A DNA stretch of 64,000 nucleotides from Streptomyces sp. NRRL WC-3742. GTDB taxonomy: Bacteria; Actinomycetota; Actinomycetes; Streptomycetales; Streptomycetaceae. The translations under genes were made by a program, and so were the position numbers. The notes under the pieces were generated by a model that was given only the letters and a program-made list of their open reading frames with translations, was not told the DNA's origin and did not search any database. Position 1 is the stretch's first letter, and the number at the start of each line of letters is the position of its first letter. Of the stretch, positions 1 through 64,000 are shown piece by piece. The stretch lies in assembly GCF_000720635.1 (NCBI RefSeq), contig NZ_JOCF01000001.1, forward strand, positions 1-64,000, given 5' to 3'.

Positions 1-1
1 G

Positions 2-892
2 GGGCGGATCGGGGTCTCGGGGGATCCGGAGGGGTGGGTGCGGGCGCGGGCGAGTGAGCTGGCGTTGTCGCCGTGGCACCGGGGTGGGCCGAGGCGGGCG
101 CACGTGTGGTCGTGGCCGCGGCGGCGGATCAGGGTGCGGCCGGCGGACGAGGGGCAGGCGGTGCTGCCGGATCACGACCGGCTGACGGACCGGGACCGGG
201 CGCTGTTGAAGGCGCTGAAGCGGTTGTCCCGGCCGCAGCGGCGGGCGCTGGTGCTGCACGACGGGCTGGGACTGCCGGCGGAGGCCGTCGCGGTGGAGGT
301 GGAGTCGACGCTCTCGGCGGCGCAGGCGCGGGTGTGGTCGGCGCGGGTGGCGCTGGCGGGGTGGGTGCCGGATCTGGTGGGGCCGGATCCGGCCGCGCCG
401 GGGTTCGCGGACGGGCTGAGCGGGCTGCTGCACCGGGCGGCGGTGCGCGGGTGTCCGCAGCCGCACCGGGCGGCGGTGCCCGTGCTGCGGGCGCGGCACC
501 GGTTGTCGACGGCGAGCCGGACGGGCGCTGCGGCGCTGCTGACCCTGGCGGTGGGCGGGGCGACGCTGGCGACGCTGGCGGGGATGCGGCCGGCGGTGCT
601 GATGCGGCCGCCGGAGCCGCCCGCGCCGGCGCTGTGCGTGGCGGCGCCGGGGGCGGAGGTGGAGCAGCCGGGGGTGCCGGTCCTTCCGGGTGGCGAGCCG
701 GTGGGCGTGCGGAGTCTGTGGTGCAGTCCGGCGCCGGGGCTGGAGGCGGTGGTGGTGGAGCCGCAGCCGCAGGCGGCGGGCCGGTGGAGGCATCCGCAGG
801 TGGGCGGCCGGGGTGCGGAGGCTCCCCCGCCGGTGGGCCCGGCGGCCTGTCCGGCGTTCGCCGTCCGCCCGTGCACCCACGGGGCGCCGTGA
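2..892 (+). CDS. Sigma-70 region 4-like membrane-associated regulator (5' end off window)
   Basis: The reading frame is open from the first bases, so the true start lies upstream and only the C-terminal ~296 residues are present. The section around positions 170-400 (LTDRDRALLKALKRLSRPQR, then a helix-turn-helix-like stretch ending LAGWVPDL) resembles region 4 of ECF-type sigma factors. It is followed by a basic linker and a single hydrophobic segment (positions ~520-600, ALLTLAVGGATLATLAG), then a Pro/Gly-rich tail with a few cysteines. A sigma-like helix-turn-helix joined to a membrane anchor suggests a membrane-tethered regulator, but region 2 is not visible here. It is convergent with sucD. 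The family is recognised only loosely; a degenerate sigma factor that no longer binds core polymerase is equally possible. Confidence 0.6.
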   Translation, partial: GRIGVSGDPEGWVRARASELALSPWHRGGPRRAHVWSWPRRRIRVRPADEGQAVLPDHDRLTDRDRALLKALKRLSRPQRRALVLHDGLGLPAEAVAVEVESTLSAAQARVWSARVALAGWVPDLVGPDPAAPGFADGLSGLLHRAAVRGCPQPHRAAVPVLRARHRLSTASRTGAAALLTLAVGGATLATLAGMRPAVLMRPPEPPAPALCVAAPGAEVEQPGVPVLPGGEPVGVRSLWCSPAPGLEAVVVEPQPQAAGRWRHPQVGGRGAEAPPPVGPAACPAFAVRPCTHGAP

Positions 893-897
893 CGCGG

Positions 898-941
898 GAG
901 CGCCCCCGTTCCCCCGGAGAGCCGGGGGGACGGGGGCGCTC
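898..941. terminator. Bidirectional hairpin terminator
   Basis: Two 20-nt arms (898-917 and 922-941) pair with one G-T wobble around a 4-nt loop. It lies between convergent genes, 5 nt after the stop at 892 and 19 nt from the sucD stop. There is no U-tract, as is usual in streptomycetes. Confidence 0.8.
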
Positions 942-960
942 GGTGCGCCGCTGACGAGGG

Positions 961-1845
961 TCAGCCGGCGATGATCTCGCGCGCCAGGCGGGCGGTCTCG
1001 GACGGCGTCTTGCCGACCTTGACACCGGCGGCCTCGAGGGCCTCCTTCTTGGCCTGGGCGGTGCCCGAGGAGCCGGAGACGATGGCGCCGGCGTGGCCCA
1101 TGGTCTTGCCCTCGGGGGCGGTGAAGCCCGCGACGTAGCCGACGACCGGCTTGGTGACGTGCTCGGCGATGTAGGCCGCGGCACGCTCCTCGGCGTCGCC
1201 GCCGATCTCACCGATCATGACGATGATCTCGGTGTCCGGGTCCTCCTGGAACGCCTTGAGGGCGTCGATGTGGGTGGTGCCGATGATCGGGTCACCGCCG
1301 ATGCCCACGGCCGAGGAGAAGCCGATGTCGCGCAGCTCGTACATGAGCTGGTAGGTCAGGGTGCCGGACTTCGAGACCAGGCCGATCTTGCCGGAGGTGG
1401 TGATGTCGGCCGGGATGATGCCCGCGTTGGACTGGCCGGGGCTGATGAGGCCGGGGCAGTTCGGGCCGATGATCCGGGTCTTGTTGCCCTTGGAGCCGGC
1501 GTAGGCCCAGAAGGCGGCAGTGTCGTGCACCGGGACGCCCTCGGTGATGACGATCGCCAGCGGGATCTCGGCGTCGACGGCCTCGACGACGGCGGCCTTG
1601 GTGAACGCCGGCGGCACGAAGAGGACGGACACGTCGGCGCCGGTCTTCTCGATGGCCTCGGCGACGGAGCCGAAGACCGGGATCTCGGTGCCGTCGACGT
1701 CAACCGTGGTGCCGGCCTTGCGCGGGTTCACGCCGCCGACGATCTGGGTGCCGGAGGCGAGCATGCGGCGGGTGTGCTTCATGCCCTCGGCGCCGGTCAT
1801 GCCCTGGACGATGACCTTGCTGTCCTTGGTAAGGAAGATAGCCAT
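961..1845 (-). CDS. sucD: Succinyl-CoA synthetase (ADP-forming) alpha subunit
   Basis: 294 aa, the usual length of SucD. With SucC it makes ATP (or GTP) from succinyl-CoA in the cytosolic TCA cycle. The N-terminal CoA-binding Rossmann domain begins [20 protein letters not shown], and the phosphohistidine loop is seen as [20 protein letters not shown], with the phosphorylated His in GHAG. The ATG is preceded by a GGAAGGGA ribosome binding site and lies 17 nt after the sucC stop, so the two genes form one transcription unit. It ends at the shared hairpin at 898-941. Confidence 0.98.
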
Positions 1846-1862
1846 GGTGTTGAGTCCCTTCC

Positions 1863-3035
1863 TTACTTGTTGGCCAGCTCGGCGGCGCGGTCAGCGGCGC
1901 CGTCCATGGTGTCCACGCGCTGGACCAGCGGGTGGTTGGCGTCGTCGAGGATCTTGCGACCCAGCTCCGCGTTGTTGCCGTCCAGGCGGACGACGAGCGG
2001 CTTGGTGACGTTCTCGCCCTTGCTCGCGAGGAGCTCCAGGGCCTGCACGATGCCGTTGGCGACCGCGTCGCACGCGGTGATGCCGCCGAAGACGTTGACG
2101 AAGACCGACTTGACGTCGGGGTCGCCCAGGATGATCTCCAGGCCGTTCGCCATGACCTCGGCCGAGGCGCCGCCGCCGATGTCGAGGAAGTTGGCGGGCT
2201 TGACGCCGCCGTGGTTCTCGCCGGCGTAGGCGACCACGTCGAGGGTGCTCATGACGAGGCCCGCGCCGTTGCCGATGATGCCGACCTGGCCGTCGAGCTT
2301 GACGTAGTTCAGGCCCTTGGCCTTGGCGGCCGCCTCGAGGGGGTTGGCCGCGGCCTTGTCCTCGAGCGCCTCGTGCTCCGGCTGACGGAACTCGGCGTTC
2401 TCGTCCAGGGAGACCTTGCCGTCGAGCGCGATGATCTTGCCGTCGCCGGACTTGATCAGCGGGTTGACCTCGACGAGGAGGGCGTCCTCCTTGATGAAGA
2501 CGGTCCACAGCTTCTGCAGGACGTCGGCCACCTGGTCGGCGATCTCGGCCGGGAACTTCGCCGCGGCGACGATCTCGGCGGCCTTCTCCGGGGTGCAGCC
2601 CTCGTTGGCGTCGACCGGGATCTTGGCGAGCGCGTCGGGGTTCTGCTCGGCGACGACCTCGATCTCCACGCCGCCCTCGACGCTGGCCATGGCCAGGAAG
2701 GTGCGGTTGGTGCGGTCCAGCAGGAACGAGACGTAGTACTCGTCCTTGATGTCGGCGGTCTGGGCGAGCATCACCTTGTGAACGGTGTGGCCCTTGATGT
2801 CCATGCCGAGGATCTCGCCGGCCTTGGCGACGGCGTCGGCCGGGTCGGCGGCGAGCTTCACGCCACCGGCCTTGCCTCGGCCACCCACCTTCACCTGAGC
2901 CTTGACGACGGCGCGGCCGCCGAAGCGCTCCGCGATGGCGGCAGCGTCTGCGGCGGTCTCGATGACATCGCCGTCAAGCACGGGCACACCGTGCTTGGCG
3001 AAGAGGTCCCTCGCCTGGTACTCGAACAGGTCCAC
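1863..3035 (-). CDS. sucC: Succinyl-CoA synthetase beta subunit
   Basis: 390 aa from a GTG start ([20 protein letters not shown]), chosen because an AAGGAC site lies 6 nt upstream and family members begin exactly there; the open frame continues to 3293 but the extra 86 residues are not SucC-like. It contains an N-terminal ATP-grasp domain ([18 protein letters not shown]; acidic metal-binding ALLVEVNPL) and a C-terminal ligase/flavodoxin-like domain ([36 protein letters not shown]). First gene of the sucCD operon; its promoter should lie in 3036-3350. Confidence 0.97.
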
Positions 3036-3350
3036 GTGTTTGTCCTTGTTCGTGGTCGCGGATTGTGTCTCTACGAGCGTGCCACGGCAGGATCTTCGCT
3101 GCGGGTCGTCGGGGCAGGTGCGGGTACGCAGAGGTACGGCCTTGCGGCCCACACAGCCACGGGCGCACACGTCAATCAACACGCGCGTCACGTCCGTCTG
3201 GCAGGTTATCCCCGTGGGACGGGCCAGTTCCGCCCGGGGGCCTCCCCGTCTTGGGTGAGAACCGTCACAGCCGGGCTGGGACACCTTGTCCACCGATCGG
3301 ATGAATTCACACCTCTGGGTGAACGATCACCGTCCGTCCGTGGCGCCCTC
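3036..3350. other. Intergenic region upstream of sucC
   Basis: About 315 bp with no supported gene, between the sucC start and the vWA gene stop, both on the minus strand. It must hold the sucC promoter. One inverted repeat, TTCAC-N8-GTGAA at 3306-3323, could be an operator, but a 5-bp arm is weak evidence. No convincing -35/-10 pair was found. Confidence 0.5.
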
Positions 3351-4505
3351 CTATTGCGGCTGCGGGATGGGCCGCTTCTCGATCGCGGCGGCCATGATCT
3401 CCGGGAACGCGTCCGGAGTGCAGGCGAAGGCGGGGGCGCCGAGCGAGGCCAGGGCGGCGGCGTGGGCGTGGTCGTACGCGGGCGCCCCTTCGTCGGAGAG
3501 CGCGAGCAGGGCGATGAACTGGACCCCGGCCGCCTTCATCGCGGCGACCCGCTTGAGCATGCCGTCGCGGATGCCGCCCTCGTACAGGTCGCTGATCAGG
3601 ACGACGATCGTCTCGGAGGGGCGGGTGATCCTGGACTGGCAGTAGGCGAGCGCGCGGTTGATGTCGGTGCCGCCGCCGAGCTGGGTGGCGAAGAGGACGT
3701 CGACCGGGTCGGTCAGCTGTTCGGTGAGGTCGACCACCGAGGTGTCGAAGACGACGAGCCGGGTGTCCAGGGTGCGCATCGAGGCGAGCACCGCGCCGAA
3801 GACGGCGGAGTGGACGACCGAGGGCGCCATCGAGCCGGACTGGTCGATGCAGAGGATGACGTCCTTCTTCACCGCGCGCTGGGCACGGGCGTAGCCGACC
3901 AGCCGCTCGGGCACCACGGTGCCGTGCTCGGGCAGGTAGTTCTTGAGGTTGGCCCGGATGGTGCGGTCCCAGTCGATGTCGCGGTGCTTGGGGCGGTTGA
4001 CCTTGGCGCTGCGGTCGAGGGCGCCGCCGAGGGTGGCCCGCGTACGGTCGGCGAGGCGGCGCTCCAGGTCGGCGACCACCTTGCCGACGACGGCCCGGGC
4101 CGTCTCCCGTGTGGTCTCGGGCAGCGCGTGCTTGAGCGAGAGCAGGGTGCCGACCAGGTGGACGTCCGGCTCGACGGCCTCGAGCATCTCCGGCTCCAGC
4201 AGCAGCCGGTCCAGGCCGAGGCGGGAGATCGCGTCCTGCTGCATCAGCTGCACGACGGTGGACGGGAAGTACTCGCGGATGTCGCCCAGCCAGCGGGCGA
4301 CCTGCGGGGCCGAGCCGCCGAGACCGGCGCTGCGCCGGGCGCCCCTGGCGGGGCGGCCCCCCTCCTCGGGGGCCGAGCGGTAGAGGGCGGCGAGGGCGCC
4401 GTCCATCGCGGCGTCGCGGCCGCGCAGGGTGCAGCCGGTGCCGTCCGCCTCGCCGCCGAGGACGAGGCGCCAGCGGCGCAGGCGTTCGTCGGTCGTGGTC
4501 GCCAT
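3351..4505 (-). CDS. vWA (CoxE-like) domain protein of the MoxR-DUF5682 island
   Basis: 384 aa, no signal peptide, so cytosolic. The C-terminal half is a von Willebrand A domain with a complete metal-ion-dependent adhesion site: DQSGS at residues 221-225, a conserved Thr in LGGGTDINRAL, and Asp in VLISDLYEGG. The N-terminal ~200 residues are helical and charged. MoxR ATPases with a vWA partner are a known pairing in which the AAA ring remodels a target presented by the metal-binding vWA protein. It is the last gene of a three-gene leftward operon (MoxR, DUF5682, vWA); the final repeat unit upstream supplies a GAGGAG ribosome binding site. The substrate is unknown. Confidence 0.9.
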   Translation of the reverse strand: MATTTDERLRRWRLVLGGEADGTGCTLRGRDAAMDGALAALYRSAPEEGGRPARGARRSAGLGGSAPQVARWLGDIREYFPSTVVQLMQQDAISRLGLDRLLLEPEMLEAVEPDVHLVGTLLSLKHALPETTRETARAVVGKVVADLERRLADRTRATLGGALDRSAKVNRPKHRDIDWDRTIRANLKNYLPEHGTVVPERLVGYARAQRAVKKDVILCIDQSGSMAPSVVHSAVFGAVLASMRTLDTRLVVFDTSVVDLTEQLTDPVDVLFATQLGGGTDINRALAYCQSRITRPSETIVVLISDLYEGGIRDGMLKRVAAMKAAGVQFIALLALSDEGAPAYDHAHAAALASLGAPAFACTPDAFPEIMAAAIEKRPIPQPQ

Positions 4506-4510
4506 CGGGG

Positions 4511-4572
4511 TCTCCTCGGATCTCTTCGGGTCTCGTCGGGTCTTGTCAGGTCTCGTCGGGTCTCGTCGGTTC
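4511..4572. repeat. 10-bp tandem repeat between DUF5682 and vWA genes
   Basis: About six copies of a decamer related to TCTCGTCGGG run without a break from just upstream of the vWA start to the DUF5682 stop. On the minus (coding) strand the unit is CCCGACGAGA, and the copy nearest the vWA gene has become GAGGAG, its apparent ribosome binding site. Confidence 0.85.
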
Positions 4573-6963
4573 TCAGGTGTCGCGGCCGGCGGGCTGGCGG
4601 GGAATGACGGGGCGGATGCCGAGCAGCAGGGCCACCACCGGGACGGCGGCGTCGGCGCGGGCCCGGTCGAGCTCGCCGGAGGCGGCGGGTGCCGCCGGGG
4701 CCTCGCCGAGCGGGCCAGCGGCGACCCGGGAGCCGATGGTGGTGCGCACCCCGGTCTCCAGGGCGGAGAAGGTGCGGCGCAGCAGCGGCAGGACGTCGGT
4801 GAAGACCTCGCCGCCGACGCCCGTCAGCCACTCGTCGAGCAGGGCGAGCAACCGGGGGTCGTGCAGCAGCAGGGCGCCGCCGCCGGTGAGGAAGCCCTCG
4901 ATCCAACCGGCCGCGTCCACCGGGGAGTTGGCGGCGGACAGGACGAGCCGCAGGCGGCGGGAAGCCTCGTCGGAGTCGAGCCGGCCGTCGTCCAGCAGCA
5001 GCCGGACGGCACGGCCGCGCAGCAGGCCGGGGGCGCCGGTGGCCGGGCCCGCGCTGGGCTCGCGGCGGGCGAGGGCGCGCAGGGTGGCGGCCCAGCGGTC
5101 CGCGAGCCCGTCGCCGTTCTCCTCGGCCCGTTCCGCGTCCGTCTGCTCCGCGTCCGTCTGCTCCGCGTCCGTCTGCTCCGCGTCCGTCTGCTCCGCGCCG
5201 GAGCCCAGCAGGCCGATCGCGCCGTGCACCTCGTCCAGCCGGGCGCGCATCGCGGCGGCGCTCTCGGCGTCCAGCCCGACGCAGGCGCTCGGCAGGCCGA
5301 CGCAGATCCGGTCGGCCAGGCCCGTGGCCGCCTCGGCCAGGGCGCCGTGGTCGGTGCCGCGCACGTCGCCGTAGCGCAGCGCCCGGACGAGCGCGGGCAG
5401 GGCACTCGCCAGGTGGGCGACGTCGGTGTCCAGTGCGGCGCAGTCGGCGAGCACCCGCATCACGGCGGGCAGGGCGGCGGACAGGTGGGCGAGCAGGCAG
5501 GTCTCCACCAGGCCCGTCAGCTCGGCGAGTTCGACGGCCGCGCGGGCGGTGCCGACCGCCTTGTTGACGGCCGCCTCCTCGACCGTGGTGCCCCACTGGG
5601 CGGCCTCGGCGATCCGCACGGCGAACTCGGGCTGCCAGCACAGCCGCCAGCTCTCCCGGAACGTGCCGGTGGAGTTGACGGAGGAGCGGGCGGGCACGCC
5701 CCAGTCGACGCCGAGCAGCCGCAGCCGGTGCAGCAGCCGGGAGCGGGCCGCGTCGGTGTCCTTGCGCAGGTCGAGGTCGAGATCCTTGGGCGCGGCCTCG
5801 GGCTTGAGGCGCAGGGTGCGCTGCAGGCGGGTGAGGTCGCGCTGCAGCGGCACCGCCGGTGCGGCGTCCGGGACTTCGCCGAGGGCGTCGCCGATGACCA
5901 GGCCGTCGCGGACGAGTTCCAGGGCGACGTCGGAGCCGTCGCAGAGCACCGCGCGCACGGCGTCCAGCGTCTCGGTGAGGCCCGCGAGGGGGCGGCCGCG
6001 CACCACCGCGAGGGTCTCGGCGAGGCGGACGGCCTCGATGACGTGGGCGGAGGAGACGGGGTGGTCCTGGGCGCGCAGCAGGTCGGCGGCCCGGGTGAGC
6101 CAGCGCGGCACCGGGTCTCCCTCGGTGGCGAACAGGTGGTGGTACCAGCCGGGCGAGGGCACGCCGGCGCCGTAGCCGGAGGACTGGGCGAGGCGGCGGT
6201 GCGTCCACGGGACCCAGGTGATGTCCGTCTTCAGCTTCTTCGGCAGCTCGGCGAGCAGCGCCCGGTCATGGGCGACGGTCGGCATGCTCTCCAGCGCGGG
6301 GACGTGGAAGGCGCCGCAGACGACGGCGATCCGCCGGTACCCGGCGCGGCGGGCCGCGCGGATCTGCTGGCGCATGTGGGCCTCGCGCCGCAGGTCGCGG
6401 CGGGACTCGCCGAGGCCCTCGGCGCGCAGGGCGCCCATGGCCTCGGCGACGGCGGCGAAGGGGGCGAGCGGGTCGGCGGTGGGGGTGCGGTGCTCGACCA
6501 CGTCCTCCCACCAGCGCTCCGCGTCGTCGTGCCCGGCGGCCTCGGCGAGCAGGGCGAGCGGGTCGGCGGCGGGCTCCTCCCCCGGCTCCTTCCCCGGCTC
6601 CTCCCCCGGCGTCTCCTCGGCGGGCGCGAAGCCGTATGCGGCGGGCAGGTCGATGAAACGCACCGGCAGGTCGTGCTCAACGCCGTACCGGATGGCCACC
6701 CACTCCGGGGAGAACTCGGCGTACGGCCAGAAGGCGGCCTTCGCCGGGTCGTCCACCGCGTGGGCGAGCAGGGCGACGGGCGGCACGAGGTCCTTCTCGG
6801 CGGCGAGGTGGACGATCGCGTCCGCCTCGGGCGGGCCCTCGATCAGCACCGCGTCCGGCCGCCAGTGCGCCAGCGCGGCGGCCACCGCCCTGGCCGAGCC
6901 GGGCCCGTGGTGGCGGATCCCCAGCAGGGCGACCTCTGGGCCCGTCTCGGCCCGGCCCGTCAT
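4573..6963 (-). CDS. DUF5682 family protein
   Basis: 796 aa, cytosolic, no membrane segments. Recognised as DUF5682 from the N-terminal block GIRHHGPGSARAV (residues 15-27), the strand VLIEGPPEAD, RFIDLPAAYGF, and a later block IAVVCGAFHVPAL. The spacing of a GxxH first strand, an acidic second strand and a late GxxH strand recalls the TIKI/TraB/EreA-like putative metal-dependent hydrolase fold; that relation is my inference. The rest is alpha-helical and poorly conserved. Two low-complexity inserts are present: GEEPGKEPGEEP (coded near 6570-6610) and (EQTDA)4. Start ATG overlaps the MoxR stop (ATGA), implying translational coupling. The function is not established. Confidence 0.85.
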   Translation of the reverse strand: MTGRAETGPEVALLGIRHHGPGSARAVAAALAHWRPDAVLIEGPPEADAIVHLAAEKDLVPPVALLAHAVDDPAKAAFWPYAEFSPEWVAIRYGVEHDLPVRFIDLPAAYGFAPAEETPGEEPGKEPGEEPAADPLALLAEAAGHDDAERWWEDVVEHRTPTADPLAPFAAVAEAMGALRAEGLGESRRDLRREAHMRQQIRAARRAGYRRIAVVCGAFHVPALESMPTVAHDRALLAELPKKLKTDITWVPWTHRRLAQSSGYGAGVPSPGWYHHLFATEGDPVPRWLTRAADLLRAQDHPVSSAHVIEAVRLAETLAVVRGRPLAGLTETLDAVRAVLCDGSDVALELVRDGLVIGDALGEVPDAAPAVPLQRDLTRLQRTLRLKPEAAPKDLDLDLRKDTDAARSRLLHRLRLLGVDWGVPARSSVNSTGTFRESWRLCWQPEFAVRIAEAAQWGTTVEEAAVNKAVGTARAAVELAELTGLVETCLLAHLSAALPAVMRVLADCAALDTDVAHLASALPALVRALRYGDVRGTDHGALAEAATGLADRICVGLPSACVGLDAESAAAMRARLDEVHGAIGLLGSGAEQTDAEQTDAEQTDAEQTDAERAEENGDGLADRWAATLRALARREPSAGPATGAPGLLRGRAVRLLLDDGRLDSDEASRRLRLVLSAANSPVDAAGWIEGFLTGGGALLLHDPRLLALLDEWLTGVGGEVFTDVLPLLRRTFSALETGVRTTIGSRVAAGPLGEAPAAPAASGELDRARADAAVPVVALLLGIRPVIPRQPAGRDT
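5136..5195. repeat. Four perfect 15-bp tandem repeats inside the DUF5682 gene
   Basis: The 15-mer CGTCCGTCTGCTCCG occurs four times in phase with codons and encodes (EQTDA)n, an acidic flexible linker. Copy number may vary between strains. Confidence 0.9.
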
Positions 6964-8042
6964 ACCGTCACCTCGCGGGCGGCGCGGTAGAAGTCCTTCC
7001 AGCCGTCGCGCTCGCGCACCACCCCTTCGACGTACTCGCGCCAGACGGCCCGGTCGGCCACCGGGTCGCGGACGACGGCGCCGAGGATGCCGGCCGTCAC
7101 GTCGCCGGCGCGCAGCACGCCGTCACCGAAGTGGGTGGCCAGGGCGAGGCCGTTGGTGACCACCGAGATCGCCTCGGCGGTGGACAGGGTGCCGCTGGGG
7201 GTCTTGACCTTCGTCCGGCCGTCCACGGTGAGGCCCGCGCGCAGCTCGCGGAAGACGGTGACCACGCGCCTGATCTCCTCGGCGCCGCCCGGCAGTTCGG
7301 GCAGGTCGAGGGAGCGGCCGAGCTGGTTGACGCGGCGGGTGACGATGTCGACCTCCTCGTCCAGGGAGGACGGCAGCGGCAGCACCACGGTGTTGAAGCG
7401 GCGGCGCAGCGCGCTGGAGAGCTCGTTGACGCCGCGGTCGCGGTCGTTGGCGGTGGCGATCACGTTGAAGCCGCGCACGGCCTGGGTCTCGCCGCCCAAC
7501 TCCGGTATGGGGAGCGTCTTCTCGGACAGGATGGTGATCAGACTGTCCTGCACGTCGGCGGGGATGCGGGTCAGCTCCTCGACCCGGGCGATCTTGCCGT
7601 CCGCCATCGCCCGCATCAGCGGCGAGGGCACCAGGGCGTCCCGGCTGGGGCCGTGGGTGAGCAGCTGGGCGTAGTTCCAGCCGTAGCGGACGGCCTCCTC
7701 CGGGGTGCCGGCGGTGCCCTGCACCAGCAGCGTGGAGTCCCCGCTGATCGCCGCGGCCAGGTGCTCCGACACCCAGGTCTTCGCGGTGCCCGGCACGCCG
7801 AGCAGCAGCAGCGCGCGGTCCGTGGCCAGGGTGGTGACGGCGACCTCCACGACGCGGCGCGGGCCGATGTACTTGGGGCTGATCGCGGTGCCGTCCGGCA
7901 GCTCACCGCCGAGCAGGTAGGTGGCCACGGCCCAGGGTGAGAGCTTCCAGCGCTCGGGGCGGGGGCGGTCGTCCTGGGCGGCCAGCGCGGCCAGTTCACC
8001 GGCGAACGCGTCCTCGGCGTGCTGCCGCAGAACGTCGGTCAT
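6960..8042 (-). CDS. MoxR-type AAA+ ATPase
   Basis: 360 aa, starting MTDVLRQHAEDAFAGELAAL; this ATG has an AAGGAG site 6 nt upstream, whereas the open frame's earlier start at 8138 adds non-conserved residues. It is a single AAA+ domain: Walker A GVPGTAKT (residues 82-89), Walker B IARVEELTRI (~151-160) with a Glu-Glu pair, sensor 1 VIATANDRD, and arginine finger ALRRRFN. MoxR proteins act as hexameric chaperones or metal-insertion machines with vWA partners. First gene of the leftward arm of the island, overlapping DUF5682 by 4 bp; the divergent SWIM gene begins 157 bp away. Confidence 0.93.
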   Translation of the reverse strand: MTDVLRQHAEDAFAGELAALAAQDDRPRPERWKLSPWAVATYLLGGELPDGTAISPKYIGPRRVVEVAVTTLATDRALLLLGVPGTAKTWVSEHLAAAISGDSTLLVQGTAGTPEEAVRYGWNYAQLLTHGPSRDALVPSPLMRAMADGKIARVEELTRIPADVQDSLITILSEKTLPIPELGGETQAVRGFNVIATANDRDRGVNELSSALRRRFNTVVLPLPSSLDEEVDIVTRRVNQLGRSLDLPELPGGAEEIRRVVTVFRELRAGLTVDGRTKVKTPSGTLSTAEAISVVTNGLALATHFGDGVLRAGDVTAGILGAVVRDPVADRAVWREYVEGVVRERDGWKDFYRAAREVTV

Positions 8043-8199
8043 CTCGGACTCCTTCGGGTCGGCCGGCGGGCATGGGAATGCCCGGGTGATGAGGTCGTCG
8101 GGGCTTGTGGGAACCAGCCTGCACCCCGGCACTGACAACGGCCGCGACCACCGGACGGAAGGTCAGCCGCTGTCAGTGGCACCGCCTACGGTCGGTCGC
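8043..8199. promoter_or_regulatory. Divergent promoter region of the MoxR/SWIM island
   Basis: 157 bp between the MoxR start (minus) and the SWIM gene start (plus); it must drive both arms. I could not assign a consensus -35/-10 pair for either direction by eye. Confidence 0.5.
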
Positions 8200-9525
8200 A
8201 TGGAGGAACGCTGGAGCACCGAACACGTCCTGTCCCTGGCCCCTGACGCCTCGTCGCAGAAGGCGGCGGGCAAGCTCTCCTCGCCCGCGCCGTGGTCCGG
8301 CACGGGCACCGACGGCACCGCGCTCTGGGGCGAGTGCAAGGGCAGCGGCAGCACGCCCTACCGCACCGTGATCGAGCTGGCCACGCCCGCGTACCAGTGC
8401 AGCTGCCCCAGCCGGAAGTTCCCGTGCAAGCACGCGCTCGGGCTCCTCCTGCTGTGGAGCGGCAGCCCGGAGGCCGTCCCCGCCGCCGAACCGGCCGACT
8501 GGGCCGACGACTGGCTGAAGGCCCGCGCCGAACGCGCTGAGAAGAGCGCCGAGAAGAGCGCGGAGAAGCGCGCCTGCGCGGAGCCCGCCGACCCCGAGGC
8601 CGCCCGCCGCCGGGCCGCCAGGCGCGGCGCCCGGGTCGCGGCCGGGGCGGCCGAGCTGCGGCTGCGCCTGGCCGACCGGGTCCGCCACGGCCTGGCCGAC
8701 CAGAGCACCGCCGGCCCCTGGGAGGAGGTCGCCGCCCGCATGGTCGACGCGCAGGCCCCCGGCCTGGCCACCCGCGTCCGGGAGCTGGACGCGCTGCCGC
8801 AGGAGCGCCTGCTGGAGGAGTACGCCCTGCTGCACCTGCTGGCCACCGCCGCCACCCGGACGGACGAGCTGCCGCCCGCGCTGGCCGCCACCGTCCGCAG
8901 CCGGGTCGGCTACACCCTGGACGCCGCCGAGGTCCTCTCCGGCCCGACCGTACGGGACCGCTGGCTCGTCCTCGGCTCGCGCGACACCTCCGACGAGCGG
9001 CTCACCACCCGCCGGGTCTGGCTGCGCGGCGCCAAGACCGGCCGCCCCGCCCTGCTGCTGGCCTTCGGCCGCCCCGGCCAGGCGCCGGACCTCGCCCTGC
9101 CCACCGGCCACCTGCTGGAGGCCGAACTCGCCTACCACCCCGGCACCCACCCGCTGCGCGCCGCGCTCGGCACCCGCTACGGCGCGCCCGAGCCGGGCCC
9201 GGCCGCCGCGCCCGACGGCCTGACCGTCGCCGAGGCGGTGGCCGGGTACGGCACGGCCGTCGCGGACGACCCGTGGCTGGAGAGCCGGCCGACCGTCCTC
9301 GCCGAGGTCGTCCCCGTCCGCACCCCGGACGGCTGGTACCTGACGGACGGCCACCACACCGTGCCCGTCCGCGCCTCGGCCGTCCCGGAGGCGGCGCTGT
9401 GGCGGCTGGCCGCCGTCTCCACCGGCCGCCCGCTGACCGTCTTCGGCGAGTACGGCCACCAGGGCTTCGCCCCGGTCACGGCCTGGGCCGCCGACCAGCG
9501 GCCGGTCGGCCTCTCGAACCTCTAG
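8200..9525 (+). CDS. SWIM zinc-finger family protein
   Basis: 441 aa from MEERWSTEHVLSLAPDASSQ, the start typical of these proteins; the open frame runs 279 bp further upstream across the divergent promoter and was rejected. A SWIM zinc finger is present as C67-x-C69-x6-C76-x-H78 (YQCSCPSRKFPCKHALGLLL). SWIM fingers bind nucleic acid or protein partners. The remainder is helical and Ala/Arg-rich, with a short coiled-coil-like AEKSAEKSAEK repeat near residue 110 and a C-terminal domain with WYLTDGHHTVPV. It is followed after 11 nt by the DUF5691 gene, whose AGGAG ribosome site overlaps this stop codon, so the two are co-transcribed. Role within the island unknown. Confidence 0.88.
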   Translation: MEERWSTEHVLSLAPDASSQKAAGKLSSPAPWSGTGTDGTALWGECKGSGSTPYRTVIELATPAYQCSCPSRKFPCKHALGLLLLWSGSPEAVPAAEPADWADDWLKARAERAEKSAEKSAEKRACAEPADPEAARRRAARRGARVAAGAAELRLRLADRVRHGLADQSTAGPWEEVAARMVDAQAPGLATRVRELDALPQERLLEEYALLHLLATAATRTDELPPALAATVRSRVGYTLDAAEVLSGPTVRDRWLVLGSRDTSDERLTTRRVWLRGAKTGRPALLLAFGRPGQAPDLALPTGHLLEAELAYHPGTHPLRAALGTRYGAPEPGPAAAPDGLTVAEAVAGYGTAVADDPWLESRPTVLAEVVPVRTPDGWYLTDGHHTVPVRASAVPEAALWRLAAVSTGRPLTVFGEYGHQGFAPVTAWAADQRPVGLSNL

Positions 9526-9536
9526 GAGCACCGCAC

Positions 9537-11141
9537 ATGACCATCACCCAGGACCCGTGGGAGACCCTGCACACCACCGCGCTGCTCGGCACCGACCGCC
9601 GCCCGCTCCCGGCCACGGGTCTGCCGCTCGCCGACGCCGTGGACGGCTCCGACCCGGCCACCGCGCTGCTGGAGCTGGCCGCGCTCGCCGCCGTCCGCCG
9701 CCGGGCGGGGGCGCTGCCCGTCCCCGCCGCCGAACCGCCCGGCCCGGCCGCGCCCGAGGACGGCCGCCCCGAACTGCCCGCCGCGGCCGCCCGGCGGCTG
9801 GCCGTGCTGCTCACCGGCCGCGCCGGCGGCACAGCCGGCACCCTGGCCAACCTGGCCGAGCTGCTGCCGCAGTGGCTCGACGCCGCCCGCGCCCGGGGCC
9901 TGCGCCCGCCCGCCGCGCTGATACCCGGCCTGCTCGACGCCGCCCGCGCCCGCAGCGAGCTGCGGCCCGACGCCGTCGCGCTGGCGGGCCCGCCGGGGCG
10001 CTGGCTGGCGGAGCAGAACCCGGACTGGCGGTTCGTGCTGCGCACCCCCGCGGAGCCGGGCGGCATCGGCGCACCCACCGCCCCCGCCGAGGACCACCAG
10101 CCCTGGCACGAGGGCCTGTTCGCCGAGCGGGTCACCCACCTCACCCAGCTGCGCCGCCGCGATCCGGCCGCCGGTCTGGAGCTGCTGCGCGGCACCTGGG
10201 CCACCGAGCGCGCCGAGGACCGGCTGCTGTTCCTGGACGCCCTGCAGGACGGCCTCTCCATCGCCGACGAGCCGTTCCTGGAGGCCGCCCTCGGCGACCG
10301 CAGCAAGAACGTCCGCGCCACCGCCGCCGAACTGCTCTCCACCCTGCCCGGCTCCGCCCTGGCCGCCCGGATGGCCGAGCGCGCCCGCGCCGCCGTACGC
10401 CTCGCCGAGGCCGGCACCCATCTGCTGGTCACCCCGCCCGCCGAGTGCGACGCGGCCATGCAGCGCGACGGCATCGCGCCCAAGTCCCCCACCGGGCGCG
10501 GCGAGCGGGCCTGGTGGTTCGGCGAGCTGGTGGCCGCCGCCCCGCTCTCGACCTGGCCGGAGAACACCGGTCTGACGCCCGAACGGCTGCTCGCCCTGCG
10601 GGTGGGCGACAGCATCGACGAGACCAGCAGCAGCTGGGCCGACGACCTGCGGGAGGCGTGGGCGCGCGCCGCCGTCCGCCAGCACGACGCCGAGTGGGCC
10701 CGGGCGCTGCTCGGCCCCGCCCCCGCCCCGCCCGCCCGGGGCGCCGGACGGGCCCGCGCCCCGCGCGCCACGGGCGCCCCGGCCAAGCTGCTGGCCGTCC
10801 TGCCGCCCGAGGAGCGGGCCGCCTGGACGGCGGCGTTCATCGAGGTCCACGGCCTGGGCGAGGCGTTCCAGCTGCTGGGCTCCTGCACCACGCCGTGGAC
10901 GCCGCCGCTGTCCACCGCCGTGGTGACGGCCCTGGCCCGGGCCGCCTCCTCCGGCGCGTACCCGTGGAGCCACAGCGGGGTGCTCGGCATGACGGAACGC
11001 GCGCTCGCGCCCGAAACGGCCGCCTCCGTCGAGGAGTTGGCATCGGGCGCCGCTCCGGACTCGGCCTGGTCGGAGACCTTCGCCCGGTTGGCCGGCACCC
11101 TGCGCTTCCGGGCGGCGATGCTGGCCGAACTGGACGCCTGA
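9537..11141 (+). CDS. DUF5691 family protein
   Basis: 534 aa starting MTITQDPWETLHTTALLGTD, with an AGGAG site formed across the upstream stop (TAGGAG). Almost wholly alpha-helical with HEAT-like repeats (for example FLEAALGDRSKNVRATAAELLSTLPGSALA around residue 250), a pattern of protein-protein scaffolds. The opening TTALLGTDRRPLP is the recognisable family signature. No catalytic motif is seen. Second gene of the rightward arm; it ends 13 nt before a strong terminator. Function unknown; probably a scaffold or adaptor for the MoxR-vWA machine, by context only. Confidence 0.85.
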   Translation: MTITQDPWETLHTTALLGTDRRPLPATGLPLADAVDGSDPATALLELAALAAVRRRAGALPVPAAEPPGPAAPEDGRPELPAAAARRLAVLLTGRAGGTAGTLANLAELLPQWLDAARARGLRPPAALIPGLLDAARARSELRPDAVALAGPPGRWLAEQNPDWRFVLRTPAEPGGIGAPTAPAEDHQPWHEGLFAERVTHLTQLRRRDPAAGLELLRGTWATERAEDRLLFLDALQDGLSIADEPFLEAALGDRSKNVRATAAELLSTLPGSALAARMAERARAAVRLAEAGTHLLVTPPAECDAAMQRDGIAPKSPTGRGERAWWFGELVAAAPLSTWPENTGLTPERLLALRVGDSIDETSSSWADDLREAWARAAVRQHDAEWARALLGPAPAPPARGAGRARAPRATGAPAKLLAVLPPEERAAWTAAFIEVHGLGEAFQLLGSCTTPWTPPLSTAVVTALARAASSGAYPWSHSGVLGMTERALAPETAASVEELASGAAPDSAWSETFARLAGTLRFRAAMLAELDA

Positions 11142-11154
11142 CACCTCCGGGACG

Positions 11155-11200
11155 CGACAGCGGGCCGGTCCTCCGTCTCCGGAGGGCCGGCCCGCTGTCG
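11155..11200. terminator. Bidirectional hairpin terminator
   Basis: CGACAGCGGGCCGG pairs perfectly with CCGGCCCGCTGTCG, extended inward by TCCTCCG/CGGAGG with one unpaired base. It lies between the convergent DUF5691 and B12-binding genes. Confidence 0.85.
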
Positions 11201-11213
11201 TCTGCCGAGAGCC

Positions 11214-11618
11214 TCAGCCCGCGCGCAGGTTGGCCTCGACCCAGGCGACCACGTCCCGGGTGGACGTGCCCGGGGTGAAGATGTCCGCGACGCCCATCGC
11301 CTTCAGCTCGGCGACGTCCTCGTCCGGGATGATCCCGCCGCAGAACACCTTGATGTCCGCCGCGTCCCGCTCCTTGAGCAGTTCCAGCACCCGGGCGCAG
11401 AGCGTCATGTGCGCGCCGGAGAGGATCGACAGCCCGATGCCGTCCGCGTCCTCCTGGATCGCGGTGTCGACGACCTGCTCGGGCGTCTGGTGCAGACCGG
11501 TGTAGATGACCTCCATACCGGCGTCGCGCAGGGCGCGGGCGATGACCTTGGCGCCACGGTCGTGGCCGTCGAGCCCCGGCTTGGCGACCACCACACGGAT
11601 CGGCCCCGACACACTCAT
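11214..11618 (-). CDS. Stand-alone cobalamin (B12)-binding protein, IcmB/mutase small-subunit type
   Basis: 134 aa from [20 protein letters not shown]; an AGGAGG site 5 nt upstream fixes this start over an ATG 30 nt earlier. It is a complete base-off/His-on B12-binding domain: DxHxxG ([11 protein letters not shown]), SxL (GLSILSGAH) and the GG loop (VFCGGIIPD). Sequence and length match the small subunit of isobutyryl-CoA mutase (IcmB) and the C-terminal domain of methylmalonyl-CoA mutase. No large catalytic subunit is nearby, so it would have to act with a mutase encoded elsewhere. Single-gene transcript, convergent with DUF5691. Subfamily assignment is moderate; the fold is certain. Confidence 0.88.
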
Positions 11619-11937
11619 CACTGCCTCCTGGACCTCGTCGTCCACCATCCGACCGGACCTCGTGGGCCAGCGGCGCGGTTAACGGCTGATAACCAGCCTG
11701 AGGGGAGGTTAGCGCCACCGGGCCCGGTTGGCTCGACCGCCTGCCAAGAGGAGGGCAAAGTCACAGGCCGGAGCCCTTGCTACCGGCGGGTAGGGCTGTC
11801 CGTGCGCACCGGACGACCCCCTTGCGACCCCTTGACAACCGGGAATTTTTCCGGGGTGTCGACCTTGCGGCTACAGTCACGGCTGTTTTCCCCTCGCCCG
11901 ACGACGCGCCCGAGGCCCACCGAGGAGGCAGCCCCCG
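11619..11937. other. Divergent intergenic region, B12-binding gene / M23 peptidase
   Basis: 319 bp with no gene. Visible structure: GGTTA-N8-TAACC at 11677-11694; a consensus TTGACA at 11832-11837 without a matching -10; and a small hairpin CCGGGAA-TT-TTTCCGG just after it. I looked for a cyclic di-AMP riboswitch, common ahead of cell-wall hydrolases in streptomycetes, and did not recognise one. Confidence 0.5.
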
Positions 11938-12708
11938 ATGGCTCCCGAAGTAGCCCGCCCGACCCGTGCGGAGCTGCGTGTCGCGGCCCGCGAGCAGTCC
12001 CGTGCCCAGCGCCGCGGCGCCGCCAAGGCCGCCACCCGGGCCGCGCTGTTCCGCGTCGCCGTCCCCTCGGTGGCCGCCCTGGGCGTGGCCGGCGCCGCGG
12101 CGATCACGGTGGTGCAGCAGGACGGAGGCGTTCCGGCGCAGGCTTCGGCCGCCGACGCCCCGGACCGGACCGCCGCCCGGCAGGCCGCCCAGGCCGCCGC
12201 CACCGACGCCCCCGGGCAGGCTTCGCGCGGCGACGCCCGCAAGCCGCTGGCCGGCGCCCAGCCCGCCTCCGACACCACCGCGCAGCCCGCCCCCGCCCAG
12301 CCGACCGCGCCGAAGGTGGTCATGCCGGTCGCCAAGCACGGCCTCGGCGAGTTGTTCGGCGCCTCCGGCGAGCACTGGATGCGCAAGCACACCGGCATCG
12401 ACTTCCCGGTGGACGGCGGCTCCGAGGTCTACGCCGTCACCGACGGCACGATCCGCACCCAGTGGAACCCGTTCTACGGCTACATGTCGATACTCAAGAT
12501 GTCCGACGGCACCGAAGCCTGGATGTGCCACCTGCGGGCGTACAAGGTCCGTAAGGGGCCGGTGAAGCAGGGCGACGTGATCGCCTTCGTCGGCAGCAGC
12601 GGCAACAGCACCGGGCCGCACCTGCACTTCGAGATCCGCCCGGCGGACGGCAGCGGGCCGGTCGACCCGCTGCCGTGGTTCCTCCAGAACGGTCTGGACC
12701 CGCGCTGA
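11938..12708 (+). CDS. M23 family metallopeptidase (LytM-type cell-wall endopeptidase)
   Basis: 256 aa. A basic N-terminus and one hydrophobic segment (residues ~40-60, RVAVPSVAALGVAGAAAITV) act as signal peptide or anchor. An Ala/Pro-rich linker follows, then a C-terminal LytM domain (~125-256). Zinc ligands are visible as HTGID (H-x3-D) and HLHFE (H-x-H), with a further His in WMCHLR. Such enzymes cut peptide cross-bridges of peptidoglycan outside the membrane, and all ligands are present, so it should be active. The ATG lies behind GAGGAGG. It is nearly back-to-back with pcrA (10 bp between stops) with no obvious shared terminator. Confidence 0.93.
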   Translation: MAPEVARPTRAELRVAAREQSRAQRRGAAKAATRAALFRVAVPSVAALGVAGAAAITVVQQDGGVPAQASAADAPDRTAARQAAQAAATDAPGQASRGDARKPLAGAQPASDTTAQPAPAQPTAPKVVMPVAKHGLGELFGASGEHWMRKHTGIDFPVDGGSEVYAVTDGTIRTQWNPFYGYMSILKMSDGTEAWMCHLRAYKVRKGPVKQGDVIAFVGSSGNSTGPHLHFEIRPADGSGPVDPLPWFLQNGLDPR

Positions 12709-12718
12709 AGCCGGATGC

Positions 12719-15334
12719 TCAGAGCTTCTCGACCGGCGCGTAGCGCAGGACGAGCCGCTTGCGCCCGCCCGAGCCGAAGTCCACCTCGACCTGGGCGTTG
12801 TCGCCGACGCCCGCCACGCTCACCACCGTGCCCAGCCCGAACGTGTCGTGGGTGACCCGGTCGCCGACGGCGAGCGCGACCACCTCGCGCTCCACGACCT
12901 TCCCGCCGCGCCGCACCGACTGCCCCCAGCCCGCCTTCGGCGAGGCCGCCGAGGCCGAGGAGGAGCGCGAACTCCCGCCCCCGGACGAGGACTTGCCCCA
13001 GGACGAGCCCGAGGAGAAGCCCCGCTGGACGGGCGCCTGCGCCGCCCCCGTCCGCTTCCAGTCGACCAGCGTGTCCGGGATCTCCTCCAGGAACCGCGAG
13101 GCCGGGTTGTACGCCGGCTGCCCCCAGGCGCTGCGCAGCACCGAGCGCGTCAGGTACAGCCGCTCCCGCGCCCGGGTGAGGCCGACGTACGCGAGCCGGC
13201 GCTCCTCCTCCAGCTCCTTGACCTGGTTGAGCGCCCGCATGTGCGGGAAGATCCCGTCCTCCATGCCGGTCAGGAAGACGACGGGGAACTCCAGGCCCTT
13301 GGCGGTGTGCAGGGTCATCATCGTGATGACGCCCCGCCCCTCCTCGTCCTCGTCCGGGATCTGGTCCGAGTCGGCGACCAGGGCGACCCGCTCCAGGAAG
13401 TCCGCCAGCGAGCCGACCGGCGGAGTGCCGTCCTCGCCCGCGTCCGGCCGCTCCCCCGGGTCCTGCTCGTACTCGAGGGCGACGGAGGCCAGCTCCTGGA
13501 GGTTCTCCACCCGCGTCTCGTCCTGCGGGTCGGTGGAGGACTGCAGCTCGGCCAGGTACCCGGTCTCCTCCAGGACGGCCTCCAGCACCGCCGCCGGGCC
13601 CGCGCCCGACTCGACGACCTGGCGCAGCCCGGCCATCAGCACGTTGAACTTCTTCACGGCGTTGGCCGAGCGCGCGGCCATCCCGTACGCCTCGTCGACA
13701 CGCAGCAGCGCCTGGGCGAAGGAGATGCGCTCCCGCGCGGCCAGCGCGTCGACCATCGCCTCGGCGCGCTCCCCGATGCCGCGCTTGGGCACGTTGAGGA
13801 TGCGGCGCAGCGGCACGGTGTCCTCCGGGTTGGAGAGCACCCGCAGGTACGCCAGGACGTCCCGGACCTCCTTGCGCTCGTAGAAGCGCACCCCGCCGAC
13901 GACCTTGTACGGCAGGCCGACGCGGATGAACACCTCCTCGAAGACGCGGGACTGGGCGTTGGTCCGGTAGAAGATCGCGACGTCGCCGGGCTTGGCCTCG
14001 CCCTTGTCGGTGAGCCGGTCGATCTCGTCGGCGATGAACTGGGCCTCGCCGTGCTCGTCGTCCGCGACGTACCCGATGACCTTCTCGCCGTGCTCGCCGG
14101 CCGTCCACAGCTTCTTCTCGCGGCGGTTGGCGTTGCGCTCGATGACGGCGTTGGCGGCGCTGAGGATGGTCTGCGTGGAGCGGTAGTTCTGCTCCAGCAG
14201 GATCGTGGTCGCGTCGGGGTAGTCCTCCTCGAACTGGAGGATGTTGCGGATGGTCGCGCCGCGGAAGGCGTAGATCGACTGGTCCGCGTCACCGACGACG
14301 CACAGCTCGGCCGGGGGCACCTCGGCCAGGCGGCCGGCGGCGGGGTTCACGAAGTCCCCGTCGACGGTGCGCTTGGGTGCGTCGGCCACCGAGCCGCCGG
14401 TCAGCTCGCGCACCAGGGTGTACTGGGCGTGGTTGGTGTCCTGGTACTCGTCGACCAGGATGTGCCGGAAGCGGCGCCGGTAGTGCTCGGCGACGTCGGG
14501 GAACGCCTGGAGCAGGTTCACCGTGGTCATGATGATGTCGTCGAAGTCCAGCGCGTTGGCCTCGCGCAGGCGCCGCTGGTACAGCGCGTACGCCTCGGCG
14601 AGCTTCTTCTCCATCGGGTTGGCGGCCTGGTCGGCGAAGGTCTCCTCGTCGATCAGCTCGTTCTTGAGGTTGCTGACCTTCGCCGTGAAGGACTTCGGCG
14701 GGAACTGCTTCGGGTCCAGGTCGAGGTCGCGGCAGACCAGCGACATCAGCCGCTGCGAGTCGGCGGAGTCGTAGATCGAGAAGCTGGAGGTGAAGCCCAG
14801 CTGCTTGGACTCGCGGCGCAGGATGCGCACGCAGGCGCTGTGGAAGGTGGACACCCACATCGCCCGGGCGCGGGGGCCGACCAGCGCCTCGACGCGCTCG
14901 CGCATCTCCCCGGCGGCCTTGTTGGTGAAGGTGATCGCCAGGATCTCGCCCGGCTGCACCCCGCGCGCGCCCAGCAGGTAGGCGATCCGGTGGGTGAGCA
15001 CCCGGGTCTTGCCGGAGCCGGCCCCGGCCACGATCAGCAGCGGCGAGCCGGCGTGCAGCACGGCCTCGCGCTGCGGGTCGTTCATGCCCTCCAGCAGCTG
15101 CGCCGGGTCGACCACCGTCCGGGCGGAGCCGTTGCGGTACCAGGCGTCCCGCTCGGTCTCGGCGGCGTGGTCCGTCTGGAACAGCCCCTCGGGGATCGAC
15201 TCCTCGTACGCGTCGTACGGCCGGTCGTCCTCGTACGGCGGCGGCTCCTCGTCCAGGGGCACGGCGGGCTGCTTCGACCCGGCGGCCGGGGCCTCGAAAC
15301 CGGGGAGCGGAAGGTCGTCAAAGAGGCTATTCAT
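12719..15334 (-). CDS. pcrA: ATP-dependent DNA helicase UvrD/PcrA
   Basis: 871 aa from MNSLFDDLPLPGFEAPAAGS, the start used by actinobacterial PcrA; the 23-residue upstream extension was rejected. Superfamily 1A motifs in order: Walker A AGAGSGKT (residues 103-110), DEYQDTNHAQ (motif II), GDADQSIYAFRGA (III), EQNYRST (IV), TAKGLEFPVVF (V) and EERRLAYVGLTRARERLYL (VI). A Ser/Gly-rich linker leads to a C-terminal Tudor-like domain (VGDRVTHDTFGLGTVVSVAG) that binds RNA polymerase in this family. It unwinds 3'-5' in repair and replication. Its upstream region contains the triple palindrome at 15401-15450. No clear ribosome binding site is visible. Confidence 0.97.
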   Translation of the reverse strand: MNSLFDDLPLPGFEAPAAGSKQPAVPLDEEPPPYEDDRPYDAYEESIPEGLFQTDHAAETERDAWYRNGSARTVVDPAQLLEGMNDPQREAVLHAGSPLLIVAGAGSGKTRVLTHRIAYLLGARGVQPGEILAITFTNKAAGEMRERVEALVGPRARAMWVSTFHSACVRILRRESKQLGFTSSFSIYDSADSQRLMSLVCRDLDLDPKQFPPKSFTAKVSNLKNELIDEETFADQAANPMEKKLAEAYALYQRRLREANALDFDDIIMTTVNLLQAFPDVAEHYRRRFRHILVDEYQDTNHAQYTLVRELTGGSVADAPKRTVDGDFVNPAAGRLAEVPPAELCVVGDADQSIYAFRGATIRNILQFEEDYPDATTILLEQNYRSTQTILSAANAVIERNANRREKKLWTAGEHGEKVIGYVADDEHGEAQFIADEIDRLTDKGEAKPGDVAIFYRTNAQSRVFEEVFIRVGLPYKVVGGVRFYERKEVRDVLAYLRVLSNPEDTVPLRRILNVPKRGIGERAEAMVDALAARERISFAQALLRVDEAYGMAARSANAVKKFNVLMAGLRQVVESGAGPAAVLEAVLEETGYLAELQSSTDPQDETRVENLQELASVALEYEQDPGERPDAGEDGTPPVGSLADFLERVALVADSDQIPDEDEEGRGVITMMTLHTAKGLEFPVVFLTGMEDGIFPHMRALNQVKELEEERRLAYVGLTRARERLYLTRSVLRSAWGQPAYNPASRFLEEIPDTLVDWKRTGAAQAPVQRGFSSGSSWGKSSSGGGSSRSSSASAASPKAGWGQSVRRGGKVVEREVVALAVGDRVTHDTFGLGTVVSVAGVGDNAQVEVDFGSGGRKRLVLRYAPVEKL

Positions 15335-15400
15335 GGCACTGCCGAGTCTATGGCCACCCACCGACAAGCCCGCCCGGCCCCGGGGAGCGGACGGGCTCCG

Positions 15401-15450
15401 CACTACATCCGTAGTGGCACTACGGATGTAGTACCACTACGGATGCAGTG
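15401..15450. repeat. Three 16-bp palindromes at exact 17-bp spacing
   Basis: CACTACATCCGTAGTG (15401-15416), CACTACGGATGTAGTA (15418-15433) and CACTACGGATGCAGTG (15435-15450). The first is a perfect dyad (6-bp arms, 4-bp spacer), the others carry one mismatch. Copies 1 and 2 are also inverted relative to each other, giving 15-bp arms. The array lies 67-116 bp upstream of pcrA and 6 bp after the response regulator stop. It could be a cooperative operator for pcrA or a terminator of the regulator gene. Confidence 0.9.
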
Positions 15451-15456
15451 CGCCGG

Positions 15457-16134
15457 TCAGACCAGGCGGCGGGCGGTGGCCCAGCGGGTGAGTTCGTGGC
15501 GGTTGCTGAGCTGGAGCTTGCGCAGGACCGCGGAGACGTGGCTCTCGACCGTCTTCACGGAGATGAAGAGCTGCTTGGCGATCTCCTTGTAGGCGTAGCC
15601 CCGGGCGATCAGGCGCAGGACCTCGCGTTCGCGCTGGGTGAGGCGGTCGAGGTCCTCGTCCACGGGCGGGGTGTCGGTGGCGGCGAAGGCGTCCAGGACG
15701 AAGCCGGCCAGGCGCGGGGAGAAGACCGCGTCGCCGTCGCCGATGCGGAAGATCGCGTCGACCAGGTCGGTGCCGGTGATGGTCTTGGTGACGTAGCCGC
15801 GCGCGCCGCCGCGGATCACGCCGATGACGTCCTCGGCGGCGTCCGAGACGGACAGCGCCAGGAACTTGACCCCTCCCTGCTCGCCCATCAGCCCGGCCGA
15901 GCGGCGCAGCACCTCGACGCCGCCCCCGCCGGGCAGGTGCACGTCGAGCAGCACCACGTCCGGCCTGGTCTCGGCGACGACGCGGACCGCCGAGTCGACG
16001 TCGTCGGCCTCGCCGACCACGTCGATGCCGGTCACCTCGGTACGGCCGATCTCGGCCCTGACCCCCGTCCGGAACATCCGGTGGTCGTCCACCAGGACGA
16101 CCCTCGCCGTGCGCTCCGGAGCTGCCTCAGTCAT
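15457..16134 (-). CDS. LuxR/NarL-type response regulator
   Basis: 225 aa. The N-terminal receiver has the acidic pair VDDHR, phospho-acceptor Asp in VVLLDVHLPGGGG (~residue 60) and switch Lys in GYVTKTITG. The C-terminal LuxR helix-turn-helix has LTQREREVLRLIARGYAYKE and VKTVESHVSAVLRKLQLSNR. It overlaps the upstream PspC-domain histidine kinase gene by 8 bp, so the two form a cognate two-component pair. It probably controls envelope stress functions, judging from the PspC domain of its kinase. The gene ends 6 bp before the palindrome array. Confidence 0.95.
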   Translation of the reverse strand: MTEAAPERTARVVLVDDHRMFRTGVRAEIGRTEVTGIDVVGEADDVDSAVRVVAETRPDVVLLDVHLPGGGGVEVLRRSAGLMGEQGGVKFLALSVSDAAEDVIGVIRGGARGYVTKTITGTDLVDAIFRIGDGDAVFSPRLAGFVLDAFAATDTPPVDEDLDRLTQREREVLRLIARGYAYKEIAKQLFISVKTVESHVSAVLRKLQLSNRHELTRWATARRLV

Positions 16135-17632
16135 TCGTTCTCTCCATCTCCAGCTCGACCTCGGTCCCGCCGCCCGCCGCGGGCCGCACCCTGGCGGTGC
16201 CCCCGTTGCGCTTCATCCGGCCGATGATCGACTCCCGTACGCCCATCCGGTCCTCGGGCACCGTGTCGGGGTCGAAGCCGGGGCCGTGGTCGCGCACGAA
16301 CACCGACACCTTCTTCCCCTCCACCTCGGCGTAGACCTGGACCGGTCCCCCGCCACCGTACTTGGCCGCGTTGACGGTCGCCTCCCTCGCGGCCTGCATC
16401 TGTGCCGCGATCCTGTCGTCCATCGGGCAGTCGCCCACGATGACCAGCTCGACGGGGACGCCGTGGCGGTCCTCGACCTCGGCGACGGCGACGCGCAGGC
16501 TCTCCGCCATGGTGTCCGGCGCGGCCTCGGCGACGGCCTCCGGGCGGTACAGCCACAGCCGCAGCTCGCGCTCCTGCGAGCGGGCCAGGCGCTGCACCTC
16601 CTTGGGGTCCTCGGCCCGGCGCTGGATCAGGGTCAGGGTGTGCAGCACCGAGTCGTGGATGTGCGCGGCGATCTCGGCGCGCTCCTGGGCGCGGATGCGG
16701 GCGGTGCGCTCGGCGTTGAGGTCCTGCCAGAGCCGCAGGCCGTACGGGCCGAGCAGCACCAGCACCCCGGCGAGCACCGCGATGGACGCCTCGATCACCG
16801 AGCCGATGGCCGAGCCGTCGCCCTGCATGGCGAGCAGCGCGATGGTGCCGGCCACCGCGAGGAGCACGCCGGCGCCGACCCGGGTGTAGGCGCCGCGCCG
16901 CCTGTTGCCCTCCTCGAGGCCGAACCAGCGCTGCCAGCGCGAGTCGTCGGCCTGACGCCACACCAGGGCGACGCCCACGCCGATCGCCAGCAGCGGCCAG
17001 GTGTACGGCTTGGCGGTCTGCCAGCCGAGCAGGTTGAGCAGGGCGATCAGGCCGACGACGGTCAGCACGAGCGCGGCCAGCTGCCCGATGCCGCCCTGCC
17101 CGCCCTTGGACGGGGTCTCGGCCTCGCCCTCCCCGGGGGCGTCGACAGGCGCGACCGGCTCGCCCTGGAGGGCGTGCTGGAGCAGCGAGCGCAGCCGTCC
17201 GACCCAACCGCCGCCCCCGGGACGGCCCTTGGTGAGCGCGCCGCTCTGCTGCCAGCTGCCGGCCGGGACGAAGACCCCGTTGACGTACGCCCACTGCGAG
17301 GCGCCGCGCCGCGCGGGCTCGCCGATGCCGATCGGCACCACGAACCAGAACGCGGCGTACAGCAGCGCGCCGATCCCCTGCGCCAGGAAGAGCAGCACGA
17401 ACGCCAGCCGCACCCACCGCACCGGCAGCCCGAGGTGCAGCGCCAGTCCGTGCGCGACGCCGCCGAGCATGCGCCCGCGCGGGCTCCGGTACAGCCGGCG
17501 GTAGGGCGGGCGCCCTTCGTCGGGCGCGGCCGGGTCGGCGCCGGCCGACGGGGCGTCGGGGGCGAGGGGGCGGGGATCGGTACCGGGTGCTGCCACGCCA
17601 CGATGGTTCCACGCGGGCGCCCGCGGGCGCAT
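16127..17632 (-). CDS. PspC-domain sensor histidine kinase (NarL/DesK type)
   Basis: 501 aa from the ATG at 17632; a GTG at 17596 (VAAPGTDPRPLAPD) is an equally good start. A PspC domain (~residues 43-105, RRLYRSPRGRMLGGVAHGLA) is followed by several membrane helices, a dimerisation/phospho-acceptor helix of HisKA_3 type (AEIAAHIHDSVLHTLTLIQR, phospho-His in HIHDS) and a HATPase domain (AAREATVNAAKYGGGG; DHGPGFDPDTVPEDRMGVRE). It should autophosphorylate on sensing membrane stress and pass phosphate to the overlapping response regulator. Divergent from another PspC-domain gene starting 97 bp away. Confidence 0.92.
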   Translation of the reverse strand: MRPRAPAWNHRGVAAPGTDPRPLAPDAPSAGADPAAPDEGRPPYRRLYRSPRGRMLGGVAHGLALHLGLPVRWVRLAFVLLFLAQGIGALLYAAFWFVVPIGIGEPARRGASQWAYVNGVFVPAGSWQQSGALTKGRPGGGGWVGRLRSLLQHALQGEPVAPVDAPGEGEAETPSKGGQGGIGQLAALVLTVVGLIALLNLLGWQTAKPYTWPLLAIGVGVALVWRQADDSRWQRWFGLEEGNRRRGAYTRVGAGVLLAVAGTIALLAMQGDGSAIGSVIEASIAVLAGVLVLLGPYGLRLWQDLNAERTARIRAQERAEIAAHIHDSVLHTLTLIQRRAEDPKEVQRLARSQERELRLWLYRPEAVAEAAPDTMAESLRVAVAEVEDRHGVPVELVIVGDCPMDDRIAAQMQAAREATVNAAKYGGGGPVQVYAEVEGKKVSVFVRDHGPGFDPDTVPEDRMGVRESIIGRMKRNGGTARVRPAAGGGTEVELEMERTND

Positions 17633-17729
17633 CAGGGTGGGGCCCTACCCGTTATCAGGGACAAGTCAGGGTGCGGACAGGGGCGCACCCGGTTGGGCCG
17701 GGCCGGGCCCAGCCGGAAGGATGGTCCCC

Positions 17730-19148
17730 ATGACCGAGGACCAGCGCATCGAGGAGACCGGGCCCGCCTCGCCGCCCGAGGCCGAGCGCCCGCCGCTCAC
17801 CAGGGCCGAGCGCCACCGCGTGGTGGCCGGCGTCTGCGGGGGCCTGGGCCGGCACCTGGACATCGATCCGGTGGTCTTCCGGGTGGTCACCGTGGTGCTC
17901 TGCCTCTCCGGTGGCCTCGGGCTGTTCCTGTACGGTCTGGCCTGGCTGGTCGTCCCGACCGAGGGCAGCACCGACGCCGACGGCCGCGGCGGGCGCACCG
18001 AGCTCCAGCGGGTGCTCACCGGCCGGGTCGACGGCCAGTCGATCGGCGCGGTGCTGCTGACGGTGATCGGCACCGGGGTGTTCTTCTCGATGATGGGCGA
18101 CGGCGACCAGATGTTCCCGCTGCTGCTCCTCGCCGGGCTGGTCTTCCTCGCGGTGCGCTACGACCCCGAGCGCCGTCGCGGACGCCGTCGCGGGCGCCGC
18201 CGCGGCGGCCCGTACGACCGGATGTACCCGGACGCCGAGGCGTACCAGTGGCCCCAGCCGGGCGACGCCGAGGAGGCCCGCGCCAGGCACGCCGCCGAGC
18301 GGGCCGCCGGCACCGTCCCGGCCGACTCCCCCGTGCCCGGCCCCAGCGGCTACCTGTGGGACCCGCGCCACCCGGAGCGCAACCCGTACGGCGGCGACCC
18401 CGTCACGCCTCCGCCCGTCCCGCCGGCCCAGCCCTGGTGGCAGCGGCCGGACCTGCCCGAGGGCGACCCGCTGCGCAAGGAGGGCTCCCGCCGCCCGAGG
18501 CACCCGCGCCCGCCGCGCCCGGCCGTGGTCCGCCACCCCCGGGAGCGCTCGCCGCTCGGCTTCTTCGGCTTCCTGCTGGCGATCGGCGCGGCCGCCTCCG
18601 TCTGGTCGGTGGGCTACGGCCACACCGACGTCACCAAGCTGAGCACGCTGATGCTCTCCGCCGGGCTCCTGGTGGTCGGGCTGACCATCCTGCTCGCCGC
18701 CAAGGTCGGCCGGGCCCGCAAGCTCGCCGTGATCGGCCTGCTGATGACCCTCGCGCTGACCGTCGTCGGCCGGACGCCGCACTCGATGGACAACGCCGTC
18801 GGCGACCGCGAATGGACGGTGGCCACCGCGGGCGACCTGCGCGACCGCTACAACCTCGCGGCCGGCTCGATCCGGCTCGACCTCTCCGCGCTCGACCCGG
18901 CGGGCGCCGACCTCACCACCAAGGTCGAGGTCGGCGTCGGCCAGGTCACCATCACCGTGCCGACCGACGTCACGGTAGACGTGGAGGCCCGGGTGGGCCT
19001 CGGCAACATCAACCTCCCGGACGGCCGCTCCGACGGCACCGGGCGCCACACCTACCAGCTCGACCCGAGGGGCGGCCAAGCCTCGAAGGGCACCCTCAAA
19101 CTCCGGCTCGGCATCGGGCTGGGCAACATCAAGGTGGTCCAGCAGTGA
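17730..19148 (+). CDS. PspC-domain multi-pass membrane protein
   Basis: 472 aa from MTEDQRIEETGPASPPEAER, chosen over an ATG 9 nt earlier because GGAAGGA is then well spaced. A PspC domain (~residues 27-80, RHRVVAGVCGGLGRHLDIDP) is followed by membrane helices, an Arg-rich cytoplasmic stretch (RRGRRRGRRRGGPYDRMYPD), a Pro-rich region, two more helices and a C-terminal beta-strand domain (~residues 380-472) of the kind that follows PspC in LiaF-like cell-envelope sensors. Divergent from the PspC-domain kinase, so probably part of the same stress response. Coupled by GTGA overlap to the next small gene. Confidence 0.88.
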   Translation: MTEDQRIEETGPASPPEAERPPLTRAERHRVVAGVCGGLGRHLDIDPVVFRVVTVVLCLSGGLGLFLYGLAWLVVPTEGSTDADGRGGRTELQRVLTGRVDGQSIGAVLLTVIGTGVFFSMMGDGDQMFPLLLLAGLVFLAVRYDPERRRGRRRGRRRGGPYDRMYPDAEAYQWPQPGDAEEARARHAAERAAGTVPADSPVPGPSGYLWDPRHPERNPYGGDPVTPPPVPPAQPWWQRPDLPEGDPLRKEGSRRPRHPRPPRPAVVRHPRERSPLGFFGFLLAIGAAASVWSVGYGHTDVTKLSTLMLSAGLLVVGLTILLAAKVGRARKLAVIGLLMTLALTVVGRTPHSMDNAVGDREWTVATAGDLRDRYNLAAGSIRLDLSALDPAGADLTTKVEVGVGQVTITVPTDVTVDVEARVGLGNINLPDGRSDGTGRHTYQLDPRGGQASKGTLKLRLGIGLGNIKVVQQ

Positions 19149-19348
19149 GGAAGCACCAGCTCGACGTGTTCTCGCTGATCGCGGGGGCGCTGTTCACCGT
19201 GATCTCCCTGGTGTACCTGGTCGCGGCGCTCAACGACCAGTCGGTGAACGGACGGGTCGTCATCCCGGTCGCCTTCATCGTCCTGGGCGCGGGCGGCCTG
19301 GCCGGGGCGGTGGTGGCGGTGTCACGGCGCAGCCGGGACCGGAACTAG
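19145..19348 (+). CDS. Small two-helix membrane protein
   Basis: 67 aa starting GTG within the GTGA overlap with the PspC-domain gene. It reads VRKHQLDVFSLIAGALFTVI then a second hydrophobic helix (VVIPVAFIVLGAGGLAGAVV), ending in basic residues SRRSRDRN. The layout (short basic N-terminus, two helices, basic tail) suggests an inner-membrane accessory protein of the PspC protein. No known family recognised. Its 3' end is duplicated immediately downstream. Confidence 0.8.
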   Translation: MRKHQLDVFSLIAGALFTVISLVYLVAALNDQSVNGRVVIPVAFIVLGAGGLAGAVVAVSRRSRDRN

Positions 19349-19376
19349 CACAGTCCGGCGCAGCCGGGACCGGAAC
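19325..19376. repeat. 21-bp direct repeat around the stop codon of the small membrane gene
   Basis: CGGCGCAGCCGGGACCGGAAC occurs at 19325-19345 and 19356-19376 (31-bp period); the TAG stop at 19346 lies directly after the first copy. Looks like a recent local duplication. Confidence 0.85.
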
Positions 19377-19388
19377 CAGGACCCGGCA

Positions 19389-20414
19389 TTACGCCTGCGA
19401 CTGCAGCGGCCCGAGGGTGAGCTTGTCCCCGTCCTTGGTGACGGCGTACTTCGGCAGCGGCTTCTTCGCCGGCCCGTTGACCACCGCGCCGGTGGCGGCG
19501 TCGAAGCGCGAGCTGTGGCAGGGGCAGTACAGCTGGCCGTTCTTCGGGGCGTCCACGGCGCAGCCGGAGTGGGTGCAGACCGAGGACAGGGCGCAGTACT
19601 GGCCGGCCTTGGGCTGGAGGATGTAGACGGCGTCCCCGGTGACCGGGTCCTTGACCTGGGCCGAGCCGCCGACGGGCACGCTCGCGGCCGCCACCGAGGG
19701 TGCCTCCTGCGGGGCGGCGGAGACGGGGGCGGCGGACTGCTTGGGCGCGGCCTTCTCGTCCCGCCCGTAGGTGCGGGTCAGCGAGCCGGCCAGCAGCCCG
19801 GCGCCGCCGATCGCCACGGCCGCGATGCCGCCGTCCACCAGCGCCCGGCGCCGGACGTGCTCGTCGCTCAGGCCCCGCACGCGGTCCCGCCCGGCGCGCC
19901 GGGCCAGGTAGCCGTCCACCGAGAGGTACGGCGTGCCGGCCAGCAGCAGTGGGGTCCAGGCCATCAGGTAGGCGAGGTCGTTGCCGAGGTAGTACGGGGA
20001 GACGCTCCAGCTGACGGTCAGCCAGAGGCTGAGGCTGAGCGTGGCGCCGCCGAGCGCCGCGATCCGGCCCCACAGGCCGAGCAGGGTGCCCAGGCCCACC
20101 GCCAGTTCGCCGAAGGCGATGGCCAGCGCGAACAGTGTCGGGTGGTCGAGGGCGGGGCCGAGCAGGAAGGAGATCGGGCTGCCGCCGGCCTTGGCCGCCT
20201 GGGTCTGCGAGACGAACGACGCCGCGTCGGCCGCGCCGCCCAGGTAGTGCGCGTCGGAGAGCTTGTCGAGCGCGGCGTAGACGAACGTGACGCCGAGGAA
20301 GAGCCGCAGGGGCAGCAGCGCGTACCTGGACGCGAGCGCCCGCCGCTGCGCCGCCCGGTCGGCCCGACCGGCCGCTCCCCCGTCGTCCGGCCGGGAGTTG
20401 CTGGCCTCCGACAT
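19389..20414 (-). CDS. DoxD-like membrane protein fused to a Rieske [2Fe-2S] domain
   Basis: 341 aa with a GGGAAGG ribosome binding site. Residues ~30-170 are a four-helix DoxX/DoxD-type domain as in thiosulfate:quinone oxidoreductase small subunits (RLFLGVTFVYAALDKLSDAH, GELAVGLGTLLGLWGRIAAL). A further hydrophobic segment (VDGGIAAVAIGGAGLLAGSL) resembles a Rieske-type anchor. The C-terminal ~100 residues are a Rieske domain with both cluster motifs, CTHSGC and CPCHSSRFD. A fusion implies electron transfer between a membrane quinone-linked module and an external Fe-S protein. Domain identity is clear; the donor, acceptor and physiological role are unknown. Confidence 0.9.
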   Translation of the reverse strand: MSEASNSRPDDGGAAGRADRAAQRRALASRYALLPLRLFLGVTFVYAALDKLSDAHYLGGAADAASFVSQTQAAKAGGSPISFLLGPALDHPTLFALAIAFGELAVGLGTLLGLWGRIAALGGATLSLSLWLTVSWSVSPYYLGNDLAYLMAWTPLLLAGTPYLSVDGYLARRAGRDRVRGLSDEHVRRRALVDGGIAAVAIGGAGLLAGSLTRTYGRDEKAAPKQSAAPVSAAPQEAPSVAAASVPVGGSAQVKDPVTGDAVYILQPKAGQYCALSSVCTHSGCAVDAPKNGQLYCPCHSSRFDAATGAVVNGPAKKPLPKYAVTKDGDKLTLGPLQSQA

Positions 20415-20507
20415 CGCTCACACCTTCCCTCTCGGCCCGCCAGCACCTGACAGGTCCGGTCCGTATTCTGCCCGCTCCTGAACGCTTTCACTGGAACCGG
20501 GGGGCGC

Positions 20508-20557
20508 GAACGCCCGCGCCGCCGCTCCCCAGTACGGGAACGACGGCGCGGGTGTTC
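20508..20557. terminator. Hairpin terminator (guaA distal)
   Basis: GAACGCCCGCGCCG pairs with CGGCGCGGGTGTTC (one G-T wobble) around an approximately 20-nt loop with internal pairing. Second of two hairpins after guaA. Confidence 0.65.
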
Positions 20558-20564
20558 AGGCTCC

Positions 20565-20592
20565 GGCCTCCCCGGGCGTTCCCCGGGAGGCC
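20565..20592. terminator. Hairpin terminator (guaA proximal)
   Basis: GGCCTCCC pairs with GGGAGGCC, continued by GGG/CCC after a one-base bulge. It lies 10 nt after the guaA stop (minus direction). Confidence 0.65.
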
Positions 20593-20602
20593 GACGGGAG
20601 GG

Positions 20603-22198
20603 CTACTCCCACTCGATGGTGCCCGGGGGCTTGCTGGTGACGTCGACGACGACGCGGTTCACGTCGCGGACCTCGTTGGTGATGCGGGTGGAGATCTTCG
20701 CCAGCACGTCGTACGGCAGGCGCGACCAGTCCGCGGTCATCGCGTCCTCGGAGGAGACCGGGCGCAGCACGATCGGGTGACCGTAGGTGCGGCCGTCGCC
20801 CTGCACGCCCACGCTGCGGACGTCGGCGAGCAGCACGACCGGGCACTGCCAGATCTCGCGGTCCAGACCGGCCGCGGTCAGCTCCTCGCGGGCGATCGCG
20901 TCGGCGTCGCGGAGCAGGTCCAGGCGCTCCCGGGTGACCTCGCCGACGATCCGGATGCCCAGGCCCGGGCCCGGGAACGGCTGGCGCTGGACGATCTCCT
21001 CCGGCAGGCCCAGCTCCTGGCCGACCATCCGGACCTCGTCCTTGAACAGCTTGCGCAGCGGCTCGACCAGCTGGAACTGGAGGTCCTCGGGCAGGCCGCC
21101 GACGTTGTGGTGGGACTTGATGTTGGCGGTGCCGGTGCCGCCGCCCGACTCCACCACGTCCGGGTACAGGGTGCCCTGGACGAGGAAGTCGACCGACTGG
21201 CCGTGCTCGCCGGCCTCGGCGATGATCTCGGCCTGCGCCTGCTCGAACACGCGGATGAACTCGCGGCCGATGATCTTGCGCTTCTCCTCGGGGTCGGTGA
21301 CCCCCTTGAGCGCGGTCAGGAAGCGCTCGGAGGCGTCGACGACCTTCAGCTGCACGCCGGTGGCGGCGACGAAGTCCTTCTCGACCTGCTCGGTCTCGCC
21401 CTTGCGCATCAGGCCGTGGTCGACGTAGACGCAGGTCAGCTGGTCGCCGATGGCGCGGTTGACCAGGGCCGCGGCGACGGCGGAGTCCACGCCGCCGGAC
21501 AGGCCGCAGATGGCGCGCTTGTCGCCGACCTGCTCGCGGATCAGGGCGATCTGCTCCTCGACCACGCTGCCGGTGGTCCAGGTGGGGGCGATGCCGGCGC
21601 CGCGGTAGAGGAAGTGCTCCAGGATCTGCTGGCCGTGGTCGGAGTGCAGCACCTCGGGGTGGTACTGGACGCCGTACAGCTTCGCCTCGTCGTTCTCGAA
21701 GGCCGCGACGGGCACGAGGTCGGTGGAGGCGGTGACGGTGAAGCCCTTCGGGGCCGCCGAGCAGGCGTCGCCGTGCGACATCCACACCGAGTGCTCCGCC
21801 GGGACGCCCTCGAACAGGGTGGAGCCGGTGCGGGAGACCGTCAGCGGGGTGCGGCCGTACTCGCGGGCGCCGTTGTTGTCGACGGTGCCGCCGAGGGTCT
21901 TCGCCATCAGCTGGAAGCCGTAGCACATGCCGAAGACCGGGACACCGGCCTCGAAGATCGCGCGGTCGAGCTGCGGCGCGCCCTCCTCGTAGACCGAGGA
22001 CGGGCCGCCGGACAGGATGATCGCCTTCGGGTTCTTGGCGAGCATCTCGGCGACCGGCATGCTGCTCGGCACGATCTCGCTGTAGACCCGCGCCTCACGC
22101 ACCCGACGGGCGATGAGCTGGGCGTACTGGGCGCCGAAGTCGACCACCAGGACGGGGTCGTTGTCCGGCAGGGACTGGCTGGGAATTGCAGAGGACAC
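20603..22198 (-). CDS. guaA: GMP synthase (glutamine-hydrolysing)
   Basis: 531 aa from a GTG start ([20 protein letters not shown]) with GGAAGG 7 nt upstream; the open frame extends 459 bp further but that part is not conserved. An N-terminal class I glutamine amidotransferase has its nucleophile Cys in [10 protein letters not shown] (~residue 92) and catalytic His in [14 protein letters not shown]. The ATP pyrophosphatase domain has the P-loop [14 protein letters not shown], and the C-terminal dimerisation domain ends [12 protein letters not shown]. It converts XMP to GMP, the step after IMP dehydrogenase (guaB, 37.1 kb). Monocistronic, followed by two hairpins. Confidence 0.98.
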
Positions 22199-23160
22199 AG
22201 ACGGCCTTCCGGCAGCGGTATCGAGGTGTCGCGCCGGACCGTCTCCCCGGCGGGGGTGTCGGCGGCGGACGGGTGTGGGGTGTCTGGACACCGATTCTAC
22301 CGGGCTGTCCGGTTTCACTCGTCTGCCCGTCCGAGCGACCGTGACCGGGCGGGGCCGCGGTTCGTTGCTTCCTACGACCGCACGGCCCGCGCCGCGCCCG
22401 CCAGACGCGCCGCCCCACGCCCCCGGCCGGGGGCATCGCCGTACGGACTGCAGGACCACGCGTGGAGCTTCACACCAGTCCACCGGCGCATGTGGCGCCG
22501 CCGACCCCGGCCCCGCCGGGCAGGGCGGCGCCGTGGGACCGTGCGCGGGTGCCGCGGCCGGCCAGCAGGGGACAGCGACCCCGGCCGCGACTGGGCCGAG
22601 AGGTGGGACGGCCGGCGCCGGGGACGCCCGGGGCCGACCGTCGCACCCCCGGCGCACTTCTGTCGCGCCCTTGCGCCGCTACGCGCGTCCCCGTGCGCCG
22701 CAACCGTGCGCACCGCTACGCACCGTGATCATCCGTGTCGGCCCCGAGGGCCGTCCGAAGGCCCCCTCACGGCATCCGCACAGAATCCGACCGGGACCGT
22801 TCGAGAGGCCCCGCGGTAAACGAACTGCGGCGAACTGTGCCGAATCGGTTGCAGAGCAGGCCCTCCGTCCAGCACGATGCTGCGTGTGAACGGTTCACCC
22901 GACAGGCCGAACGGCCTTCGGAGTGGCCCGCCGACGCCGTCGCCCAGGGAGGCGGATGTCGGCGATCAGCTCACGCTCCGTAAGTGACGGGTGGCGCGCA
23001 CCAGCGCACGGACCGTCGCGAAGGGAGCGCGTGCGCCCCGCACCCCGGCCACCCACGCCGGAGCCGCGGCGGGGCCCCGAGACCGACCGACACGACGGCG
23101 CTCCTCCCCCGGCGCCGTCACCGCAGCACCGGCGCGGCCCTGACGCCGAGTGCTGAGCGA
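22199..23160. other. About 1 kb without a supported gene, upstream of guaA
   Basis: No frame shows a recognisable protein or convincing streptomycete third-codon-position pattern. Contents seen: the candidate guaA promoter, a perfect 13-nt palindrome GTGAACGGTTCAC at 22886-22898, and a 36-codon ORF at 22877-22987 (plus) that I do not accept as a gene. The segment is bounded on the right by a perfect terminator, so a plus-strand non-coding transcript ending there is conceivable. Confidence 0.5.
22280..22320 (-). promoter_or_regulatory. Candidate guaA promoter and overlapping dyad
   Basis: On the minus strand a TAGAAT -10 hexamer lies at 22294-22299, about 96 bp upstream of the guaA GTG. The -35 region is weak (GAGTGA-like). 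A palindrome GTGTC-TG-GACAC at 22280-22291 lies over the predicted transcription start and could be an operator. Confidence 0.35.
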
Positions 23161-23192
23161 CAAAGGGCCCCGTTCCCCCGCGGGGCCCTTTG
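23161..23192. terminator. Perfect 12-bp hairpin terminator
   Basis: CAAAGGGCCCCG / CGGGGCCCTTTG with an 8-nt loop, about 80 nt after the stop of the streptophobe gene (minus direction). Confidence 0.8.
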
Positions 23193-23271
23193 CCCTTTCC
23201 CCGACCGCTCCAGGACGCACGAAACCGGGGCCGGTGTCGTCACACCAGCCCCGGCCCCGGCCCCGACCGCG

Positions 23272-25227
23272 TCAGGGGTGCTTGCGCCAGACCTCCGGGT
23301 CGACCGGCTCCTCGGCCGGCCGCGCGTCCGCCGGAGCGGGTGCATCCGCCGGCGCGGGTGCGGGCGCGGGAGCGTGCGAGCCGAGCACCTCGCCGACCCC
23401 GGCCGCGGCGGCCGGAGCCGCCTCGGGCGACGGAGCCGGAGCGGGCACCGGCGGCTGCGGGGTGATGTCCTGCGGCCCCGCCGCCTGCGCCGGGAAGCCG
23501 TACCCGGGAGCGGCCGGCGGGTACGCCGCCTGCGGCGGCACCGGCTGGCCGGCGTACGTCGCACCGCCCTCGGGCCCGTAGGGCGCGCCGCCGTACGGAT
23601 CGGCGTAGGGAGCGGCCCCGTACGGTGCGGCCCCGTACGGTGCGGCCCCGCCGCGGCCCATCGCCAGCAGCGGCGGGATCAGCAGCGCGCCGACGGCCGC
23701 CCAGATCGCGCTCGCCAGCAGCACGGTCCCGAAGCTCAGGCCGAGCGACATCTCCTGCGACATCGTCGAGCGCGCCGAGGAGGTCCACCCGGTCATGGTC
23801 ATCGAGTTCTTCATCGCCACGCCCGCCGCCGCGGTCACCGCTGTGAGCACCACCGCGTGGACGGCCGCCAGGCGCACCCGGTCCACCGTGTCCAGCCGGC
23901 GCCGGTGCGCCGCCCAGCCGAGCGCGATCGCCGAGACGATCGCCGCCACGCCCGTCCAGCGCCAGTCCGCGGTGAGGTCGTGCAGGTCGAAGAAGGAGTA
24001 CTCGACGTTGTGGGTGTACGGGCCCCGCAGGGCGGAGGAGGATTCGCCGTTGTCGGCGAGGGAGAAGCCCTGGAGGGTCGCCCCCGAGCCGAAGCCGAGG
24101 ATCAGCAGGCCCATGTTGGGCATGAAGGCGAACGCCGCCGCGACCTGCCAGCCGTTGTCGGAGTTGCTCGCGGCCACGATGAGGCCGGCCACCGAGGCGA
24201 GGCCCCAGGTCAGGGCGAGCGCCTGGCCCGCCGTCAGCGCCGCCACCGCCCAGCCGCGCACGGCCCGGCTGCGCCAGGCGGCCCAGCGCAGCGCGTCGGT
24301 GCCGTAGACCGCGAAGGCCACCAGGAAGGCGAACAGGGCCGTCCAGGCCAGTGCCTGCGCCCAGCCGGACTCCATGAAGACCTCGATGCCCGAGGACTTG
24401 GAGTTGCGGCCGCCGGAGCCGTAACCACCGGACCCGTAGATGTCGGAGCCGTAGGTGCGCGAGCCGTTCGCCGGGGACCAGGTCGTCCCGGAGACCAGAC
24501 CGAGGACCACCGTCACCGCGGTCATCACCAGGGTGGTGCGCAGCGCCTCGCCGAACGCCTGGCCCCGGGTCAGCTGTGCGCCGTCGCCCTTGCGGCGGCG
24601 CACACCGGCGCGCACGCCGAGCCAGAGCAGGAGGAGCCAGACCACGGTGACGGCCATCGGCACCGCGGTGAACTCGAACTGCGTGCCATGGCCGAGCGCG
24701 CCGGCGCTGCGGGTGCCGGCCCTCAGCGGCGCGCCGAGCGCGTTGAGGGTGACGGCGAGCCCGGCGGTGAAGCGGTCGCCGAAGCCGGGGGTGTCGGCTC
24801 CCCTGCTGCCGCTGCCGAAGGAGCCGGTGGTCGCCTCGTTGGCCGCGTTGTCCGTGGGGATGGCCAGGGCCAGCGCCAGCAGGAGCAGCAGCACGGTCGG
24901 CGCGACGGCCGCCTTGAGCACCGGGCGCCAGTCCCCGCCCAGCCAGCGCTGGAAGGGCGAGCGCTCGTACGAGGGCCGGTACGGCTGCCCGGCGCCCCAC
25001 GGGCCCTGGGGCTGGGCCTGGGGTCCGTAGCCGGGCGGGGGCGGCGGGTAGCCCGCCCCGGGCGGCGGCGGGTAGCCGGGGCCGCCGGGTGGGGGTGCGT
25101 ACTGGGGAGCGGGCGGCGGCACGGGAGGCACCGCGGCCGCGGCCGGCGGGGCCGCGGGCCGTCCGCAGGCCGCGCAGACCGGCGATCCCTCCACCGAAGC
25201 CGCGCCGCACCATGCGCAATTGGTCAT
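23272..25227 (-). CDS. Zinc-ribbon plus multi-pass membrane protein (streptophobe family)
   Basis: 651 aa from MTNCAWCGAASVEGSPVCAA, with a GGGGGGAAAG site upstream. The N-terminal zinc ribbon has two CxxC pairs (CAWC, CAAC). A Pro/Gly/Tyr-rich low-complexity region follows, then ~10 hydrophobic helices (residues ~120-540), and a Pro/Ala-rich tail with a GAAPYGAAPYGAAPY repeat. The architecture matches proteins named streptophobe in actinomycetes, whose function is unknown. It probably sits in the cytoplasmic membrane with both disordered ends inside. Single-gene transcript. Confidence 0.85.
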   Translation of the reverse strand: MTNCAWCGAASVEGSPVCAACGRPAAPPAAAAVPPVPPPAPQYAPPPGGPGYPPPPGAGYPPPPPGYGPQAQPQGPWGAGQPYRPSYERSPFQRWLGGDWRPVLKAAVAPTVLLLLLALALAIPTDNAANEATTGSFGSGSRGADTPGFGDRFTAGLAVTLNALGAPLRAGTRSAGALGHGTQFEFTAVPMAVTVVWLLLLWLGVRAGVRRRKGDGAQLTRGQAFGEALRTTLVMTAVTVVLGLVSGTTWSPANGSRTYGSDIYGSGGYGSGGRNSKSSGIEVFMESGWAQALAWTALFAFLVAFAVYGTDALRWAAWRSRAVRGWAVAALTAGQALALTWGLASVAGLIVAASNSDNGWQVAAAFAFMPNMGLLILGFGSGATLQGFSLADNGESSSALRGPYTHNVEYSFFDLHDLTADWRWTGVAAIVSAIALGWAAHRRRLDTVDRVRLAAVHAVVLTAVTAAAGVAMKNSMTMTGWTSSARSTMSQEMSLGLSFGTVLLASAIWAAVGALLIPPLLAMGRGGAAPYGAAPYGAAPYADPYGGAPYGPEGGATYAGQPVPPQAAYPPAAPGYGFPAQAAGPQDITPQPPVPAPAPSPEAAPAAAAGVGEVLGSHAPAPAPAPADAPAPADARPAEEPVDPEVWRKHP

Positions 25228-25380
25228 GAACCGCTTTCCCCCCGCTCGACGAGATTCCTGGTCCCCCCAGGGAGCCCGTTTATCCCACCGGACCCGAACC
25301 GGTGTCAACCGAGAACGCCGGCAGGAGGTTTAGCCTGCTGAGAGCCCTGCCCGCCGTGGTCCGGGCCGTCACTCAGTCGC

Positions 25381-27189
25381 TCAGTCGCTCTTCTTCGGGA
25401 CGGCCGGCACGGGCAGCAGCGGCAGCCTCAGCGCCCCGAAGGCGTCCTTGGGCACCGCCGGGCTCAGCGGCTCGACCCCGGCGACCCGCCGGTAGGGCTC
25501 GCCCTGTTCCGGGCGCCGGTCGGCCTCGCCCTTGTTGGGCCACATCGACAGGGCGCGCTCGGCCTGCGCGGTGATCGTCAGCGAGGGGTTGACGCCGAGG
25601 TTGGCGGAGACGGCGGCGCCGTCCACCACGCTGATCCCGGGGTGGCCGTAGAGCCGGTGGTACGGGTCGACGACGCCGGTCTCCGGGGAGTCGCCGATCG
25701 CGCAGCCGCCGAGGAAGTGGGCGGTCATCGGGATGTCGAAGATCTCGCCGACGGTGCTGCCGGGGAAGCCGTTGATCTCGTCGGCCAGCGCCTGGGCGCC
25801 CTTCTCGGCGGCCGGGATCCAGGTCGGGTTGGGCTCGCCGTGGCCCTGGGTGGAGGTGAGCCGGGGCTTGCCGAGCGGGCCCTTCTTCAGCGAGACGGTG
25901 ATGGAGTTGTCCAGGGACTGCATCACCAGGCCGATGATCGTCTTCTCGGACCACCGGTGCTGGTTCATCGAGCGCGCGAACGTCACCGGGTGCAGCGCCG
26001 AGTTGCCCAGGTAGCGCAGCCAGCGCGGCACCCGGCCGCCGCCCTTGACCTGGGCGATCGACAGGGCGCCCATCGCGTTGGAGCCCTTGCCGTAGCGGAC
26101 CGGCTCGATGTGGGTGTTGGCGTCCGGGTGGATCGAGGAGGTGATCGCGACGCCCTTGGTGAAGTCCGTCTTCGTCCCGTAGCGGCGGTCGGTGGTCTGG
26201 GCGCCCACCAGGGCTTCGGAGTTGGTGCGGGTCAGCTCGCCGAGCCGGGCGGAGATCCGGGGCAGGTGGCCTGCGTCGCGCATCCGGTGCAGCAGCGACT
26301 GGGTGCCGTAGGTGCCGGCCGCGACGACGACCCGGGCGGCGGTGATCGTCCGCGCGCCGGCCTTGACCCGGTCCGTCTTCGAGCGGGAGTCGGTACGGCG
26401 GACGTCGACCGCGTAGCCACGGCCCTCGGCGCCGTCCCCCAGCTCCCTGATCCGGGCCACCGTGGTCAGCGGGTGGATCTCGGCGCCGCCCTTCTCGGCC
26501 AGGTACAGGTAGTTCTCGGTGAGCATGTTCTTGGCGCCGTGCCGGCAGCCGGTCATGCACTCGCCGCACTCCACGCACGCCTTGCGCGCCGGGCCCGCGC
26601 CGCCGAAGTACGGGTCGGCGACCTCGCAGCCCGGCGCGGCCGCCGCACTGCCGTCGGAGTCCGAGCCGTCGCCGAAGAAGACCCCGACCGGCGCCAGGTG
26701 GAAGGTGTCACCGACGCCCATCTTCTCTGCGGCCGCCTTGAGGTGGACGTCGGAGGGGGTGACGGTCGGGTTGAGCCGGACACCGAGCATCCGCTGCGCC
26801 TGGTCGTAGAACGGCGCCAACTCCTCCTGCCAGTCGGTGATGTGGCGCCACTGGCGGTCCTCGAAGAACGTCTTCGGCGGCACGTACAGGGTGTTGGCGT
26901 AGTTCAGCGAGCCGCCGCCGACCCCGGCACCCGCCAGGATCAGCACGTTGGCCAGCAGGTGGATGCGCTGGATGCCGTACAGGCCGAGACCGGGCGCCCA
27001 CAGGTAGTTCGGCAGGTCCCAGGAGTCGCGCGGCAGTTCGTCGCGCTCGAAGCGCCGGCCGGCCTCCAGTACGGCGACCCGGTACCCCTTCTCGGTCAGC
27101 CGCAGGGCGGCCACCGAACCGCCGAAGCCCGAACCGACCACGACCACGTCGTAGTCGAACTCCGCCGCCGCACCGTCGGACTCCACCAT
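25381..27189 (-). CDS. GMC-type FAD oxidoreductase (cholesterol oxidase-like)
   Basis: 602 aa from MVESDGAAAEFDYDVVVVGS; an upstream in-frame start at 27243 is less likely because a GAAGGGG site precedes the chosen ATG. An N-terminal Rossmann FAD-binding motif GSGFGGSVAALRLTEKGYRV and GAGVGGGSLNYANTLYVPP are followed by an unusual cysteine cluster CVECGECMTGC (~residues 205-215), as in cholesterol oxidase-like GMC enzymes. The C-terminal substrate domain carries HFLGGCAIGDSPETGVVDPY and NPSLTITAQAERA. The substrate is probably a sterol or other hydrophobic alcohol but cannot be fixed from sequence. It lies 96 bp downstream of the aldehyde dehydrogenase gene, so co-transcription is likely: alcohol oxidation next to aldehyde oxidation. 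Confidence 0.88.
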   Translation of the reverse strand: MVESDGAAAEFDYDVVVVGSGFGGSVAALRLTEKGYRVAVLEAGRRFERDELPRDSWDLPNYLWAPGLGLYGIQRIHLLANVLILAGAGVGGGSLNYANTLYVPPKTFFEDRQWRHITDWQEELAPFYDQAQRMLGVRLNPTVTPSDVHLKAAAEKMGVGDTFHLAPVGVFFGDGSDSDGSAAAAPGCEVADPYFGGAGPARKACVECGECMTGCRHGAKNMLTENYLYLAEKGGAEIHPLTTVARIRELGDGAEGRGYAVDVRRTDSRSKTDRVKAGARTITAARVVVAAGTYGTQSLLHRMRDAGHLPRISARLGELTRTNSEALVGAQTTDRRYGTKTDFTKGVAITSSIHPDANTHIEPVRYGKGSNAMGALSIAQVKGGGRVPRWLRYLGNSALHPVTFARSMNQHRWSEKTIIGLVMQSLDNSITVSLKKGPLGKPRLTSTQGHGEPNPTWIPAAEKGAQALADEINGFPGSTVGEIFDIPMTAHFLGGCAIGDSPETGVVDPYHRLYGHPGISVVDGAAVSANLGVNPSLTITAQAERALSMWPNKGEADRRPEQGEPYRRVAGVEPLSPAVPKDAFGALRLPLLPVPAVPKKSD

Positions 27190-27252
27190 CTGCCCTGCCC
27201 CTTCGAGGTCGTACCCGCCCGCCGCGGGCGCGCACCCGCCCACGGCCCTACC

Positions 27253-27288
27253 GAAGCCCTGGAAGCCCTGGAAGCCCTGGAAGCCCTA
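27253..27288. repeat. Four 9-bp tandem repeats ending in the stop codon of the aldehyde dehydrogenase gene
   Basis: GAAGCCCTG repeats at 27253, 27262, 27271 and 27280; the last copy ends CTA, which is the TAG stop of the minus-strand gene. Confidence 0.85.
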
Positions 27289-28929
27289 CTTGAAGCGCAG
27301 CGCCTTGAGCGCCCGCAGCCCGCTCGTCATCACCGCGGCGAACTTCTCGTCGTCGAGGCCGAAGGAGGGCGCGATCGGCATCACCCGCTGGGTCGCGATG
27401 GTCTGCGCCTCGGTGAAGCGCAGGATGCCCTCGGCGCCGTGGCGGCGGCCGAGCCCGGAGTCGCCCATGCCGCCCATCGGCGCGCCGACCGAACCGTAGG
27501 TGGCCGCGTACGCCTCGTTGACGTTGACGGTGCCGGTGCGCAGCCGCGCCGCGACCGACCGGCCGCGCCGGTGGTCCCGCGTCCAGACGCTGGAGTTCAG
27601 GCCGTACGGCGTGGAGTTGGCGGCCGCGACCGCCTCGTCCTCGGTGTCGAAGCGGTAGACCGAGACCACCGGGCCGAAGGTCTCCTCGGAGCAGACGGCC
27701 ATCTCCGGGGTCACCCCGTCGAGGATGGTCGGCTCGAAGAAGTACGGGCCGAGGTCGGGCCGGGCCCGGCCGCCCGCCAGCACGGTGGCGCCCGCCTTGA
27801 CGGCCTCCTCGACGTGCCGGGTGGTGGTGTCCAACTGCCGTACGGAGACCAGCGAGCCCATGTCGGCGCCGTAGGCGAGCCCGCCGCCCAGGCGCAGCGC
27901 CCGGGTGCGGGCGGCGAAGCGCTCCAGGAAGTCGTCGGCCACCGAGCGGTGCACCAGCAGCCGCTCGATGGAGATGCACAGCTGCCCGGCGGAGGAGAAG
28001 CAGGCCCGGACGGCCCCGGCGGCGGCCGCGTCCAGGTCGGCGTCGGAGAGCACCAGCATGGCGTTCTTGCCGCCGAGTTCGAGCGAGGCACCGACCAGCC
28101 GGGCGGCGGCGCGCTGGGCGACGTCGCGGCCGGTGCGGGTGGAGCCGGTGAAGGAGACGTAGTCGGCGTGCTCCACCACGGCGGGGCCGACCACCGGGCC
28201 GTCGCCGATCACGATCTGCCACAGGTCGGCGGGCAGCCCGGCCTCGATCAGCAGCTCGCGGGCCCACAGGGCGGTCAGCGCGGTCTGGGTGTCGGGCTTG
28301 TTGACGACGGCGTTGCCGGCCACGAAGGCGGGCAGGGCGTCGCCGACGGACAGCTCCAGCGGGTAGTTCCAGGGCGAGATGTGGCCGATGACGCCCTTGG
28401 GGCGGCGGGCCTCGACGGCGTGGGTGAGCACGGGCAGCGCGCCGCCGCGCCGCTTGTCCTTGAGGTAGCCGTGGGCGGCGCGCCCGTAGTGCCGGGCGGC
28501 CATGGCGACGGCCAGCACCTCCTCGAAGGCGTGCAGCCGGGCCTTGCCGGTCTCCGCCTGGATGAGGTCGAGCACCTCGTCCTGCCGCTTGAGCAGCAGG
28601 TCGTGGAAGCGCAGCAGGACGGCGGCCCGGCGGCGCACCGGCAGCGCGGCCCAGGCCGGCTGGGCGCGGCGGGCCAGCTCGTAGGCCACCTCGACGTCCG
28701 CGGTGCTGGACTGCGGCAGGCCCGCCAGCCGTTCGCCGGTCAGCGGGGCGACGGTCTCCACGAGGTCCGGCTCGCCGGTGGCCGTGATGCCCGCGGCCAG
28801 CCGGGCGACCAGCGACGGCGGGACGGCCGAGGAGACGGTGCGCCCGCCGCCGGGGGCGGGCGGGTTGCCGCCCGAGGGGGCGGTGCCGGGGTGTTCGGGG
28901 GCCACTGCGTCTGCTGAGAGGTCCGACAT
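27286..28929 (-). CDS. gabD2: NADP-dependent succinate-semialdehyde dehydrogenase
   Basis: 547 aa, somewhat longer than the usual ~480 because of a Pro/Gly/Ala-rich N-terminal leader (~40 residues). ALDH-fold landmarks: GHISPWNYPLELSVGDALPA, cofactor loop FTGSTRTGRDVAQ, catalytic Glu in SLELGGKNAML, and nucleophile Cys in the segment FSSAGQLCISIERL. The closest remembered family is actinobacterial succinic semialdehyde dehydrogenase of the GabD2 type, which oxidises succinic semialdehyde to succinate. The substrate is inferred from similarity only. It is followed by the GMC oxidoreductase gene. Confidence 0.85.
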   Translation of the reverse strand: MSDLSADAVAPEHPGTAPSGGNPPAPGGGRTVSSAVPPSLVARLAAGITATGEPDLVETVAPLTGERLAGLPQSSTADVEVAYELARRAQPAWAALPVRRRAAVLLRFHDLLLKRQDEVLDLIQAETGKARLHAFEEVLAVAMAARHYGRAAHGYLKDKRRGGALPVLTHAVEARRPKGVIGHISPWNYPLELSVGDALPAFVAGNAVVNKPDTQTALTALWARELLIEAGLPADLWQIVIGDGPVVGPAVVEHADYVSFTGSTRTGRDVAQRAAARLVGASLELGGKNAMLVLSDADLDAAAAGAVRACFSSAGQLCISIERLLVHRSVADDFLERFAARTRALRLGGGLAYGADMGSLVSVRQLDTTTRHVEEAVKAGATVLAGGRARPDLGPYFFEPTILDGVTPEMAVCSEETFGPVVSVYRFDTEDEAVAAANSTPYGLNSSVWTRDHRRGRSVAARLRTGTVNVNEAYAATYGSVGAPMGGMGDSGLGRRHGAEGILRFTEAQTIATQRVMPIAPSFGLDDEKFAAVMTSGLRALKALRFK

Positions 28930-29035
28930 ACGGCGCAGCCTAGGCGTTCGGCGCCCGACGCGGTACCCATGGGTAACAAGAATCTGCCGCAGTCGGTCCC
29001 AACCCGGCGAAAAGGGGCCCGGGCGAACGGGTCAC

Positions 29036-29075
29036 CCTCAGCGGGTCGGGGTGAACCTCAGCGGGTCGGGGTGAA
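29036..29075. repeat. Perfect 20-bp tandem duplication across a stop codon
   Basis: CCTCAGCGGGTCGGGGTGAA occurs twice head to tail (29036-29055, 29056-29075). The kinase stop (29058-29060) is in the second copy; the first copy provides another stop in a different frame. Confidence 0.95.
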
Positions 29076-30857
29076 GCCGTTGAGCACCGTGGTGAACCGC
29101 TGGTACGCCTCGTTCCACTCGTTGCCCTTGTCGGGGCTGGAGGAGTAGATCGCGTAGCCGGTGCCGTTCTCGTCGATGAACTCGGCCTCGATCGCGCGTC
29201 TGCGGCCGCCCTCCTTGGCGAGGTAGCTGAACTCCCAGACGGCGGCCTCGTGGCCGTTGACCCCGGCGCTCGCCAGCCGGTGCTGCTTGTAGTCCTTGAG
29301 GGACTTGGAGACGTCGCCCTCCAGCTGCTTCATGTGCTCCATCGGCTTGACCGACTGCCCGACGGTGACGGCGAACTGCAGGTAGTGGACCTTGTTGTCC
29401 GGGGTGTAGAAGATCTGGTTGCCGTCCGGGGAGGTGGCCCGCGCCCAGGCGGGGGCCGCGGTCGGCAACGGGAAGCGGAAGCCGGCCGGGTCGTCGGCCC
29501 AGCGGTAGCCGCCGGGCAGGGTCGTCAGCGGGCCGGAGGAGTTGGTCGGGTCCGGCCGCTCGAGGGTGGTGGTCGGGGCGGGGTCGGCGACGGCGTCCGG
29601 GCCGGCCGTGTGCCGGGTGAGGAAGTAGGTGGCCCCGGCGGCCAGGACCCCGACGGCCAGCCCGATGGCGGCCAGCTTGAGCGCGTTGCGGCGCCGGGCG
29701 GGGCCGCGCGCGGGCGTGACGGGGTACACCACCGGCGCGATGGGCGCGGTGTGCGCCTGCCCCGAGGCGAGCGCGCCCCCCATCGTGTCCGCAGCGGTCG
29801 GAACGCCGGTCGGGACAGCGGTCGGGACGGCAGTCTGGACGCCGGTCGGAACGGCAGTCGGAACGGCGGTCGAGGAGCCGGGCGTGCGCTGCTCGGTCGC
29901 CTCCTCCTCCGCCGGGGCCTCGGGCTCCGCCGACTCCGTGCGGTCGCCGCGGTCCACCACCGGCACCGACTGGGTGGGCATGCGCACCGGCGCGACGGAC
30001 TTCAGGCCGATGGTGTGCCCGGCCCGCACCTCGGCGAGCATCCGCGCGGCCTCGTCGGCGGTCGGCCGCTCGGCCGGGTCCTTGGCCATCAGCGCGGCCA
30101 GGACGGGCCCCAGCGGCCCGGCCCGGCGCGAGTCCGGCAACGGCTCGTCGACGACGGCGGCCAGCGTGGTGATCGGCGAGTCCCGGCGGAACGGCGAGCG
30201 CCCCTCGACGGCCGCCCACAGCGTGGCCCCCAGACCCCACAGGTCGGAGGCCGGCCCGGGCCGCTCGCCCTGGGCGCGCTCGGGCGCCAGGTAGTCCGGG
30301 GAGCCGACGAGGTCGCCCGGCCTGGTCAGCTCGGTGGAGCCCTCGTACGTCGCGATGCCGAAGTCCAGCAGCACCACCCGACCGGTGCCGCGCTCCAGCA
30401 GTACGTTGGCCGGCTTGACGTCGCGGTGCAGCACGCCGAGCTGGTGGCCCCGGTGCAGCGCGGCGAGCACCTGGCTGCCGACCTCGGCGGCGGCGCGCGG
30501 CTGCAGGGTGCCGTCCTGGCTGATCACGTCGGCCAGCGAGCGGCCGTCGACCAGCTCCATCACGATCCACGGCCGGCCGTCCTGCTCCAGCACGTCGTGC
30601 ACGGTGATCACACCGGGGTGCTTGATCCGGGCGGCGGCGCTGGCCTCGCGCTTCATCCGCGCGTGCAGGATCTGGAGCTCCTCCTCGGGCAGGTGGTTGA
30701 CCGTCAGCTCCTTGACCGCCACCTCGCGGTCCAGCATCCGGTCCCAGGCCCGCCAGACGGTGCCCATCCCACCCCGGCCGAGCCGGTCGCCGAGCTCGTA
30801 CCGCCCGGCAAGCAACCGCTCCGCCTCGGCCGCCTCCGGCCGGTCCTGCACGCCCAT
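29058..30857 (-). CDS. Receptor-type Ser/Thr protein kinase (PknB family)
   Basis: 599 aa. The kinase domain (~residues 18-285) is complete: glycine loop GRGGMGTVW, catalytic Lys in VAVKEL, HRDVKPANVLL, DFG in VVLLDFGIATYEG, and APE as LAPERAQ. A Pro/Thr-rich linker with a 12-bp repeat (TAVP/TGVP units, near 29797-29870) leads to a membrane helix (LKLAAIGLAVGVLAAGATYF, ~400) and an external domain of ~160 residues beginning YRWADDPAGFRFPLP. This external domain resembles that of the second kinase at 32795-34747. Extracytoplasmic sensing with cytoplasmic phosphorylation is expected; targets unknown. Confidence 0.94.
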   Translation of the reverse strand: MGVQDRPEAAEAERLLAGRYELGDRLGRGGMGTVWRAWDRMLDREVAVKELTVNHLPEEELQILHARMKREASAAARIKHPGVITVHDVLEQDGRPWIVMELVDGRSLADVISQDGTLQPRAAAEVGSQVLAALHRGHQLGVLHRDVKPANVLLERGTGRVVLLDFGIATYEGSTELTRPGDLVGSPDYLAPERAQGERPGPASDLWGLGATLWAAVEGRSPFRRDSPITTLAAVVDEPLPDSRRAGPLGPVLAALMAKDPAERPTADEAARMLAEVRAGHTIGLKSVAPVRMPTQSVPVVDRGDRTESAEPEAPAEEEATEQRTPGSSTAVPTAVPTGVQTAVPTAVPTGVPTAADTMGGALASGQAHTAPIAPVVYPVTPARGPARRRNALKLAAIGLAVGVLAAGATYFLTRHTAGPDAVADPAPTTTLERPDPTNSSGPLTTLPGGYRWADDPAGFRFPLPTAAPAWARATSPDGNQIFYTPDNKVHYLQFAVTVGQSVKPMEHMKQLEGDVSKSLKDYKQHRLASAGVNGHEAAVWEFSYLAKEGGRRRAIEAEFIDENGTGYAIYSSSPDKGNEWNEAYQRFTTVLNGFTPTR

Positions 30858-31019
30858 CGGCGACCGAGCCTCTCTCTCATCCGCCTGCCGTCACCGCGAC
30901 GGGGAGGCCCGGTACGGACCACTGTTCGAACAAATCCCAGACACACATTAGGCGCACCTTGCCGGGCCCGGTAATCACGTCCGGAGGGCGAACGGTGCGT
31001 GCCCCGCCCGCCGGGGCCG

Positions 31020-32102
31020 TCAGCCTGCGAACAGCACCACCGCGGCCACCCCCAGCGCCAGCAGCACGAACACTCCCCCCACCAGCAGCGGCCCCAGAAG
31101 GGCCGGCGGTATCCGGGGCGGTTTCGCCGCCCGCCCGCCGCCCTCCACCGGAGCGGGTCGGGTCCTGCGCCCGCGCGGGCGTGTCGGCACCGGCAGCGCC
31201 ACCGGCTTGAGCACCACGTCGCGCGACGGCCCGTCCGCCTCCACCGGCTCGGGCGCCCCCGACAGCAGCGCCGCCAGCTCCCGCTGCACGGCCTCGGCGC
31301 CCGGCCGCTGCCCCGGGTCGGGCCGCACCAGCCGCTCGACCAGCGGCGCCAGCGGGCCGCACACCGCCGCCGGCTCGCGCCGCCCGTCCCGTACGGCCGT
31401 CACCAGCTCCGGCACCCCGCCCTCCGGGAACGGCGAGCGGCCGGTGACCATCCGCTGCACCAGCACCCCGAGCGCCCAGCAGTCCCCCGCCGGGCCGCCG
31501 TCCAGCGGCCAGCGCTCGGCCACCGCCCCGACCAGGGCGGCCCGCACGTCGTAACGTCTGCGCCCGCCCGGCCCGCCGAGGTCCTCGGCCATGGCCTCCT
31601 CGGCGACCCCGGCGAGCAGCCCGCCGAGCATCGCCGCGCCGTCCTCGCAGACCAGCACCGTCTCGGCGGTGAGGTTCCCGTGGGTCAGCCCGGCCTCGTG
31701 CAGCGCGCGCAGCGCCCCGGTGAGGTCCGCCGCCAACTCGGCCGCCCGGTACGGCGGTACGGGCCCGGCGGCGAGCAGCTCGGCCAGCGAGCGCCCGGCC
31801 GGGCGCTCCTCCACCGTCCACAGCAGCTCGCCCTCGACGAAGGCCCCGACCCCGCGCAGCAGCCTCGGGTGCCAGGTCGGCGCCACCGAACCGGCCTTCG
31901 CCACCCGGCGCACCAGCCGGTCGGCCTGGGCGGGCACCGGGTCGTCGAACTCCTGAACGGCGGTCAGCAGGGCGGGCAGCTCCAGGGCGCGCATCAGCAC
32001 CGACTCGCCCGTCCGCTCGTCCACCGCGAGGGCGCGCAGCGGTTCGGGACGGTCCGTCAGCCGGTACCGTCCTGCCAACAACTGCCCGGCGCCGCCTCGC
32101 AT
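31020..32102 (-). CDS. Membrane-anchored pseudokinase
   Basis: 360 aa from the ATG with GAGGAA 7 nt upstream (an in-frame GTG 18 nt earlier is possible). It has a kinase-like fold but key residues are lost: no glycine-rich loop, the HRD loop reads THGNLTAETVLV, there is no DFG, and the C-lobe (DCWALGVLVQRMVTGRSPFP) remains. Hence it is probably catalytically inactive. A basic Pro-rich linker precedes a C-terminal membrane helix (LLVGGVFVLLALGVAAVVLF) and the protein ends there, with no external domain. Placed between two active receptor kinases, it may act as their scaffold or modulator. Confidence 0.85.
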   Translation of the reverse strand: MRGGAGQLLAGRYRLTDRPEPLRALAVDERTGESVLMRALELPALLTAVQEFDDPVPAQADRLVRRVAKAGSVAPTWHPRLLRGVGAFVEGELLWTVEERPAGRSLAELLAAGPVPPYRAAELAADLTGALRALHEAGLTHGNLTAETVLVCEDGAAMLGGLLAGVAEEAMAEDLGGPGGRRRYDVRAALVGAVAERWPLDGGPAGDCWALGVLVQRMVTGRSPFPEGGVPELVTAVRDGRREPAAVCGPLAPLVERLVRPDPGQRPGAEAVQRELAALLSGAPEPVEADGPSRDVVLKPVALPVPTRPRGRRTRPAPVEGGGRAAKPPRIPPALLGPLLVGGVFVLLALGVAAVVLFAG

Positions 32103-32157
32103 GCCAGTTCCTCTCGTCACCGAGCAGCCTACTGAGCGGTTCCTCTACGCTCGGCCC

Positions 32158-32736
32158 ATGGACTGGACCGATCTGATCGACACCGCCTTCAAGGTGGCGG
32201 GCAACAGCAGCCAAACCAACCGGGCCGAAGCCGTCCGCTCGGTCGAGGCGGCCGTCATCGACGGCGAACTGCCGGTCGCCTCCACGGCCGGGCGCCACCC
32301 CGACCACTTCCGCAGGGGTGTGCTGGTCCTCACCACCCATCGGCTGCTCTTCCTGAAGGACGGAAAACCGCCGGTCCCGGTTCCGCTTCCGGCCGTCACC
32401 GACGCCACCGTCAACCGGACCAAGTTCAACGGCGAGGTGCTCACCGTCGTCGCGCTCACCGGCGCGCACCGCTTCGAGGACGTCATCAAGGCCGAGGTCT
32501 TCGCCGAGCAGGTCCGCGAGGCCGCCCGCAACGCCCGCGCCGCCTCCACCCCGCGCCCGGCCGCCGCCCCGGCCGCCGCCGCGCCGACCGACGCCGCGCC
32601 CGCCGAGCTGTCGACCGGTGAGCTGTCGGCGGGCGACCAACTCCTCGGCCAGCTCGAGCGGTTGGCCGCCCTCCACACCTCCGGCGCCCTCACCGACGAG
32701 GAGTTCAGCCGCGCCAAACAGCGCCTGATCGGCTGA
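32158..32736 (+). CDS. PH-like/SHOCT domain protein
   Basis: 192 aa. The N-terminal ~125 residues look like a YokE/bacterial PH-like domain (RRGVLVLTTHRLLFLKDGKP; FNGEVLTVVALTGAHRFEDV). An Ala/Pro linker follows, then a C-terminal SHOCT motif (LLGQLERLAALHTSGALTDE ... EFSRAKQRLIG), a short oligomerisation element. Likely a soluble, membrane-proximal adaptor. It is divergent from the pseudokinase gene with only 55 bp between starts, so they probably share regulation. Confidence 0.85.
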   Translation: MDWTDLIDTAFKVAGNSSQTNRAEAVRSVEAAVIDGELPVASTAGRHPDHFRRGVLVLTTHRLLFLKDGKPPVPVPLPAVTDATVNRTKFNGEVLTVVALTGAHRFEDVIKAEVFAEQVREAARNARAASTPRPAAAPAAAAPTDAAPAELSTGELSAGDQLLGQLERLAALHTSGALTDEEFSRAKQRLIG

Positions 32737-32794
32737 GCCGCCCGATCGCCGGGCGTGCCACGGGAGTTCGCGGCCCGCCCGGTTCGGTGCACCG

Positions 32795-34747
32795 CTACGG
32801 GGCCGGCTGGAAGCTGTTGAACACCGTGTCCCGCGCGGACGCCTGGGCCGCCCACTGGGCGTCCGGAACGATCCAGTAGATCGAGTAGCCGTACTTGGCC
32901 GGACTGCCCGTCACGAAGCCCCGGTTGAGCGAGTGCGTCCTGGGCGTCCCGTTGGTCCACTCCCAGTCCGCCGCGTTCGTCCAGTCCCGGTAGGTGATCG
33001 CCGCCAGGTTCAGCCGCTGGTAGTTGGTGACCTGCCCGCGCACGCCGGCCTCGGAGCCCTGCCAGTCGGCGAGGGCGCTCGGGCCGGGCGAGGTGGTCCA
33101 CTCGAAGCGCAGCTGGCTGCCGTCCGCCGGGTTCTTGAAGATCCGCCGGTTGCCGGAGTCCGAATCGGCCGGCTGCAGCCAGTCCGGCAGGAGGACGGAG
33201 AAGCCGCTCGGGTCCTTGTACTCGTGGAACCCGGCGGGCACGGCCGGGGCCGGCGGCTGCGCCGGGGGCTGTGCGGCCGTCGTGGCGGCGGGCGGCGCCC
33301 CGGTCTCCGAGGCGGCACCGGTGGCCGGAGGGGCCACCGGAGGCGGCGTCGTCGCGGCGGGCGTGCCCGCGGGCTCGGTGGCGGAGGCCCCGGGGGCGCT
33401 CGGCACGACCGGCGCCGCCGCCGGAGCGCTCGCCCCGGCGCTGTTCGTCCCCGCGCTGGTCGTCCCGGCGCCGTTCGTCCCGGCCCCGTCGGCACCGCCG
33501 TCGCCGCTGCCGACCGCCCGCACCACCGCGACCACCCCGGCGATCAGCAGCAGCACCAGCACCACGGTGACCACCGCCAGCCGCCGCCGGCCCTTGCGCG
33601 GGTCCGCCCCGGCCGCCTGGGTCGCGCCCATCGTCCACTCGCTGGTCACCGGCCGGATCGGATCGGCCGCCGGAGCGGGCGCCGCCTCCGAAGCCTCCGC
33701 CGGTGCAGCGGGTACGGCCTCGGCGGCCGGCTCGGCCGGTCCGGCAGGCTCCGCGTCCTTCGCCCTGCTGCCCACCCGGACGGTCCCCAGCAGCCCGCTG
33801 ATGCTCCGCCGGGGCTCGGGCTTCACCGGCTCGGACTCGACGTCCTTCTTCCCGGCCTCCTCGGCGGCCGCGACCGGCACGGCCGACTCCGTCGTCGACT
33901 CCGCCTTGGCGGTGGCCTCCGCCACCACCCGCCTGAGCATCGACCGGGTCTGCGAGGCGTCCAGCCGCTCGGCCGGGTCCTTCTCCAGCAGCCCCTCGAT
34001 CACCGCCAGCAGCGGCCCCGCGTTCTCCGGCGCGGTCAGCTCCTCGGTCATCACCGCCGTGAGCGTGGCCAGCGCCGACCCCCGGTCGTACGGCGGGCGC
34101 CCCTCGACCATCGCGTACAGCGTGCCGCCCAGCGACCACAGGTCGGCCGGCGGCCCGGGCTTCTGCCCGCGCGCCCGCTCGGGGGATATGTACGAGGGCG
34201 CGCCGACGAGCATCCCGGTGGAGGTGACGGACGCGTCGCCCTCCACGCTGGCGATGCCGAAGTCCGTCAGCACCACCCGGCCGTCATCGCCGATCAGCAC
34301 GTTGGACGGCTTCACGTCGCGGTGGAGGATGCCCAGCGCGTGCGCGGCGCTCAGCACGCCGAGCACGTCGAGCGCGATCTCGGCGGCCCGCGCGGGCGCC
34401 AGCGGCCCGTCCTCGCGGACGACGTCGGCCAGGGAGCGGGACTCGACCAGCTCCATGACGATCCACGGCCGGTCGTCCTCCTCGACCACGTCGAAGACGG
34501 TCACCGCCGAGGCGTGCCGGATCCGCGCGGTCGCCTTGGCCTCGCGCAGCGTCCGGACGATCAGCCGGTGCTTCTCCTCCTCGTCGACGCTGGCGTTCAT
34601 CCGCAGTTCCTTGACCGCGACGGTCCGGCCCAGCATCTCGTCCTCGGCGCGCCAGACGGTGCCCATACCCCCGCGGCCGAGCACCGCGTTCAGCCGGTAT
34701 CGGCCCGCCAGGAGGCGGCCGTCGGTGGAACCCTGCGCCTGGGTCAT
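32795..34747 (-). CDS. Receptor-type Ser/Thr protein kinase (PknB family)
   Basis: 650 aa, GGGGGA ribosome binding site. Complete kinase domain (~15-275): GRGGMGTVW, VAVKELRM, HRDVKPSNVLI, DFGIASVEG, ISPERARGQ. An acidic, then Ala/Pro/Thr-rich segment flanks a single membrane helix (LAVVTVVLVLLLIAGVVAVV, ~385-405). The external ~150-residue domain begins GFHEYKDPSGFSVLLPDWLQ and is rich in aromatic residues, as in the companion kinase. Divergent from the membrane protein at 34987. Confidence 0.94.
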   Translation of the reverse strand: MTQAQGSTDGRLLAGRYRLNAVLGRGGMGTVWRAEDEMLGRTVAVKELRMNASVDEEEKHRLIVRTLREAKATARIRHASAVTVFDVVEEDDRPWIVMELVESRSLADVVREDGPLAPARAAEIALDVLGVLSAAHALGILHRDVKPSNVLIGDDGRVVLTDFGIASVEGDASVTSTGMLVGAPSYISPERARGQKPGPPADLWSLGGTLYAMVEGRPPYDRGSALATLTAVMTEELTAPENAGPLLAVIEGLLEKDPAERLDASQTRSMLRRVVAEATAKAESTTESAVPVAAAEEAGKKDVESEPVKPEPRRSISGLLGTVRVGSRAKDAEPAGPAEPAAEAVPAAPAEASEAAPAPAADPIRPVTSEWTMGATQAAGADPRKGRRRLAVVTVVLVLLLIAGVVAVVRAVGSGDGGADGAGTNGAGTTSAGTNSAGASAPAAAPVVPSAPGASATEPAGTPAATTPPPVAPPATGAASETGAPPAATTAAQPPAQPPAPAVPAGFHEYKDPSGFSVLLPDWLQPADSDSGNRRIFKNPADGSQLRFEWTTSPGPSALADWQGSEAGVRGQVTNYQRLNLAAITYRDWTNAADWEWTNGTPRTHSLNRGFVTGSPAKYGYSIYWIVPDAQWAAQASARDTVFNSFQPAP

Positions 34748-34986
34748 TCGGAACGTTCCCCCATGTGCTGCTGGCGGTCGTGGTGACGGCGCATCGGCCC
34801 GACACCGAAGCCTCCATCATCCCCTGTCCCCACCGGTCGAGACCACCCACCCCCCGTCGCAAGTCGGACGAACCGGAGCGCTTGCGGCGCTCCGTGCCCG
34901 ATCTGTGATCGAAAACTCGCCGAGAACCGCCCGGAACGCTGCTACCGTTCGGCAGCTCATCGTCTTTCCGGGGGGATCGGACGCCC

Positions 34987-35553
34987 ATGACCGCACCCAC
35001 ACCGGGCGCTGACGACCAGTCGGCCCGGCCCCTGACCGCGCAGCACTACACGGTCGCGGCGCTCCCGCCGTCCCCCGAGGGATACGCCGCCCCGGGCATG
35101 CCCGGCGCCCCGGTCCCCACCCAGGAGGCGGACTCCCCCACCCGCCACCGGGCCACCCCCCGCCACCGCCCCACCACCGCGATCCTCACGGCCCTGCTCG
35201 CCGCCCTCCTCGGCGGCCTGGCGTACGGCTTCGCCCCGCTGCGCGCCGCCGACACCCTCGGCTGGCTCGCCATCGCGCTGGCCGGCCTGGTCGCCCTCCC
35301 CCTCGGCCGCCTGGGCGGCCCCTCCCGCGCGTTCCCGCCACTGGGCGCCCTCCTGGCCGCCGCCGCGCTCCTCCTCGGCCAGCTCACCCAGCACCTGCGC
35401 CAGGTCCACGCCGACGGCCCCGGCCCGGCGGGCCTCCTCCACGACACCCTGACCACCTGGCGCGCCGACCTGCGCCCCCTGGACCTGGCCTTCTACGCCA
35501 TCGCCCTCATCGGCGGCCACCTCCTCACCCACCGCGCCGCCGCCCGCTCCTAA
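34987..35553 (+). CDS. Proline-rich membrane protein, unknown function
   Basis: 188 aa. A Pro/Thr-rich cytoplasmic N-terminus (~60 residues) is followed by four hydrophobic helices (ILTALLAALLGGLAYGFAPL; LGWLAIALAGLVALPLG; PLGALLAAAALLLGQLTQHL; LAFYAIALIGGHLLTHR). No family recognised. It is divergent from the second receptor kinase (239 bp between starts), so it could be a substrate or partner; the Thr-rich N-terminus offers possible phosphorylation sites. A GC-rich hairpin follows at once. Confidence 0.75.
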   Translation: MTAPTPGADDQSARPLTAQHYTVAALPPSPEGYAAPGMPGAPVPTQEADSPTRHRATPRHRPTTAILTALLAALLGGLAYGFAPLRAADTLGWLAIALAGLVALPLGRLGGPSRAFPPLGALLAAAALLLGQLTQHLRQVHADGPGPAGLLHDTLTTWRADLRPLDLAFYAIALIGGHLLTHRAAARS

Positions 35554-35557
35554 CCCA

Positions 35558-35589
35558 GCGGCCGCGCGGGCTTCGCCCTGCGCGGCCGC
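35558..35589 (+). terminator. Hairpin terminator
   Basis: GCGGCCGCGC pairs with GCGCGGCCGC, then GGG/CCC past a one-base bulge, loop CTTCG. Starts 5 nt after the stop at 35553. Confidence 0.8.
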
Positions 35590-35680
35590 AACACCCCAGC
35601 CCCACGACCCACCCCCAGCGAGAGGGACGCGCTGCGGAAGGGGGCGGTGGAGGGAGTGGCCCGGAGCGGGGCGTTGCGGG

Positions 35681-35741
35681 TGATTTTCAGACTGCCAACG
35701 GCGGCCAACCCCCACCCACAGAGTCGGCAGTCTGAAAATCA
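35681..35741. repeat. Perfect 16-bp AT-rich inverted repeat in convergent intergenic space
   Basis: TGATTTTCAGACTGCC (35681-35696) and its exact complement GGCAGTCTGAAAATCA (35726-35741), 29-nt loop; the pairing can extend 3 bp outward with one wobble. The arms are strikingly AT-rich for this genome. It could act as a guaB3 terminator, but its composition suggests a mobile or repeated extragenic element. Confidence 0.9.
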
Positions 35742-35834
35742 TCCAGCCCCTCGGAGCGGCCACCCCCGGAGCCGCCCCGGCACCCACCCTCCCGAGAGCC
35801 CCCACCCAACGACCCACCCCCACCCCGCTCTCGC

Positions 35835-36989
35835 TCAGCGGTGGTTGAGCGCCGGGTTCACCGTCACCTCGACGCGCTGGAACTCCTTGAGCTCCGTGTA
35901 CCCCGTGGTCGCCATCGCCCGGCGCAGCGCGCCGAACAGGTTCATCGTCCCGTCCGGGGTGTGCGACGGACCGGTGAGGATCTCCTCGGTGGTGCCGACC
36001 GTGCCCAGGTCCACCCGCTTGCCGCGCGGCAGCTCGTCGTGGACGGCCTCCATGCCCCAGTGGATGCCCTTGCCCGGGGCGTCCGTCGCCCGGGCCAGCG
36101 CCGCGCCGATCATCACCGCGTCCGCGCCGCAGGCGACGGCCTTCGGGATGTCGCCGCTGTAGCCCACGCCGCCGTCGGCGATCACGTGCACGTAGCGGCC
36201 GCCGGACTCGTCCATGTAGTCGCGGCGGGCCGCGGCCACGTCCGCGACGGCGGTGGCCATCGGCACCTGGATGCCCAGGACGTTGCGGGTGGTGTGGGCG
36301 GCGCCGCCGCCGAAGCCGACGAGCACGCCGGCCGCACCGGTCCGCATCAGGTGCAGCGCGGCGGTGTACGTGGCGCAGCCGCCGACGATCACCGGCACGT
36401 CGAGCTCGTAGATGAACTGCTTGAGGTTGAGCGGCTCGGCGGCGCTGGAGACGTGCTCGGCCGAGACGGTGGTGCCGCGGATGACGAAGACGTCGACGCC
36501 GGCGTCCACCACGGCCTTGGAGAACTCGGCGGTGCGCTGCGGCGACAGCGCGGCGGCGGTGACGACGCCGGAGTCGCGGACCTCCTGGATGCGCTGCTTG
36601 ATCAGCTCGGCCCGGATCGGCGCGGCGTAGATCTCCTGGAGGCGGCGGGTCGCGGCGGCCTCGTCGGTGATCGTCGCGATCTCGTCGAGCAGCGGCTGCG
36701 GGTCCTCGTAGCGGGTCCAGAGACCTTCGAGGTTCAGCACACCGAGACCGCCGAGCCGGCCGATGGCGATGGCCTGCTGAGGCGAGACCACGCTGTCCAT
36801 CGGGGCTGCGAGGAACGGCAGCTCGAAGCGGTAGGCGTCGATCTGCCAGGCGATCGAGACCTCCTTCGGGTCCCGCGTACGACGGCTGGGGACGACGGCG
36901 ATGTCGTCGAAGGAGTACGCCCGGCGGCCGCGCTTGCCTCGCCCGATCTCGATCTCAGTCACTTCGAGCCCTTCTGGTTTGTTGCTCAT
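35835..36989 (-). CDS. guaB3: GuaB3-type IMP dehydrogenase/GMP reductase family protein
   Basis: 384 aa. TIM-barrel of the IMPDH/GMPR family lacking CBS domains, as in GuaB3. Conserved pieces: YSFDDIAVVPSRRTRDPKEV, FLAAPMDSVVSPQQAIAIGR, GVLVGFGGGAAHTTRNVLGI, YVHVIADGGVGYSGDIPKAV. The catalytic cysteine loop of classical IMPDH (GSICTT) is replaced by GGGAAHTTR, so ordinary IMP dehydrogenase chemistry is doubtful. The actinobacterial GuaB3 function has not been established to my knowledge. It is directly downstream of guaB, as in mycobacteria (guaB2-guaB3). Confidence 0.93.
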   Translation of the reverse strand: MSNKPEGLEVTEIEIGRGKRGRRAYSFDDIAVVPSRRTRDPKEVSIAWQIDAYRFELPFLAAPMDSVVSPQQAIAIGRLGGLGVLNLEGLWTRYEDPQPLLDEIATITDEAAATRRLQEIYAAPIRAELIKQRIQEVRDSGVVTAAALSPQRTAEFSKAVVDAGVDVFVIRGTTVSAEHVSSAAEPLNLKQFIYELDVPVIVGGCATYTAALHLMRTGAAGVLVGFGGGAAHTTRNVLGIQVPMATAVADVAAARRDYMDESGGRYVHVIADGGVGYSGDIPKAVACGADAVMIGAALARATDAPGKGIHWGMEAVHDELPRGKRVDLGTVGTTEEILTGPSHTPDGTMNLFGALRRAMATTGYTELKEFQRVEVTVNPALNHR

Positions 36990-37071
36990 GCCCGCCGGGT
37001 CACCCCCGGCCGCAGCTCAGTATCCCAAATGGGACGGGTACCCGCCCGGACGGCCCGGCCCCCGGACGTGC

Positions 37072-37099
37072 GGAAGGGCCCGCCGGAGCGGGCCCTTCC
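37072..37099. terminator. Perfect 12-bp hairpin after guaB
   Basis: GGAAGGGCCCGC / GCGGGCCCTTCC, 4-nt loop, 12 nt beyond the guaB stop and about 80 bp before the guaB3 start, suggesting that guaB3 has its own promoter or is read by partial read-through. Confidence 0.8.
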
Positions 37100-37111
37100 C
37101 TGGTGCGTGCG

Positions 37112-38680
<1,569 letters not shown>

Positions 38681-38852
38681 TCACTCGCGCAGACCGCCGA
38701 AAGCCGGGTGCTCTGGAGGAACCTCCAAGGGAATCCCGTCCACACCCGCGAAACTTTGGCGACCCGCCCAGGCGCCGATACCCCATGGTACTGGCACCGC
38801 GAATGGGTCCTCGTGTGCCCTTGACAACACCGACCGGCCATGGGCCATTCCA

Positions 38853-38870
38853 CCCCCTTCCCGAAGGGGG
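38853..38870. terminator. Short hairpin terminator after the ShbA-type sigma gene
   Basis: CCCCCTT-CCCG-AAGGGGG, 17 nt beyond the stop at 38888 on the minus strand. Confidence 0.5.
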
Positions 38871-38887
38871 AGAGGCTCAGGACGGGC

Positions 38888-39604
38888 TCAGGAGGACTCC
38901 TCCGCCAGCGCCCGCAGCCGGCTCAGCGCCCGGTGCTGCGCCACCCGGACGGCCCCGGGCGACATCCCGAGCACCTCGCCGGTCTCCTCGGCGGACAGCC
39001 CCGCAGCCACCCGCAGCAGCACCAGTTCGCGCTGGCGGGCCGGCAGGTTGGACAGCAGCTCCTTGGCCCAGGCCGCGTCGCTGCTCAGCAGCGCCTGCTC
39101 CTCCGGCCCGAGCGCCTCGTCCGGCACCTCCGGCAGGTCGTCCTGCGGCACGACGGTCGAGCCGGGCCCGCGCATCGCGGCCCGCTGCAGGTCGGCGATC
39201 TTGTGCGCGGCGATCCCGTAGACGAACGCCTCGAACGGACGCCCCTGGTCCCTGTACCGGGGCAGCGCGCACAGCACCGCGACGCACACCTCCTGCGCCA
39301 CGTCGTCCACGTGGTGCCGGGCGCCGCCGGGCAGCCTGGTCAGCTTCGCCCGGCAGTAGCGCAGGGCGAGCGGGTGGACGTAGGCGAGCAGTGCGTCGAT
39401 GGCCGGGTTCTCGCCGCGGACGGCGGCCGCGACCAGCTCGCCCACCAGCGGGGAACCGCCCGTACCGAGCACCGGCGGACGGTCGGGGCCCACGGCCGCC
39501 CGGCCCTCGCCGGGGTCCGCGTACGACGGATCGTGACCCGGCCCGGGGGGCTCCCCCTCCACCGCGTCCGCCTGGCCGGCCACGCCGGCGACGTCGTCGC
39601 GCAT
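38888..39604 (-). CDS. shbA: ECF sigma factor, ShbA / mycobacterial SigD type
   Basis: 238 aa from [20 protein letters not shown]; relatives begin MRDD, and the longer frame to 39856 is not conserved. Region 2 ([60 protein letters not shown]) and region 4 ([40 protein letters not shown]) are both complete. In Streptomyces griseus the orthologue ShbA directs transcription of hrdB, the principal sigma factor gene. The position between guaB and bldM matches that orthologue and SigD in mycobacteria. No clear ribosome binding site before the ATG. No anti-sigma gene is adjacent. Confidence 0.92.
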
Positions 39605-39942
39605 CGGTCCATGGTGCCTGGTCGTCCGGGAAAACGCGGCACCGCGTCCGGAGTTGTGCACCGGAACGTTATGCGCTGCGGCACCGTACGGCACCGCGCC
39701 GCGCACCACCGGCCCCTCCTGCACCGTGCCGCCTCCCGCCCCGCCGTCGTGGGCGGTGCCATCCGTCGCGCCGTCCGCCGAGTGTCCTGCGGCTGCGTGG
39801 TTCGCCGCAGTGCCTGTCCGCTGGTCCCCGAGGTGCTCCACTCCTCCATGGTGCAACCTCGGGGCCGTGACGTCACACGCCCGTGCGGTTCCCGCACCGC
39901 GATTCGACGGCGGCGCGCCCGCGGCGACGGCGACGGCGGCGG
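39605..39942. other. Intergenic region between bldM and the sigma gene
   Basis: 338 bp with no accepted gene; the open frame that spans it is an upstream extension of the sigma gene. It should contain the sigma gene promoter; none could be assigned by eye. Confidence 0.5.
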
Positions 39943-40554
39943 TCAGCGGACCAGGCCCCAGCGGAAACCCAGCGCCACCGCGTGCGCGCGGTCCGAGGCC
40001 CCGAGCTTCTTGAACAGCCGTCGGGCGTGGGTCTTGACGGTGTCCTCGGAGAGGAACAGTTCGCGGCCGATCTCGGCGTTGCTGCGGCCGTGGCTCATGC
40101 CTTCGAGCACCTGGATCTCACGCGCCGTCAGCGTGGGCGCCGCGCCCATGTCGGGGCTGCGCAGCCGGCGCGGGGCGAGCCGCCACGTCGGGTCGGCGAG
40201 GGCCTGGGTGACGGTGGCCCGCAGTTCGGCGCGCGAGGCGTCCTTGTGCAGGTACCCGCGGGCACCGGCGGCCACGGCGAGCGCCACGCCGTCGAGGTCC
40301 TCGGCGACGGTGAGCATGATGATGCGCGCGCCCGGGTCGGCGGACAGCAGCCGTCGAACCGTCTCCACCCCGCCGAGGCCGGGCATCCGGACGTCCATCA
40401 GGACGAGATCGGAGCGGTCGGCCACCCAACGGCGCAGGACCTCCTCCCCGTTCGTCGCGGTGGTGACCCGGTCGACGCCGGGTACGGTCGCTACGGCGCG
40501 GCGAAGCGCCTCGCGGGCGAGCGGGGAATCGTCGCAAACGAGAACGGAAGTCAT
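39943..40554 (-). CDS. bldM: Orphan response regulator BldM
   Basis: 203 aa, the BldM length, and the sequence is close to the S. coelicolor protein along its entire length. An atypical receiver begins [20 protein letters not shown] with Asp54 in LMDVRMPGL and [14 protein letters not shown]. The C-terminal LuxR helix-turn-helix is [20 protein letters not shown] and [20 protein letters not shown]. BldM homodimers control early, and BldM-WhiI heterodimers late, sporulation genes; phosphorylation is not thought to be required. Divergent from whiD across 560 bp. Its sigma-BldN promoter is visible at 40711-40738. Confidence 0.97.
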
Positions 40555-40710
40555 GACCGTCGTCCTCCGCAGCTGATCCGCGTCACGTTGAGCCTCCTGG
40601 CTGGTACGAACCTCTCCGACACGGCCGATCGGCGTCAGCGTCCGTCCTGATCGCCCCGACTGTCCGCGATCTTTCCCGACGTCCGGCGCCCGCTAACCGC
40701 CTCCGCACTT

Positions 40711-40738
40711 CCAACGACCGTCACTCGAATGAGTTACG
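40711..40738 (-). promoter_or_regulatory. Sigma-BldN-type promoter of bldM (p1)
   Basis: On the minus strand CGTAAC (40733-40738), exactly 16 bp, then CGTTGG (40711-40716). The published BldN promoter pattern at bldMp1 is CGTAAC-N16-CGTTGA, so only the last base differs. Predicted leader about 150 nt. An inverted repeat GTCACTC-GAAT-GAGTTAC (40720-40737, one mismatch) overlaps the -35 and spacer and could be an operator. Confidence 0.8.
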
Positions 40739-40983
40739 GCCTTCGGGGCCATCTCCACCACTGTACGTGGCCAACCCATTACGGATCAGCCGCATCGCGG
40801 TGCACACGCCGCACTTTTCCGCAGCTCGCGCGCGGTGGGCGTGCGACCCGCACACCCATGCGGAGCGTCGTGCGCCGGTAGGCCACCCGAATGCCACGCC
40901 CGCGCCGCCGAAACCCTTGCCCCCTTTGCCCGTTTTTATAGCTTTCGTATGGTCATTGACTGTTGTGCCAGTCTGTGGGTGAC

Positions 40984-41012
40984 TTGTCCATGGAGTTGCC
41001 TTAAGTCATATT
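40984..41012 (+). promoter_or_regulatory. Candidate whiD promoter
   Basis: TTGTCC (40984-40989), 17-bp spacer, CATATT (41007-41012); leader ~95 nt. Only a moderate match to housekeeping sigma consensus. Confidence 0.35.
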
Positions 41013-41114
41013 TCCAGGTGTCCACACCGGTGCATCGACGGCCCACCGCGCCGCTCGGCGGCAACCCCGCCGAGCGCCCGGTCCGGGCGGTAGAGCCTCT
41101 GAAGGGAATGAGCC

Positions 41115-41441
41115 ATGGCAGATTTCTCCCGCCTCCCCGGTCCCAACGCGGACCTCTGGGACTGGCAGCTCTCGGCGGCCTGCCGCGGCGTGGACAGCTC
41201 GCTCTTCTTCCACCCGGAGGGCGAGCGAGGAGCCGCGCGCAGTTCGCGGGAGACCAGCGCCAAGGAGGTCTGCATGCGCTGCCCGGTGATCGCCGAATGC
41301 GCGGCCCACGCGCTGGCGGTCCGGGAGCCGTACGGGGTCTGGGGCGGGATGACCGAGGACGAGCGCGAGGAGATGCTGGGCCGCTCGCGGCACCGGCTGG
41401 TGGAGGTCCCACTGACCCCGCCGGCGATCGCCCAGCGTTAG
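41115..41441 (+). CDS. whiD: WhiB-like iron-sulfur transcription factor WhiD
   Basis: 108 aa, MADFSRLPGPNADLWDWQLS, nearly identical to S. coelicolor WhiD except at the C-terminus. Four cysteines for the [4Fe-4S] cluster: C23, C53, C56, C62 (CRGVD; CMRCPVIAEC). The Wbl signature turn GVWGGMTEDERE precedes a basic tail. WhiB-like proteins bind region 4 of the principal sigma factor; WhiD is needed for late spore maturation. GAAGGGA site before the ATG. Orthologous in place to mycobacterial whiB3, which also neighbours sigD, guaB2 and groEL1. Confidence 0.96.
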   Translation: MADFSRLPGPNADLWDWQLSAACRGVDSSLFFHPEGERGAARSSRETSAKEVCMRCPVIAECAAHALAVREPYGVWGGMTEDEREEMLGRSRHRLVEVPLTPPAIAQR

Positions 41442-41455
41442 CATCGGCCGTCGTC

Positions 41456-41485
41456 GCGCCGTGAAGAAACGTTCCTTCGCGGCGC
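41456..41485 (+). terminator. Hairpin terminator after whiD
   Basis: GCGCCGTGAAG pairs with CTTCGCGGCGC (11 bp, one wobble) around an 8-nt loop, 15 nt after the whiD stop. A second smaller hairpin, CCGACCG-TCAG-CGGTCGG at 41534-41551, contains the LysR gene stop. Confidence 0.65.
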
Positions 41486-41540
41486 CGTGGGACATCGCAA
41501 TCCGCCGAGAGCCCCCGGGAAGCCCGGCCGTCACCGACCG

Positions 41541-42554
41541 TCAGCGGTCGGCGGCCGCCCCCGCGAGACGCTCCAGCATCAGCGCCACCGCCGGGACCTC
41601 GGCGAGGTCCGGCAGGGTCAGCGCCACCACCCGGCGCAGCGCGGGAGCCCCCGAGGCCGTCCGCACCGGCACCGTCGACACACCGTCAGGACGCACCGAC
41701 TGCAACGCCAGCCGGGGCAGCACCGCCACCCCCAGGCCGGCCGCCACCAGGCCGACCACCGCCGGGTAGTCGTCGGTCGCGAAGTCGATCCGGGGCTCGA
41801 AGCCCGCCCCCGCGCACAGCTCCACCAGGTGCCCCCGGCACTGCGGGCAGCCGGCGATCCACTGCTCCCCCGCCAGCTCGGCCAGCTCCACCGGCCCCTC
41901 GCGCCCGGCGAGCGGGTGGGCGGCGGGCAGCAGGCCCACCATCGGGTCGTCCAGCAGCGGGGTGACCACCAGATCGGACCAGTCCGTGCCGGCGCTCAGC
42001 TGCTGGGCCTCCAGGTTGGCCTCGGCCCGCGCCTCGCGCGGCGTCCCGTGCCCGGCGGCGGGGGCTGCGACGGGGGCCACGGCGCCCGCGCCGTCCGACT
42101 GCGGGTAGCGGAAGGCCAGCGCGATCTCGCACTCCCCGCCGCGCAGCATCGCCAGCGACTCCGGCGGCTCCGCCTCAACCAGCGACACCCGCACCCCCGG
42201 GTGGCCGTCCCGCAACCGGGCGACGGCCGGCGGCACCAGGGTGGAACTCGCGGTCGGGAAGGACACCAGCCTCACCCGCCCGGCCCGCAGCCCGGCGATC
42301 GCGGCCACCTCCTCCTCGGCGGCGGAGAGCCCGGCCAGGATGCCGGTGGCATGCTTGAGCAGGACCTTCCCGGCCTCGCTCAGCTGCATCCCCCGGCCCG
42401 AACGGACCACCAGCGGGGTGTCCACCGACTTCTCCAGCGCCTTCATCTGCTGGCTGATGGCGGGCTGCGTGCAGCCCAGTTCGCGCGCGGCGGCGGAGAA
42501 GGAGCCGGAGCGGGCGACGGCACGCAGGACGCGCAGATGGCGGGCCTCGATCAT
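41541..42554 (-). CDS. LysR-type transcriptional regulator
   Basis: 337 aa. N-terminal winged helix-turn-helix (residues ~1-62: HLRVLRAVARSGSFSAAARE, CTQPAISQQMKALEKSVDTP) and a LysR substrate-binding domain (~92-310). An unusual CPQC pair is present in AGCPQCRGHLVELCAGAG (~residues 235-250), which could confer redox or metal sensitivity. No metabolic neighbour suggests an effector. It is expressed alone; its promoter region shows a leaderless start and an overlapping dyad (next entry). Confidence 0.93.
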   Translation of the reverse strand: MIEARHLRVLRAVARSGSFSAAARELGCTQPAISQQMKALEKSVDTPLVVRSGRGMQLSEAGKVLLKHATGILAGLSAAEEEVAAIAGLRAGRVRLVSFPTASSTLVPPAVARLRDGHPGVRVSLVEAEPPESLAMLRGGECEIALAFRYPQSDGAGAVAPVAAPAAGHGTPREARAEANLEAQQLSAGTDWSDLVVTPLLDDPMVGLLPAAHPLAGREGPVELAELAGEQWIAGCPQCRGHLVELCAGAGFEPRIDFATDDYPAVVGLVAAGLGVAVLPRLALQSVRPDGVSTVPVRTASGAPALRRVVALTLPDLAEVPAVALMLERLAGAAADR

Positions 42555-42560
42555 GCCTCA

Positions 42561-42589
42561 GTTATAAGGCAATCTTTGCATTCTGCAAA
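42561..42589 (-). promoter_or_regulatory. LysR gene promoter with overlapping T-N11-A operator; leaderless mRNA predicted
   Basis: Minus strand: -35 TTTGCA (42584-42589), 17 bp, -10 TATAAC (42561-42566). The expected start is 6-7 nt later, at the A of the ATG (42554). The dyad TTTGCA-TTC-TGCAAA (42575-42589) has perfect 6-bp arms, includes a T-N11-A LysR box and covers the -35, as expected for autorepression. Confidence 0.7.
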
Positions 42590-42622
42590 ATTCTCATGAT
42601 AGTTGAGTACGGAAACACACCG

Positions 42623-42669
42623 GAGGCCCGGCCGCACCCCTCGCGGGGAGTGCGGACCGGGCCTCCGTC
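42623..42669. terminator. Long hairpin terminator after groEL1
   Basis: CGGAGGCCCGG / CCGGGCCTCCG (11 bp), then CCGCAC/GTGCGG and CCC/GGG past single-base bulges; 32 nt after the groEL1 stop. Confidence 0.85.
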
Positions 42670-42701
42670 GAGCTTCAGGCACTCAGCTCAGGCGCAGTGC
42701 C

Positions 42702-44375
<1,674 letters not shown>

Positions 44376-44446
44376 CTAGGTGGACCAACGACCACGCCCC
44401 GGGCCACCGTCACTGAGGAGGCGATCCGGGGCGGGGCGGTGACGTC

Positions 44447-44752
44447 TTACTTCTCGATGATCGCGAGGACGTCGCGGGCCGAGAGGACGAGGTACTCCTC
44501 GCCCTGGTACTTGACCTCGGTGCCGCCGTACTTCGAGTACAGGACGATGTCACCCACGGCGACGTCGAGCGGCAGACGCTGGCCGTCCTCGAAGCGGCCC
44601 GGGCCGACGGCCAGGACGACGCCCTCCTGGGGCTTCTCCTTGGCGGTGTCCGGGATAACCAGGCCGGAGGCCGTGGTGGTCTCGGCGTCGAGCGGCTGGA
44701 CCACAATGCGGTCCTCGAGCGGCTTGATGGCAACCTTGCTGCTGGTGGTCAC
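44447..44752 (-). CDS. groES: Co-chaperonin GroES
   Basis: 101 aa from a GTG start ([20 protein letters not shown]), with AAGGGGAG 8-9 nt upstream. Mobile-loop and roof-loop residues are intact ([40 protein letters not shown]). It caps GroEL for protein folding. First gene of groES-groEL1. Confidence 0.97.
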
Positions 44753-44846
44753 GTCCGAGCTCCCCTTCGGAGATTACGGGGTTTTCTAACGGGTAGGGGC
44801 GAACCTGCGTGCCTGCCGTCGCGGGGGTCAGACACACGTCTTCGCG

Positions 44847-44874
44847 TTAGCACTCCCCCAGTGGGGAGTGCCAA
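44847..44874. promoter_or_regulatory. CIRCE operator (HrcA site), start-proximal
   Basis: TTAGCACTC-N10-GAGTGCCAA. Matches the CIRCE arms with one substitution; the spacer is 10 rather than the canonical 9 bp. It covers the predicted transcription start of groES. Confidence 0.85.
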
Positions 44875-44879
44875 GGACG

Positions 44880-44908
44880 ACCATAGGCCCGTGTTAGCAC
44901 TCAGTCAA
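44880..44908 (-). promoter_or_regulatory. groES-groEL1 promoter
   Basis: Minus strand TTGACT (44903-44908), 17 bp, TATGGT (44880-44885): a strong housekeeping-type promoter lying between, and partly inside, the two CIRCE operators. Confidence 0.8.
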
Positions 44909-44920
44909 CCAGAGTGCCAA
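44894..44920. promoter_or_regulatory. CIRCE operator (HrcA site), upstream
   Basis: TTAGCACTC-N9-GAGTGCCAA, canonical spacing, one substitution in the right arm. It includes the -35 hexamer. Confidence 0.92.
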
Positions 44921-45000
44921 CGGCGCGCCTCCGGAGCCCGTTCCGCGATTGAGTAGCCGTACTCATGTGCGGGCGTCGGCCGGGCGACCAGACTCGTGCC

Positions 45001-45333
45001 ATGACCGACACCCCGGCCCGCATCGGCCCGTCCCGGCTCCAGGACGCGGCCCTCGCCCTGCTGGCACTGCCCCTGCTGGGAATCGCGCTCCCGTACGTCG
45101 TCTTCTCCTTCGTCGCGAGCTTCGGCAACGGTCCCGGGCGCGGCGACGACGGAGACGGCAGCGGCTGGGCCTTCCTGGCCTACGGGATGCTCGCCGGGCC
45201 GGTGGCCGCCCTGATGGCGGACATCGTGGTCGCCGTCCGCAGCCACCGCGCCGGCTACCGCTACCTGCCGGTCGCCGCCTCGATCTCGCCCTTCGTCGTC
45301 CCGGCCGTCTTCTCCTCCGGCGCCCTCTGGTGA
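45001..45333 (+). CDS. Small membrane protein, unknown function (paralogue A)
   Basis: 110 aa from MTDTPARIGPSRLQDAALAL. Three hydrophobic helices separated by a Gly/Asp-rich loop (FGNGPGRGDDGDGSG). The end SHRAGYRYLPVAASISPFVV resembles that of the next gene (TWRTGYRITPVVAVATPLLG), suggesting tandem duplication. No known family. GTGA overlap couples it to the following gene. No good ribosome binding site before the ATG. Confidence 0.65.
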   Translation: MTDTPARIGPSRLQDAALALLALPLLGIALPYVVFSFVASFGNGPGRGDDGDGSGWAFLAYGMLAGPVAALMADIVVAVRSHRAGYRYLPVAASISPFVVPAVFSSGALW

Positions 45334-45632
45334 GCGCGCCACGGCCGCGGATGCACCGGGGCGTCGACCTGCTGCTCGCCCTGATCGTCCTCCTGTCGAT
45401 CGGCGTGGCGGCGTACATCGGATTCTGGGCGGCCTTCGTCCTCGCGCTCCTCGTCCACTCCTGGACCGCCGGAGTGGTCGTCTACGCCGTCGCCGCCCTC
45501 GTGGGGCTGGCGTTCACCGTCCGGGGCACCTGGCGGACCGGTTACCGGATCACCCCGGTCGTCGCGGTGGCCACGCCGCTGCTCGGGCCGCTGCTGATCC
45601 GGGCCGCCCTCGGCCTCCACGTCCTCTCCTGA
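45330..45632 (+). CDS. Small membrane protein, unknown function (paralogue B)
   Basis: 100 aa from the GTG in the GTGA overlap; an ATG at codon 8 is an alternative. Three hydrophobic helices (LLLALIVLLSIGVAAYIGFW, GVVVYAVAALVGLAFTV, VVAVATPLLGPLLIRAAL). Followed 17 nt later by the methyltransferase gene, so probably one transcript. Confidence 0.7.
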   Translation: MSAPRPRMHRGVDLLLALIVLLSIGVAAYIGFWAAFVLALLVHSWTAGVVVYAVAALVGLAFTVRGTWRTGYRITPVVAVATPLLGPLLIRAALGLHVLS

Positions 45633-45649
45633 CCGGCGAGAATGATCCC

Positions 45650-46816
45650 GTGGACACCGAGAACCTCCAGCCCCTCCTGACCGCCGAGGGCCAGGCCCTG
45701 CTCGCCGAGCTGCGCGAGTTCACGCCCGAGGAGGAGCTGGCGCTGGCCACCCGGCTGCGGCGGGAGCACCCGGCGGAGCTGGTGTCGGCGGCGTTCGGGC
45801 AGGCGCGGCTGCGGCAGCGGGCGCGGGCGAAGTTCGGGGCGGACGCCGACCTGATGTACTTCACGCCCAACGGCGTCGAGCAGTCCACCCGGCGCAGCGT
45901 GGCCGAGTGGCGGGCCCGCCGCTTCGCCGAGTTGGGCGTACGGCGCCTCGCCGACCTCTGCTGCGGGATCGGCGGGGACGTGCTGGCGCTGGCCCGGGCG
46001 GGCATCCAGGTGCTGGCCGTGGACAGGGACCCGGCCGCCTGCGCCGCCACGGCGGCCAACGCCGCCGCCCTGGGCCTGGCCGACCTGGTCGAGGTGGTCT
46101 GCGCGGACGTCGCCGAGGTGGACGTCACCGGCTACGACGCGGTCTTCACCGACCCGGCCCGGCGCACCGCCCGCGGCCGGGTGTTCGACCCCGAGGCGTA
46201 CGCCCCGCCGCTGTCCTGGGCGATCGAGGCCGGCCGCCGCACCCCGGTCGGCGCGCTCAAGGTGGCGCCCGGCATCCCCCACGAGGCCGTCCCCGAGGAC
46301 GCCGAGGCCGAGTGGGTCTCCGACCACGGGGACGTCAAGGAGGCGGTGCTCTGGTTCGGCACCAAGGCTTCCCGCCCGCACCGCGCCACCCTGCTGCCGC
46401 AGGCCGCCAGCCTCACCGGCGGAGACCTGCCCGACCCGCCGGCCGGCCCGGTCGGGCGGTACCTGTACGAGCCGGACGGCGCGGTCATCCGGGCCCACCT
46501 GGTCGCCGAGGTCGCCGAGATGGTCGACGGCCGGCTGATCGACCCGAAGATCGCCTACCTGACCTCGGACGCCCTGGTCCCCACCCCGTACGCGCACGCC
46601 TTCGAACTGACCGACGTACTGCCGTACAACGTCAAGAAGCTCAAGGCGCTGCTGCGCGAGCGCGGCGTCGGCACGGTGGTGATCAAGAAGCGCGGGATGG
46701 CGATCACCCCGGAGGAGCTGCGCCGCCAGCTCAGGCCCTCCGGGCCGAACACCGTCACGGTGATCCTCAGCCGCACCGACAACGGGCCGCTGATGATGCT
46801 CGGCCAGCCGGTGTAG
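45650..46816 (+). CDS. Class I SAM-dependent methyltransferase with THUMP-like domain
   Basis: 388 aa from GTG. The N-terminal ~85 residues are helical (ALATRLRREHPAELVSAAFG). The methyltransferase core (~90-190) has SAM motif [21 protein letters not shown], acidic motif II VLAVDRDPAACAATAANAAA and TDPARRTARGRVF. The C-terminal THUMP-like domain includes AFELTDVLPYNVKKLKALLR and GTVVIKKRGMAITPEELRRQ. THUMP domains bind RNA, so an rRNA or tRNA methyltransferase is expected; the target is unknown. Confidence 0.87.
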   Translation: MDTENLQPLLTAEGQALLAELREFTPEEELALATRLRREHPAELVSAAFGQARLRQRARAKFGADADLMYFTPNGVEQSTRRSVAEWRARRFAELGVRRLADLCCGIGGDVLALARAGIQVLAVDRDPAACAATAANAAALGLADLVEVVCADVAEVDVTGYDAVFTDPARRTARGRVFDPEAYAPPLSWAIEAGRRTPVGALKVAPGIPHEAVPEDAEAEWVSDHGDVKEAVLWFGTKASRPHRATLLPQAASLTGGDLPDPPAGPVGRYLYEPDGAVIRAHLVAEVAEMVDGRLIDPKIAYLTSDALVPTPYAHAFELTDVLPYNVKKLKALLRERGVGTVVIKKRGMAITPEELRRQLRPSGPNTVTVILSRTDNGPLMMLGQPV

Positions 46817-46847
46817 CGCTGCCGGTGCAGGGCAGCGGGTGCAGCGC
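46816..46847. terminator. Weak hairpin between convergent genes
   Basis: GCGCTGC / GCAGCGC (7 bp) around an 18-nt loop, between the methyltransferase and deacetylase stops. Confidence 0.3.
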
Positions 46848-46860
46848 AGCCGGACACGGC

Positions 46861-47796
46861 CTAGGACGGCGCCTGGATGTAGTCCTCCAGCCGGGCCACC
46901 GAGAAGCCCTGCTCCTGGATGCGGGCCAGCAGCTCGCCGAACATCTGGGTCATCGTGGAGCCCTTGAGCTCCTTGGGGCCGCGGAAGTGCGCCAGGATGA
47001 TGTCGCCCGCCTTCAGCTTGTCCCCCGACTGGTACTGCATGTCGTGGATCTGCATCGACTCGCGCCACAGCACGATCGCGCGCGGGCCGCACTGCTGCAC
47101 CGAGTTGTTGAGGGTCGGGGTGTTGGCGCCGTCGCCGAAGGGCGGGCGGAACAGCAGCGGGGCGGTGCCGTACTGCTGGGTGAGCGCGGACTGCGCATCG
47201 CAGACCTCGGACTTCTGCTTCTCCGGGGAGATCTTGCTCATCACCGGGTGGTCCACGGTGTGGTTCTGGATGTGGTTGCCCAGCGCCTGGAGCGGCTTGA
47301 AGTAGCCGTAGTCGTTCTTGACGATGTCCCGGGTCAGGAACATCGAGATCGGCACCTTCAGCTCGGTGAGCATCTCGACGAACTTCGGGTCCTTCTCGGC
47401 GCCGTCGTCGATGGTGATGAAGACGACCTTGTCGGTGGTCTTCACATCGCTGAACACCGGGACGGTGCCGGTCTTCTCCAGCTTGATCGGCTTGTCGGCG
47501 GGCGGCGCGGGGGCCGGGGCGAGCGGCTTGAGGTTCCACTTCGCCCAGGCCGCGGCGTCGGCCCCGGCCGGGGCGGCGGCGCCCGGCGTGGTGGCGGCTC
47601 CGGTCGGCGCGGCGGCACCGGCGGACTGCGTCGCGGCCGCTCCCGCCGTGGTGGCGGCCGGGGCCGCGCCGCCGTCGCCTCCGCTGCCGCACGCGGTGGC
47701 GAAGGCCAGCACGGCCACCGCACCGGCCGCGTACGCCCTGGTCCTGCCCAGCCCGTCCCGGCCCAGCCCGTCCCTGTTCAGCCCGTCCCTGCTCAC
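46861..47796 (-). CDS. Polysaccharide deacetylase lipoprotein (CE4 family)
   Basis: 311 aa from GTG (V/M-SRDGLNRDGLGRDGLG) with GGGAG upstream; a GTG at 47841 adds 15 residues and cannot be excluded. A basic N-region with a GLxRD repeat, hydrophobic stretch AYAAGAVAVLAFATAC and a lipobox-like Cys36 predict an exported lipoprotein, followed by a ~60-residue Ala/Thr/Pro linker. The NodB domain has FITIDDGAEKD (catalytic/metal Asp pair), HTVDHP (metal His) and RPPFGDGANT. It probably removes acetyl groups from peptidoglycan or other envelope glycans. Confidence 0.85.
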   Translation of the reverse strand: MSRDGLNRDGLGRDGLGRTRAYAAGAVAVLAFATACGSGGDGGAAPAATTAGAAATQSAGAAAPTGAATTPGAAAPAGADAAAWAKWNLKPLAPAPAPPADKPIKLEKTGTVPVFSDVKTTDKVVFITIDDGAEKDPKFVEMLTELKVPISMFLTRDIVKNDYGYFKPLQALGNHIQNHTVDHPVMSKISPEKQKSEVCDAQSALTQQYGTAPLLFRPPFGDGANTPTLNNSVQQCGPRAIVLWRESMQIHDMQYQSGDKLKAGDIILAHFRGPKELKGSTMTQMFGELLARIQEQGFSVARLEDYIQAPS

Positions 47797-47874
47797 CCGC
47801 ACCGCGCTCCCGGCTTCGTCCAGCTTTCTCTCAGCAAGCACGGTAGCGGCCGGGTCGCCGGTTCCCGAACGCCG

Positions 47875-48171
47875 CTACTCGACGTGCTGTTCGACGTGCT
47901 GTTCGACGTACCGCTCGACGTGCTCGCTGGTGAAGGACCAGCGGTGCACCGGGCGGCCGAGCAGCTCCTCCGGCGGGTCCGGGACGGGCACGGGCCCGCC
48001 GCTCCACCAGGTGATCAGCAGGACGCGCTCGCCGGGGGCGGAGAGCAGCTCCAGCCGTTCGAGGCCCGCCGCACCGCGCAGCGCAGGCAGGGCGAACTCC
48101 CGCGCCCAGGCGGCGAGTTCGGGCCCACGCCCGGCCGCCGCCCGGGCCTCCCACATCGCGGCGAGGGTCAT
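47875..48171 (-). CDS. Hypothetical protein in the tsa operon
   Basis: 98 aa; ATG overlaps the tsaD stop by 4 bp (ATGA), so it is co-translated with tsaD. The body ([20 protein letters not shown] then [20 protein letters not shown]) looks like a small alpha/beta fold of antibiotic-monooxygenase/dimeric alpha-beta barrel type, but this is weak. The C-terminus is a fourfold imperfect tetrapeptide repeat ([16 protein letters not shown]) made by a 12-bp tandem repeat that ends at the stop codon. Function unknown. Confidence 0.7.
47880..47927. repeat. Four 12-bp tandem repeats at the 3' end of the 98-aa gene
   Basis: CGACGTGCTGTT units at 47880, 47892, 47904 (diverged) and 47916 (diverged), adjacent to the stop at 47875-47877. 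Confidence 0.85.
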
Positions 48172-49274
48172 GCCTCGCCGCCGCCGAGGGCGTCGTACGC
48201 CTGGTCGTGGAAGTGCCCGTGCTCAAGGTGTGCGGCGGGCACGTGGACGTCCGTCACCGGCAGCGAGGAGTCCGCCGACAGGTCGAGGGAGGACGGCGCG
48301 CGGTCGCGCCAGACCATCTCGGCGCCCAGCGCCGCCACCATCGCGCCGTTGTCGGTGCACAGGCCCGGCCGGGGCACCCGCAGCCGGATGCCGGCCCGGT
48401 CGCAGCGCTGCTGCGCCATCTCCCGCAGCCGGGAGTTGGCCGCGACGCCGCCGCCGATCATCAGGTGGTCCACGCCGTTCTCCCGGCACGCCTTGACGGC
48501 CTTGCGGGTCAGCACGTCGGTGACGGCCTCCTGGAAGGACGCGGCGACGTCGGCGACCGGCACCGGCTCGCCGGCGCGGCGCTTGGCCTCGACCCAGCGG
48601 GCGACGGCGGTCTTGAGCCCGGAGAAGGAGAAGTCGAACGCCGGGTCGTTCTTCCCGCTCAGGCCGCGCGGGAAGTGGATCGCCTTCGGGTCCCCCTCGC
48701 GGGCCGTCCGGTCGACGATCGGCCCGCCGGGGAAGCCCAGCCCGAGCACCCGGGCGACCTTGTCGAAGGCTTCGCCGGCCGCGTCGTCGATGGTCGCGCC
48801 GAGCGGGCGGACGTCGGTGGTGATGTCCTCGCTGAGCAGCAGCGAGGAGTGCCCGCCGGAGACCAGCAGGGCCATCGTCGGCGAGGGCAGGCGGCCGTGC
48901 TCCAGCTGGTCCACGCAGATGTGCGAGGCGAGGTGGTTGACCCCGTACAGCGGCTTGTCCAGCGCCCAGGCGTACGCCTTCGCCGCGCTCACCCCGACCA
49001 GCAGCGCGCCCGCCAGGCCGGGGCCGGCGGTCACGGCGATGCCGTCCAGGTCGGCGGCCTTGACCCCGGCGGTGTCCAGGGCGCGCCGGATGGTCGGGAC
49101 CATCGCCTCCAGGTGGGCGCGGCTGGCGATCTCCGGGACGACGCCGCCGAAGCGGGCGTGGTCGTTGACGCTGGAGGCGACCGCGTCGGCCAGCAGCGTG
49201 GTGCCGCGCACGATGCCGACGCCGGTCTCGTCGCAGGAGGTCTCGATGCCGAGGACGAGCGGTTCGTCAGCCAT
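48168..49274 (-). CDS. tsaD: tRNA N6-adenosine threonylcarbamoyltransferase TsaD
   Basis: 368 aa from [20 protein letters not shown] (GAGGACC site; overlaps the rimI stop by 8 bp). ASKHA-fold ATPase with metal-binding HLASH (in [13 protein letters not shown]), phosphate loops TSCDETG and [17 protein letters not shown], and [12 protein letters not shown]. With TsaB and TsaE it transfers threonylcarbamoyl to A37 of ANN-decoding tRNAs. Part of tsaB-rimI-tsaD-98aa operon. Confidence 0.98.
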
Positions 49275-49773
49275 GGTGGAGGTCCTCAATGTCCTTCGGT
49301 TCGGTGCTCGGGTGGTCGAGGCGCATCACCAGCGCGTCGACGTTGGCGGGCTGGTAGTAGCCGCGCCGGATGCCCACCGGCTGGAAGCCGTACCGCTCGT
49401 ACAGCCGCTGGGCACGCGGGTTGTCCACCCGGACCTCCAGCAGCAGCTCGGTACAGTCGCGCCGGGCGGCCTCCCGGATCAGGTCGACGAGCAGGGCCGC
49501 GCCGAGGCCCGTGCCCTGGTGGCGCCCGGCGACGGCGATGGTCTGGACGTCGCCCTCGCCGGCGACGGCCATCAGCCCGGCGTAGCCGACGACCGTGCCG
49601 TCCCCGGTGGTGGCGACGGTGTAGTGGCGGGTGCCGCCGGGGTGGGCCTCGGCCAGCTCGGACCAGTACATCCCGTGGGACCAGGAGTCCTCGGGGAAGA
49701 GCTCCAGCTCCAGGCCCATCACCGGCTCGATGTCCCACCAGCGCATCGGGCGAAGGGTGGTGCCGTGCTTCAC
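49267..49773 (-). CDS. rimI: Ribosomal protein S18 alanine N-acetyltransferase (GNAT)
   Basis: 168 aa from GTG, overlapping the tsaB stop (GTGA). GNAT fold: [20 protein letters not shown] (beta4/motif D), acetyl-CoA loop [12 protein letters not shown] and [20 protein letters not shown]. Position between tsaB and tsaD is the typical RimI context. The actual acetylation target in streptomycetes is not proven. Confidence 0.93.
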
Positions 49774-50444
49774 GCCGGGAGCACCGCCTTGCCCCCTAGA
49801 ACCGTCTTGTAGGCAGCGGGCACCTGGGCGTCCGGGCGGCGCAGGTAGAGCGGGACGTTAGGCAGCAGCTCGCGCCCGGCGGCCAGTTCGGCGGCGGCGA
49901 AGCCCGCCAGGGCTCCGGCCGAGACGTGCTCGGGGCCGTGCCCGCCCGGGAAGCTGTCGGGGTAGAGGAGCGCGCCGGCGCCGACCGCGCGGGCCGCGGG
50001 CGTCAGCTCGGCCGGGCGGTCCACGCCCGGGCCCTCGACGCGGCGGCCCTCGGCGTCGTAGGAGGCCCAGTAGACCTCCTTGCGGCGCGCGTCGGTCGCC
50101 ACCGTGAAGGGCTCACCGGTCAGGCCCTCGGCGCGGGCCTGGAAGGCGATCGCGTCCAGGGTGCAGACGCCGTGCACGGGCAGCCCGAGGGCGTCGCCGA
50201 GCGCGGCGGCCGTCACCAGGCCGACCCGCAGGCCCGTGTACGGGCCCGGGCCGACGCCCACCGCGATGCCGGTCAGCGCGTGTTTGTCCACCCCGGCCGC
50301 CTTCAGCACCTGGTCGATGGCGGGCAGCAGCAGTTCGCCGTGGCGCCTGGCGTCGACCTGGTGGGTCTCGGCGAGGACGGCCGTGCCGTCATGGACGGCG
50401 GCGGTGACGGCGGGGGTTGCGGTGTCGAACGCGAGCAGCAGCAC
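49770..50444 (-). CDS. tsaB: tRNA t6A37 biosynthesis protein TsaB
   Basis: 224 aa from GTG (V/M-LLLAFDTATPAVTAAVHDG). ASKHA-like but non-catalytic partner: HGELLLPAIDQVLKAAGV and GVGPGPYTGLRVGLVTAAAL are family hallmarks. It stabilises TsaD. First gene of the cluster; no ribosome binding site is visible before the start. Confidence 0.96.
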   Translation of the reverse strand: MLLLAFDTATPAVTAAVHDGTAVLAETHQVDARRHGELLLPAIDQVLKAAGVDKHALTGIAVGVGPGPYTGLRVGLVTAAALGDALGLPVHGVCTLDAIAFQARAEGLTGEPFTVATDARRKEVYWASYDAEGRRVEGPGVDRPAELTPAARAVGAGALLYPDSFPGGHGPEHVSAGALAGFAAAELAAGRELLPNVPLYLRRPDAQVPAAYKTVLGGKAVLPA

Positions 50445-50590
50445 GGGTCAAGGTTAGACCGAGGTTGCTCCGACCGGCCGATCGCAGAGGTGTACCGGTC
50501 GGGAACACACTTCCGAGGCGCTGCGAACCGCGCGGAAGGACCTGGCACGATTGGGCGGGTACGTAACGGGACGGCGGCGGGAGCGGCACG

Positions 50591-51166
50591 GTGGCGAAGA
50601 TGGGTCCTGGAGTGGTGGTCACGGGGCTGACCCTGGGGGCCCTGGCGGTGGTGAGCCTGCTGGCCTTCCAGGCCAACGGCGCCCAGGACCGGGCCGGCGG
50701 CGCCAAGCCCGTCGTCAGCACCCCGGCCACCAGCGGCCCCGCCTCGGCGGCGCCCAGCGCCACCCCGACGCCGACCGCCCCGACGCTGCCGGCCTCCTCG
50801 GGCACCGGCCTGCGGGTGGTCTACTCGGTGAGCGGCCACTACGTCTGGCTGATCGACCCCAGGAAGAACCCGCAGGTCGCGGCCGCCTTCCCGGTCACCC
50901 CGGGCTCGATCGAGCCGACCCCCGGCAGCTACTCGGTGTACAGCCGCACCGCGACCGGCACCGGGACGGACCACAAGGCGATCGAGCACGTGGTGCGGTT
51001 CGCGCAGCAGAACGGCGTGGTGTTCGGCTTCAGCGCGGCCGTGGACGGCAGCACGCCGACCGTCGACCCGACCTCCAAGACCGGCGGCATCCGCAGCAGC
51101 CGGCAGGACGCCCAGCTGCTCTGGGACTTCGCGACCAACGGCGTGAAGGTGGTCGTGGTCGCCTGA
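50591..51166 (+). CDS. Exported YkuD-like protein lacking the catalytic cysteine
   Basis: 191 aa from GTG (GGGAG upstream). Signal/anchor helix VVVTGLTLGALAVVSLLAFQ, Ala/Pro/Ser/Thr linker, then a domain beginning LRVVYSVSGHYVWLIDPRKN as in L,D-transpeptidases. In active enzymes the end contains S/T-HGC-x-R followed by a helix; here the corresponding end is GGIRSSRQDAQLLWDFATNG with no HGC. It therefore looks like a degenerate YkuD fold that may bind but not cross-link peptidoglycan. Encoded between tsaB and tsaE on the opposite strand; convergent with the iron-box gene. Confidence 0.75.
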   Translation: MAKMGPGVVVTGLTLGALAVVSLLAFQANGAQDRAGGAKPVVSTPATSGPASAAPSATPTPTAPTLPASSGTGLRVVYSVSGHYVWLIDPRKNPQVAAAFPVTPGSIEPTPGSYSVYSRTATGTGTDHKAIEHVVRFAQQNGVVFGFSAAVDGSTPTVDPTSKTGGIRSSRQDAQLLWDFATNGVKVVVVA

Positions 51167-51180
51167 GGCCGACTGCGCGA

Positions 51181-51390
51181 CTACGCGGCCCGGGGCGCCT
51201 GCGCCTCGGGCCGTTCCGCTGCACGACCACGGGCCGGCCGGGGCTCCGGTTCGGGCGGGGTGGACACCGCCTCGGCGGCCGCGCAGGCGGCCAGCAGCGC
51301 CCGCATCGACTCCCCCGGTGCGCGACGGGCGGACTCTCCGGCCCCGGCGGGGCGCACGGCGCGCTCCGGGGCGGGGGTGGTGCTCGACAT
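51181..51390 (-). CDS. 69-aa protein, probably iron-regulated
   Basis: 69 aa, MSSTTPAPERAVRPAGAGES, with an excellent ribosome binding site (AGGGAGG, 4 nt before the ATG). Composition is Ala/Pro/Arg/Glu-rich with one likely helix, MRALLAACAAAEAVSTPPEP. No family recognised and no membrane or metal-binding motif beyond a single Cys. The gene is preceded by an iron box (51401-51419), so it should be derepressed in iron starvation by a DmdR1/IdeR-type regulator. It is a single-gene transcript, convergent with the YkuD-like gene. Confidence 0.75.
   Translation of the reverse strand: MSSTTPAPERAVRPAGAGESARRAPGESMRALLAACAAAEAVSTPPEPEPRPARGRAAERPEAQAPRAA
51186..51213 (+). terminator. Hairpin terminator of the YkuD-like gene
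   Basis: CGGCCCGGGGCG / CGCCTCGGGCCG (12 bp, one wobble), 4-nt loop, 19 nt beyond the stop at 51166. It lies inside the 3' coding end of the convergent 69-aa gene. Confidence 0.55.
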
Positions 51391-51400
51391 GGAGCCTCCC

Positions 51401-51419
51401 TAGTTAGGCAGACCTAACC
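51401..51419. promoter_or_regulatory. Iron box (DmdR1/IdeR-type operator)
   Basis: TAGTTAGGCAGACCTAACC: a perfect dyad GTTAGG-CAGA-CCTAAC, matching 12 of 14 positions of the iron-box core TTAGGCTAACCTAA. It ends 12 bp upstream of the 69-aa gene's ATG, so it overlaps the promoter or start of transcription. Confidence 0.8.
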
Positions 51420-51465
51420 GCAGCAACCATCCCACCACGCCCGGCACCTCTGCCGCAACACCTTG

Positions 51466-51480
51466 CCGACAGCCTGTCGG
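51466..51480. promoter_or_regulatory. Second palindrome upstream of the iron-regulated gene
   Basis: CCGACAG-C-CTGTCGG, perfect 7-bp arms, about 48 bp beyond the iron box. Either a second operator or part of the tsaE 3' end structure. Confidence 0.45.
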
Positions 51481-51527
51481 TAAAACGGCGTACGCGCCGC
51501 CGCGGGCGGCGTACGGCGCGGGCACAC

Positions 51528-51560
51528 GCCGTACGGCTCACGCGCGCGCCGTACGGCTCA
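51528..51560. repeat. Duplicated 13-mer across the tsaE stop codon
   Basis: GCCGTACGGCTCA at 51528-51540 and 51548-51560; the TCA of the second copy is the tsaE stop. Each copy holds the palindrome GCCGTACGGC, and a related GGCGTACGGCGC lies just before, so the cluster may also form the tsaE terminator. Confidence 0.85.
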
Positions 51561-52052
51561 GGCGAGCGCCCCCAGCTCGACGCCCGTCCAGCGCGGGCCG
51601 ATCCCGGTCAGCAGCACCCGGCGCGGGTCGTGGTCCTCCCCGGCGTCGTCGCCGATCGCCCGCTCGATCCGCACCTCCAGCCGGTCCTCCGACAGTCGCT
51701 CGACCTTGCCCTCGCCCCACTCGACCACGATCACCGACTCCGGCAGCGAGACGTCCAGGTCGAGGTCCTCCATCTCGTCCAGGTCCCCGCCCAGTCGGTA
51801 CGCGTCCACGTGCACCAGCGCCGGGCCCCCGACCAGCGACGGGTGCACCCGGGCGATCACGAAGGTCGGCGAGGTCACCGCCCCGCGCACCCCCAGCCCC
51901 TCCCCCAGGCCCCGGGTCAGCGTCGTCTTCCCCGCGCCCAGCTCGCCGGAGAGCAGCACGAGGTCCCCCGGGCGCAGCAGCGCGGCCAGCTCCCGGCCGA
52001 GCCGGCCCATCCGCTCCGGGGTGGGGACGGTGAGAGTGGCGTGCGAGCCCAT
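51558..52052 (-). CDS. tsaE: tRNA t6A37 biosynthesis ATPase TsaE
   Basis: 164 aa from MGSHATLTVPTPERMGRLGR with GAAGGA ~10 nt upstream; the frame stays open upstream to 52190 but those 46 residues are unlike the family. Walker A SGELGAGKTTLTRGL, switch T in TSPTFVIARVHP, and VHVDAYRLGGDLDEMEDLDL are typical. It drives the TsaBD complex by ATP hydrolysis. In this window it is separated from tsaB by about 1.1 kb carrying two unrelated genes. Confidence 0.95.
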   Translation of the reverse strand: MGSHATLTVPTPERMGRLGRELAALLRPGDLVLLSGELGAGKTTLTRGLGEGLGVRGAVTSPTFVIARVHPSLVGGPALVHVDAYRLGGDLDEMEDLDLDVSLPESVIVVEWGEGKVERLSEDRLEVRIERAIGDDAGEDHDPRRVLLTGIGPRWTGVELGALA

Positions 52053-52306
52053 GCGGTTCCAGTCCTTCGGTCCGTACCGGCGCACCGCCTTCCGGGCGCC
52101 ACCGCTACCGTGCCACATCGCCGCCCGCGCGCGCTCGGGGTGTCGTTTCGTCCGACTGTGAACGGCTTTCAGCGGATGCGTGACGCCCACGAACCACCCC
52201 CCGGTTTCATGGGATTCTCATGATGCCGTACGGTCCTTTCATCCGTACCGGATGCGAGCGGGGGGCTCGTAGCTGGAGACACCCCTGCCTGTCCGGACCC
52301 AAATCG

Positions 52307-52332
52307 CCCCGGGCCGCACAGGCCCCGGGGCC
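52307..52332 (+). promoter_or_regulatory. Leader hairpin before the sortase-substrate gene
   Basis: GCCCCGGG-CC / GGCCCCGGGGC (one bulge), ending 9 nt before the AGAGG ribosome binding site region. Could stabilise the mRNA or act as an attenuator. Further upstream is the dyad CATCCG-TAC-CGGATG at 52240-52254. Confidence 0.5.
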
Positions 52333-52353
52333 GGCTACGCAGAGGTCCCATTC

Positions 52354-53307
52354 ATGAAGCTCCGCCGCGGTTTCGCGATACCGACTGCCGCCGTCATCGC
52401 CTCGGCCGCCGTCATCGCCGCCGCCCCGATCGCCTCCGCCGAGTCCCCGGCGCCCACGGCGACCACCGGTGCGAGCGCCGCGCCGACCGCGACCACCAGC
52501 GCGTCCACCGCCGCCTCTCCGGCCGCGACGCCCAGCGCGTCCGCTTCGGCTTCGGCTTCGACTTCCGCCACGGCCACGGCCACGGCGACCACCAAGCCCA
52601 CCACCAGCACCAGCCCGGCCCCGACCGGTGAGCTGACCCTGCCGAAGATCACGGTCAAGGGCTTCCCGACCACCGTCGTCCCGGGCGCCCCGGCCGTCGA
52701 GTTCAGCGCCGAGGTCGCCAACGTCTCCGGTCACGAGTCGGCCGTCTTCCCGTACCTGATCGTCGCGACCGAGCACAACAAGATCACCAACGCTCAGATC
52801 AAGCTGCAGTACCAGGACCCCGACACCAAGGCGTGGAAGGACGCCACCCCGGACACCGGCACCGACAAGGCCCGCGTGCTGGACCTCGGCGACGAGGGCT
52901 TCTACCTCAACAAGGACGAGAAGCTGACGTTCCAGCTGAAGCTGGCCGTCACCGCCGACACCGAGGCCGACGCCGCCGCCTCCGCGCTGGGCGCCGCCTA
53001 CATCGAGAAGGGCAACGAGAAGGTCGGCTTCCCGGCGAGCGCGGTCACCCCGTTCACCATCGGCAAGGCCGGCACCAACGCCGGTGGCGGCACCCCGGTC
53101 ACCGTGCCGGACGCCAAGGGCAAGAAGCCCTCCGGTGACGCCGTCGCCAAGGCCAAGTCCAAGGCCGGCGCCCGTGCCGGCAACCTGGCCGAGACCGGTG
53201 GCGGCAGCAACACCACCGCCATCGCCCTGACCGGTGCCGCTGTCGTCGCCCTCGGCGCCGGCACCCTGGTCTTCCTGCGTCGCCGCAAGGCCGGCGCGAG
53301 CGCCTGA
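52354..53307 (+). CDS. Sortase-anchored surface protein (LAETG)
   Basis: 317 aa. Sec signal peptide (MKLRRGFAIPTAAVIASAAV ... ASA-ES). A ~65-residue Ala/Thr/Ser-rich low-complexity region is followed by a beta-rich domain (~95-235, LTLPKITVKGFPTTVVPGAP, VEFSAEVANVSGHESAVFPY), a Lys/Gly linker and a complete cell-wall sorting signal: LAETG (residues 278-282), hydrophobic helix, RRRK tail. LAxTG is the class E sortase motif of streptomycetes, so it should be displayed on the cell wall. The middle domain resembles those of other streptomycete sortase substrates; its ligand is unknown. Confidence 0.88.
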   Translation: MKLRRGFAIPTAAVIASAAVIAAAPIASAESPAPTATTGASAAPTATTSASTAASPAATPSASASASASTSATATATATTKPTTSTSPAPTGELTLPKITVKGFPTTVVPGAPAVEFSAEVANVSGHESAVFPYLIVATEHNKITNAQIKLQYQDPDTKAWKDATPDTGTDKARVLDLGDEGFYLNKDEKLTFQLKLAVTADTEADAAASALGAAYIEKGNEKVGFPASAVTPFTIGKAGTNAGGGTPVTVPDAKGKKPSGDAVAKAKSKAGARAGNLAETGGGSNTTAIALTGAAVVALGAGTLVFLRRRKAGASA

Positions 53308-53334
53308 TAGCGCCTGCCATCGCCCGACCGAACC

Positions 53335-53362
53335 GGCCCGGCACCTTTCGGGGTGTCGGGCC
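53335..53362. terminator. Hairpin terminator between convergent genes
   Basis: GGCCCGGCACC / GGTGTCGGGCC (11 bp, one wobble), 6-nt loop. Confidence 0.75.
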
Positions 53363-53379
53363 TCGGCGTTTCCCGAGGT

Positions 53380-54555
53380 CTACGCCAGGTCGAGGACGGA
53401 GGCCGGCGGCTCGCCCGCCCCGCAGAACGCCGCGGCGCGCCTGAGCAGCACCGCCAGCTCGTGGTCGACCAGCTCCGGCCGCTCCAGCATCACCAGGTGC
53501 CCGGCGCCCTCGACCACCACCAGCTCCGCCTCCGGCAGCCGCTCGGCCATCGCCTCGCTGTGCGCCGCCGGGGTCAGCAGGTCCTTCGTCCCGGCCAGGA
53601 TCAGCGCCGGCAGGCCCCGCACGGCGGCCAGCGCCGCGTACTTCTCGTGCGCGCCGAACACCGGGTAGAACTCGGCGACCACGTCGATCGGCGTGGCGTC
53701 CAGCAGTTGCTCGGCGAAGCGCACCACGCCCGGATCGACGTCCTTGCCCCCGAACGAGAACCGCCGGTAGAACACCGCCGCCACCTCCGAGCCCAGCCGC
53801 CTGGTCGCCTCCACCAGCTCCACCTGACGGCCCAGCAGCCGCACCACCCCGGGCGCGACCTTCTTGAACAGCTTCGCCCCGGCCTTCGGCAGCCCGAGGC
53901 TCACCTCGTTCCAGTCCCCGGCCAGGGTGCCGATCAGCGCGACCCCGGCGACCCGCTCGCGGAACAGGTCCGGCCGCCGGTCGGCCAGCGCCATCACCGT
54001 CATCCCGCCCATCGAGTGCCCCACCAGCACCAGCGGCCCGCTCGGCGCGACGGCGTCCAGCACCGCCTCGAGGTCCCCGCCCAACTGGTCGATGCTCGCC
54101 GGCTCCCCCGCCAGGTACGAGCGGGAGCGCTCGGAACGGCCGTGGCTGCGCTGGTCCCAGAACACCAGCCGCAGGCCCTCGCGCAGCGCGGCGCGCTGGA
54201 AGTGCCAGCTGTCCTGGTTGAGGCAGTAGCCGTGGCAGAACACCACCGTCAGCTGGTCCTCGTCCCCGCTCTCCCAGCCGGTGCCGTCCAGCTCCACGTA
54301 CAGCTCGGTGCCGTCCGGGGCGGCCACCGTCAGCGGGCGGCCGCGCAGGGAGCCGTACGGGGCGCCGGCGTCCAGTTCCGCCCGGGCGCGGCGGCGCGTC
54401 GCCCGTCCGACCGTCAGCCGTTCGATCGCCACCCCGGCGGCCGCGCCGGCCGCCAGCACGCCGACCGAGATCCCGATCACGCCCGCCCGGCTCACCCCGC
54501 CGGCGGCCTTGGCCACCGCCGTCACCGGGCTGCTCCCGTCGGGCGTGCCGGTCAT
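53380..54555 (-). CDS. Alpha/beta hydrolase with N-terminal membrane anchor
   Basis: 391 aa; the ATG overlaps the alr stop by 4 bp (ATGA). N-terminal hydrophobic helix (VIGISVGVLAAGAAAGVAI), then an alpha/beta-hydrolase domain: oxyanion-region VVFCHGYCLNQDSWHFQ, nucleophile elbow GHSMGG, acidic residue near LILAGTKDLLTPA, and catalytic His in EGAGHLVML. Substrate unknown. Translational coupling with alr is conserved in streptomycetes but a functional link to D-alanine is not shown. Confidence 0.92.
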   Translation of the reverse strand: MTGTPDGSSPVTAVAKAAGGVSRAGVIGISVGVLAAGAAAGVAIERLTVGRATRRRARAELDAGAPYGSLRGRPLTVAAPDGTELYVELDGTGWESGDEDQLTVVFCHGYCLNQDSWHFQRAALREGLRLVFWDQRSHGRSERSRSYLAGEPASIDQLGGDLEAVLDAVAPSGPLVLVGHSMGGMTVMALADRRPDLFRERVAGVALIGTLAGDWNEVSLGLPKAGAKLFKKVAPGVVRLLGRQVELVEATRRLGSEVAAVFYRRFSFGGKDVDPGVVRFAEQLLDATPIDVVAEFYPVFGAHEKYAALAAVRGLPALILAGTKDLLTPAAHSEAMAERLPEAELVVVEGAGHLVMLERPELVDHELAVLLRRAAAFCGAGEPPASVLDLA

Positions 54556-55751
54556 GCCGGCAGGCCCTCGGTGTGCTCGGCGCCCAGGTAGCGGCGGGGC
54601 ACCCGGGCACCGATCCGGGTGACGATCTCGTACGAGATGGTCCCGGCGGCGCGGGCCCAGTCCTCGGCGGTCGGCTCGCCGCGGTCGCCGTTGCCGAACA
54701 GCAGCACCTCCTCGCCGATCGCGGGGGTGTCGCCGCCGAGGTCCACCACGAACTGGTCCATCGCGACCCGGCCGGCCGCCGTACGCCACTTGCCGCCGAC
54801 CTGCACCGGGCCGGAGCCGCTGGCGTGGCGCGGGATGCCGTCGCCGTAGCCGACCGGGACGAGGCCCAGGGTCGTCGGGCCGGGCGTCGTGTAGTGGTGG
54901 CCGTAGCTCACCCCGTGCCCGCCGGGCACGTGCTTGACCAGCGCCAGCCGGGCCGTCAGCGCCATCACCGGGCGCAGCCCGAAGTCCGCCGGCGAACCGA
55001 CCTCCGGCACCGGCGAGAGCCCGTACGCGGCCAGGCCCGTACGGACGAGGTCGTAGTGCGCCTCCGGCAGCAGCAGGGTGGCCGGGGAGTTCGCGAGGTG
55101 GCGCACCTCGGGGCGCAGCCCGGCGGCCTCCGCCGTGGCCAGCGCGGTGCGGAACGAGTCCTGCTGCGCCCGGATGGACGGGTGGCCGGGCTCGTCGGCG
55201 GCGGCGAAGTGCGACCAGACGCCGACGACGGTCAGCAGCCCGTCCGTCTCGGCGCGGCGGGCGGCCTCCACCAGGCGCGGCCAGTCGTGCGGCTGGCAGC
55301 CGTTGCGGCCCAGCCCGGTGTCGGCCTTGAGGTGGACCCGCGCCGGGATGCCCGTCTCGCGGACGGCCGGGAGCAGTTCGTCCAGCGCCCACATGCCGCT
55401 GACGGAGATGTCCAGCCCGGCGCGCAGGGCCTCGCGCCACGGGCCTCCGGGCGTCCACAGCCAGCACAGGATGCGCGCCTGCTCGGGGCGGATGCCCGCG
55501 GCGCGCAGCGCGAGCGCCTCCTCCGGCGTGGCGCAGCCCAGCCAGCCGACCCCGTGCGCGACCGCCGCCCGGGCACACTCGACCGCCCCGTGGCCGTAGG
55601 CGTCCGCCTTGACCGCGAGCATCACCGAGGCGGCGCCGATGCGCGCCCGCAGCGCGTCCAGGTTGCCGCGCAGGGCCGCCAGATCGATGGTCGCCTCGGC
55701 CCGAACGCCTTCGGTGAGGGTGGCTGTGCCGGTCGTGTTCGCTGTTGTCAT
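54552..55751 (-). CDS. alr: Alanine racemase
   Basis: 399 aa from MTTANTTGTATLTEGVRAEA (GGGAG site). Fold-type III PLP enzyme: PLP-Lys in VKADAYGHGAVECARAA, and the second catalytic base Tyr in GVSYGHHYTTPG. MDQFVVDLG and the C-terminal beta domain are present. It makes D-alanine for peptidoglycan. Lies downstream of nnr on the same strand (164-bp gap) and is coupled to the hydrolase gene. Confidence 0.97.
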   Translation of the reverse strand: MTTANTTGTATLTEGVRAEATIDLAALRGNLDALRARIGAASVMLAVKADAYGHGAVECARAAVAHGVGWLGCATPEEALALRAAGIRPEQARILCWLWTPGGPWREALRAGLDISVSGMWALDELLPAVRETGIPARVHLKADTGLGRNGCQPHDWPRLVEAARRAETDGLLTVVGVWSHFAAADEPGHPSIRAQQDSFRTALATAEAAGLRPEVRHLANSPATLLLPEAHYDLVRTGLAAYGLSPVPEVGSPADFGLRPVMALTARLALVKHVPGGHGVSYGHHYTTPGPTTLGLVPVGYGDGIPRHASGSGPVQVGGKWRTAAGRVAMDQFVVDLGGDTPAIGEEVLLFGNGDRGEPTAEDWARAAGTISYEIVTRIGARVPRRYLGAEHTEGLPA

Positions 55752-55915
55752 CAGGGTCAGTCTCCCAGACGTCCCGGAGTCCTCGCCGAACGGCCCAACG
55801 GCCGGGCCTCCGTCCCCCACACCGGATACCCGCGCCGACCTGCGACGAAGCACTCGCCCACCCTTCCCAGGACGCCGGGAACGGACGCCCCGGTTCCGCG
55901 CGGCGGCCGTACGGG

Positions 55916-57391
55916 CTACGCCTCGCGCACCGCGCGCCAGGCGGCCGGGAGGGCTTCGGCCACCGCCGTCGCGGTCACCGGGGCGCCCGGGGTGCCCGCG
56001 GCCTCGCGGCCGGCCAGGCCGTGGAGGTAGGCGGCCACCGAGGCGGCGTCCAGGGGCGGGAGGCCCGAGGCGAGCAGGGAGCCGGCGAGGCCCGCGAGGA
56101 CGTCCCCGCTGCCGGCCGTGGCGAGCCAGGAGGTGCCGGTGGGATTCACCCGGACGGCGCCGCCCGGGTCGGCGATCACCGTGGTGGATCCCTTCAGCAG
56201 CACCGTGGCCCGGTAGGCCGCCGCGAGGCGCCGGGCGGTGGCGAGCCGGGTGGCGGCCAGGTCGGCGGCGGCGGGCGGGGCGCCGCCCTCCGCACCGGCG
56301 AGCAGCCGGGCGGCCTCGCCGGTGTGCGGGGTGAGCAGGGTGGGCGCGGTGCGGCCGGCCAGGGTGGCGGGGCCGAGGCGGCCCAGCTCCGTCAGCGCGT
56401 CCGCGTCGACCAGCACCGGGACGTCGCTCGCCAGCGCCTCGGCCAGCGCCTGCCGGGCGCCCTCGCCGCCGCCCGGCCCGACCACCCACGCCTGAACCCG
56501 CCCGGCCCCGGCGGGCCCGCCCTCCGTCACCAGGGTCTCGGGGAAGCGCCGCACGACCTCCTCCGCCGCCGTGCCGACGTACCGTACGGCGCCCGCGCCC
56601 CCGCGCAGCGCCCCGGCGACGGCCAGCAGCGCCGCCCCCGGGTAGGTCGCCGAGCCGGCCGCCACCCCGACCACGCCGCGCCGGTACTTGTCGCTCTCCG
56701 CGCCCGGCCGCGGCAGCAGGGCCGCCGCGTCCGCGTGCTGCAGGGCCGTCAGCTCCGGCTGCGGCAGCGCCAGCCCGATGTCCACCAGCTGCACGGCGCC
56801 CGCGCAGGAGGCCCCGGGGTCGATCAGCACCCCCGGCTTGTACGTGCCGAAGCAGACCGTGACGTCCGCGCGCAGCACCGCGCCGGGCACCTCCCCGGTG
56901 TCCGCGTCCACCCCGCTGGGCAGGTCCACCGCCACCACCACCCCGCTGCGCCGCGCCTCGGCGTACGGGACGGCCTCGGGGCGCAGCCCGCCCCGCCCGC
57001 CGATGCCGACGATCCCGTCGAGGACGAGGTCCGCGCGTGAGAAGTCGGCCAGACCGACCTCCCGCTCCAGCGTCACCCGCCCCCCGGCCGCCCTCAGCGC
57101 GCCCAGCCCGCCTTGATGCGCCTTCCCCGGCGACAGCAGCACCGCCGTCACCCGCGCCCCGCGCCGGGCCAGCGCCGCCCCGGCGTACAGCGCGTCACCC
57201 CCGTTGTCCCCACTCCCGGCGAGCACCGTCACCCGAGCGCCGTACACCCGCCCCCGACGCCCCTTCAACAGCCGCACACACGTAGCGGCGAGCCCGGCCG
57301 CCGCCCGCTGCATCAGCGTGCCCTCCGGCAGCCGCGCCATCAGCTCCGCCTCGGCGGCCCGAACAGTTTCCACAGGGTGTGCATGACGCAT
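55916..57391 (-). CDS. nnr: Bifunctional NAD(P)HX epimerase/dehydratase
   Basis: 491 aa with GAAGGAG 8 nt before the ATG. N-terminal YjeF epimerase domain (~1-215: VTVLAGSGDNGGDALYAGAA, VVAVDLPSGVDADTGEVPGA) and C-terminal ADP-dependent hydrate dehydratase, ribokinase-like (~225-491: GVVGVAAGSATYPGAALLAV, TLLTPHTGEAARLL, WLATAGSGDVLAGLAGSLLA). It repairs hydrated nicotinamide cofactors. Divergent from the Uma2-like gene. Confidence 0.96.
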   Translation of the reverse strand: MRHAHPVETVRAAEAELMARLPEGTLMQRAAAGLAATCVRLLKGRRGRVYGARVTVLAGSGDNGGDALYAGAALARRGARVTAVLLSPGKAHQGGLGALRAAGGRVTLEREVGLADFSRADLVLDGIVGIGGRGGLRPEAVPYAEARRSGVVVAVDLPSGVDADTGEVPGAVLRADVTVCFGTYKPGVLIDPGASCAGAVQLVDIGLALPQPELTALQHADAAALLPRPGAESDKYRRGVVGVAAGSATYPGAALLAVAGALRGGAGAVRYVGTAAEEVVRRFPETLVTEGGPAGAGRVQAWVVGPGGGEGARQALAEALASDVPVLVDADALTELGRLGPATLAGRTAPTLLTPHTGEAARLLAGAEGGAPPAAADLAATRLATARRLAAAYRATVLLKGSTTVIADPGGAVRVNPTGTSWLATAGSGDVLAGLAGSLLASGLPPLDAASVAAYLHGLAGREAAGTPGAPVTATAVAEALPAAWRAVREA

Positions 57392-57561
57392 GGGAGGGAC
57401 TCCTTCGGCGGTCGGCTACTGCCGACGCTAGCCCGCGTCACCACCCCACGGGAGGCGGGCCTACGGCACACTTCGAGTGACAACCACTTCGATCCCCCGC
57501 CGGTGTCGGTCCGTACGCCTACCTTGTGGCTCGGCACGGACCCACAGGAGGGAGAAGGGCC

Positions 57562-58119
57562 ATGGTCGCCATGCCAGCAGTCGAGCGCCTCGTCGGCCCG
57601 GAGGAGGTCCTCCAGGCATTCCTGAAGCTGGACACGCCGCCGGGTTTCAAGGCAGAGCTCATCGAAGGGGACATCGTCGTGACGCCACCGCCGGACGGAG
57701 AACACGAGTCCGCGTTCGCGCTCCTCAACCGGCAGTTCATGCGCAAGGCCGAAGCCGAGTTCGACCTCTATGGCACCAAGGGCCTGATCGTGCCGACCGG
57801 GCGCTTCATCCCCGACGGCACCATCGCCCCCGTCGGCCACTTCCTGAACGCGGATTCCTGGGCGGACCCGGCTGGCGTCCTCCTGGTCTTCGAGGTGACA
57901 TCGACCAACCCGACCAAGGACCGCGAGCAGAAGCGCCGGGGCTACGCCGCCGCCGGCATCCCCTGCTACCTCCTGGTCGACCGCAGTAAAGGCATGGTCA
58001 CGCTCTTCACCGAGCCGAAGGGAGACGACTACCTCGCCAGGAACGAGGTCCCCTTCGGCAAGCCGCTCGACCTGCCCGCCCCGTTCTCCTTCACCCTCGA
58101 CACGGCGCCCCTGCGGTAG
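57562..58119 (+). CDS. Uma2 family (DUF820) putative endonuclease
   Basis: 185 aa from MVAMPAVERLVGPEEVLQAF (GGAGAAGG site; an ATG 9 nt later is possible). PD-(D/E)xK-type core of Uma2 proteins: ELIEGDIVVTPPPDGEHE (N-terminal Glu), IPDGTIAP (Asp), VLLVFEVTSTNPTKDREQKR (Glu with Lys in KDR), and YAAAGIPCYLLVD. All catalytic positions appear present. Such genes are numerous, scattered and of unknown biological role in streptomycetes, often gained laterally. It sits alone between housekeeping genes nnr and glmS. Confidence 0.85.
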   Translation: MVAMPAVERLVGPEEVLQAFLKLDTPPGFKAELIEGDIVVTPPPDGEHESAFALLNRQFMRKAEAEFDLYGTKGLIVPTGRFIPDGTIAPVGHFLNADSWADPAGVLLVFEVTSTNPTKDREQKRRGYAAAGIPCYLLVDRSKGMVTLFTEPKGDDYLARNEVPFGKPLDLPAPFSFTLDTAPLR

Positions 58120-58138
58120 CTACCGCAGGGGCGCCGTG
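58101..58138. terminator. Perfect 38-bp palindrome containing the Uma2 stop codon
   Basis: Arms of 19 nt (CACGGCGCCCCTGCGGTAG and its exact complement) with no loop bases; the TAG stop (58117-58119) is at its centre. It ends 14 nt before the glmS stop, so it serves both convergent genes. Confidence 0.9.
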
Positions 58139-58151
58139 GGGCAGCGGGTGA

Positions 58152-60008
58152 CTACTCGACGGTGACGGACTTCGCCAGGTTGCGCGGCTGGTCGACCTCG
58201 TGGCCCTTGGCCGTGGCCAGCTCGCAGGCGAAGACCTGGAGCGGGACGGTGGAGACCAGCGGCTGGAGCAGGGTCGGGGTGACCGGGATGCGGATCAGGT
58301 GGTCGGCGTAGGGGACGACGGCCTCGTCGCCCTCCTCGGCGATCACGATGGTGCGGGCGCCCCGGGCGCGGATCTCCTGGATGTTGGAGACGATCTTGTC
58401 GTGCAGGATCGACCGGCCGCGCGGGGACGGCACGACCACCACGACCGGCAGCCCCTCCTCGATGAGGGCGATCGGGCCGTGCTTGAGCTCGCCCGCCGCG
58501 AAGCCCTCGGCGTGCATGTAGGCGAGCTCCTTGAGCTTGAGCGCGCCCTCCAGGGCCACCGGGAAGCCGACGTGACGGCCGAGGAAGAGGACCGAGCGCG
58601 CGTCGGCCAGGGAGCGGGCGAGTTCGCGCACCGGCTCCATGGTCTCCAGCACCTGCTCGACCTGCCTCGGCGCGTCGCCGAGCTCGCGGATGACGGCGAA
58701 GATCTCGTCGCCCCACTTGGTGCCGCGCACCTGCCCCAGGTAGAGGGCGACCAGGTAGCAGGCGACCAGCTGGGTGAGGAACGCCTTGGTGGACGCGACC
58801 GCGACCTCCGGCCCGGCGTGGGTGTAGAGCACCGCGTCCGACTCGCGCGGGATGGTCGAGCCGTTGGTGTTGCAGATCGCCAGCACCTTGGCGCCCTGCT
58901 CGCGGGCGTGCCGCAGCGCCATCAGGGTGTCCATGGTCTCGCCGGACTGCGAGATGGCGATGACCAGCGTGCCCGGGCCCATGATCGGGTCGCGGTAACG
59001 GAACTCCGAGGCGACCTCGACCTCGCAGGGGATGCGGGTCCAGTGCTCGATCGCGTACTTGGCGATCATGCCGGCGTGGAACGCCGTGCCGCAGGCGACG
59101 ATGACGACCTTGTCGACGGAGCGCAGCTCGGCGTCCGAGATGCGCAGCTCGTCGAGGGTGAGCCGCCCGTCGGTGCCGATGCGGCCGAGGAGGGTGTCGG
59201 CGACGGCCTTCGGCTGCTCGGCGATCTCCTTGAGCATGAAGTAGTCGTAGCCGCCCTTCTCGGCGGCGGAGGCGTCCCAGTCGACGTGGTACTCGCGCAC
59301 CTCGGCCTCGGTGCCGTCGAAGTTGGTGACGGTCACGCCGTCGCGGCGCAGCTCGACGACCTGGTCCTGGCCCAGCTCGATCGCCTCACGGGTGTGCGCG
59401 ATGAACGCGGCCACGTCGGAGGCGAGGAAGTTCTCGCCCTCGCCGCGCCCGACGACCAGCGGCGAGTTGCGGCGGGCGCCGACGACGACACCGGGGGCGT
59501 CCGCGTGGACGGCGACGAGGGTGAAGGCGCCGTCGAGCCGGCGGCAGACGACCCGCATGGCCTCGGCGAGGTCGCCTTCGTAGACCTCGCCGAGCAGGTG
59601 GGCGACGACCTCGGTGTCGGTCTCGGAGCGCAGGGTGTGGCCGCGCTCGGCGATCTCCGCGCGCAGCTGGGCGAAGTTCTCGATGATGCCGTTGTGCACC
59701 ACGGCGACCTTGAGGTGGTCGTCGAAGTGGGGGTGGGCGTTGGCATCGGTCGGTCCGCCGTGGGTGGCCCAACGGGTGTGGCCGATGCCGGTGGTGCCGC
59801 CGGGAAGAGGGGTCTCGGCGAGGGACTTCTCCAGGTTCGCGAGCTTGCCGGCCCGCTTGTCGGTGACGAGACCCCACTGCCCGGAGGGGTCCTGCGCCTG
59901 TACCGCGACACCGGCCGAGTCGTAACCCCGGTATTCCAGTCGCTGCAAGCCTGCGATGACGACGTCGAGGGCGGACTGCGCGCCCACGTATCCAACAATT
60001 CCGCACAT
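58152..60008 (-). CDS. glmS: Glucosamine-6-phosphate synthase (glutamine amidotransferase)
   Basis: 618 aa from MCGIVGYVGAQSALDVVIAG; this start exposes the catalytic Cys2 after Met removal. An N-terminal class II (Ntn) glutaminase (HTRWATHGGPTDANAHPHFD) and two C-terminal SIS isomerase domains (GTAFHAGMIAKYAIEHWTRI, SQSGETMDTLMALRHAREQG) end QPRNLAKSVTVE. First enzyme of UDP-GlcNAc synthesis, followed by GlmM (61.2 kb). No ribosome binding site is visible; a TATGCT hexamer (60016-60021) lies 7 nt before the ATG, hinting at a leaderless transcript. I saw no glmS ribozyme. Confidence 0.98.
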   Translation of the reverse strand: MCGIVGYVGAQSALDVVIAGLQRLEYRGYDSAGVAVQAQDPSGQWGLVTDKRAGKLANLEKSLAETPLPGGTTGIGHTRWATHGGPTDANAHPHFDDHLKVAVVHNGIIENFAQLRAEIAERGHTLRSETDTEVVAHLLGEVYEGDLAEAMRVVCRRLDGAFTLVAVHADAPGVVVGARRNSPLVVGRGEGENFLASDVAAFIAHTREAIELGQDQVVELRRDGVTVTNFDGTEAEVREYHVDWDASAAEKGGYDYFMLKEIAEQPKAVADTLLGRIGTDGRLTLDELRISDAELRSVDKVVIVACGTAFHAGMIAKYAIEHWTRIPCEVEVASEFRYRDPIMGPGTLVIAISQSGETMDTLMALRHAREQGAKVLAICNTNGSTIPRESDAVLYTHAGPEVAVASTKAFLTQLVACYLVALYLGQVRGTKWGDEIFAVIRELGDAPRQVEQVLETMEPVRELARSLADARSVLFLGRHVGFPVALEGALKLKELAYMHAEGFAAGELKHGPIALIEEGLPVVVVVPSPRGRSILHDKIVSNIQEIRARGARTIVIAEEGDEAVVPYADHLIRIPVTPTLLQPLVSTVPLQVFACELATAKGHEVDQPRNLAKSVTVE

Positions 60009-60107
60009 GCGTGCCAGCATAAGGGCGGTTTCGCGGCACTTTTCCCGGCACTCCGGAACGCTGGGTGACCGACACCACAGCCACCGTGAACGGCGCTACG
60101 GCTCACA

Positions 60108-61103
60108 ATGGAGCATGTGCTGACCGAACTCTGTACGCGGGGCGCCGCCACGGCCGGCCCGTCACCGTCCCCCTACGTGGACCTCAGCCGGGCCGAGTGG
60201 AGCGCGCTGCGCGAGCGTACGCCGCTGCCGCTGACGGCCGAGGAGGTGGAACGGCTGCGTGGCCTCGGTACCGCCCTCGACCTGGACGAGGTCCGCGACG
60301 TCTACCTACCGCTGTCCCGGCTGCTGAACCTGTACATCCACGCCACGCACGACCTGCGCGGGGCCCTGGGCACGTTCCTGGACACCCCGGACACCGAGCG
60401 GACCCGGACGCCGTTCATCATCGGCGTGGCCGGCTCCGTCGCGGTCGGCAAGTCCACCACCGCCCGCCTGCTCCAGGCCCTGCTGGCCCGCTGGCCGGAG
60501 CACCCCCGGGTGGAGCTGGTGACGACGGACGGCTTCCTGCTGCCCAACGCCGAGCTGCGCCGCCGCGGCCTGATGGCCCGCAAGGGCTTCCCCGAGTCGT
60601 ACGACCGCCGGGCGCTGATGCGCTTCGTCGCGGACGTGAAGGCGGGCAAGGACCGCGTCACCGCGCCGGTGTACTCGCACCTGGTGTACGACATCGTGCC
60701 GGACCAGCACCTCACCGTGGAGCGCCCGGACATCCTGATCGTCGAGGGCCTGAACGTGCTCCAGCCGGCCCTGCCCGGCACGGACGGGCGCACCCGCCTC
60801 GCGGTGGCCGACTACTTCGACTTCTCGATCTACGTGGACGCCCGCACCGACGACATCGAGCACTGGTACCTGGACCGCTTCCGCAAGCTGCGCCGGACGG
60901 CCTTCCAGGACCCGAACTCCTACTTCCAGCGCTTCACCGAGGTGCCGGAGGAGGAGGCGATGGAGTACGGCCGCCAGGTCTGGCGCACCATCAACAAGCC
61001 CAACCTGCTGGAGAACGTGCTGCCCACCCGCGGCCGGGCCACCCTGATCCTGCAGAAGGGCCAGGACCACAAGGTCCGCCGGGCGCTGCTGCGCAAGCTC
61101 TGA
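60108..61103 (+). CDS. coaA: Type I pantothenate kinase
   Basis: 331 aa, typical CoaA. P-loop [20 protein letters not shown] (~residues 105-124), then [37 protein letters not shown] [20 protein letters not shown] and [20 protein letters not shown]. It phosphorylates pantothenate, the first and regulated step of CoA synthesis. Divergent from glmS with only 99 bp between starts; the ATG lacks a clear ribosome binding site. Confidence 0.97.
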
Positions 61104-61104
61104 A

Positions 61105-61149
61105 CGTACGCCGAAGGGCCCCGCACGGAGCGGGGCCCTTCGGCGTACG
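61105..61149. terminator. Perfect 20-bp hairpin between coaA and glmM
   Basis: CGTACGCCGAAGGGCCCCGC / GCGGGGCCCTTCGGCGTACG with a 5-nt loop, starting 1 nt after the coaA stop and ending 9 nt before the glmM stop. Confidence 0.95.
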
Positions 61150-61158
61150 GACGGGCAC

Positions 61159-62523
61159 TCAGCCCAGGTGCGTCCGGACGGCCTCGGCGAGCGTCTGCGC
61201 GACGGTCTCCGCCTGCGCGGCGTCGGCCGCCTCGACCATCACCCGCACCAGCGGCTCGGTGCCGGACGGGCGCAGCAGCACCCGGCCGGTGTCGCCCAGC
61301 TCCGCCTCGGCGGAGGCGACGGCGGCGGCCAGCTCGGTGCTGGACCTCACCCGGGACTTGTCGACGCCCTTGACGTTGATCAGCACCTGCGGCAGCCGGG
61401 TCATCACGGCGGCGAGGTCGGCCAGCGGCTGCTTGGTGGCGGCCAGGCGGGCGCCGAGCATCAGGCCGGTGAGGGTGCCGTCGCCGGTGGTGGCGTGGTC
61501 GAGCAGGATGACGTGGCCGGACTGCTCGCCGCCGAGCGCGAAGCCGTGCTCCTTCATCGACTCGAGCACGTACCGGTCGCCGACGGCCGTCTCGACCAGC
61601 TCGACGCCCTCGCGGCGCATCGCCAGCTTGAAGCCGAGGTTGGACATGACGGTGGCCACGGCGGTGTTGCGCCGCAGGGTGCCGGCCTCCTTCATGGCGA
61701 CGGCGAGGATGGCGATGATCTGGTCGCCGTCCACCTCGTTGCCGTCGGCGTCGGCGGCCAGGCAGCGGTCGGCGTCGCCGTCGAGGGCGATGCCGAGGTC
61801 GGCCCGGTGCTCCTTCATGGCGGCGCGCAGCCGGTCCAGGTGGGTGGAGCCGACGCCGTCGTTGATGTTGAGGCCCGTCGGCTCGGCGCCCAGGGTGTGG
61901 ACGACCTCGGCGCCGGCGCGGGCGAAGGCTTCGGGGGCGACGTACGCGGCGGCGCCGTGGGCGCCGTCGATGACGACCTTGATGCCGTCGAGGCGGTTGG
62001 GCAGCACGCCGATCAGGTGGGCGACGTACTTGTCGAAGCCCTCGGTGTACTCGCGCACCCGGCCGACCGCGGCGCCGGTGGGGCGGTTCCAGTCCTCGCC
62101 GCCGGCAGTGTGCTTGCGGTAGTGCGACTCGATCGCGTCCTCGATGCGGTCGTCCAGCTTGTGGCCGCCGCGGGCGAGGAACTTGATGCCGTTGTCGGGC
62201 ATGGCGTTGTGGCTGGCGGAGAGCATCACGCCGAAGTCGGCGCCCAGCGCGCCGGTGAGGTACGCCACGGCCGGGGTGGGCAGCACGCCGACCCGCAGGA
62301 CGTCGACGCCGGCGCTGGCCAGGCCCGCGATGACGGCGGCTTCCAGGAACTCCCCCGAGGCACGCGGATCACGGCCGACCACCGCGACGGGCCGGTGCCC
62401 GTCGAAGGCGCCGGCCTCGCCGAGCACGTGCGCGGCCGCGACCGACAGCCCGAGCGCCAGCTCGGCCGTCAGCCCCTCGTTGGCCACCCCGCGAACGCCG
62501 TCCGTACCGAAGAGTCGTCCCAC
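61159..62523 (-). CDS. glmM: Phosphoglucosamine mutase
   Basis: 454 aa from a GTG start ([20 protein letters not shown]) with GGAGGA 7 nt upstream. Phosphoserine loop [14 protein letters not shown], metal loop [20 protein letters not shown], sugar-binding loop [11 protein letters not shown], and phosphate-binding [16 protein letters not shown]. It converts glucosamine-6-P to glucosamine-1-P for cell-wall precursor synthesis, after GlmS. Confidence 0.98.
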
Positions 62524-62592
62524 TGTCCGTCCTCCATCACCATGCTCGGAACCCGATCGTTGACCCGGCCGCCGCACGATAGCCGGGGAACA

Positions 62593-62629
62593 CGTCGCCC
62601 CGGAGTACACGGGGTACTCCGGGGCGACG
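62593..62629. terminator. Perfect 16-bp hairpin terminator after rpsI
   Basis: CGTCGCCCCGGAGTAC / GTACTCCGGGGCGACG with a 5-nt loop, about 60 nt after the rpsI stop and 70 nt before the glmM start. Confidence 0.9.
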
Positions 62630-62690
62630 GTTTTCGCGCATCCAGGGGGTGTGCTGCCGCCAGGGCGGTACGCACCCCCGGGGGTCGCGA

Positions 62691-63200
62691 TTAGCGCTTG
62701 CTGTACTGCGGCGCCTTGCGGGCCTTCTTGAGACCGGCCTTCTTGCGCTCGACGGCGCGGGCGTCACGGGTCAGGAAGCCGGCCTTCTTGAGGGCGCCGC
62801 GGTTGTTGTCCACGTCGGCCTCGTTCAGGGCACGGGCCACGCCGAGGCGCAGCGCGTAAGCCTGGCCGGAGACGCCGCCACCGCTGATGCGGGCGACGAC
62901 GTCGTAACGGCCGTCAAGCTCGAGGAGCTTGAAGGGCTCGTTCACGGTCTGCTGGTGCACCTTGTTGGGGAAGTAGCCCTCGAGGGTGCGGCCGTTGATC
63001 TTCCACACGCCGGTGCCGGGGACGATGCGCACGCGGGCGATCGCCTCCTTGCGACGGCCGAGGCCGGCGCCCGGGGTGGCCTCGCCGAAGCGACCGGCCA
63101 GCGACTCGGAGGTGTAGCTCTCCTCGGAGGTGTACTCGCCCTCGACGGCCTCAACGGCCTCGTCGAAGTCGACCTCAAGGGTTTCAGTGGTCTCGGCCAC
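62691..63200 (-). CDS. rpsI: 30S ribosomal protein S9 (uS9)
   Basis: 169 aa; the first ~40 residues are an acidic extension ([20 protein letters not shown]) common in actinobacterial S9, followed by the conserved body [20 protein letters not shown] and the basic C-terminal tail ending [12 protein letters not shown] that reaches the P-site tRNA. Downstream of rplM by 44 bp; same operon. Confidence 0.98.
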
Positions 63201-63244
63201 GATGTTCCTCAGCTCTTTCAGTGTTGGGGGGCTTGGTGGCCGAA

Positions 63245-63688
63245 TTACTGCGCGACCTGGGTGATCTCGAACGGCACCGGCTGCTGGGCAGCGTGGGGGT
63301 GCTGGTCGCCCGAGTAGACCTTCAGCTTCGAGAGCATCTGACGGCCCAGGCTGTTCTTGGGGATCATGCCCTTGATGGCCTTCTCGACGGCCTTCTCCGG
63401 GTTGTTCGCCAGCAGGTCGTCGTAGCGCACCGAGCGCAGACCGCCCGGGAAGCCCGAGTGGCGGTAGGCCAGCTTCTGGGTCTTCTTGTTACCGGACAGG
63501 TGCACCTTGTCGGCGTTGATGATGATGACGAAGTCACCAGTGTCAACGTGCGGCGCGTAGATCGCCTTGTGCTTGCCCCGGAGGAGGTTGGCGGCCTGGG
63601 AGGCCAGGCGGCCGAGCACGACGTCGGTCGCGTCGATGACGTGCCACTGACGCTGGACGTCGCCGGGCTTGGGGCTGTACGTACGCAC
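63245..63688 (-). CDS. rplM: 50S ribosomal protein L13 (uL13)
   Basis: 147 aa from a GTG start ([21 protein letters not shown]) with AAGG ~11 nt upstream. Conserved [39 protein letters not shown] and [20 protein letters not shown]. First gene of rplM-rpsI. Its ~130-nt leader could carry autoregulation, but I do not recognise a defined L13 leader structure. Confidence 0.98.
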
Positions 63689-63827
63689 GGTCGTAGCCTT
63701 CGCTTTTCAGTGAGTGAGTCCTGACAGGAGCACCCGGACGGAAGAGCAGCCTGGTCACCCTTGGACGCAATTCAAGGGGGACCGCTGGTCGTCGACCTGA
63801 TGTCTCCGGCGTACCGACCTCTCACGT

Positions 63828-63856
63828 GAGATAGAGCGAGCCAATACGCACATCAA
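63828..63856 (-). promoter_or_regulatory. Candidate rplM-rpsI promoter
   Basis: Minus strand TTGATG (63851-63856), 17 bp, TATCTC (63828-63833); predicted leader ~130 nt. Reasonable but imperfect match. Confidence 0.45.
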
Positions 63857-63920
63857 GCGTCCAGATTACCGGGCGGGCCGGTACGGGTCAAAAATCCCCG
63901 AACCGGCCCACCGTCGTCAC

Positions 63921-64000
63921 TCAGCGTTCGCGCTCGACCCGGGTGACGTCCCAGACCGGTTCGGTGGACTCGAACACCTTCCCGTCGGCCCCGAAGACCA
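63921..64000 (-). CDS. 3' end of an unidentified gene
   Basis: Only the last ~26 codons are present, reading VFGADGKVFESTEPVWDVTR then VERER and TGA. Codon use fits a real coding end (G/C third positions). The product cannot be identified from this fragment. Confidence 0.55.
   Translation of the reverse strand, partial: VFGADGKVFESTEPVWDVTRVERER

What the first reader, a model, noticed from the sequence alone, without database searches (positions are those of the whole stretch)
3351..11141. Two-armed MoxR-vWA-DUF5682 / SWIM-DUF5691 island
Five genes around one 157-bp divergent promoter: an AAA+ MoxR ATPase coupled by ATGA to DUF5682 and then a vWA protein, and in the other direction a SWIM zinc-finger protein coupled to a helical-repeat DUF5691 protein. 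Two are named only as domains of unknown function. The MoxR/vWA pair implies an ATP-driven remodelling machine. The DUF5682 GxxH...E...GxxH pattern hints at a metal-dependent hydrolase, and SWIM suggests nucleic-acid or partner recognition. Related MoxR-vWA ternary systems have been proposed by others to act in conflict or stress; the biochemical role of this five-part set is, to my knowledge, not established.
Basis: partly seen in the sequence, partly recalled or inferred. Interest (0 to 1): 0.75.

Follow-up and report, generated by a model that had tools for sequence, protein, structure and literature searches.

The report
DNA-damage-linked five-protein ATPase machine
Five neighbouring genes of unknown biochemical role make up one widely conserved protein machine, and its switch sequences here and in some other bacteria point to it being turned on when DNA is damaged, so its job is probably damage recovery rather than fighting phages.

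Summary
Observation confirmed: vWA 3351-4505(-), DUF5682 4573-6963(-), MoxR 6960-8042(-), a 157-bp gap, SWIM 8200-9525(+), DUF5691 9537-11141(+). The arms are one system: 72 of 80 DUF5682 loci (the best hits to one actinobacterial query) hold all five genes, usually as one operon SWIM>DUF5691>MoxR>DUF5682>vWA. Natural SWIM::DUF5691 and DUF5682::vWA fusions suggest two sub-assemblies. The divergent layout was seen only in Streptomycetaceae.

The main new point is regulation. The gap holds an exact published PafBC (RecA-independent DNA-damage) promoter motif for the SWIM arm and a one-base variant for the MoxR arm, both in 15 of 15 Streptomycetaceae loci. The exact motif precedes SWIM in 18 of 54 other actinobacterial loci and 0 of 23 others. 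A second DUF5682 operon in this genome and recA also carry it. The same kind of operon is known in Deinococcus as ddrTUVWX (radiation-induced, function unknown); E. coli yehLMP(Q) is a distant cousin.

The DUF5682 N-domain's best structural neighbours appear to be TraB/TIKI-family proteins (moderate support). Proposed: a damage-induced MoxR/vWA remodelling machine. Induction was not measured here; the substrate is unknown. No link to known defence systems was found.

The parts
3351..4505 (-). vWA protein (VWA_CoxE; relative of E. coli YehP, and of DdrX by position), intact MIDAS
4573..6963 (-). DUF5682 protein: N-terminal TraB/TIKI-like alpha/beta domain (about residues 5-231) plus C-terminal alpha-solenoid; relative of E. 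coli YehM
6960..8042 (-). MoxR-type AAA+ ATPase, YehL-like (42% identity to YehL); start taken as ATG 8042 after a GGAG site; the open frame runs on to TTG 8138
8116..8137 (-). MoxR-arm promoter element TGTCAG-N10-CA-N3-T: the PafBC motif with one changed base; the same variant in 15 of 15 Streptomycetaceae loci
8171..8192 (+). SWIM-arm promoter element TGTCAG-N10-TA-N3-T: exact match to a published PafBC (RecA-NDp) motif variant, 7 bp before the SWIM ATG
8200..9525 (+). SWIM zinc-finger protein, CxC-x6-CxH
9537..11141 (+). DUF5691 protein; helical-repeat (alpha-solenoid) fold judged from the model of a natural SWIM::DUF5691 fusion of another species (L043)

Best explanation
The island is the Streptomycetaceae form of a widespread five-protein machine, the same kind as Deinococcus ddrTUVWX, made as part of the DNA-damage response. 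Shown by sequence: five genes kept together across phyla, in two modules (SWIM+DUF5691, and DUF5682+vWA with MoxR), with damage-type promoter motifs before SWIM in many actinobacteria. Reported by others: the Deinococcus deserti operon is radiation-induced and IrrE/DdrO-dependent. Inferred: on damage, single-stranded DNA activates PafBC, which switches on both arms. MoxR forms a hexamer that the vWA protein plugs into, as NorD does in NorQ. The vWA carries DUF5682. SWIM and the DUF5691 solenoid recognise a target, probably protein on or near damaged DNA. ATP hydrolysis remodels that target, and the TraB/TIKI-like domain of DUF5682 acts on it, perhaps by hydrolysis.
For: (1) Unit: 72 of 80 genome-contig loci hold all five genes; with 13 loci from the phylum survey and the window, 86 five-gene loci give 60 as one operon, 10 with SWIM::DUF5691 fused, 14 divergent, 2 with vWA split off. 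The same order is annotated in Deinococcus taeanensis and Rhizobium plasmid records. (2) DUF5682::vWA fusion in a second MoxR operon of this genome. (3) Exact published PafBC motif (PMC8151990) within 120 bp upstream of SWIM: 15/15 Streptomycetaceae, 18/54 other actinobacteria, 0/23 others; reversed motif 0 and opposite strand 0 in all three groups, shuffles expect 0.0, 0.0 and 0.01 loci. (4) Own genome: 16 hits of TGTCAGTG-N8-TA-N3-T, reversed control 0; they include recA (L127) and the DUF4132 gene that opens the second DUF5682 operon. 10 of 13 loci with other actinobacterial DUF5682 operon types have one motif on the operon strand; the opposite strand of the same 242 kb has 3, reversed patterns 0. 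(5) The genome has a WYL/WCX gene, with a second WYL gene next to it, near a Pup-ligase gene: a pafBC candidate. (6) ddrTUVWX: first gene SWIM, last gene VWA CoxE-like, SWIM gene >10-fold radiation-induced and IrrE-dependent, RDRM upstream (PMC5552922, passages). D. taeanensis: RDRM-like site before SWIM, 2 mismatches in 15, equalled in 7 of 1000 shuffles.
Against: No expression was measured in the window's organism. 36 of 54 other actinobacterial loci lack the exact motif upstream of SWIM (21 of 54 have at most one mismatch to a longer form). None of 23 non-actinobacterial loci has it, and no alphaproteobacterial SOS-type box (pattern recalled) was found directly before the Rhizobium operon. 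The MoxR arm lacks an exact motif in 15 of 15. The motif is missing in 3 of 13 other-type loci (L022, L023, L034), and in L031 and L033 it lies over 500 bp before the long frame that precedes MoxR. PMC9380542 (passages) says the M. smegmatis PafBC motif did not appear conserved in S. venezuelae. The M. smegmatis PafBC proteomics paper PMC5656591 does not contain the word SWIM; whether that species has the operon was not checked. Profile comparison of DUF5682 to TraB and erythromycin esterases is not significant. The remodelling step, the complex and the target are inference only.
Confidence: 0.62

Rival explanations
1. Metal-insertion chaperone: like NorQ/NorD, the MoxR/vWA pair matures a metal site, perhaps that of DUF5682 itself or of a repair enzyme, and damage only raises its expression.
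For: Solved relatives of the MoxR by sequence are Midasin (44.9 bits) and NorQ (31.8 bits); the vWA belongs to the CoxE family; PMC13036017 (abstract and passages) proposes a twisting force on NorD that drives iron insertion into cNOR; DUF5682 keeps His/Glu/Asp residues that could bind a metal.
Against: No gene family was found next to the operon in more than 9 of 72 five-gene loci, so no standing client enzyme is seen (3.5 kb each side, flank genes not annotated); damage-type regulation is not expected for a housekeeping maturase.
Confidence: 0.2
2. Phage-conflict or cell-suicide system akin to MoxR-vWA-VMAP ternary systems, using DNA damage as an alarm signal.
For: Ternary MoxR-vWA systems have been proposed as conflict systems in multicellular bacteria (PMC7159879, abstract start in the listing and one passage); relatives occur in 26 of 72,556 plasmid-collection records, several of them chromosome-sized.
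Against: PADLOC 0 of 5 proteins; bpMoxR below cut-off; no variable effector slot, the same five genes in the phyla sampled; sucC kept nearby in 9 of 9 same-family loci; 1 of 50,697 phage records. A defence role not yet described cannot be excluded.
Confidence: 0.1
3. Ordinary stress chaperone: a general MoxR quality-control complex with no DNA-related target, drawn into the damage regulon because damage also harms proteins.
For: Other MoxR proteins act as chaperones (PMC3893208 and PMC11432383, abstract starts in the listing); SWIM can mediate protein as well as DNA binding (recalled).
Against: Different damage regulators seem to control relatives: PafBC-type here, DdrO in Deinococcus, and a LexA-type box before yehF, i.e. 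the WGR/DUF4132 part of the E. coli region, with none before yehL. That suggests a dedicated role.
Confidence: 0.15

Closest known systems
ddrTUVWX of Deinococcus deserti (PMC5552922, passages read)
   Same: Five-gene set; first gene SWIM, last gene VWA CoxE-like; the D. taeanensis operon of the same layout encodes homologues of the window proteins: MoxR 70%, vWA 53%, DUF5682 42%, SWIM 36%, DUF5691 only a short local match of 34% over 71 aa plus a Pfam DUF5691 match of 53.7 bits; damage-type regulation.
   Different: One operon under DdrO/RDRM there; two divergent arms with PafBC-type motifs and no RDRM here (best 5 mismatches). The D. deserti proteins themselves were not compared, and PMC5552922's passages do not name the three middle genes beyond 'conserved protein'.
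E. coli K-12 yehL-yehM-yehP-yehQ
   Same: MoxR, DUF5682, vWA, SWIM in this order; YehL 42%, YehM 27%, YehP 37% identity.
   Different: No DUF5691 hit in E. coli (control list); YehQ has a SWIM finger but no other detectable similarity to the window protein; preceded by WGR/DUF4132-type genes yehF-yehI.
NorQ/NorD and RavA/ViaA MoxR-vWA pairs
   Same: AAA+ ring plus vWA partner with MIDAS; NorQ detectable at 31.8 bits.
   Different: Two core proteins; no DUF5682, SWIM or DUF5691 (recalled). RavA and ViaA are not matched at E<=10 by phmmer or by the family profiles; the ViaA model reaches 21.5 bits against a cut-off of 500.
TraB/TIKI/erythromycin-esterase superfamily
   Same: GxxH and E/D motifs at strand ends (motif recalled); likely top structural neighbours.
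   Different: Sequence profiles do not connect significantly; large C-terminal solenoid and MoxR/vWA partners.
MoxR-vWA-VMAP / beta-propeller ternary conflict systems
   Same: MoxR and vWA components.
   Different: No propeller or effector match among the five proteins; bpMoxR below the model cut-off.

Membership tests
ddrTUVWX-type operon | Five genes starting with SWIM and ending with a CoxE-like vWA | tested here: met
   All five families present; homologous to the D. taeanensis operon; order changed to divergent arms.
ddrTUVWX-type operon | RDRM operator (DdrO control) | tested here: not met
   Best match in the 157-bp gap has 6 (+) or 5 (-) mismatches of 15; a PafBC-type motif stands there instead.
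ddrTUVWX-type operon | Radiation or DNA-damage induction | not testable with these tools
   Only motif evidence in the window.
PafBC (RecA-NDp) regulon | TGTC(GG/AG/AC)-N10-TA-N3-T before the SWIM arm | tested here: met
   Exact at 8171-8192.
PafBC (RecA-NDp) regulon | Same motif before the MoxR arm | tested here: not met
   TGTCAG-N10-CA-N3-T, one base off, in 15 of 15 loci.
PafBC (RecA-NDp) regulon | Regulator present in the genome | tested here: met
   WYL/WCX gene and neighbouring WYL gene near a Pup-ligase gene; orthology inferred from setting.
E. coli yehLMPQ system | MoxR, DUF5682 and vWA homologues adjacent | tested here: met
   phmmer 244, 136 and 241 bits.
E. coli yehLMPQ system | Linked WGR/DUF4132 gene | tested here: not met
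   Pfam of the four flanking frames tested shows sucD, sucC, pcrA and one without match; a DUF4132 gene opens the second, distant operon of this genome.
TraB/TIKI fold (DUF5682 N-domain) | Structural similarity to TraB-family proteins | tested here: inconclusive
TraB/TIKI fold (DUF5682 N-domain) | Conserved His/Glu/Asp residues near strand ends | tested here: met
   H18, H19, E42, E87, D105, E194, H220 invariant in 53 sequences; strands 10-16, 38-41, 101-103, 211-217. E87 and E194 lie on helices. Spatial clustering was not measured, as no coordinates were available.
TraB/TIKI or erythromycin esterase | Profile-profile similarity | tested here: inconclusive
   hhalign probability 2.5-2.7% (esterases), 0.2-0.6% (TraB), controls 0.1-0.3%.
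MoxR-vWA ternary conflict systems / known defence | bpMoxR or PADLOC match | tested here: not met
   bpMoxR 22.6 < 27; PADLOC 0 of 5.

The most novel reading that the evidence does not exclude
The machine is a bacterial counterpart, by convergence, of eukaryotic DNA-protein-crosslink removal (AAA+ unfoldase plus protease, as p97 with SPRTN; recalled): SWIM/DUF5691 finds protein stuck on damaged DNA, MoxR/vWA pulls it open, and the TraB/TIKI-like domain of DUF5682 cleaves it.
Probability: 0.1. Interest if true: 0.92.

Novelty: new variant of a known kind. Interest (0 to 1): 0.72.

Why it matters
A five-gene set found complete in at least six phyla (by record titles: Actinomycetota, Cyanobacteria, Bacteroidota, Planctomycetota, Pseudomonadota, Deinococcota) is known mostly by domain numbers. 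Linking it to DNA damage through at least two unrelated regulators turns 'function unknown' into a direct test in tractable strains, ties together separately named gene groups (ddrTUVWX, yehLMPQ, DUF5682/DUF5691), and gives DUF5682 a likely fold and candidate active-site residues to mutate. It also suggests a PafBC-type response in Streptomyces, which PMC9380542 left open.

Tried and rejected
Phage-defence reading: PADLOC, phage records and genomic setting gave no support. One viral-contig scan with E. coli YehM found nothing, but its patterns were narrow. A sixth shared gene: clustering of open frames within 3.5 kb of 72 five-gene loci gave a largest cluster of 9 loci (Kribbella, Williamsia, Amycolatopsis) and then clusters of 5; only the top 12 clusters were printed. 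Sequence link of DUF5682 to TraB or erythromycin esterase: Pfam at E<=10 on six N-domains gave no such family; hhalign not significant, though two weak stretches to the esterases, from two versions of the query alignment, were in consistent order; no PDB relative by profile, one chance-level row at E 2.6. Foldseek of the whole DUF5682 model against PDB lists mostly helical repeats, because the C-terminal solenoid fills the list; none at E<=0.001; in the VIA list the N-domain appears in one of 50 rows, and the tool warns that this part was barely tested. A SWIM::DUF5691 fusion model gave only weak solenoid matches, E>=1.4e-3. LexA-type boxes: an actinobacterial pattern was found in 1 of 92 stretches of up to 350 bp before SWIM (L039); E. 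coli yehF has one (12 of 16, 0 of 2000 shuffles; consensus recalled), yehL none; Rhizobium none directly upstream. I could not compute distances between conserved residues.

Rows dropped before counts: L021-L034 and L044, L045, L049, L055, L092, L104 have no SWIM hit by my profile and are not among the 92 loci of the promoter counts. The 8 of 80 loci without all five: L044, L092, L104, L108 (missing genes would lie beyond a contig end), L045 (upstream side cut, but no vWA downstream either), L049 (DUF5682 alone), L055 (no SWIM found), L110 (DUF5691 too short for my rule). Four DUF5691-bearing loci of the phylum sample (L016, L018, L019, L020) also fail that rule and are not in the 86. In D. 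taeanensis 15 of 18 annotated genes had their upstream region tested for the RDRM; the 14 other than SWIM have 5-6 mismatches.

My first SWIM profile absorbed DUF5691 from fused genes; counts split it by position. My simple gene caller sometimes chose wrong frames; core genes were placed by tblastn and profiles instead.
Full report
What is there. The five genes are confirmed at the stated coordinates and the gap is 157 bp. The window's MoxR matches E. coli YehL (244 bits) and its vWA matches YehP (241 bits), while RavA and ViaA are not matched at E<=10. E. coli K-12 has MoxR, DUF5682, vWA and SWIM genes in this order as yehL-yehM-yehP-yehQ, after WGR/DUF4132-type genes. The window's genome has a second DUF5682 locus in which DUF5682 and vWA are one 1234-aa protein next to a MoxR; a DUF4132 gene opens that operon.

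One system. In 296 Actinomycetota genomes, 21 have DUF5682 and 18 have DUF5691 over its cut-off; in all 18 the two span under 7.5 kb, with SWIM, MoxR and vWA beside them (in three of the 18, L016, L018 and L019, DUF5691 was seen by the Pfam search and not by tblastn). The divergent form comprises the window, eight genomes of its family, and named Streptomyces and Streptantibioticus contigs; I therefore call the group Streptomycetaceae, by inference. Titles of other five-gene loci name Cyanobacteria, Bacteroidota, Planctomycetota, Massilia and Thiofilum. Annotated plasmid records show the five in order in Deinococcus taeanensis and Rhizobium; Hymenobacter radiodurans has SWIM, DUF5691, MoxR and a broken DUF5682. 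A Bryobacterales contig has four of five (L055).

Regulation. Aligning the promoter region of 15 Streptomycetaceae loci showed two conserved blocks, one per arm. They fit the PafBC motif printed in PMC8151990 (passage: TGTCGG-10xN-TA-3xN-T, also TGTCAG and TGTCAC forms). PafBC is the regulator of the RecA-independent DNA-damage response in mycobacteria, and its promoter type (RecA-NDp) extends to other actinobacteria (PMC8223512, passages); a RecA-NDp promoter is reported for S. coelicolor recA and for the UV-inducible SCO6735 (PMC5087735, passages). With the published pattern, 15/15 Streptomycetaceae, 18/54 other actinobacterial and 0/23 other loci have an exact match within 120 bp before SWIM; reversed and opposite-strand controls are 0 in every group, and shuffles expect at most 0.01 loci per group. 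The loci of one family share ancestry and are not independent. The MoxR arm has CA for TA in 15/15. In the window's genome the longer form TGTCAGTG-N8-TA-N3-T occurs 16 times, its reversal never; one stands before recA, one before the second DUF5682 operon. Other actinobacterial DUF5682 operon types have one motif on the operon strand in 10 of 13 loci, against 3 on the opposite strand and 0 reversed in the same 242 kb; in L025, L026, L027, L029, L030 and L032 it ends within 90 bp of an open frame that starts the run of genes, in L031 and L033 over 500 bp before the long one. The genome has a WYL/WCX gene near a Pup-ligase gene, as expected for pafBC.

Deinococcus. PMC5552922 (passages) reports a five-gene D. 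deserti operon, first gene a SWIM protein (>10-fold radiation-induced, IrrE-dependent), last a VWA CoxE-like protein, with an RDRM upstream, of unknown function, named ddrTUVWX and present in several other Deinococcus species. The D. taeanensis operon has the five genes in the same order, homologous to the window's (DUF5691 only weakly), with an RDRM-like site before SWIM that 7 of 1000 shuffles equal. I did not compare the D. deserti proteins themselves. The window's gap has no RDRM. PMC8533742 (passages) reports DUF4132 and WGR proteins of D. radiodurans under DdrO and says E. coli MolR was described in the LexA regulon; yehF has an SOS-like box, yehL has none.

Mechanism and limits. That this is one unit with damage-type promoter motifs is shown; damage induction is reported for Deinococcus and inferred here; a MoxR/vWA remodelling cycle is inferred from NorQ/NorD (PMC13036017, abstract and passages); the target, and any hydrolysis by DUF5682, are conjecture. 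Searches for DUF5682 and DUF5691 in the held open-access library found no paper; two papers hold at least two of the names YehL, YehM, YehP, YehQ (listing only). ddrTUVWX was met through. So the operon is in print under another name; within the ten searches made I saw no paper tying it to Streptomyces, to PafBC or to yehLMPQ.

Noticed in passing
L024 (own genome C4:38000-57000): Second operon: DUF4132 gene (1228-2082), a very long conserved frame without Pfam match (to 7286), MoxR, DUF5682::vWA fusion, and a further conserved frame without Pfam match; PafBC-type motif at 1135.
   Followed up: partly
L031-L034: A third DUF5682 type in actinobacteria with separate vWA and MoxR and an extra conserved gene without Pfam match (tested in L031); the motif is present in three of four loci.
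   Followed up: partly
L115-L130: Genes behind the 16 exact PafBC-type motifs of this genome include recA, a C5 DNA methylase, an alpha/beta hydrolase, a SUKH-4 protein and unknowns (8 of the 16 first genes scanned with Pfam besides the window's SWIM and the DUF4132 gene): a candidate Streptomycetaceae PafBC regulon.
   Followed up: partly
L158 (Hymenobacter radiodurans plasmid): DUF5682 is annotated in three pieces and no vWA gene is annotated after it; a PDDEXK nuclease and a recombinase follow: looks like a decaying copy.
   Followed up: no
L045, L049 (cyanobacterial contigs): DUF5682 without vWA downstream; L049 also has about 10 kb upstream without MoxR, so DUF5682 may stand alone there.
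   Followed up: no
L106, L113 (Lentzea): vWA gene in a divergent position several kb away from the other four.
   Followed up: no
DUF5682 and SWIM::DUF5691 models: Foldseek lists the eukaryotic ZSWIM8-CUL3 complex chain 9rwz_M first for DUF5682 (E 2e-3, prob 0.63) and 22nd for the SWIM::DUF5691 model; probably shared helical repeats.
   Followed up: no
window 1863-3293(-): The called sucC frame has about 87 aa before the matched ligase domain; probably a too-early start.
   Followed up: no
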